DNA from: a virus
Virus record (IMG/VR): IMGVR_UViG_3300035187_000385
Coordinates: 1-25,798 of that record
Direction: 5' to 3' (one strand)
Length of the DNA: 25,798 bases
This document shows positions 1 to 25,798 of the stretch, piece by piece; the stretch's first letter is position 1; each line of letters opens with the position of its first letter. The position numbers and the translations under genes are program-made. Below the pieces are notes generated by a model that saw only the letters and a program-made list of their open reading frames with translations, did not search any database and was not told the origin of the DNA.

Positions 1-8
1 GAACCCTG

Positions 9-1409
9 ATGGCTGTACCATTTTCCGACCTACAGGCCATTGCACCTAGCGCTGTAATCGAGCTGTTTCAGCTTGAGCTAAATGCAACGCAGCACGGTGT
101 AAATGAGACTTATTACTTCCACGCTGGTGTTAATGCTGACGGCAACGGCAATATCATCTGGAATAGCCAGACGTATCTAGCTTTCCCAATCGAGGCAACA
201 GAGTTTGAATACACGGGCACTGGTTCATTGCCACGCCCCAAGTTGCGCGTTAGCAATATCTTTGGCACCATCACGGCACTGATTTTGTCGTTGCCTAATG
301 GTTTAGAAGGCGCCAAGGTGACACGCATCCGCACGTTGGCACGTTACATCGACGGTGCTAACTTCCCTGGTGGCACCAACCCATACGGCACGCCGGACCC
401 GACCGCCGAGTTCCCGCGTGAGATCTATTATGTCGATCGCAAGGGCGGAGAGAATAGAGATCTCATTGAATTTGAACTTGCCGCCGCTTTTGACCTTGTA
501 GGTGTCAGAGCACCCAAGCGGCAATGCGTCAGCAATATATGCCAGTGGATCTATCGTGGCTCCGAATGCGGTTATACAGGCAATGCATATTTCAACTTTA
601 ATGATCAGCCAGTTGGATCCATTGGGGACGATGTGTGCGGCAAACGGTTGAACAGTTGCGAACTGCGGTTTGCACAACAGCGGCTTCTTGGCAACGTAAC
701 CACCGGCAGCAATATCCTGACGCTTACGCAGGCCACCAATTTTGACGTTGGCACTCCGGTGACGGGATTCGGCTTGCCAAGTGGCACCATCACCACCAAT
801 ACAAACACCGCGCTAATAACGCTAAGTCAAAACGCCAATGCATCAACAAATCGCAGTACGACGGGCACATTGCAGACCAACTTGAGCCAAATCATCGTGA
901 CAGACGCTACCGGTATAGCCCCTGGGATGACAGTAACAGGCACATACCTAGCTGCTAATACTCAAGTGGTTGCAGTCTCTGGCACTACCTTGACCATTTC
1001 CCCGCCCGTGCCGGTAACAGAAACAATTCTTACTTTGACTGCTACAAGAACAACCAACCGAGCATTCAACGGAAGCACCGATAGGGCCTATTTTGCCGAA
1101 AGCGCCGCAATCTCAGTTGGCTGGTATGCAGCGTCCAGTGTGTTGCCGCTTAGCCGTTTGGCCCAAGTTACAAGCATAGGACAAGGTGTATTTGGTAGCT
1201 CGAAAGTTGGCGTGACAAAAAGTAAAGTCGCTATTTTAAGTCAAACTTACGTGTCTGGGTCAAGCAACATTACTTGGAGCTTTTATGTGCCGGGGTCCAT
1301 TTCATCGGCTACCTACACATTTTCTGCTACTGACCAGAATTACTCATTCAGGGCTAATGCTGCCATTCCATACGGCAGCTATCCCGGTGTTGGTACATTC
1401 TTCACATGA
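9..1409 (+). CDS. L: Phage minor tail protein L with a large C-terminal insertion
   Basis: This 466-aa protein is a lambda gpL-type minor tail protein, which in lambda sits at the tail tip with the gpJ assembly and binds an iron-sulfur cluster. Residues 1-222 look like the complete family: an N-terminal region with [12 protein letters not shown]-like text near 136-147, then the Cys cluster C173, C178, C187, C210 and C217 ([24 protein letters not shown]). The usual C-terminal tail that follows the last Cys (a Phe-Gly-Gly-Phe-Pro-Gly type ending) appears only at 453-464 as [12 protein letters not shown]. Residues 223-450 therefore look like an insertion of about 230 aa. It contains two Thr/Ser-rich beta-type repeats (about 229-287 and 289-347) and a third non-repeated part. 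The usual family length is about 230 aa. The upstream frame ends GAA CCC TGA at 1-9, so a preceding gene (probably gpM) overlaps this ATG by one base. Family assignment is firm; the insertion boundaries are inferred. Confidence 0.88.
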
Positions 1410-2107
1410 CTTGGCAAGACGCGGCACTGGAACACGCTAAGGCTGAAGATCCACGCGAGTCTTGCGGGCTGCTCATCGTACGCAAAGGACGCCGCAAATA
1501 CTGGCCATGTCAAAACCTTGCAACCAGTCCTGATCAGTTCTTTGTGCTCAACCCAGACGACTGGGCCGCAGCAGAAGATGTCGGCGAGATCATCGCAGTG
1601 GTGCACAGCCACCCAGTCACTAACCCATTGCCGTCACCAGCAGATCGCGCTGCCTGCGAAACCAGCGGTTTGCCGTGGCATATCGTCAACCCCAAGACCG
1701 AGGCATGGGGCGAATGCAAGCCATGCGGCTACAAGGCGCCACTAATTGGCCGTGAGTGGGTGTTTGGTGTGCATGACTGCTGGACACTAGCCCGCGACTG
1801 GTACGCCGAGCAGGGAATCATGCTGCGTGATTGGGACCGGTGCGCTAGCCCCGAGCAATTCCAAGCCGAGCCATATTTTGACCGTTGCTGGAAGGAAACC
1901 GGCTTCCGCGAGCTAACCGAAGACGAAGGTTTGAAGCCGGGCGATGCCGTACTGATGGCACTCAATAGCACCGGCTTGAATCACGTTGGCGTTTACCTTG
2001 GCGAGCAAACCATCCTGCATCACATCCAAGGGCGGCTCAGCAGCCGCGACTTATATGGAAGCTGGCTCCTAAAATGTACTGGAAGGAGGTTGCGTCATGC
2101 TGCGTAA
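1406..2107 (+). CDS. K: Tail assembly protein K (JAB/MPN plus NlpC/P60 peptidase)
   Basis: This 233-aa lambda gpK-type protein has two peptidase domains. The N-terminal JAB/MPN (Mov34) domain shows E18, C20 and the zinc-binding set H67-S-H69-P with D80. The C-terminal NlpC/P60 domain shows the catalytic Cys in HDCWTLARD (C125) and the His in LNHVGVYLG (H193). In this family the protein is needed for tail-tip assembly, and the peptidase domain is thought to open peptidoglycan during DNA entry. Length matches the family. Its ATG overlaps the stop of gene L by four bases (ATGA), which suggests translational coupling. All key catalytic residues appear present, so it is probably active. Confidence 0.92.
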
Positions 2108-2705
2108 GATCAAGCTGTACGGCAAGCTCGCCAAGTTCATCGGCCATCGCGTGCTTGAAGCGGATGTGGCAACTGCAGCCGAAGCGGTGCGGTTTTTGCT
2201 GGCCAACTGGCCCGAGCTTGAAGCGCACATGAGCGACCAGTATTACCGCGTAAGTGTCGGCACCTATGACCTCGACCTAGAAGAGCTGCATCACCCTGCA
2301 GGGCAAGCGCCCATCAGCTTTGTGCCTGTAGTGGCAGGCGCTGGTGCGGCGGGGCGGATTTTGGCAGGTGTGGCGCTCATAGCACTAGCGTTTATACCCG
2401 GCATCGGAACTGCAACTGCAGCGGCTATCGCGGCCGGTGCAAAAGCTGGATTTACGGTTGTTGGCACAGCATTGTTTGGCCTTGGCGCCAGCTTGGTGCT
2501 TGGCGGCGTCGCTCAACTCCTAACACCGACACCACGAGTAGCCCAAGGCGCCGACACCCAAGACGACCCACGCAAGAGCTACAGCTTCAGCGGCATCCAA
2601 AACACCAGCAGACAAGGCGTACCAGTGCCTATCGTCTATGGCGAAACGATTGTCGGTAGTGTAGTCATCTCCGCTGGCATCGACACCGTACAGGTGGCAG
2701 CATGA
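2097..2705 (+). CDS. I: Tail assembly protein I
   Basis: This 202-aa protein is of the lambda gpI type. The first 75 residues are a ubiquitin-like fold region ([12 protein letters not shown] at the start, [15 protein letters not shown] near 51-65). A long Ala/Gly-rich hydrophobic stretch follows (about 80-145, two or more possible membrane-spanning segments). The C-terminal segment is also conserved in the family ([18 protein letters not shown] near 168-185). A very strong ribosome binding site (GGAAGGAGGT, 2081-2090) lies inside the end of gene K and fixes the start at 2097, an 11-base overlap. It stands between K and J as in lambda. Its precise mechanical role in tail-tip assembly is not known from sequence. 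Confidence 0.88.
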
Positions 2706-5700
2706 GCAAACTTATTGCTGGTGCAGGCGGTGGCGGTGGCGGCAAAGGTGGCGGTGGCGGTGGCGCTGCACGCACACCAACAACGGAACGTGACGGCCTC
2801 GACTCGCGCCAATATGCTGAACTGATTGATCTAATCAGCGAAGGCGAAATCGCAGGCTTAAAAGATGGCCTAAAAAGCATCTACCTAGACAACACCCCGC
2901 TACAAAATACAGACGGCACTTTTAACTTCCAGAACGTAACGGTTTATACGCGGGAAGGAACGCAAAACCAAGACCTGATTCCTTTTGCTAGCGAAATTGA
3001 AGATGAGCGCTCAGTCAATGTAACTGTCCGCAATGATGGTCCCGTAACGCGCACCATCACCGATTCACAGACCGATGCAGTACGCATCACCATCACAGTC
3101 CCCCGACTGGAACAAATCACCAACGAAGGCGACACCGTAGGGCAAAGTTTTAGCTTACAAATACAAATCCAGTACAACGGCGGTGGCTTTACCACCGTCA
3201 TCAGTGACACAGTTTCGGGGCGTACCGGCGACCCATATCAAAAGGCATACCTCGTAAATCTGAACGGCGCTTTCCCGGTAGATGTACGCATGGTGCGTAC
3301 CACTGCAGATAGCGGCGACCTTCGGCTATCTAATGCGTTTACATGGACAAGTTATACGGAAATCATTTATAGCCGCCTCGCCTACCCGAACAGTGCGTTG
3401 GTTGGCATCCGCGTTGATGCAGAACAGTTCAACAGCATCCCGCAACGCAGCTACCTAATTCGCGGCATCAAGGTGGCAATCCCCAGCAATGCAACTGTTG
3501 ATTCAACTACAGGGCGGCTTACCTACGCCGGCATCTGGAATGGCACATTCGGCGCCGCGCAGTGGTGTTCTGACCCCGCGTGGATCCTATGGGATCTTAT
3601 TACGTCTACACGCTATGGCCTAGGAGAACACCTTGATGCCGCCCAGCTAGACAAGTTTTCATTTTTTGCTGCTAGTCAGTATTGCAGTGAGTTGGTGCCT
3701 GATGGCTTTGGTGGCTTTGAGCCACGGTTTAGCTGTAACGTCAACATCCAAACCAGCGAAGAAGCGTACAAGCTCATTAATGACATGTGCTCGGTATTTC
3801 GAGCAATGCCGTATTGGAGCATCGGTTCGCTGACAGTTTCGCAAGATAAGCCGGTTGATCCTTCGTATCTGTTTACGCTGGCGAATGTCACTGCAGATGG
3901 TTTTAGCTACAGCGGCAGCAGCCTCAAAACACGGCCCAATGTCGCAGTTGTCAGCTACCTAGATTTGGCATTGCGCGACATCACTTACGAAGTGGTGGAA
4001 GACGCAGAAGCCATCGCTAAGTACGGCGTGGTGAAAACTGAAGTCAGCGCTTTTGCTTGTACTAGCAGAGGTCAAGCTCATCGCGTTGGCGAGTGGTTGC
4101 TGTATTCCGAGCGGTACGAAGGTGAAACCGTTACGTTCAGCACCGGCATGGATGCTGGCGTCATCGTGCGCCCTGGGCAAGTCATCAGCATTGCCGATCC
4201 AGTAAAAGCTGGCGCCAGACGTGGCGGACGCATCACAAGCGCCACCACGATTGCCATCACAGTAGACAATGCTACCGGCCTAGCTGCACCTGGCACCATC
4301 TCGGTCGTGCTACCTACGGGCACCGTTGAGTTGCGCGAAGTGCAAGGGATAAGCGGCAACATTATTACTGTTACCAACGCATTTAGCGCAGCACCAAGCG
4401 CCAACAGCGTATGGGTATATGAAACCAGCAATATCCAAACGTCAACATGGCGTGTGCTTGGCATTGCAGAGCAAGATGGATCTAGCTATGCAATTACTGC
4501 GCTGTCATATAGCAGCAGCAAATATGTCTACATCGAGCGTGACCAGCCGCTACAGCAGCGGGACATCACCGATCTAAACATCGTTCCGCTGGCGCCCAAT
4601 AACTTGTCAGCAACAGAGTTGCTTTATGACGCTGGTGGTACCGCTAAATCCAAGTTGGTTGTTGACTGGGACAGCGTAGAGGGAGTGCAGGAATATAGGA
4701 TCCGCTGGCGTCCACGCAACGGCAACTTTACTGACGAACGAATCAAGCGACTTGACTACGAAGTACTGGATACAACTCCCGGCGTTTACGAATTTGAAGT
4801 GTATGCAGTTGGCGCCAACTTGAGTACATCAGTCCTGCCTGCATCTTTAACTGTCGAAGCATTCGGCAAAACAGCACCTCCGAGTGATGTAGAAAATGCC
4901 AGCCTTATACCCGGCGACCAACTCAGCGGCATCCTTGCTTGGGATCGAGCTGTCGATCTGGATGTGCTGCTAGGCGGAAAGGTACTGATTCGCCACAGCA
5001 CTTTGATGGTTGGCGCTACATGGGAGGAGTCGCAGGAGATTGTTGCTGCCGCTGCAGGATCTCAAACGCAAAAGCAAGTGCCGATGCTGGAAGGGACGTA
5101 CCTGCTGAAGTTTGAAGATGATACCGGCAACCGCTCCACCAATCCAAGTTCCGTCATTGCTGATTTCCCAGAACCGCAGCCACGGTCGTTGTTTAAGCAA
5201 TACGCCGAAGACCAAGAAGATCCCCCGTTTAGCGGAAACCTCACCGGGATGTTTTATTCCGATGAATATGACGGTTTGATTATCGATAGCGGTCAACTTG
5301 TTGACGATATGGCGCCCGATGGCAACTGGGATGCACTTGTAGCCATTGACGCCGTTGGTGGCATTAACCCACTAGGCGAATACGAGTTCGGCAGCACTTG
5401 GGATATGGGCGCCACTTACGACGTAAACCTGCGTCGCCGTTTTACTACACGCCCGCTGGTGCCAGCAGCATTATGGGATGACAAGGTGGCATTAATAGAC
5501 GAATGGCCCGATATTGATGAAGACAACATCGATAAGGTCAACGCTGCACTGTACGTTCGCACCACTACCGATGACCCATCTGCCACGCCTACCTATGGCG
5601 AATGGAATGAGTTCTCGAACGTTATCGCCCGAGGTCGCGGCTTCCAGTTCAAGGTAAGGGCAGTTTCAGAAGACCCCGACATCAACATCATCATCGACGA

Positions 5701-5968
5701 GCTTGGTTCCTTGATGGAGTTGCAACTCCACACCGAGCAGTCAGGCACGCTAGCCAGTGGCGTTGGAGCGTATGCCGTGGTGTTCGATAATGCCTTCTAC
5801 CAGCCGCCTAATGTCGGAATCACTGGGTTTAACATGGCTACAGGCGACTTCTTTACGGTGACGAGTGTGACGCGCACTGGTTTTACTGTAGAATTTAAGA
5901 ACAGTGCTGGCACTAGCGTGAATCGTAACTTCACCTACACTGCGGTCGGCTATGGCCGAGAGGTTTAA
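2702..5968 (+). CDS. J: Tail tip / host-specificity protein J
   Basis: This 1088-aa lambda gpJ-type central tail-tip protein is the likely baseplate hub and receptor-contacting component. The N terminus has a glycine tract (residues 7-22). It is followed by the conserved J start, with SEGEIAGLKDGLKSIYLDNT near 46-65. The body contains the Phage-tail_3-like core. Two fibronectin-III-like beta domains lie at roughly 630-720 and 722-815. A C-terminal tip module at about 1027-1088 (FDNAFYQPPNVGITG, then FTVEFKNSAGTSV and YTAVGYG) is seen at the ends of many phage J and fibre proteins. The ATG overlaps gene I by four bases. Length is close to lambda J (about 1130 aa). The C-terminal third is the part most likely to set host range. 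Confidence 0.92.
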   Translation: MSKLIAGAGGGGGGKGGGGGGAARTPTTERDGLDSRQYAELIDLISEGEIAGLKDGLKSIYLDNTPLQNTDGTFNFQNVTVYTREGTQNQDLIPFASEIEDERSVNVTVRNDGPVTRTITDSQTDAVRITITVPRLEQITNEGDTVGQSFSLQIQIQYNGGGFTTVISDTVSGRTGDPYQKAYLVNLNGAFPVDVRMVRTTADSGDLRLSNAFTWTSYTEIIYSRLAYPNSALVGIRVDAEQFNSIPQRSYLIRGIKVAIPSNATVDSTTGRLTYAGIWNGTFGAAQWCSDPAWILWDLITSTRYGLGEHLDAAQLDKFSFFAASQYCSELVPDGFGGFEPRFSCNVNIQTSEEAYKLINDMCSVFRAMPYWSIGSLTVSQDKPVDPSYLFTLANVTADGFSYSGSSLKTRPNVAVVSYLDLALRDITYEVVEDAEAIAKYGVVKTEVSAFACTSRGQAHRVGEWLLYSERYEGETVTFSTGMDAGVIVRPGQVISIADPVKAGARRGGRITSATTIAITVDNATGLAAPGTISVVLPTGTVELREVQGISGNIITVTNAFSAAPSANSVWVYETSNIQTSTWRVLGIAEQDGSSYAITALSYSSSKYVYIERDQPLQQRDITDLNIVPLAPNNLSATELLYDAGGTAKSKLVVDWDSVEGVQEYRIRWRPRNGNFTDERIKRLDYEVLDTTPGVYEFEVYAVGANLSTSVLPASLTVEAFGKTAPPSDVENASLIPGDQLSGILAWDRAVDLDVLLGGKVLIRHSTLMVGATWEESQEIVAAAAGSQTQKQVPMLEGTYLLKFEDDTGNRSTNPSSVIADFPEPQPRSLFKQYAEDQEDPPFSGNLTGMFYSDEYDGLIIDSGQLVDDMAPDGNWDALVAIDAVGGINPLGEYEFGSTWDMGATYDVNLRRRFTTRPLVPAALWDDKVALIDEWPDIDEDNIDKVNAALYVRTTTDDPSATPTYGEWNEFSNVIARGRGFQFKVRAVSEDPDINIIIDELGSLMELQLHTEQSGTLASGVGAYAVVFDNAFYQPPNVGITGFNMATGDFFTVTSVTRTGFTVEFKNSAGTSVNRNFTYTAVGYGREV

Positions 5969-5970
5969 CG

Positions 5971-7443
5971 ATGGCACAACATGACTACATCATTGCCAAC
6001 CAGTCCGGTGCTGCCTTTCGCGCCGACTTAAACAACGGCCTGGCTGCCATCGTCAGCCAGAACAGCGGCGCAACGCAACCCAGCACCACCTACGCCTACC
6101 AGTGGTGGGCGGATACCACCACGGGCCTGCTGAAGCTGCGTAATGCAGCCAACAATGCCTGGATCACCATTGGCACATTGGCTGATGCCAACCTCGGACT
6201 GCTGAGCCTTGCGGGCGGCACGCTCACTGGCGCGCTACTAGCTGATGATGCTGGCACTGCTGCATTGCCTGCCGTCGCATTTGACGGCGATCCTAATACC
6301 GGCATTTTTCGGGCAGGCGCCGATCAGCTTGGTATCGCCACCAATGGCATCGAGCGCGTTGAGTTTGGCACCACCGAGGTGGTATTCAACGATGGCGGCG
6401 CTGATATTGACTTCCGCATCGAGGGCGACACCAACGCAAACCTGTTCAAGATTGATGCCGGCACTGATGAGGTGCAGGTCGCCAACCTCAACGGCGGCCC
6501 CCTGGCCGGCACCCGTAACCGCATCATCAACGGGGATATGCGGATTGATCAGCGAGCAGCAGTTGTAACGACTAATGGTGCGTACACTGTTGATCGCTGG
6601 CAGCTAGGATTCAGCACTACTGGCGCTGTTCAAGTTGCTAAAAGCAGTGATTCGCCTTCAACATTCTCGAACTCACTACTGTTTGATGTAACAACAGCAG
6701 ATACCAGTATCGCCGCTGGCGAGTATGCAGCTTTAACGCAGTATATCGAAGGCTTTAATGCTGCTGATTTAGCTTTTGGCTCAGCCACAGCCCAGACTGT
6801 TACTTTGTCGTTCTGGATTAAATCTACGACAACTGGCACTTATTGTGTTTCTTTGAGAAATGGCGCCAATAACCGTGCTTTTGTTGCTGAATACTCAGTT
6901 GCAGCAGCCAATACTTGGGAAAAGAAAACAATCACAATTTCCGGAGATACGTCTGGGACATGGCTGACTGATAATGGAGTGGGAATTAGTGTTGCTTTTG
7001 CATTTGCTTGCGGCAGCACATTTCAAACAGCTGCAAATACTTGGGCGGCGGGCAACTTTTTAGGCACTTCCAATCAAGTGAACTTGCTTGCCAGCACAGC
7101 AAACGAGGCTAGGATCACCGGCGTCCAGTTTGAGCCCGGCTCGGTCTCTACACCGTTTGAGCGCAGGAGCTACGGGCAGGAGCTGGCATTGTGTCAGAGG
7201 TATTACGAGATCACTTCCGCTGCGACATACGCAGACTACACTCCAGGCGGCGTTAGTAATGTACTTTATGGCAGCTACGCGGTCGAAAAACGAGCATCAC
7301 CGTCACTTACTCTTTCGGCAACGACACAAATCAACACGGCAGCCGTAGGTGCTATACCTACAAGGGCCTGGATTGCTGGCGTTTCTTCTGGTGGATCGGT
7401 TGGATCCGTGGCGGCAACGATTACTGCATCCATCGAACTATAA
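5971..7443 (+). CDS. Tail fibre protein
   Basis: This 490-aa fibre-like protein starts two bases after the J stop, with a GAGAGG-type ribosome site at about 5958-5963. Residues 1-75 form a short N-terminal module (QWWADTTTGLLKLRNAANNAW) common in phage fibres and probably the attachment part. Residues about 90-170 are repetitive short beta motifs such as DGDPNTGIFRAGADQLGIAT and FGTTEVVFNDGGADIDF, typical of a trimeric fibre shaft. From 181 a new module begins with RNRIINGDMRIDQR and continues as a Trp- and Thr-rich beta-sandwich-like region (TLSFWIKSTTTGTY, WEKKTITISGDTSGTW) up to about 398. This resembles carbohydrate-binding modules seen at fibre ends. The last about 85 residues are variable. 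Fibre role is well supported by position and composition; the ligand is unknown. Confidence 0.82.
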   Translation: MAQHDYIIANQSGAAFRADLNNGLAAIVSQNSGATQPSTTYAYQWWADTTTGLLKLRNAANNAWITIGTLADANLGLLSLAGGTLTGALLADDAGTAALPAVAFDGDPNTGIFRAGADQLGIATNGIERVEFGTTEVVFNDGGADIDFRIEGDTNANLFKIDAGTDEVQVANLNGGPLAGTRNRIINGDMRIDQRAAVVTTNGAYTVDRWQLGFSTTGAVQVAKSSDSPSTFSNSLLFDVTTADTSIAAGEYAALTQYIEGFNAADLAFGSATAQTVTLSFWIKSTTTGTYCVSLRNGANNRAFVAEYSVAAANTWEKKTITISGDTSGTWLTDNGVGISVAFAFACGSTFQTAANTWAAGNFLGTSNQVNLLASTANEARITGVQFEPGSVSTPFERRSYGQELALCQRYYEITSAATYADYTPGGVSNVLYGSYAVEKRASPSLTLSATTQINTAAVGAIPTRAWIAGVSSGGSVGSVAATITASIEL

Positions 7444-7454
7444 GGACTAACGCC

Positions 7455-7685
7455 ATGTACCAACTCACCGCCTCCGACTGCATCCTCCGCCTCGCGGACA
7501 ACGCCTTCATCCCACCCGACCCCGCCAACACCGACTACGCCGCTTACCTGGCCTGGCTCGAAGCCGGCAACACCCCCGAGCCTGCCCCGGAGCCTGAGCC
7601 CGCTCCAGTGCTGACCACCGAGCAAAAGCTCGCGGCGGCTGGTCTGACGGTGGCGGAACTTAAAGAGCTGTTCGGGCTGGACTGA
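7455..7685 (+). CDS. Small fibre-associated protein (76 aa)
   Basis: This short acidic protein follows the tail fibre after an 11-base gap. Its middle reads YAAYLAWLEAGNTPEPAPEP, a 'YxxYLAWLxxGNTPEPA' signature found in short proteins encoded just after phage tail fibres. A Pro-Glu linker (PEPAPEPEPAP) leads into a C-terminal helix (EQKLAAAGLTVAELKELFGL). In other phages such proteins are annotated as fibre assembly or XkdW-like proteins; that function is inferred from position only. The stop codon shares its last base with the next ATG. Confidence 0.72.
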   Translation: MYQLTASDCILRLADNAFIPPDPANTDYAAYLAWLEAGNTPEPAPEPEPAPVLTTEQKLAAAGLTVAELKELFGLD

Positions 7686-7819
7686 TGGCCGTCAAAGCCA
7701 AATCCGGCCTGTCGGGCACCATTCGCAAGGAACCTGTGCAAAAGCTCACTCGCCAAGGTAGCGGCAGACGCAGTAAACCACGCGGCGACCGTAAGCCCTA
7801 CAAAGGTCAAGGTCGCTAA
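7685..7819 (+). CDS. Small basic protein (44 aa), unknown function
   Basis: This is a 44-codon gene whose ATG overlaps the preceding stop by one base (TGATG). The protein is strongly basic: MAVKAKSGLSGTIRKEPVQ at the N terminus, then an Arg/Lys/Gly-rich end (LTRQGSGRRSKPRGDRKPY). No hydrophobic core is apparent, so it is probably disordered and may bind nucleic acid or an acidic partner. Similar short 'RQGxGxRxKPRGxRKxYxGQG' proteins occur, from memory, in cyanophages near structural genes. Coupling to the upstream gene and the intact frame support a real gene; no function can be given. Confidence 0.6.
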   Translation: MAVKAKSGLSGTIRKEPVQKLTRQGSGRRSKPRGDRKPYKGQGR

Positions 7820-7843
7820 GATAGCTTTGTAGTCACTGCTGCC

Positions 7844-8092
7844 ATGATTGAAGTCGTTGCCGCAGTGGCTGGCGCCAGCATCTCAGTTGCGGCTATGGGC
7901 GCCATGGGGTTTACCCGTAAGAGCGATGAAGCCCGTGATGCTGTGATCAGACTGACCAGCGCAGTTGAGCACATCGCCACGCAACTTGAAGTGTTGCACA
8001 CCGACATCAAAGACGACCGTCGGGAAACGTTTCAACGACTTGGCGCGGTTGAGCAGCGTGTGACTAAACTAGAAGCACACCCCCGCGTGTAG
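7844..8092 (+). CDS. Small membrane-anchored coiled-coil protein, possible lysis accessory
   Basis: This 82-aa protein starts with a hydrophobic, small-residue-rich segment (VVAAVAGASISVAAMGAMGF, residues 4-23), long enough for one membrane span. A polar helical region follows with heptad-like spacing (VIRLTSAVEHIATQLEVL, then FQRLGAVEQRVTKLEAH), likely a coiled coil. Placed immediately before another small membrane protein and the endolysin, it fits a holin or lysis-regulator role, but this rests on position and topology only. No Rz-type lipobox is visible. Confidence 0.68.
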   Translation: MIEVVAAVAGASISVAAMGAMGFTRKSDEARDAVIRLTSAVEHIATQLEVLHTDIKDDRRETFQRLGAVEQRVTKLEAHPRV

Positions 8093-8094
8093 TC

Positions 8095-8235
8095 ATGGAA
8101 TTTCTATCTCACCCTGCATTTTGGATTTGCGTTGCTGCCGCATCTGAACTGGTTGCGCTGTCGCCACTCAAAAGCAACAGCATCATTCAGTTGGTCTTTC
8201 AGATTCTGCGCCTAATCAAAGCAAAAAAGGTCTGA
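8095..8235 (+). CDS. Small membrane protein (46 aa), holin candidate, zero-frame product
   Basis: This 46-aa protein starts two bases after the previous stop. It has a hydrophobic N-terminal stretch (FLSHPAFWICVAAASELVAL, residues 3-22) and a second amphipathic segment (SIIQLVFQILRLIKAKK), a plausible two-segment miniature membrane protein or single-span holin. Its end contains the run A-AAA-AAG (8223-8229), read as GCA AAA AAG just before GTC TGA. That is the classic -1 slippery heptamer, and the -1 frame stays open to 8435. The product may therefore be made in a short and a long form. Holin function is inferred from proximity to the endolysin. Confidence 0.62.
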   Translation: MEFLSHPAFWICVAAASELVALSPLKSNSIIQLVFQILRLIKAKKV

Positions 8236-8276
8236 TTGGTTTCGGTAAACTCGGCTGGCAAAAAACACTGCCAGCC
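8223..8276 (+). promoter_or_regulatory. Possible -1 frameshift signal: slippery heptamer plus hairpin
   Basis: The heptamer AAAAAAG (8223-8229) lies in the frame required for -1 slippage (GCA AAA AAG). A perfect 8-bp hairpin follows: GGCTGGCA at 8253-8260 pairs with TGCCAGCC at 8269-8276 across an 8-base loop. The spacer from heptamer to hairpin is 23 bases, longer than the usual 5-9, so the hairpin may not be the stimulator. No T-tract follows the hairpin, so it is not a typical terminator. Confidence 0.4.
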
Positions 8277-8435
8277 AAGTTGGATAAAGCTGAAGCCGAC
8301 TGGCACGCAACGCAACCACCTGCCATGCCGCCACCAATCGTGGTCGAGCATCCAATTGACGACACCTTGCAGACTGGTAACAGTCAATTGCTCGGCGGTC
8401 CAATAAGCATCCATGCACCCTGGAAACGTGACTAA
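8229..8435 (+). CDS. Downstream -1-frame ORF, possible frameshift extension of the 46-aa membrane protein
   Basis: This frame is open from 8148 to the TAA at 8433-8435 and reads like protein: GLIGFGKLGWQKTLPAKLDK, then EADWHATQPPAMPPPIVVEH and a polar end (ISIHAPWKRD). It has no ATG until 8325, well inside the sensible sequence, and it explains a 200-base stretch with no other plausible gene. A -1 shift at 8223-8229 would join it after Lys45 of the upstream protein, giving a product of about 113 aa. Its stop overlaps the GTG of the endolysin by eight bases (GTGACTAA), the same overlap used between other real genes in this genome. Alternatives are a rare start codon (CTG 8232, ATT 8235, TTG in frame near 8280) or an assembly error in the A6 run. 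Confidence 0.45.
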   Translation, partial: GLIGFGKLGWQKTLPAKLDKAEADWHATQPPAMPPPIVVEHPIDDTLQTGNSQLLGGPISIHAPWKRD

Positions 8436-9486
8436 CAAGATTCGCCTGCTTGATCTTTGCAAGTATTACAAGGCATTACCTCACCAGATGGCCGGTATCG
8501 CCGAGCTAGAGGAGGCGATCAATAAAGCCAACCCGCATATCCTCGGACGCGAGCAAGGCTGGTTTAAGACATGGAGCCAAGGCGGTTTGCAGCAGGATTA
8601 CACGCCCGCGCTAAAGCTCATCAAAGAGTTTGAGGGCTGTCACCTGAGCGCTTACCCCGACCCGCTGCACGGCTGGGATGTCGCCACTATTGGCTACGGC
8701 ACCACGCGCTATCAAGACGGTCGTAAGGTAAAGCAAGGCGACAAAATCACCGTCATTGAAGCGGACCGCCTGCTGCTTGAGGAAGTCGAGCGTATCGCCG
8801 CCAAGCTGGGCAAGGATGTGCCTCACTGGAAGGAGATGGCTGATGAGCAGCAGTCTCCGCTGATTAGTTTTGCCTACAACCTCGGCGCCGGCTTCTACGG
8901 TGCTGCAGGTTTTGAAACCATCAGCAAGCGACTGCGTGAGAAAGATTGGGCTTCAGTACCTGATGCGCTGCTGCTTTACCGCAACCCTGGCACCAACGTC
9001 GAGGCGGGCCTCAAGCGACGCCGTATTGCTGAGGGCAAGCTATGGCGCGAAGGCTTGCCATCGGTCAAGGTGACGCCATCAAGCCCATTTGGCACAAGCC
9101 TTACCGCCAACTTCACGCTTGGTGAATTTGCCTTAGGGCAGCCTGCTCGGCGATTCACAGAGCAGCATCAAGTAGATACTGCTATTGAGTTGGCTACCTT
9201 TTTGGAGCGCGTGCGCAGCGCATTTGGTGGCAAGCGCGTGACCATCACCAGCGGCTACCGTCCGGCGGCCATCAACCGTCAAGTTGGTGGCGCTTCGGCT
9301 AGCGAGCATTTGTACAATGCGGCTGATGTTGGCGCGGTCGATTTTTACATTGACGGCGCAGACATCAACAAAGTCCAAGCATGGTGCGATAAGGAGTGGC
9401 CGTATTCACTTGGCTATGGCGCACCGAAAGGTTTCGTGCATCTAGGGATACGTCAAGGCCGGCCACGAGTCCGGTGGGACTATTAA
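8428..9486 (+). CDS. Bifunctional endolysin: GH24 lysozyme plus M15 peptidase
   Basis: This is an endolysin of 352 aa if begun at GTG 8428 (VTNKIRLLDL). An upstream in-frame ATG at 8413 is possible. GTG is preferred because it has a nearby GGA, and its overlap with the previous stop (GTGACTAA) copies other junctions here. Residues about 57-210 form a T4-type lysozyme domain: catalytic Glu in FEGCHL (E69), Asp in YPDP (D78) and Thr in ATIGYG (T87), with a family-typical RRRIAEGKLW end. Residues about 230-352 form a peptidase M15 domain: SGYRP, then SEHLYNAADVGAVDFYI with S292, H294 and D305, and HLG with H338 as zinc ligands. The protein would cleave both glycan and peptide bonds of peptidoglycan. 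No signal peptide is seen, so release needs a holin, consistent with the small membrane proteins just upstream. Confidence 0.9.
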   Translation: MTNKIRLLDLCKYYKALPHQMAGIAELEEAINKANPHILGREQGWFKTWSQGGLQQDYTPALKLIKEFEGCHLSAYPDPLHGWDVATIGYGTTRYQDGRKVKQGDKITVIEADRLLLEEVERIAAKLGKDVPHWKEMADEQQSPLISFAYNLGAGFYGAAGFETISKRLREKDWASVPDALLLYRNPGTNVEAGLKRRRIAEGKLWREGLPSVKVTPSSPFGTSLTANFTLGEFALGQPARRFTEQHQVDTAIELATFLERVRSAFGGKRVTITSGYRPAAINRQVGGASASEHLYNAADVGAVDFYIDGADINKVQAWCDKEWPYSLGYGAPKGFVHLGIRQGRPRVRWDY

Positions 9487-9520
9487 CTAGCTAGAGTTAC
9501 GTCAACGCATTGGCTGCGGC

Positions 9521-10663
9521 ATGGCCGACCAACTGGTGTTCACATGTCGCCGTCAACGGCGATGCCGCGAAAAACTACCAGCGGAAGACTTGCAACGTGA
9601 CCCGTCAACAGGTCAGCTATTTTGCAAGTCTGGATTTTGTCCTAACCATAAGTATCGAGAAGACAACGACGTTATCACGCTGCAACTTGAGGTACGGCGA
9701 CTGCGCGACCAATTCAAGGTTGCCACAACAGACCGCGAACAGTTGCTAGGAAAACTTGCTGCAACGCAAGACCAACTCAATGCAGCGCTTGACATTCGAG
9801 AAATTGATAATATCAAGCCAATTACAGCGGCAGCAGCCGGCACACGGTCTGAATCAGTTCCGGTGTTGCTGTGCTCTGATTGGCATTGCGGCGCAGTAGT
9901 CAAGCCTGAATCGGTCAATCAACTTAATGCTTATAACGTCGAGACATTTCACGACCGCGCCGCAGCGCTATTTCGTAATGCGATTAAAGTAATCGACATG
10001 GCGCGCACCAGCGTTGACATCAATACCATGGTGCTATGGCTTGGTGGTGACTTGATTGACAACCAGTTGCATCCTGATGCAACTCAGCAGCAGGACCTCA
10101 CCCCAACGCAGCAGCTTGTTGAATGCGAACGCGCTATTGCTGCCGGCATTGATTACCTACTGGAGCACGGCAAACTAGAGCGATTGATCGTACCATGCAG
10201 TGTCGGCAATCATGGCCGCACTACTGTTAAGCAGCAAAGTAACGCAACAGAAAACAGCTTCGAGTGGTTGATGTACCAATCACTGCGGCGTCATTTCCGC
10301 AATGAATCTCGCATCGAGTGGCAAATTAGTGACGGCAACATTCTTTACATTGACGTGCTGGGCCAGCGATTGCGCTTCCATCACGGTGACGCGGTTAAAT
10401 ACGGCGGCGGCGTTGGTGGCATCACGGTGCCCCTGACGAAATGGGTTTACCGACAGGATGTAGGCATCCGCGCTGACCATACATTTTTAGGGCATTTTCA
10501 CACCTTAACCCTTGGAACTGGGTTTAGCATCAATGGCAGCCTTATCGGCCCAACTGCTTACAGCTTGAAGTTAGGATTTTCACCCGAACGCCCGCAGCAG
10601 TTAATGCGCTTTATTGACAGCGAACGCGGCTTTACCTTAAGTGCTCCCATCTTGACCGATTGA
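9521..10663 (+). CDS. Calcineurin-like metallophosphoesterase with N-terminal Cys4 motif
   Basis: This 380-aa protein has three parts. Residues 9-40 carry four Cys (C9, C15, C35, C40) that could bind zinc. Residues about 52-92 are a charged helix, likely a coiled coil. From about 113 comes a metallophosphoesterase domain with all five motifs: D120-W-H122, GGD177, GN230-H231, HH288-G-D, and G-H325-F-H327. These ligate two metal ions in calcineurin-like phosphatases and in SbcD/Mre11-type nucleases. Substrate cannot be read from sequence; DNA is plausible given the HNH gene immediately downstream, but RNA ligase-associated or protein phosphatase roles are possible. A start further downstream would remove the Cys motif; ATG 9521 is chosen because the Cys residues look purposeful. 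The ribosome site is weak. Confidence 0.82.
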   Translation: MADQLVFTCRRQRRCREKLPAEDLQRDPSTGQLFCKSGFCPNHKYREDNDVITLQLEVRRLRDQFKVATTDREQLLGKLAATQDQLNAALDIREIDNIKPITAAAAGTRSESVPVLLCSDWHCGAVVKPESVNQLNAYNVETFHDRAAALFRNAIKVIDMARTSVDINTMVLWLGGDLIDNQLHPDATQQQDLTPTQQLVECERAIAAGIDYLLEHGKLERLIVPCSVGNHGRTTVKQQSNATENSFEWLMYQSLRRHFRNESRIEWQISDGNILYIDVLGQRLRFHHGDAVKYGGGVGGITVPLTKWVYRQDVGIRADHTFLGHFHTLTLGTGFSINGSLIGPTAYSLKLGFSPERPQQLMRFIDSERGFTLSAPILTD

Positions 10664-10969
10664 ATGGATCATCGGATTGATGGTGCCAACCTGATCCCTA
10701 AACGCAATGCAAAACACCAATTTAGACAGCACATCTTTGAGGCGTGGCAGCACTGCTGCGCATATTGCGGCGCATCAGCAGACACGCTTGACCACATAAA
10801 GCCACGCCATAAAGGCGGCGCAACCATTGTCAGCAACCTAGTCCCGGCCTGTAAAACTTGCAATCGCCGCAAAGGCAGTCAGCATTGGCAGGAGTGGTTC
10901 AAGCTACAAAGTTTTTGGTCCTCAAAATTGGAGGCACAGGTCCAACAGTGGATTGAGGATAATTGCTAA
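10664..10969 (+). CDS. HNH endonuclease
   Basis: This 101-aa protein holds one HNH domain: C32-x2-C35, the catalytic D43-H44 pair (LDHIKPRHKGG), N58 (SNLVPAC), then C63-x2-C66-N67 (CKTCNRRKGS). The Cys pairs bind a structural zinc. It starts directly after the stop of the phosphoesterase with no gap, so the two are probably co-translated. HNH proteins in phages act as homing, packaging or DNA-processing nucleases. The lack of a DNA-binding extension and the distance from the terminase leave its role open. Its last 71 bases overlap the convergent minus-strand gene at 10899-11093. Confidence 0.88.
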   Translation: MDHRIDGANLIPKRNAKHQFRQHIFEAWQHCCAYCGASADTLDHIKPRHKGGATIVSNLVPACKTCNRRKGSQHWQEWFKLQSFWSSKLEAQVQQWIEDNC

Positions 10970-11093
10970 TCATCTGGTGATAGAAAACTAACGCTTGCCA
11001 GTCTTGCTGGTGTTCTTTGCACATTCCAGCAATACATACACGCCAGACATAACCTGAGCCCGTGTATATTCTTTCAATGGTAGGTTGCGGCAT
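10899..11093 (-). CDS. Small hypothetical protein (64 aa), last gene of the leftward operon
   Basis: This small protein starts MPQPTIERIYTGSGYVWRVC and continues with a polar helix (KEHQQDWQALVFYHQMIS). The first 45 residues read as a compact beta-beta-alpha unit; the last 20 look unstructured. ATG at 11093 is preferred over an upstream TTG at 11105 because GGTGG stands at ribosome-site distance. It lies 26 bases after the sigma factor gene on the same strand, and its 3' end is antisense to the last 71 bases of the HNH gene. Function unknown. Confidence 0.5.
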   Translation of the reverse strand: MPQPTIERIYTGSGYVWRVCIAGMCKEHQQDWQALVFYHQMISNYPQSTVGPVPPILRTKNFVA

Positions 11094-11119
11094 GACAGCC
11101 ACCAATTTCGACGGCTTGA

Positions 11120-12019
11120 TTAGCCTAGGCCGCCGAGCGGCGTTCCATTGAGTTCTTTTCCTTTGTTCAACATGAGTTTTAGCCTTAGCAAGGCAGCGCG
11201 TTCGACCTGCTGCAGGCGCGTACCTGATACGCCAGTGGCAGTCTCTAGTTCACGCCATGACACCGGCTTTTGTAGCCTTCGATTTTTGATGACATACTTT
11301 GACCTATCGTCGAGGTACTCATCCATTAGGTCCATCATCTCTTGCGCCTGATGGCTGATACTTAGGTCGTCAAAGTCAACTGTTGATTGCGGGTCAGCGA
11401 TAAGATCAATCAACGTAACGCCATCATTGTTGATGGGTGACATATCCAAGCTGCATACCGCATAACTGCGTTGCATTGCATCATAAATTACATTGATGTC
11501 AATGCCGATGTGATTTGCCACTTCATGCAGCGTTGGGGTACGGCAGAACTGATGGCCAAGCTCTGTGTGCACCCTCGCTATTTTTGTTAGCAGGTCATGC
11601 AAGCCAGTCGGCAACCTGATCATCGAATCATTCTGCGACAAGGCGCGTTGTATACCTTGCTTAATCCACCAGTATGCGTAGGTCGAAAACTTGTAGCCGC
11701 GTGAATAATCAAACAATTCAACCGCACGCGCTAGGCCGATGTTGCCCTCTTGGATCAGGTCCATAATTTCAAGCGACTTGCGCTTGCGGTTTTCGTACTT
11801 CTTTGCTACATGCACCACAAGTTGCAGGTTGCATTGAATAAACCGCTCGCGTGCGCGTTGGCCGCTACGCACTAACCGATCTTCTGCTGCTGTTAGGTCA
11901 CGCTCTAACTGCTGTAGCTCACGCATTTTGGCAATACGTCTACCGTATTGGATCTCTTGGTCCACCGTAAGCAATGGAAACCTTGCGATCTCATTAAGGT
12001 AGTCTTTTAGTGATGACAT
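11120..12019 (-). CDS. RNA polymerase sigma-70 family factor
   Basis: This 299-aa primary-type sigma factor lacks region 1.1. Region 1.2 is at about 4-30 (LKDYLNEIARFPLLTVDQEI). Region 2 is at about 55-128, including the core-binding stretch IMDLIQEGNIGLARAVELFD and the -10 binding stretch YKFSTYAYWWIKQGI. Region 3 is at about 133-205. Region 4 is at about 230-285, with the helix-turn-helix SWRELETATGVSGTRLQQVE. Region 2 is close to cyanobacterial RpoD/group 2 factors, whereas region 4.1 and the recognition helix have drifted (the usual DVIxxRYGL and RERIRQIE texts are lost). It could therefore bind host core polymerase and a host-like -10 box but prefer a different -35. It is the penultimate gene of the leftward operon, which suits a late-gene switch. 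It is much closer to bacterial sigma-70 than T4 gp55-type factors are. Confidence 0.9.
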   Translation of the reverse strand: MSSLKDYLNEIARFPLLTVDQEIQYGRRIAKMRELQQLERDLTAAEDRLVRSGQRARERFIQCNLQLVVHVAKKYENRKRKSLEIMDLIQEGNIGLARAVELFDYSRGYKFSTYAYWWIKQGIQRALSQNDSMIRLPTGLHDLLTKIARVHTELGHQFCRTPTLHEVANHIGIDINVIYDAMQRSYAVCSLDMSPINNDGVTLIDLIADPQSTVDFDDLSISHQAQEMMDLMDEYLDDRSKYVIKNRRLQKPVSWRELETATGVSGTRLQQVERAALLRLKLMLNKGKELNGTPLGGLG

Positions 12020-12020
12020 G

Positions 12021-12260
12021 ATGAATCCACTTGTTCATACGATGGAAGCACAATTTCATGGTGCTGCCAATGCAAGTGCATTACGCGAGCTGCATAAGCG
12101 TGGCGACATGAATGGGCTGCTGGAATATGCGTTGTTGTTGGCTGAGGCAGAAGCAAGCCAGCGGTCGCAAATCCATTGGCTGACGAAAGAAGCTGTTGCA
12201 TCATGCGGCAGCATCCAGCCGTGGCATCTCGACGCTGCTAAGGAATTGCTTGGACGATGA
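12021..12260 (+). CDS. Hypothetical protein (79 aa) on the opposite strand inside the early operon
   Basis: This reading frame gives a helical, Ala/Leu/Glu-rich protein: MEAQFHGAANASALRELHKR, then GLLEYALLLAEAEASQRSQI and LTKEAV. It looks like a genuine folded protein, whereas the minus-strand frames through the same bases do not. Two ATGs are possible (12018 and 12021). The first overlaps the sigma factor start codon on the other strand as CATG. The gene end overlaps the 3' end of dCTP deaminase by 60 bases, antisense. Any promoter must lie within the sigma coding region. Function unknown; reality is moderately supported by composition alone. Confidence 0.52.
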   Translation: MNPLVHTMEAQFHGAANASALRELHKRGDMNGLLEYALLLAEAEASQRSQIHWLTKEAVASCGSIQPWHLDAAKELLGR

Positions 12261-12758
12261 CACCAGCGCATCATTGTTGTAATGACCGACAGCGGCGTAG
12301 CTGATTGCCGGCGTGGTACTCATGCGGAAAAATACCATCTGACCAATTTTGAGCCCCGGATAAATCGGCAATGGTTGAAGCTGACGGGCGTTCTTTAACT
12401 CAAGCGTTAAGGTGCTGCCATGCCAACCCGGATCGGCGTAACCGGCGTGCAGGTTTTCGTAGCCCTCTCGTGCGCGGCTGGATTTAAGGAAAAACAAGCC
12501 AGCGATGTCTTCCGGCATGTGGAACACCTCTATGGTTTGCGCCAAGATGAATTGCCCCGGCACCAACTCGTATGGATGGTCGGCGGTGTAATGACTGATG
12601 TCCAGCGGGATCATCTGATGTGATGTCACCGATTCAAGCATGATCAAATTGCCGAGTCGTAGGTCCAAGCTGGCGGGATTTATCAGCTCGCGGTCATGGT
12701 TTTGCACCATACCGTCATTGATCAAGGCAAGGATTTCGTAATCTGAGAGGATTGTCAT
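12201..12758 (-). CDS. dcd: dCTP deaminase
   Basis: This 185-aa enzyme of the dCTP deaminase/dUTPase superfamily deaminates dCTP to dUTP for thymidine nucleotide supply. N-terminal SDYEILALINDG and INPASLDLRLGN match the family. The substrate and active-site stretch KSSRAREG (92-98) is followed by HAGYADPGWHGSTLTLELKN, with D109 and the catalytic Glu E120. The C-terminal part (YPGLKIGQMVFFRMS, then a Tyr-Asn-Asp loop) fits the trimer-interface and lid region. Length is near the bacterial enzyme (about 190). No dUTPase or thymidylate synthase is seen in this window, so host enzymes or genes elsewhere would be needed to reach dTTP. It overlaps the upstream gene by four bases. Confidence 0.9.
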   Translation of the reverse strand: MTILSDYEILALINDGMVQNHDRELINPASLDLRLGNLIMLESVTSHQMIPLDISHYTADHPYELVPGQFILAQTIEVFHMPEDIAGLFFLKSSRAREGYENLHAGYADPGWHGSTLTLELKNARQLQPLPIYPGLKIGQMVFFRMSTTPAISYAAVGHYNNDALVSSSKQFLSSVEMPRLDAAA

Positions 12759-13000
12759 TGAGGTCTGGTGGTGGGTGTTCTGCCGTGTTTAGGCGCGTTT
12801 TCAAGTTCGGCGGCCATTTGCGCTGCAGCCCGCAGCATTGTACTAAGCGGGATGCCACGAATGGAGCGCTCTGCCATGTAACGCACGGCTAATCGGTAGC
12901 CGTGTGACGCATTACCATTGCCTAGCTTGCGGGCTAGTTCAATTTCATCATCTGTTACGCGGATGTTCAACGTGCGGTTGCGGATGCGTTTAGGGGTCAT
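12755..13000 (-). CDS. Ribbon-helix-helix-like DNA-binding protein (81 aa)
   Basis: The N-terminal half reads as a ribbon-helix-helix unit: a basic beta strand (RNRTLNIRVTDDEI), a first helix (ELARKLGNG) and a second helix (ASHGYRLAVRYMAER). The second half (IPLSTMLRAAAQMAAELENA) is helical with a basic, Pro/Thr-rich end. Such proteins are small dimeric repressors or DNA-binding factors. The start overlaps the upstream zinc-ribbon gene by 11 bases, and the stop overlaps the dCTP deaminase start by four. Target unknown. Confidence 0.6.
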   Translation of the reverse strand: MTPKRIRNRTLNIRVTDDEIELARKLGNGNASHGYRLAVRYMAERSIRGIPLSTMLRAAAQMAAELENAPKHGRTPTTRPQ

Positions 13001-13217
13001 TAGTTAGCTCGACGATGCGCTTACCTGGCTTCCATTTGATGTTGTATTGACTGAGTGATTGCTCTGGATCTTGAACGGTGTACCAGCGGTGGTCGCAGAA
13101 CTTACAGCGGCGACGTCTAACTAATTGCTCCGCTTCGGTATGAAAGGTGCAGACCACATAGGTGGCCCTGCCGCCACATTGGGGGCAGGGGATCTGTACG
13201 ACGCAGCCTCTAGGCAT
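12990..13217 (-). CDS. NrdR-like zinc-ribbon protein (75 aa)
   Basis: This small protein has a rubredoxin-like zinc ribbon: C11-PQ-C14-GG at one knuckle and RRRRCKFCDHRWYT with C38 and C41 at the other. The second knuckle closely matches the N-terminal zinc domain of NrdR (RRRRxCxxCxxRFTT), the repressor of ribonucleotide reductase genes. The ATP-cone domain of NrdR is absent, so it cannot be a full NrdR. The open frame extends much further upstream, but ATG 13217 is chosen because sensible sequence begins there and it gives an 8-base overlap with the upstream gene (ATGCCTAG), with GGAAGG just before it. It may bind DNA or RNA. Confidence 0.7.
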   Translation of the reverse strand: MPRGCVVQIPCPQCGGRATYVVCTFHTEAEQLVRRRRCKFCDHRWYTVQDPEQSLSQYNIKWKPGKRIVELTNDP

Positions 13218-13446
13218 TGCCTTCCAGCTCGGCGGCGATGGCGAGGAGTTCAGGCACGTAAATGAACTTCCTGCCTTCCGCGTCTTCGTAAGCCAACTGA
13301 TCCGCAGCAGCCCGCAGGGCGGCGGCCATACCGGCTTTGTGGGAAAACTTAAGATACTTGCCGTTGTCTTCTTCGTCAGGCGTCCAAGACAAGTCCCTGT
13401 AGGCGCATAGCACTGCCTGCGCGGCAAGAGAGAGGGTTTTAGTCAT
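13210..13446 (-). CDS. Hypothetical protein (78 aa)
   Basis: The protein starts MTKTLSLAAQAVLCAYRDLS, has an acidic middle and then an Ala-rich helix (AAALRAAADQLAYEDAEG) ending near PELLAIAAELEG. The 'AALRAAADQ' helix occurs in many small phage proteins of unknown function. ATG 13446 is preferred over an upstream in-frame ATG at 13461, because it gives the eight-base overlap ATGACTAA with the upstream gene and has GAGG ahead of it. No catalytic motif is visible. Confidence 0.62.
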   Translation of the reverse strand: MTKTLSLAAQAVLCAYRDLSWTPDEEDNGKYLKFSHKAGMAAALRAAADQLAYEDAEGRKFIYVPELLAIAAELEGNA

Positions 13447-13627
13447 GGATGGTGGCCTCATAACCTTCAGCCATTAGCGATGCTGACAAGGCCATGGCTA
13501 ACTGCTGGGTGTACTGCTTTGTGCCGGTACCAGCAGCCATATCGGTCACTGTCCAGCGCTTGTGGTTTGTCCAGATGATGATGCGCTCATCGCCTTTCTG
13601 AAAGAAGACGGATCGGGGGTTAGTCAT
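13439..13627 (-). CDS. Hypothetical protein (62 aa)
   Basis: The small protein reads MTNPRSVFFQKGDERIIIWT at the N terminus and ends in a helix (TQQLAMALSASLMAEGYEA). A beta-strand pair followed by a helix is likely. It is overlapped by eight bases at both ends (ATGACTAA at 13620-13627 and 13439-13446), with GAGGT before its start. No known domain recognised. Confidence 0.6.
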   Translation of the reverse strand: MTNPRSVFFQKGDERIIIWTNHKRWTVTDMAAGTGTKQYTQQLAMALSASLMAEGYEATIHD

Positions 13628-14150
13628 TGGTTACCTCTTCAATGGTGTTTACGCAGTGCCGCTGAATGATCAGCCTGTGGGGACCATCTTGCGCGTAGGT
13701 CTGTAGGTAGCGGTTGCCTTCTCGCTGCACATCTTCCAAGCTGTTAGCTGAACCACCAGCTTGCCATTCACCTTCAGCGTCTTCCAGTTCCCAGGCGTAG
13801 TGAATGTCAGCCCACACTGGCTGCGGCGGGGGTGTGCCCCAGCGGGCAAGGACTGCGCGGGCGCAGTCAAGGGTGGCGGTGTTAAGCACCACGCGGAAGA
13901 GGCCAGGCTTGACTTGGGCTCCAGTGGCGTCACTACAAACCTTGGCTGAAAAGCTGAACTCGGCCCGCATGGTTTCGGGCATCAGCTCCAGTAGCTCCTC
14001 ATCCGTAGGCGCCACCGGCTTGGGCTGGGCTAGGGCGGCGCGGGCTTCAGTCGCCAACGCATGAGCCTCGCGGCGATCATCCATCAAGAGCTGGCGGTAA
14101 TGATCCAGCTCATCAGCCATGCGGGCGCACAGTGCGCGGTAGTCAGTCAT
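13620..14150 (-). CDS. Hypothetical protein (176 aa), small-gene cassette
   Basis: This protein starts MTDYRALCARMADELDHYRQ, a helical N terminus continuing through an Ala-rich linker (ALATEARAALAQPKP) to a 'TDEELLELMPETMRAEFSF' segment. A Trp-rich acidic domain (WADIHYAWELEDAEGEWQAG) and a basic beta-rich end (RLIIQRHCVN) follow. The N-terminal block recurs, from memory, in many uncharacterised picocyanobacterial phage proteins joined to different C-terminal parts, suggesting modular assembly. The start at 14150 overlaps the upstream stop by eight bases (ATGACTGA), with GGAGG upstream. Function unknown. Confidence 0.65.
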   Translation of the reverse strand: MTDYRALCARMADELDHYRQLLMDDRREAHALATEARAALAQPKPVAPTDEELLELMPETMRAEFSFSAKVCSDATGAQVKPGLFRVVLNTATLDCARAVLARWGTPPPQPVWADIHYAWELEDAEGEWQAGGSANSLEDVQREGNRYLQTYAQDGPHRLIIQRHCVNTIEEVTND

Positions 14151-14472
14151 CGAGGGCCTCCAGTGCGCGACCAAGTGGTTCGATGATGTTTGGATCTGTA
14201 GTCCGTTGCTTTAACAGTTCCAGTGCTGCGAATCCTTGCTCCTTCAAGCTCGGTGGCTTAGGGCGGCGGGCGGCGCGGAGCTTGTCGGCACGAACATAGT
14301 CCCATCCTTGTATCAGCCACTCACAGCACGCCTCTAGCTCCTGGTCGGCGCCCCATTGGGCAGCGCGGGTTGCAAGGTCCGTGCAAGCCTCGCCAGGCAC
14401 AACGTGTGTGCCGTAGAACTCAGTCGTCCACTGCTGCAGCAGCTCTGGCGGTGGGGTGATGGGGTGGGTCAT
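14143..14472 (-). CDS. Hypothetical protein (109 aa), small-gene cassette
   Basis: The protein starts MTHPITPPPELLQQWTTEFY and contains a conserved-looking core (ATRAAQWGADQELEACCEWL) and a basic turn (LRAARRPKPPSLKEQGF). It is mostly helical with several Trp and two adjacent Cys. I associate this family with small genes of marine Synechococcus phages; no function is known to me. Its ATG overlaps the upstream 50-aa gene by four bases (ATGA). Confidence 0.65.
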   Translation of the reverse strand: MTHPITPPPELLQQWTTEFYGTHVVPGEACTDLATRAAQWGADQELEACCEWLIQGWDYVRADKLRAARRPKPPSLKEQGFAALELLKQRTTDPNIIEPLGRALEALDD

Positions 14473-14621
14473 AGCTCGGCCTCCGATTGCATCAGCTCCA
14501 TCAGGCGCAGCATGTATTCAGCAAAGGCAACGTGGGTCATCACTGCATGAGTACCGGGAGGGCGCCCGTAAGACGCCTCCCACCACTCCTTAAAAGCAAT
14601 CTCAAGAGTGGTTTGATTCAT
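14469..14621 (-). CDS. Hypothetical protein (50 aa), small-gene cassette
   Basis: This short gene lies between SSB and the next cassette gene and reads MNQTTLEIAFKEWWEASYGR, then THVAFAEYMLRLMELMQS. It is a compact two-helix, Trp-rich protein. The start shares one base with the SSB stop (TAATG) and the stop overlaps the next ATG by four bases, so it fills the gap exactly. The tight fit and amphipathic pattern support a real gene. Function unknown. Confidence 0.62.
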   Translation of the reverse strand: MNQTTLEIAFKEWWEASYGRPPGTHAVMTHVAFAEYMLRLMELMQSEAEL

Positions 14622-14965
14622 TAGAAAACGGACTCCTCGCTGGTGGTGCCACGCGGCATGAACTCAAAGCGCTGAATGCTCAGGATATGTTTGCTGCGCT
14701 TGGCGCCGCTTTCCTTGTCGCTCCACTCTTGACGGCGAATGGCACCTGTTATAAGGATGCTGTCGCCTTTCTTGAGCTTATCGACAATCAACTCAGCGGG
14801 TTTGCCCCATGCTTCGCAGTCGATGGCGTTATTGATCCAATTGCCATCTTTGTCTTTGCCCTCTTGGATGCCGCCAGCGAAGTTGGTGACGACAGTGCCG
14901 CTGTCAAAGGTGCGCATTGCAGGCTCAGTAATTAAGCGAACAATGCCAGTTGCGTAAAGACTCAT
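14621..14965 (-). CDS. ssb: Single-stranded DNA-binding protein
   Basis: This 114-aa OB-fold protein begins MSLYATGIVRLITEPAMRTF. Family landmarks are VTNFAGGIQEG (strand 2), the CEAWGKPAELIVDKLKKGDS helix and turn, ILITGAIRRQEWSDKESG and SKHILSIQRFEFMP. It ends acidic with a terminal Phe (TTSEESVF), similar to the acidic Phe-ending tails that contact partner proteins in bacterial SSBs. It would cover single-stranded DNA during replication and recombination. ATG 14965 is preferred over the upstream ATG at 15001 because the OB fold begins here, with one base separating it from the previous stop. Confidence 0.88.
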   Translation of the reverse strand: MSLYATGIVRLITEPAMRTFDSGTVVTNFAGGIQEGKDKDGNWINNAIDCEAWGKPAELIVDKLKKGDSILITGAIRRQEWSDKESGAKRSKHILSIQRFEFMPRGTTSEESVF

Positions 14966-14966
14966 G

Positions 14967-15176
14967 TCAGTTAAGTGGGGTGATGGAATTGGCCTCCTCA
15001 AAGGCCAGGACTTGGGCTAGTGGATACCGGACCCGTGGCGTACCAGCGGGGAAGCCGATACGAGGGATGGTGTAGTAGGTCGGCCCGATGCTGCGTGCGC
15101 GTTGGTTTTTGATGGCTGCTGGTTGCAGCCCCCAACGCGCTGCTAGTTGGTCAGTTGTGAGATACGGCTCAGTCAT
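14967..15176 (-). CDS. Helix-turn-helix DNA-binding protein (69 aa)
   Basis: The sequence MTEPYLTTDQLAARWGLQPA followed by IKNQRARSIGPTYYTIP is the winged helix-turn-helix pattern of excisionase/AlpA-like proteins (HTH_17 type): helix LTTDQLAARWG, turn, recognition helix PAAIKNQRARS and a wing reading RVRYPLAQVLAFEE. These act as excisionases or small regulators. With no integrase in view, a regulator is more likely. The start at 15176 overlaps the bet gene stop by eight bases (ATGACTGA). Confidence 0.72.
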   Translation of the reverse strand: MTEPYLTTDQLAARWGLQPAAIKNQRARSIGPTYYTIPRIGFPAGTPRVRYPLAQVLAFEEANSITPLN

Positions 15177-15933
15177 CAGCAAATGGGTCCTCGTCTGCAG
15201 GTGCTGCTAGCTCGGTTTCCTTAGTCAGTGCAAGCTCCATAAGGGTGTTGTACTGCTCATCGCTCAGGCTGGCTTTACGCACCTCCATGCGATCAGTGAC
15301 CTCCTTGAGCTTGTCCATGGTGTCAGCCTTGGCAATAGCTACCTTGCCGGCTTGGAACACTTTTGCGTCCCCCACTGCCTTGGCTGGCAGTGCTGGCGCA
15401 GCGGTGCTGGTGACAGTGACGGGCTCAACCGCTTGGTCCATCTCATCAGTGCTGTAGACGCCTGAAAGGTCCGCAGGAAATGCCTTGCGAAGCGCTAGGG
15501 CCTCAGAGCATTTGGCAATCATGGCAGCAGGCATCTTGGACCACAAGCCTTGGCCAGCGTTGTAATCCGCGAACCGTGCCACGCCAACAAAAGGATGGCT
15601 AGCACCTTTGCGATGGATGACGGTCTTAGCTGCGGCAGGTGGCTTGCTGCCAAGCCATACATCAGACCACTGGCCGTCTTCACCGCACCAATGCGTCTCG
15701 CTGCCATCGAGTTGGCCGGTGCGTTCAGCGATGCTGCGCAGGCCGTCGATGCCGGCTTGGATGGTCATCTTGCCGGAACGCTTGATGGCGTATATCTGCT
15801 TGCTGAACGGGTCAAGCCCAGTACGCTGGCAGGCATAGGCAAACAGCCGTAGCTCGTCATTGCTGCAGCCAGGCGCAATGGTGGTTGAAATTAGCTGCGT
15901 TTGTTCTGGTGTCCAGAGGGTAAGCGTGCTCAT
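15169..15933 (-). CDS. bet: Phage recombination protein Bet (Redbeta/RecT family annealing protein)
   Basis: This 254-aa single-strand annealing protein matches the Redbeta family over residues about 15-165: NDELRLFAYACQRTGLDPFS, then KQIYAIKR and the strongly conserved MTIQAGIDGLRSIAERTGQ. A second block is WSKMPAAMIAKCSEALALRK. The C-terminal about 90 residues are Ala/Pro-rich then helical, ending acidic (PADEDPFADD), a tail of the kind that contacts SSB or exonuclease partners. It would anneal complementary strands produced by the exonuclease encoded just upstream. Its ATG shares one base with the exonuclease stop. Confidence 0.92.
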   Translation of the reverse strand: MSTLTLWTPEQTQLISTTIAPGCSNDELRLFAYACQRTGLDPFSKQIYAIKRSGKMTIQAGIDGLRSIAERTGQLDGSETHWCGEDGQWSDVWLGSKPPAAAKTVIHRKGASHPFVGVARFADYNAGQGLWSKMPAAMIAKCSEALALRKAFPADLSGVYSTDEMDQAVEPVTVTSTAAPALPAKAVGDAKVFQAGKVAIAKADTMDKLKEVTDRMEVRKASLSDEQYNTLMELALTKETELAAPADEDPFADD

Positions 15934-16712
15934 CAGAAGTCAATGGTTGGGGTCGTAGATAGCGCCCATTTGGGCATTGCAATGGTGTCGCAGGTGGTTG
16001 TGTAACTCGGCCATTCATTGATGGCACGACAGTCGCTGATGGTTTGCAAGCCAATGCGGCATTGCTCAGCGCCAGCGGCCATGGCGTCAGCATCCAGCTC
16101 GTACACGCCGACGGCATACGGATAGGTCTTCTCCACTGCGATGAAGACAAACCGATCCGCAAAGGTGCCGTTGAGGTAGTGGCTGGCTTGCGTATGGTAG
16201 CCGAAGGTAGCGCAAGCGCGAGCAAATGCGCTGGAACTTGCGTCTTGGCAGGTCTTGAGGTCCACGATGGTGGTGCCTTGATACCAGTCAGGGCGGCATT
16301 TGCACCGCTGACCGGTTGCCTTGTCATCCCACCAGAACGACTGCTCGGCCTTGCCATCGCTTAACAGCGCTGCGGCGTAGGTATGCTCGCGGACGCTGGC
16401 GGCCATACTCAGTGCAAGCGCCATGTCACTAGCAGTGACAGCCTCGATGCCAGCGCTAACCATTTGCTCAGCTTGCTCCTTACCGGCTTTGGTGTTGCGT
16501 GGCCCGCAGACGCCATAGCGCTTGCTTGTCTCATCAGGCTCTAGCACTACGCAATGAACCAGCGAGCCAAACCGCATAGCAGCGGTCGGCTCTACTAGAG
16601 GGCGCTGCGGGTTAACGAAACGACTCCAGTAGTGGTAAGGCGACTGCATCACTGCCTTCAAATGGCTGGCGCTAATGGCTGGGTCGGCGTGGTATTGCTC
16701 GTTGGTCGTCAT
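15933..16712 (-). CDS. RecE-like PD-(D/E)XK exonuclease (DUF3799 type)
   Basis: This 259-aa nuclease is the likely partner of Bet. The start MTTNEQYHADPAISASHLKA is typical of the family (a 'hisaS.l' N terminus). The core shows MRFGSLVHCVVLEPD with H53, E123 in KAEQSFWW, D142 in KCRPDWYQ, and the D151-x-K153 pair in TIVDLKTC. YHTQASHYL lies shortly after. This is the lambda-exonuclease/RecE-like order of motifs, so 5'-to-3' resection of double-stranded ends is expected. ATG 16712 gives a four-base overlap with the preceding small gene; a longer frame upstream overlaps that gene and looks non-native. Confidence 0.88.
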   Translation of the reverse strand: MTTNEQYHADPAISASHLKAVMQSPYHYWSRFVNPQRPLVEPTAAMRFGSLVHCVVLEPDETSKRYGVCGPRNTKAGKEQAEQMVSAGIEAVTASDMALALSMAASVREHTYAAALLSDGKAEQSFWWDDKATGQRCKCRPDWYQGTTIVDLKTCQDASSSAFARACATFGYHTQASHYLNGTFADRFVFIAVEKTYPYAVGVYELDADAMAAGAEQCRIGLQTISDCRAINEWPSYTTTCDTIAMPKWALSTTPTIDF

Positions 16713-16900
16713 GACGTGGCCTCCCATTCGCCGCACCAGTCGGCGTCCCAAGTCCTTGGCCAACCGGCACTGTCGTCGCTCTGCTCTGTTACAAAAGGAC
16801 GCGGCGCATATCTACGGCACAAATTCTCAGTGTCTTTTCCAGTCCCACTCCAATAATTGCAATTCATGCAACATTGATCTTGACGAGAAGTTTTGGTCAT
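16709..16900 (-). CDS. Small Cys-rich protein (63 aa), putative zinc-binding
   Basis: Reading MTKTSRQDQCCMNCNYWSGT, then LCRRYAPRPF and DADWCGEWEATS, it has C10, C11, C14, a middle Cys in LCRRYAP and a final Cys in DWCGEW. The spacing Cx2C ... C ... C suggests a metal site. Short proteins with 'C..C.yW ... G.CRRyaP ... DWCGEW' occur in several phages without a known function. Four-base overlaps at both ends tie it to the operon next to the exonuclease. Confidence 0.65.
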   Translation of the reverse strand: MTKTSRQDQCCMNCNYWSGTGKDTENLCRRYAPRPFVTEQSDDSAGWPRTWDADWCGEWEATS

Positions 16901-17097
16901 GCTGCCAACCCTGCGCGGATGGTCTGATGCAGCCTGCTAGCAGCGCCATAGGTGGCGACCATCTCAGGGAATGCGTCAAGGATGCGTTGCTTGTTGCCGG
17001 GATCTGCCTTCATGCCAGCCTGGCCAAGGGCTTGATAAAAGCTGCCGCCGTATTGACAGGCGGTAGCGAGTGTCCAGTAGATGTCAGATTCGCTCAT
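16897..17097 (-). CDS. Hypothetical protein (66 aa)
   Basis: Helical small protein beginning MSESDIYWTLATACQYGGSF and continuing with a polar loop (KADPGNKQRILDAFPEMV) and an Ala-rich end. ATG 17097 is chosen over an upstream in-frame start at 17118 because it overlaps the upstream stop by four bases, as elsewhere in this operon. No domain recognised. Confidence 0.6.
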   Translation of the reverse strand: MSESDIYWTLATACQYGGSFYQALGQAGMKADPGNKQRILDAFPEMVATYGAASRLHQTIRAGLAA

Positions 17098-17237
17098 GGC
17101 TTGAGGTTGGTATTGCAAGCGGGATGGTTGTGATGCGCCAGTGTGGCTTGGTCGCGGCCACCGGAATAGCCAGCGGCGTAGATAGCGAACATCACCACTA
17201 AGACGGTGACGCGGTTAATCCAAGGGTTGGTGACCAT
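17094..17237 (-). CDS. Small single-span membrane protein (47 aa)
   Basis: From ATG 17237 the protein reads MVTNPWINRVTVLVVMFAIY, then AAGYSGGRDQATLAHHN. Residues 8-24 are hydrophobic, enough for one membrane span, with a positively charged start and a polar His-rich tail. The open frame runs further upstream, but that part overlaps the VRR-NUC gene and has no protein character. A role in superinfection exclusion or membrane anchoring is possible but unsupported. Confidence 0.5.
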   Translation of the reverse strand: MVTNPWINRVTVLVVMFAIYAAGYSGGRDQATLAHHNHPACNTNLKP

Positions 17238-17301
17238 GGTTCTCGGTGTGGGGTGCCGGGTCTTCCGGCTTGTGCGTATCCTACACCATGCGCCGCCCTC
17301 G

Positions 17302-17649
17302 TCAACCGTCAGCAGTCGTAATCCGTAACGCATCCTCAACTGACCGCGCCACACCAGCAATGCCGCCGGCTGCCTGCACCGCATCCAGCCACTGCTGCTG
17401 CTCTGGCCTCAGCCTGCCGGTTGGGGTCTTTACCTCAATGCTGAGGAACACAGCCACCTGAGTGCCGACCATGTCGGGCGTCACCGTGACCGTCCGCCAG
17501 CCGATCAGGTCAGCGCTGCCCTTGCATAGGCCAAACTGCACCGGGCGGCCGTTCGCATCCTTGAGCGTGCCGGTGTTGTTGCGGAAAACTTTGGTATCGC
17601 CGTGGCTGATGGCCAGCCGGATCTCCTGCTGAATGCGCTGCTCGCTCAC
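17302..17649 (-). CDS. VRR-NUC domain nuclease
   Basis: This 115-aa protein is a stand-alone VRR-NUC (PD-(D/E)XK) nuclease: E9 in the first helix (QQEIRLA), GSADLIGW with D47, the E72-x-K74 pair in SIEVKTPTG, and Q84 in PEQQQW. FRNNTG and QFGLCKGSAD are typical of the phage branch. Family members cut flaps or junctions and often sit beside SF2 helicases, as here with two helicases upstream. It starts with GTG, overlapping the upstream stop by four bases (GTGA). A 64-base gap follows before the membrane protein. Confidence 0.88.
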   Translation of the reverse strand: MSEQRIQQEIRLAISHGDTKVFRNNTGTLKDANGRPVQFGLCKGSADLIGWRTVTVTPDMVGTQVAVFLSIEVKTPTGRLRPEQQQWLDAVQAAGGIAGVARSVEDALRITTADG

Positions 17650-17969
17650 ACGAAGTCATCCATCCACATCTGCAATGCGCAATCTACAACATCACTAGCA
17701 TCAGCATTTTGGCCATTCTCTTGCAGCCTGTTAACGTATCTTTTAAGTTTTGAGTATGTCATTGGTCTAACATACCACGCGCATTGCTTCCATGTAGCTC
17801 TTTTGCTTTCGCCATCCGACGGCTTCAGCCCCCGTAAGCCAATTGCCTCTTTTTGTTCTTTACCGTCAACTTCAATAACTTGGGAATCATACCAAGCTTC
17901 AACTAGCGCAGATATGGCGTCAGGAAGTGATACGCCTTCAAGATTGAGTGAAAATGTGTAGCGGTTCAT
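17646..17969 (-). CDS. Hypothetical protein (107 aa)
   Basis: Begins MNRYTFSLNLEGVSLPDAIS and runs through a helix (ALVEAWYDSQVIEV) into a basic region (RATWKQCAWYVRPMTYSKLK) and an acidic end (VVDCALQMWMDDFV). No family recognised. ATG 17969 overlaps the helicase stop by four bases; the frame upstream of it overlaps the helicase gene and is disregarded. Its codon use is more A/T-rich than its neighbours', possibly a more recent arrival. Confidence 0.58.
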   Translation of the reverse strand: MNRYTFSLNLEGVSLPDAISALVEAWYDSQVIEVDGKEQKEAIGLRGLKPSDGESKRATWKQCAWYVRPMTYSKLKRYVNRLQENGQNADASDVVDCALQMWMDDFV

Positions 17970-19327
17970 TTGACTTTGCTCCATTGTCCTTTGGTTTGAC
18001 GGGCGGCCATGACATGCTTTGCCCATGCCACTGGGTTTTTGTACCCCCGGCTTTGGCCTAGCGCAATCAGATCCTGCAGCGATTGCGCGCCACCTTGCTC
18101 CCGCTTGGCCTGCTGCCTTTGAAGCTCCACCAACTCCCCTTCAACCTGCTGCAGCTCGCGTACCTCAGCGGCGAAGGTATGGCCGCACTCACCGCATTGC
18201 TTAGCCTGGCTGGCCATTGCAGCGAAGCACTGCGGGCACACCTTGACGCTGGGCGCTTTCTCCCGGTCACGCTTGGCTAGGCCCTCTAAGGTCCACTCAC
18301 GCGGCTCCAAGTGGTGGCCAAGCCTGAGCGTGTTGCCGACGTGATCCAACACCACTGCAGCAGCCTTGCCGGGTGATGGTCTGAGGCAGCGACCAATCAT
18401 CTGCAGGTGCAGGCTGGTGCTAGCGGTAGGCCTTAACAGGATGCAGCCGCCGACTGAGGGCACGTCAACGCCCTCACCGATGAGCGCGCAACTGGTCAGC
18501 ACCTTGAGCCGACCGGTACCTAACGCCTGCAGCAGGTCACGCCGTTGCTCGCTGGTCATGCTGCCGTCGATGCTGGCGGCTGGGATGCCAGCACTTATAA
18601 ATAGACGTGCCACCGCCCCGGCATGGGCCACTGAGCAGCAGAACGCAATTGCCGTCTGCCCTGGCAGGTGTTTGCGGTAATGCGACAGGCAGTCGCCCAT
18701 GATCGTGCCGATCCGGTGCTCAGCCTCACGGGTGTCGAAGTCACCCATCCGCTTGCGCAGGCCGATGGTGTCAAAGCCCGGTGGCGCTAGCACTCGTGCA
18801 GGCGCAAGGTAGCCGTTATCGGTCAGCCACTGCGCGCTGGGGCCTTCCACCATTGCCTGGTAATGCTCGCTAAGGCCGCGGCCATCAAGCCTGATTGGCG
18901 TTGCGGTGACGCCCAGCAGATGCGCTTGGTGGAAGTGCTCAAGCACCTTGGCCCAGGTGCCTGCATTGCTGTGGTGCGCCTCGTCGATGATCACTAACTG
19001 GAAGAAGTCACGCGGCAGTTTGTGGAGCCTGCGGGCAAGGGTTTGAACTGATGCCACCTGCACTGCTGCACTCAAATCCATGGCTCGGTTGGCGGCAATC
19101 ACACCATGAGGCATTGGCAATGCGCGGCACGCCTGGTCCAGCAGCTCCTGACGGTGCACCGCGATCAGCACGCGGTTGCCCTTTTTGGCGGCAGCCTGGG
19201 CGATGTAGCTGAAGCACACCGTTTTGCCGCCACCGGTCGGCAGCACTGCCAGTACTGTGCGCTTGCCGAGTTGGTACTGCAGGCGGATGTCGGTGATGAG
19301 CTGTTGTTGGTAGGGGCGGAGGTTCAC
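17966..19327 (-). CDS. DEAH-box superfamily 2 helicase with C-terminal zinc ribbon
   Basis: This 453-aa SF2 helicase has Walker A PTGGGKT (30-36), motif Ia (VHRQELLDQA), DEAH box (115-118), motif III TATP (141-144), and a second RecA domain with GEGVDVPSVGGCIL and the arginine-finger motif QMIGRCLRPSPG (309-320). After the helicase core comes a zinc ribbon (C364-x2-C367, C378-x2-C381) and a charged helical tail. It resembles the UvsW/RadD-like helicases of phages and bacteria that process replication forks and recombination intermediates. It starts at GTG, overlapping the preceding stop by four bases (GTGA). Confidence 0.92.
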   Translation of the reverse strand: MNLRPYQQQLITDIRLQYQLGKRTVLAVLPTGGGKTVCFSYIAQAAAKKGNRVLIAVHRQELLDQACRALPMPHGVIAANRAMDLSAAVQVASVQTLARRLHKLPRDFFQLVIIDEAHHSNAGTWAKVLEHFHQAHLLGVTATPIRLDGRGLSEHYQAMVEGPSAQWLTDNGYLAPARVLAPPGFDTIGLRKRMGDFDTREAEHRIGTIMGDCLSHYRKHLPGQTAIAFCCSVAHAGAVARLFISAGIPAASIDGSMTSEQRRDLLQALGTGRLKVLTSCALIGEGVDVPSVGGCILLRPTASTSLHLQMIGRCLRPSPGKAAAVVLDHVGNTLRLGHHLEPREWTLEGLAKRDREKAPSVKVCPQCFAAMASQAKQCGECGHTFAAEVRELQQVEGELVELQRQQAKREQGGAQSLQDLIALGQSRGYKNPVAWAKHVMAARQTKGQWSKVK

Positions 19328-21582
19328 ACCAGCTCTCCCTGCTTATGCGACTCAACCGACTGCAAATTCTTGACTGCGCAGTTGAAGTAGCTGGGCTTCA
19401 GTTCAAAGCCGACGAAGCGTCGCTGCATTTGCAGGCTGACGTAACCCTCGCTGCCGATGCCAGCGAACGGGCTGAGCACCAGATCGTCTGGATTGCTCCA
19501 TAACTGCAGGCCGCGGCGGATCACCTCAAGCTGCAGCGGGCAGATGTGGCGCTCGTCCTCATTGGCGCGGGCGCTGCGGTACTGCAGCGTGTCTGATGGG
19601 TTGATGTCCATCCACACCGGGCTGGCGTAGCGCTGCCAGATGTTGATGCTGTCTTTGATGGCGTCGCCTGTTTTGGCTGGTGGGTTCTCACCAGCAAACT
19701 CAGTGAACGGCCCTGCGCATGGCTCGGGGTTGTCGCCCAGCTTGCGCACAGTCACCAGATAGTCAGGGATGCCCTGGCGGCTCAGGGCTGAGTCCTTGCG
19801 CACTTGCTTGTGCAGCAGGCCGATCGCCTTGGTGCGCTGCATGGCCGTGACGGGATCCTTCCAGATGCAGACCTCTGAATGGAAGACAAAGCCAGCCGCC
19901 TGGAAGATGCGCAGCATGTCACCACGGAAATCCTTCACGCCGATAAAGCCATCGCGTTCTTTGCTACTGGGCAGGTTCATGCAGTGGAAGCTGATCAGCC
20001 GGCCAGGCATCAGCACGCGATGCAGCTCCTTGGCCAGGTAGACAAAGTGATCAAAGAACTCCTGATCGTTGCGGCTGTTGCCCATGTCGCGGTCGCTGTT
20101 GGAGTAGGTATACAGCGACGCAAACGGCGGACTAAAGATGCTGTAGTGGATGCTATCCGCGTCAAGTTGTTTGATGCTCTCCACGCAGTCGCCCATGTAC
20201 ATATCCCAGTTGTCGCCTGACTGGTGCTCCGTAATGTGCGGCGCAACCTGACGCTGGATCTTCTTGAGCTGTTCCATTGTTTGTTGTTTCATGATGACGA
20301 CCATTGATTCAGCCATGGCGATGCTGTCCGCTTCTTTGCGGCGGATGTTCTCGATGACGCGGCCCTCGGCCACGTCGTAGATGATGTGCGCATTAACTGG
20401 TTGCTGCTGGCCAAATCGCCAGCACCTACGGATGGCCTGATAGAAAGCCTCGTAGCTGTGGGATAGGCCAACAAACGCGACGTTGTGACAGCCCTGGAAG
20501 TTGAGGCCGAAGCCGAAGATGCTGGGCTTACTGACAAGTACGCGAATCTTGCCATCCTGAAAGTCGATCGCAGCACGGCGCTTGTGATCATCGTTGTCGC
20601 TGCCTGACACCTCGACCGCGCCATTAATGGCAGCAGTCAGCGCTTTGGACTCATCATTGAGATCACACCAGATCAGCCATTGCTCAGTGCTGTCATTGGC
20701 TAGGGCTGCGGCTGCATCGACGCGCATCTGCAGCGATGCCTTGCGGACGTGCCGCTGATCGCTCAGAGTGCGGGCTTCCATGGCGAACAGCGCCATCTGG
20801 CCAGCGTCATCGGCCATGGCCTCGCGTGGTGTCTCAACTGTGCAGTCTTGAATGGATAGCTCGGGCAGGATGAAGTTGCCGTCGTCGTAGCCCAGGTCTG
20901 ACGGCTTGCGGATGGTGACGGCCCAGCTGCAGACCCACTCCCAGAACTTGGACTGCGCGTGTCCCTTGAGCCGCCACTTACTGGTGTCGCCGCCGTCATG
21001 GACGAAGAACATGGCCAGCATCTCGGTCCTGGTCATCACGCCGATGAACTCGGCATGGTTGCCCAGCTCCATGTGATCGTTGGGTGCTGGCGTGGCTGAG
21101 CAGGCCAACCGGAATGGCGTTTGGCTGAAGCTGGAGATGATCTGGTTGCGGATCTTGCCGGTGTACGCCTTGAGGATGCTGCTCTCGTCGAGCACCACTC
21201 CATCGAATGCGGTCGGGTCGAAATGGCTGAGCTTTTCGTAGTTGGTGATCGTGATGCCGGGCTTGACCTCGGCCTGGGTTGCAGCGAACGCGCACGGAAT
21301 GCCGAACTTGCCGCCCTCGCGGACGGTCTGGTGGGCTACAGCTAGTGGTGCCAGGACCAACACGTTGCCGCCTGTGTGCTGATGCACCTGATGCGCCCAT
21401 TCAAGCTGCATAGCGGTTTTGCCCATGCCGCAATCAGCCCAGATGCAAAACCTGCCAACACGGCAGGCCATGGTCACGATGTCCCGCTGAAATGGGAACA
21501 GCGGCGCAATGAAGCTAGGCGGGTCAAATCCTGCAGGCGCGCAGGCAGTGGATTTTGAAGCTAGGAAGTCTTGGTAAGTCAT
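19324..21582 (-). CDS. SNF2-family helicase fused to a DNA methyltransferase
   Basis: This 752-aa fusion is the first gene of the leftward operon. Residues 25-430 are an SNF2-like ATPase: Walker A DCGMGKT (50-56), motif II LDES (131-134), SATP (162-165), and motifs V-VI with FGFGLNFQGC and QAIRRCWRFGQ (382-392). Residues about 455-745 are a beta-class amino-methyltransferase: catalytic SPPF (484-487) comes first and the cofactor-binding FAGIGSEG (706-713) last. No nuclease domain is seen. P1 DarB, an antirestriction protein, also combines helicase and methyltransferase parts, so protection or modification of phage DNA is plausible. A sequence resembling a clamp-binding motif, QMALF, lies at 262-266. 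N6-adenine or N4-cytosine specificity cannot be decided from sequence. Confidence 0.88.
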   Translation of the reverse strand: MTYQDFLASKSTACAPAGFDPPSFIAPLFPFQRDIVTMACRVGRFCIWADCGMGKTAMQLEWAHQVHQHTGGNVLVLAPLAVAHQTVREGGKFGIPCAFAATQAEVKPGITITNYEKLSHFDPTAFDGVVLDESSILKAYTGKIRNQIISSFSQTPFRLACSATPAPNDHMELGNHAEFIGVMTRTEMLAMFFVHDGGDTSKWRLKGHAQSKFWEWVCSWAVTIRKPSDLGYDDGNFILPELSIQDCTVETPREAMADDAGQMALFAMEARTLSDQRHVRKASLQMRVDAAAALANDSTEQWLIWCDLNDESKALTAAINGAVEVSGSDNDDHKRRAAIDFQDGKIRVLVSKPSIFGFGLNFQGCHNVAFVGLSHSYEAFYQAIRRCWRFGQQQPVNAHIIYDVAEGRVIENIRRKEADSIAMAESMVVIMKQQTMEQLKKIQRQVAPHITEHQSGDNWDMYMGDCVESIKQLDADSIHYSIFSPPFASLYTYSNSDRDMGNSRNDQEFFDHFVYLAKELHRVLMPGRLISFHCMNLPSSKERDGFIGVKDFRGDMLRIFQAAGFVFHSEVCIWKDPVTAMQRTKAIGLLHKQVRKDSALSRQGIPDYLVTVRKLGDNPEPCAGPFTEFAGENPPAKTGDAIKDSINIWQRYASPVWMDINPSDTLQYRSARANEDERHICPLQLEVIRRGLQLWSNPDDLVLSPFAGIGSEGYVSLQMQRRFVGFELKPSYFNCAVKNLQSVESHKQGELV

Positions 21583-21648
21583 AGGCCGTGTCAGGCCTTG
21601 CCAGCGTAGCAGCCGCTGCTACAGTGTGCAAGCACCTAGCCCAGCACC
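21583..21648. promoter_or_regulatory. Divergent promoter/operator region with 17-bp inverted repeat
   Basis: This 66-base gap separates the leftward helicase-methyltransferase gene from the rightward RHH-primase genes, so it must hold or adjoin both early promoters. It contains an inverted repeat, GTAGCAGC (21606-21613), one centre base, GCTGCTAC (21615-21622), with perfect 8-base arms. On the minus strand a weak promoter-like pair (TTGCAC, 17 bases, TACGCT) straddles the repeat; this is a poor match and only suggestive. Confidence 0.5.
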
Positions 21649-21810
21649 GTGCGCCTGAGCCACCCAACCCATATACGTCTAACCGCCGACCAGATGCAGC
21701 GCCTTGACTCCTGGCGTGGTGACCGCATGAATCGTGCTACGGCCATCCGCCTGCTACTGGATCAATCGCTGCGGTTGCATCTGGACGGCATCTTGCCAGC
21801 AACCAAATGA
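21649..21810 (+). CDS. Small ribbon-helix-helix regulator (53 aa), GTG start
   Basis: A short gene starting at GTG 21649 reads VRLSHPTHIRLTADQMQRLD, then SWRGDRMNRATAIRLLLDQS and an end of LRLHLDGILPATK. This has ribbon-helix-helix (CopG/Arc/MetJ-like) form: a short basic strand HIRLTADQ, helix 1 MQRLDSWRG, turn with MNRA, helix 2 TAIRLLLDQSLRLHL. The stop overlaps the primase ATG by four bases (ATGA). It sits 27 bases from the inverted repeat in the divergent promoter region, the expected place for an autoregulatory repressor. No clear ribosome site is seen. ATG 21694 is an alternative start but would delete the DNA-binding strand. Confidence 0.62.
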   Translation: MRLSHPTHIRLTADQMQRLDSWRGDRMNRATAIRLLLDQSLRLHLDGILPATK

Positions 21811-23873
21811 CGACTCTTGACGAACTAGCCCGTCTGCCTGACGGGTGGGGTTTTGTTGCGGTTGATGGTGAGAAGCGCCCATACCAACCCGAATGGCAGA
21901 AGAAGCCCCTATCCAAAGCCAAGCTGGCGGCTGAATTAAAAGCCGGTCGCGCCCGTGCTATCGGCGTCTGCTGCGGCGTGCCATCAGGTGGTTTGCTGTT
22001 CCTTGACCACGACGGCAAGTCAGCCAGCACCATCCTCCGCGACTGGGGGTGCCCCATGTCGTCATTGCCGCGTAGCTGGACCGTTACCTCAGGCCGCGAC
22101 GGCAGGTTTCAGGTCATCTACCAAGTACCGGAGCACTACTGGGATGGCATCGCCACACGCAAATACAAAACCGGCGTTACCGATGCCGAAGGCAAGCCCG
22201 AGCAAGTTGAACTTCGCTGGACCGGCTGCCAATCCGTCGTAGCAGGTGACCACCCACTCACGCCTGGTTACCGCTGGGTCCGTGGTTACGCTCCTGGCGA
22301 CCTGCCAATTGCCGAGGCGCCGCCCGAACTACTGGAGCGGATGCTTAAACCCGTACCTGCTGCAGTGGTAACACCAGAGCCGCGTGCTGCTGCTGGCAGT
22401 GATGACACCACTAGGGCACGTTCATACCTCGACGCATTGGACGCCGCTAGGGCTGATGACTACGACGACTGGTTGGCCGTTGGCATGGCGCTCCATAGCC
22501 TCGGTGATGACACGCTCTTAGATGACTGGGAACAGTGGTCAGCGCAGTCCGGTAAGCACAAGCCCAGTGACTGTCAGCGCAAATGGCGCAGTTTTAAGAA
22601 GTCCGGCATCACCCTTGGCACCCTTGGCGATATGGCCAAGAAAGACGGCTGGCGTAGTTCCGCTGTTGTCAAGCGCGTTGTGGGTGGCAGAAGCGGTGGC
22701 AATCCGGAGGCTGATACCCCGCCGATCATCACAAAACCCGAGAAGCTTGAAACCGCAGAGCTGCTGGCATTTCTCCGCAGCAAATGCGATGACATCCGCT
22801 ACAACACCTTTACCCAGCAAATCGAAATCAAAGAGCAAGTCGTAGAAGGCGCCGACCGTTTCTACCTCAAGCTGGCGGAGATGGGCTACAAGGTGAGCAA
22901 GGAACTTGCAATCGACTGCCTTGTGCAGGTAGCTAACGAAAACCCATATGACCCCGTCCGCGAATACCTCGAATGGTGCGCTAATACCACTGAACCCGCA
23001 TACATCGACCGACTATCAACCGCATACCTGCGCCCTAGCGATGAGGGCCATCCAGAGCCCACCATCTACGACGAGATGCTAAAGCGCACCCTCATCGGTG
23101 CTGTGGCGCGTGCCTTTAATCCCGGCTGCAAGCATGACACCGCTTGCGTCATCATGGGCGATCAAGGCGCATACAAATCCAGCTTTTGGCAGTGCCTCGG
23201 TGGTCCATTCTTTAGTGATGCGCTTGGTGACATCACAACCAAAGATGACATCATGGTGCTACACCGCTCATGGATGATGGAATGGGCCGAGCTAGACCAC
23301 ATCACCAATCGCAAGCACGCCGGACAAGTCAAGGCGTTCTTATCCCAAGCGGTAGACCTACTCCGCGTGCCCTACGGCAAAGCTGTTGAATCATTCCCTC
23401 GCCGTGGCATCATCGTCGGTACAACTAACAAAACCGCAGGCTTTTTGGTTGATGAAACTGGTAACCGCCGCTTCTGGGTTATCCCTACCACCAAGACGCA
23501 GCAGGACCAAATCAATACCGCTGCACTATTGCTAGAGCGCGATGCCATATGGGCTGCTGCTGTCAAGATGTACCGCGACGGTGAGTCCAGTCGCTTACCC
23601 GCTGCGATGGAAAATCGCATTACCGAAGAGAACAACACCTACCTAATCGACTCCCCATGGCGTAGTCCCATCATTGAATATCTTGACCGCCGAGCAAAGG
23701 TCGAACTGCTTACATCTGAGGAGATATTGGAATATGCAATCAAGAAGCCGCTAGAGCGTCAAAGCCGCGCCGACCAGATGCAGGTTGCCTCGATTCTCAA
23801 AGATCTTGGGTGGGTCAAGAAACGAGAGGCGACAGGACGCAGGAGGTGGCATTATTGCAGGTCAGACGGTTAG
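21807..23873 (+). CDS. Bifunctional primase-polymerase / VirE-type helicase
   Basis: This 688-aa replication protein has three parts. Residues 1-175 are a primase-polymerase domain: metal-binding D67-H-D69 in LLFLDHDGK, and SGRDGRFQVIYQVP (95-108). Residues about 203-282 are a PriCT-2-like domain (SYLDALDAARADDYDDWLAV, W-S-x-S-x-K-x6-C-x3-W). Residues about 380-600 are a VirE/DUF5906-type AAA+ ATPase: P-loop GDQGAYKSS (451-459), Walker B-like WMMEWAEL (489-496), GIIVGTTNK (534-542) and TGNRRFW (551-557). The P-loop has Tyr where Gly normally precedes the Lys. It would prime and unwind at the phage origin. A winged-helix-like end follows. It is the main rightward early gene, next to the repeat-rich region at 23858-24075. 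Confidence 0.9.
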   Translation: MTTLDELARLPDGWGFVAVDGEKRPYQPEWQKKPLSKAKLAAELKAGRARAIGVCCGVPSGGLLFLDHDGKSASTILRDWGCPMSSLPRSWTVTSGRDGRFQVIYQVPEHYWDGIATRKYKTGVTDAEGKPEQVELRWTGCQSVVAGDHPLTPGYRWVRGYAPGDLPIAEAPPELLERMLKPVPAAVVTPEPRAAAGSDDTTRARSYLDALDAARADDYDDWLAVGMALHSLGDDTLLDDWEQWSAQSGKHKPSDCQRKWRSFKKSGITLGTLGDMAKKDGWRSSAVVKRVVGGRSGGNPEADTPPIITKPEKLETAELLAFLRSKCDDIRYNTFTQQIEIKEQVVEGADRFYLKLAEMGYKVSKELAIDCLVQVANENPYDPVREYLEWCANTTEPAYIDRLSTAYLRPSDEGHPEPTIYDEMLKRTLIGAVARAFNPGCKHDTACVIMGDQGAYKSSFWQCLGGPFFSDALGDITTKDDIMVLHRSWMMEWAELDHITNRKHAGQVKAFLSQAVDLLRVPYGKAVESFPRRGIIVGTTNKTAGFLVDETGNRRFWVIPTTKTQQDQINTAALLLERDAIWAAAVKMYRDGESSRLPAAMENRITEENNTYLIDSPWRSPIIEYLDRRAKVELLTSEEILEYAIKKPLERQSRADQMQVASILKDLGWVKKREATGRRRWHYCRSDG

Positions 23874-24075
23874 ACGGCAGTCAGGCACTGGGTTTTTGCC
23901 GTCCTAACCTCCCAACCCGACCGACCTACCTAGAAGAGTTTCCCTAACCCCCCTCCTCCCCCCCCTTTTACTTATTCTTCTTAAGAGGTTAGGTTGGTTA
24001 GACGGTTAGGTAAAGCCAGTCCACGACAGGCGTCTAACCGTCCAAACCTCCGAAAACAGGTCAGACGGCTACAAA
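23858..24075. repeat. Non-coding repeat-rich region, candidate replication origin
   Basis: The longest non-coding stretch in the window (23874-24075) has no gene in any frame. The hexamer GGTTAG or its complement occurs seven times: plus at 23868, 23987, 23996 and 24004, minus at 23904, 23944 and 24034. The longer unit GACGGTTAG(AC) is at 23865-23875, 24001-24009 and, inverted, 24032-24042. A 12-base exact direct repeat CAGGTCAGACGG marks both edges (23858-23869 and 24057-24068). A pure pyrimidine run (23948-23969) passes into an A/T-rich patch (23966-23984, 16 of 19 A/T). Iterons, hairpins and an easily melted patch next to the primase-helicase gene resemble a replication origin; a transcription control region is the alternative. 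Confidence 0.55.
23868..23909 (+). other. Large imperfect hairpin at the primase gene stop
   Basis: GGTTAGACGGCA (23868-23879) can pair with TGCCGTCCTAACC (23897-23909), giving 12 base pairs with one bulged base and a 17-base loop. The left arm contains the TAG stop of the primase. No T-run follows, so it is a poor intrinsic terminator. It uses the same GGTTAG/GACGG units as the wider repeat region. Confidence 0.55.
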
Positions 24076-24360
24076 ATGCAAGAAATCAAGGTCCGATTTA
24101 ACCCCGAAGACATCCAACACCTAGAACGCCAAGCTGCTGCCGCTGGAACCAGCCGCGCTGCCCTCATTCGTGACAGAGCGTTAAGCCTCCCTGTTGCACG
24201 GTTGACCACGGTGGAGTACCATGCGCTCGTGGCTGATGCCGCCGCCTTCATGCGCGGCGATTTGCCCAAGCTGCAAGTTGAAACACTCACCGCTTATGTC
24301 ATCACCCGACTTGATCAACATCAACGCCAAGCAGACGCCAGTCATCAATCGACTTCATGA
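24076..24360 (+). CDS. Ribbon-helix-helix DNA-binding protein (94 aa)
   Basis: The N terminus IKVRFNPEDIQHLERQAAAA followed by GTSRAALIRDRAL is a clear ribbon-helix-helix unit: strand IKVRFNPED, helix 1 IQHLERQAAAAG, helix 2 SRAALIRDRALS. This MobC/CopG-like pattern binds DNA as a dimer. The C-terminal half is helical (VEYHALVADAAAFMRGDL, LTAYVITRLDQH) and may form the oligomer. It lies immediately right of the repeat-rich region and is a natural candidate to bind it. The final 65 bases overlap the next gene if that starts at 24296. Confidence 0.75.
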   Translation: MQEIKVRFNPEDIQHLERQAAAAGTSRAALIRDRALSLPVARLTTVEYHALVADAAAFMRGDLPKLQVETLTAYVITRLDQHQRQADASHQSTS

Positions 24361-24508
24361 AGCAATGACGCAGGCGCTTGCCTACGCCCATGCCATTCGT
24401 GACAATGCTCAAGATGACGGCACACCCATCCCGTTGGACCTCGTGGCTTCTTTTCAAGACACCTACGAGCAAATCATTTCCGCCCTTGCCGAAGCCGCCA
24501 GTGTCTGA
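24296..24508 (+). CDS. Hypothetical helical protein (70 aa, or 47 aa from an internal start)
   Basis: This frame reads MSSPDLININAKQTPVINRL, then HEAMTQALAYAHAIRDNAQD and an end VASFQDTYEQIISALAEAAS. It is a compact, mainly helical protein with no family recognised. ATG 24296 overlaps the RHH gene by 65 bases. ATG 24365, just after the RHH stop, would give 47 aa. The sequence between the two starts looks protein-like, so the longer form is given with reservation. Its stop overlaps the next GTG by eight bases (GTGTCTGA). Confidence 0.5.
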   Translation: MSSPDLININAKQTPVINRLHEAMTQALAYAHAIRDNAQDDGTPIPLDLVASFQDTYEQIISALAEAASV

Positions 24509-24716
24509 TCCGGTTAATCACCCTGATCACTACACCGCCGGCAGCATCGAATGCATCGATGCCATCCAAGCTGCGCTAACCCCTGAGCAGTTCATCGGCT
24601 ACTGCCGTGGCAATGCCATCAAATACATCTGGCGCACCGACCGCAAAGGCGGCATCCAAGACCTTCAAAAAGCAATCTGGTATCTCAACCGTGCAATTCA
24701 CAACCTGTCAATTTGA
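24501..24716 (+). CDS. DUF3310 family protein (71 aa)
   Basis: From GTG 24501 the protein reads VSDPVNHPDHYTAGSIECID, then LTPEQFIGYCRGNAIKYIWR and KGGIQDLQKAIWYLNRAIHN. This is the DUF3310 (SaV-like) signature: HPxHY, IECID, F..GYCRGN..KYiwR, K.G...DL.KA.WYL.r. The family is widespread in phages and often labelled nucleotide kinase-like, though activity is unproven to my knowledge. The gene is short and complete. GTG is chosen because no ATG lies nearby and it makes the eight-base overlap with the previous stop. The 3' end overlaps the clamp gene by 26 bases. Confidence 0.85.
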   Translation: MSDPVNHPDHYTAGSIECIDAIQAALTPEQFIGYCRGNAIKYIWRTDRKGGIQDLQKAIWYLNRAIHNLSI

Positions 24717-25731
24717 CCTTGACAACGCCTTGCGTACCATCGCGCCAGCAATTGGCGTTCGCAGCAGTCACCCAATCCTTGACTGCTGTCTGATTACCGC
24801 CACCAACGGCACCATGTCCGTTACCGGCTTCAACCTAGACCTCGGCATCACCGTTACCGCACCAGCAGTGGTCGAAACCGCTGGCACCATCGCATTGCCG
24901 TATCGGCTCCTAGCGGGCCTTGTAAGCCGCATTGAGGCCGATGAGGCTGTAACGCTGCACGATGGCGGCCTGGCGGCTTCTGGCGGCTCCTACGGCCTTG
25001 CAGGGCAGGATGCAGCGGATTACCCCGCAATGCCTGCTGTAGAGGCTCCTAGCGCTGAGCTAGCGCTATCGGCTGGTGTACGCGCTTGCATGACCGCTGC
25101 CAGCACCGACGCAAGCAAGGCACTGCTGCAGGGCATTCACCTCGCCAACGGCTATATGGAGGCAACCGACGGTCATCGCCTTATGCGGTACGCCGTTGAC
25201 CTGCCCGATGGCATCGACCTTGTGCTACCCGCTAGCACCATGCGGCTGCTGCAGGACCACACCGTCACCATCGCTCACGCCGGTGGTCAAGCTGTCATCA
25301 CCACCGACGATGGCATCACCATCTACAGCCGCATCATTGACGGCACCTATCCCGACGTAACCAAGCTCATCCCCCCAGACTTCAAGCACACCATCACCCT
25401 TGACCGGCACCGCTTCACTCGTGCTCTAGAGCGTGTGGCACTCATCGCTGAAGCTCACAATTCCGTCGTCAAAGTGGAAGCCGTAGGCGGTACTATCGCC
25501 ATCACCGCTGAAGCCGATGCCAACAACGGCAAGGAGCTTCTAGCCGTTGAAGGCATCGGCAAAGGAGTTTGGGCATTCAACGTCCATTACCTCCTAGACG
25601 GCCTCAAGGCTTTTAAGGGGCATGACGCCGTTACGCTGTCAGCCAATGCGGCAACCACTCCCGTGGTATTTACGCCTGCCGGCGTAGATGGTGTAACGTA
25701 TCTTGTAATGCCTGTGCAAATTCGCACTTAA
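24691..25731 (+). CDS. dnaN: DNA polymerase III beta sliding clamp (DnaN family)
   Basis: This 346-aa sliding clamp is slightly shorter than the bacterial protein (about 366). From GTG 24691 it begins VQFTTCQFDLDNALRTIAPA, matching the bacterial start. HPILDCCLITATNGTMSVTG and FNLDLGITV are domain-1 landmarks. LLQGIHLANGYMEATDGHRL and MRYAVDLP belong to domain 2 ('ATDGHRL' is the DnaN signature). FKHTITLDRHRFTRALERVA opens domain 3, and the end GVTYLVMPVQIRT corresponds to the bacterial 'xYvvMPMrL'. Clamps tether the polymerase to DNA and bind partners through short QLxLF motifs. An upstream ATG frame overlaps DUF3310 and is not used. No polymerase is encoded in the window. Confidence 0.93.
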   Translation: MQFTTCQFDLDNALRTIAPAIGVRSSHPILDCCLITATNGTMSVTGFNLDLGITVTAPAVVETAGTIALPYRLLAGLVSRIEADEAVTLHDGGLAASGGSYGLAGQDAADYPAMPAVEAPSAELALSAGVRACMTAASTDASKALLQGIHLANGYMEATDGHRLMRYAVDLPDGIDLVLPASTMRLLQDHTVTIAHAGGQAVITTDDGITIYSRIIDGTYPDVTKLIPPDFKHTITLDRHRFTRALERVALIAEAHNSVVKVEAVGGTIAITAEADANNGKELLAVEGIGKGVWAFNVHYLLDGLKAFKGHDAVTLSANAATTPVVFTPAGVDGVTYLVMPVQIRT

Positions 25732-25734
25732 TAG

Positions 25735-25798
25735 GTGGCCAAAAAAAGCACCAACGTGGAGATCGACGAACGGGTAAACACCGTTTACGATCTCCTTT
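25735..25798 (+). CDS. Probable terminase small subunit, 5' end only
   Basis: Three bases after the clamp stop a GTG opens a frame that continues off the window end, reading VAKKSTNVEIDERVNTVYDL. The 'ERVNTVYDLL' start resembles a group of phage terminase small subunits or other HTH proteins that follow early genes. With only 21 residues the call is tentative; position before the missing packaging and head genes supports it. AGG lies directly next to the GTG, too close for an ordinary ribosome site. Confidence 0.4.
   Translation, partial: MAKKSTNVEIDERVNTVYDLL

Follow-up and report, generated by a model that had tools for sequence, protein, structure and literature searches.

The 202-nt gap between the primase-helicase gene and the RHH gene of this virus record is, with a probability of about 0.83, a phage replication origin, the iterons of which would be bound by the C-terminal domain of the initiator encoded immediately upstream and which, judging from sequence comparison, would be exchanged together with that initiator as a cassette. 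An initial annotation had proposed a candidate origin at this position; comparison with related loci, in which the gap recurs and its repeats track the initiator, supports this proposal well, short of proving it.

The window, that is, the whole 25,798-nt stretch of the virus record analysed here, carries tail and endolysin genes, which argues for a phage rather than a satellite. The nearest named relatives of its right-hand 5.8 kb are the Synechococcus phages S-CBS3 and S-LBS1, with 10 matching records, each showing 60–80% identity over 2–27% of the query. The genomes of the relatives measure ~40 kb, so that the window represents only part of such a genome. The phage group is aquatic, probably with cyanobacterial hosts. 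S-CBS3 encodes a different, RepA-type helicase, and its locus (L103) yielded matches to none of the five window proteins tested.

The initiator gene (21807–23873, plus strand) encodes a primase-helicase of 688 aa with a PriCT_2 domain (aa 204–277) and a VapE-like helicase domain (aa 414–612), which scored 78.2 (PF08707) and 210.5 bits (PF05272), respectively. The protein falls into the PHROG class of primases/helicases, and its VapE domain matches PDB entry 7pds ('Similar to D. nodosus vapE') with an E-value of 4.3e-25. An uncalled small ORF of 53 aa, starting from GTG (21649–21810, plus strand), precedes it, with the stop codon overlapping the initiator ATG; homologues are present in 113 of the 127 loci compared below, a Pfam search gave no match, and a resemblance to RHH/CopG proteins was noted by eye only. 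On the right, the gap is followed by the RHH/NikA-like gene (24076–24360, plus strand; PF21983, 31.6 bits against a cut-off of 27), a small ORF, a DUF3310 ORF and a phage-encoded DnaN-type sliding clamp (24607–25731).

Repeats and layout of the candidate origin

The candidate origin region (23858–24075, plus strand) comprises the gap proper (23874–24075) and the 3'-terminal 16 bases of the initiator gene, so that its earlier description as lying between genes holds for the former and fails for 23858–23873. Nor is this the only long non-coding gap, as had been stated: under the analyst's choice of ORFs, those at 8093–8412 (320 nt), 21583–21806 (224 nt) and 13001–13209 (209 nt) are longer. The gap at 21583–21806 itself contains a small ORF.

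The repeats described initially were all recovered. The hexamer GGTTAG occurs seven times in 172 bases, on the plus strand at 23868, 23987, 23996 and 24004 and on the minus strand at 23904, 23944 and 24034. Counts and shuffles agree that this cluster exceeds chance: the window contains 15 copies, compared to 6.97 ± 2.83 in shuffled sequences, with 7 of the 15 located inside 23858–24075; the best hexamer in dinucleotide shuffles of the 218-base stretch reached 2.69 copies on average and never seven (0/200); and among all 175-base stretches across the window, GGTTAG alone attains seven copies, the runner-up being GCCACC with six. Similarly confirmed were the unit GACGGTTAG(AC), present twice in forward (23865 and 24001) and once in inverted orientation (24032–24042), the two inverted-repeat pairs (I1 and I2), the exact 12-mer CAGGTCAGACGG at 23858 and 24057, and the pyrimidine run (23948–23969), the longest in the window, passing into an A+T-rich patch (no more than 4 G+C in the 20-mer at 23965). 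Both 12-bp repeats belong to the iteron repeat family; where the right copy has GGTCAG, close relatives (L003, L006 and L007, among others) have GGTTAG.

From left to right, the region consists of outer iterons GGTCAGACGGTTAGACGGC (23860–23878, plus strand), which overlap the initiator stop codon; a left inner set (23900–23931, minus strand) composed of CTAACC and its look-alikes CAACC, CGACC and CTACC; the central pyrimidine tract (plus strand, 22 nt; the next-longest run in the window is 12), opposite which the G-rich strand carries a G4-type motif (23942–23965); the A+T-rich patch (23965–23984), a candidate opening site and one of only 28 stretches with at most 4 G+C in 20 nt among the 25,779 20-mers of the window; a right inner set GAGGTTAGGTTGGTTAGACGGTTAGGT (23985–24011, plus strand) with a spacing of 8–9 nt; right outer inverted iterons CGTCTAACCGTCCAAACCTC (24031–24050, minus strand), forming the inverted pair I2; and a last copy CAGGTCAGACGGCTA ahead of the RHH gene (24057–24071, plus strand). 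The centre is partly C-rich and the outer iteron copies are of mixed orientation. An outer dyad (23865–24042), with arms at 23865–23895 and 24012–24042 (I1), could form a single large stem-loop, the DNA fold of which (−37.9 kcal/mol, z −3.98) was not equalled in stability by any of 200 shuffles.

Recurrence of the gap in related phages

Loci were collected with the primase (the best 80 of 115) and with the RHH protein (26), some overlapping; the type-1 set, defined by the window's initiator family, leans towards close relatives because only the best 80 of the 115 primase loci were taken. A gap of 193–258 nt follows the VapE/PriCT_2 primase-helicase in all 82 collected loci containing both initiator and RHH genes, which include 64 distinct gap sequences, flanks counted. 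Relatives show not only the gap but also its layout, with repeat sets opposed around a pyrimidine/A+T tract. The hexamer itself varies, GGTTAG being replaced by TAGGAC, TTGGACG or TAGGGCA in whole lineages. The left and right sets change together (of 16 sequences, 8 have TA and 8 have CG at the paired columns 66 and 163), and such concerted change among copies of one motif points to one protein reading all of them.

Two further initiator families occupy the same locus. Type 1 initiators are VapE/PriCT_2 proteins, type 2 are D5_N/DUF5906 proteins and type 3 match Zn_Ribbon_Prim, with weak Toprim matches (Pfam); blastp detected no similarity between the three families. One partial initiator (L101) lacks the type-3 Pfam match but is 67–74% identical to other type-3 proteins. 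Nine loci encode an RHH protein 53–87% identical to that of the window, yet a different upstream initiator, and none of the nine shares its top repeats with the window. Scans with type-2 and type-3 initiators added 108 loci, 104 of them usable (four had no gap sequence), and here, too, repeat-bearing stretches lie directly downstream of the initiator gene. The TTGCGTCC family dominates type 2 (55 of 63 loci; the eight exceptions are L173–L177, L181, L189 and L192), whereas type 3 carries TGTTACG, CGTTAGG, CGTTCGG, TGTAACG or near variants.

In a shuffle test on 32 gap stretches (the window and relatives from the three initiator families, including three near copies), the copy number of the top hexamer was unmatched in 200 shuffles for 26 stretches; in the remaining ones, it was matched by 1 (L034), 2 (L047), 5 (L032), 7 (L033), 7 (L053) and 81 (L040) of the 200 shuffles. 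Opposed iteron sets are clearest in type 2 and in L092, L100, L102, L069/L072 and S-LBS1, the latter having three tandem copies in one direction and four in the opposite one, 9 nt apart; the spacing in type 2 is wider than in the window. The S-LBS1 record ends at its iterons, within which the short-read assembly seems to have looped. The longest run is a plus-strand pyrimidine tract in 60/60 type-1 gaps, with a median of 20 nt (range 6–30) versus 10 in shuffled sequences, and a G4-type motif occurs in 28 of these 60 gaps versus 9% of shuffles; in types 2 and 3, the pyrimidine/G4-type signal is weak or absent. The most A+T-rich 20-mer is centrally placed, at a median relative position of 0.49 in type-1 gaps and 0.49–0.60 across types. 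Among more distant MAG relatives, judged by copy number alone, the downstream 420 nt of L122 and L123 (54% identity) lack an evident hexamer family, and L124 contains GTTGGAA four times. Another such locus, L125, matched over 63 residues only.

Covariation and exchange of the repeats with the initiator

To compare the repeats with the neighbouring proteins, we used rank correlations of distances, which ignore shared ancestry, over 127 loci with distinct gaps (60 of type 1, 38 of type 2 and 29 of type 3). The type-1 rows derive from the 82 loci after removal of 6 short proteins and 17 identical gaps (59 loci), plus the window; from the 104 type-2/3 loci, 20 without an RHH match beside the gap, 22 with identical gaps and 2 short ones were left out. 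The repeats correlate with the initiator (rho 0.709) far more strongly than with the RHH protein (0.216), and the initiator retains a partial correlation of 0.692 given the RHH protein. The same was observed with a set of 67 loci, from which L094 and L095 were excluded as near copies of L092: rho was 0.786 for the initiator and 0.396 for the RHH protein, with a partial correlation for the initiator given RHH of 0.740 (0/500 permutations). A natural recombinant, L048, agrees with this: its initiator is close to that of L023 (distance 0.05) and its RHH protein to that of L012 (0.07), and its repeat similarity is 0.47 to L023 and 0.09 to L012. Physical linkage to the C-terminal codons of the initiator is a further caveat to these correlations, although the RHH gene is equally close to the gap. 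As a binder, the small ORF at 21649–21810 was rejected: over 113 loci, its rho with the repeats was 0.078 and the partial value −0.044.

Within the initiator, the segment following the helicase (aa 619–688; 23661–23870, plus strand) is a predicted winged helix and the candidate iteron-binding domain. An AlphaFold2 model built on 48 relatives folds it into helices and a two-stranded wing, with pLDDT values, averaged over ten-residue blocks, of 81–93 up to the first wing strand and 75–76 at the end; the full-length initiator model (mean pLDDT 61.3) was set aside. Fold searches listed generic winged helices only, with the best Z of 6.6 for MepR and the best Foldseek E-value of 0.044, and the origin-binding domain fold of P4 was not among the matches listed. 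Across the 60 type-1 loci, aa 619–688 is the best predictor of the repeats (rho 0.801, compared to 0.521–0.613 for other segments and 0.578 for the RHH protein), and with another distance measure the last 95 aa outperform the helicase segment (0.740 versus 0.651). The order is the same in type 3 (0.755 for the C-terminal 95 aa versus 0.584) and opposite in type 2, where the helicase segment leads (0.743 versus 0.661). On these correlations, the C-terminal domain fits a role in iteron specificity in types 1 and 3, with type 2 favouring the helicase segment.

All covariation data would also fit if the initiator bound the iterons for copy control, incompatibility or autoregulation while replication started elsewhere, and P4 has a comparable control region. 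The cumulative GC skew, which had been suggested as a check, neither supports nor refutes the origin: across six long contigs from 17 regions (G015 without its last 32 bases), no consistent extremum was found at the gap, and the skew offers no independent start point. We nevertheless regard a pure control site as unlikely, given that the gap holds the only dense cluster of the repeat in the window (though the window covers only part of what is a ~40 kb genome in relatives), that opposed sets around an A+T/pyrimidine centre suit an opening site, and that the described PICI and SCCmec precedents place the origin at this position.

Alternatively, the RHH protein could use the repeats as operators or as a centromere, thereby controlling its own operon or segregation; the initial annotation had nominated this protein for binding assays on the gap. 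The NikA-like PF21983 match agrees with such a role, and a spacing of 8–9 nt immediately upstream of the RHH gene would suit RHH operators. However, the partial correlation of the RHH protein given the initiator is 0.035 over the 127 loci and −0.027 over the 67 (reached in 353/500 permutations), and four loci (L070, L073, L074 and L077) retain the repeats with no detectable RHH homologue. Within types 1, 2 and 3, the RHH partials are 0.014, 0.161 and 0.299, the latter two being weak signals in its favour, and in type-1 loci the RHH protein given the winged helix keeps 0.258. Further counterevidence comes from 11 pairs of type-1 and type-2 loci with an RHH BLAST distance of 0, ten of them with letter-identical RHH proteins: in these ten, the initiators are unrelated and the similarity of repeated hexamers is 0.00–0.05. 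The RHH protein was accordingly rejected as the repeat binder, and we consider the operator reading very improbable.

Pairs of loci also indicate how the locus is rearranged. In all eight aligned pairs, chosen by the analyst, DNA homology on the right resumes 1–3 nt before the RHH start codon, at 87–96% identity, placing the RHH gene outside the exchanged segment. For L060/L141, the flanks are 93.3% identical over 2051 nt on the left and 94.1% over 2182 nt on the right, and the left homology stops 3 nt beyond the first codon of a divergent helicase-methyltransferase gene; for L031/L135, it ends exactly at the start codon of the divergent gene in L135. The left boundary thus coincides with a divergent start codon in two of the eight pairs, and in these two the exchanged block consists of the small ORF, the initiator and the iteron gap, set between two start codons; in the other six pairs, homology on the left stopped at another place, extended only briefly or was missing from the available DNA. 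From these alignments, related viruses appear to swap initiator and origin as one cassette. As to the earlier suggestion that the flanking 12-bp repeats mark a recombination hotspot, recombination does occur at this locus, yet on the right it is bounded by the RHH start codon and not by the 12-mers.

A transcribed regulatory element between the co-directional genes, be it a terminator, a leader structure or a promoter region, would account for the RNA fold of the gap (z −3.74), and a promoter for the RHH-clamp genes may sit in this tight gap between same-strand genes. Fold z-scores were below −2 in 23 of 26 gaps, compared to −0.48 to −1.14 in three control gaps; yet the fold is lost in L012, L032 and L053 (z −1.31, 0.14 and −1.72), for which reason the stem-loop was dropped as a constant feature, whereas the repeats track the initiator family. 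RNAalifold on 16 gaps yielded 16 pairs, 8 of them changed on both sides, a pattern for which opposed iterons account equally well. Neither a sigma-70-type promoter nor a plus-strand terminator-like site was found in 23700–24200 (one minus-strand terminator-like site versus 0.7 expected), and Rfam returned nothing at gathering score, with one sub-threshold miRNA match taken as chance. Such an element is hence slightly less probable still than an RHH operator. Least probable of all is that the gap serves in packaging or site-specific recombination or is the scar of an insertion. In favour of these readings, one could invoke the exact 12-bp repeats at both edges and the coincidence of the right edge with a module-exchange boundary. 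Against them, the 12-mers look like any other copies of the repeat family, their initially suggested origin in a past insertion is unsupported because the gap is present in 82/82 loci holding both flanking genes, and the genome terminus predicted in the S-LBS1 paper (25,643) lies away from the iterons that follow the primase end at 34,236.

Proposed function and relation to known replicons

For the origin reading, we propose, by analogy with SaPI, PICI and pRN1, that the initiator binds, opens and primes. Its C-terminal domain would bind the iterons that directly follow the initiator gene, probably in the form of two oligomers seated on the opposed iteron sets; the helicase would then open the A+T-rich centre, and the primase part would make primers, for which the C-rich strand could serve as template. 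Replication would go on with a polymerase and the phage sliding clamp.

Lambdoid phages provide a precedent for the exchange of an initiator and its origin as a module; it is less common for three unrelated initiator families to occupy a single socket in phages that are otherwise alike. More tentatively, and with the odds somewhat against it, the locus might be one plug-in replication socket for at least three mutually dissimilar primase-helicase families, each with its own iteron origin, a polymorphism possibly kept by selection. Selection could act because a shared origin type would leave a phage open to coinfecting phages, satellites, decoy origins or nucleases directed at the origin. Irrespective of this, a specific origin and initiator can be put forward as candidates for this group of aquatic phages. 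The layout known from PICI satellites would extend to phages that carry tail and lysis genes, and the 127 distinct gaps make up a large natural collection of initiator domains paired with their iterons, from which one could derive a recognition code. A literature search on cyanophage iterons yielded only a PLE paper, which is weak evidence of absence, as most subscription papers were outside reach; the available text of the S-LBS1 paper does not mention 'origin of replication', 'repeat' or 'iteron'.

In SaPI Rep helicases, the C-terminal domain is described to recognise iterons directly downstream of the helicase's own gene, and the isolated C-terminal domain of Cch2 binds its putative origin (PMC7581432); PICI origins are reported to follow rep directly on its 3' side and to have an A+T-rich region between two iteron sets (PMC6092414). 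By analogy, the replicon of the window would work like a SaPI/PICI-type rep-ori, two layout features being in agreement: the candidate origin lies immediately 3' of the initiator helicase gene (82/82 collected type-1 loci, as to position only), and short iterons form two sets flanking an A+T-rich region. The window differs from these systems in belonging to a phage, in the fusion of primase and helicase, in the central pyrimidine/G4-type tract and in its RHH-clamp gene set on the right.

The plasmid pRN1, in which the likely origin lies behind a gene for a primase-helicase-winged-helix protein (PMC4234260), and phage BIP-1 resemble the window, according to the published descriptions, in combining a fused primase, an SF3-type helicase and a C-terminal winged helix with an origin just 3' (in the window, a predicted winged helix and a candidate origin), as well as in possessing a large dyad and, ahead of the initiator gene, a small gene for a regulator (orf56 in pRN1, the ORF at 21649–21810 in the window). 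pRN1 is, however, reported to be free of iterons and to need its stem-loop, whereas in the window group the iterons are constant and the fold is lost in 3 of 26 gaps. The P4 alpha protein is likewise a primase-helicase with a winged-helix domain, which binds the origin repeats, but its primase is of the TOPRIM type (PMC4234260). Finally, in the PLE of Vibrio cholerae, the RepA DNA-binding domain and the origin iterons are described to covary and to be swapped as a module (PMC8263062), much as initiator and iterons covary and move together here; the PLE initiator is of the RepA_N type and its iterons are longer, whereas the window locus exchanges three primase-helicase families.

Motifs in the iteron gap

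At the centre of the proposed origin, the iteron-bearing gap behind the primase-helicase (initiator) gene, a G4-type motif lies on the minus strand (23942-23965), one of two such motifs in the whole window. Motifs of this type were found in 28 of the 60 gaps that follow initiators of the window's own VapE/PriCT_2 family (type 1), but in none of the 67 that follow D5_N/DUF5906 (type 2) or Zn_Ribbon_Prim (type 3) initiators. Short CCAGT...ACTGG-like hairpin pieces, exemplified in the window by 23880-23897 and 24015-24030, were seen by eye to recur, at several loci, in gaps of differing initiator families.

In the Synechococcus phage S-LBS1, the iteron map showed the iteron spacing recurring at an offset of 254, and the final part of the record (~34,237-34,641) appeared by eye to duplicate its own iteron region. 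This duplication is probably an assembly loop, in which case the origin would be split at the record end.

Neighbouring and distal genes

The divergent gene at 19324-21582 matched helicase PHROGs over the greater part of its sequence, and methyltransferase PHROGs towards the C-terminus. In the locus pairs L060/L141 and L031/L135, the block that is exchanged (small ORF, initiator and iteron gap) is bounded on the left by the start codon of this gene's homologue. Farther away, 11120-12019 encodes a phage RNA polymerase sigma factor (phrog_351); one gene of Synechococcus phage S-CBS3 is annotated as a group 2 sigma factor.

A small ORF preceding the initiator

An uncalled ORF of 53 aa with a GTG start (21649-21810) overlaps the initiator ATG. 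Its homologues precede initiators of all three families (113 of 127 loci). The product looks RHH/CopG-like by eye; a Pfam search returned no match. In position, the ORF corresponds to orf56 of the replicon pRN1.
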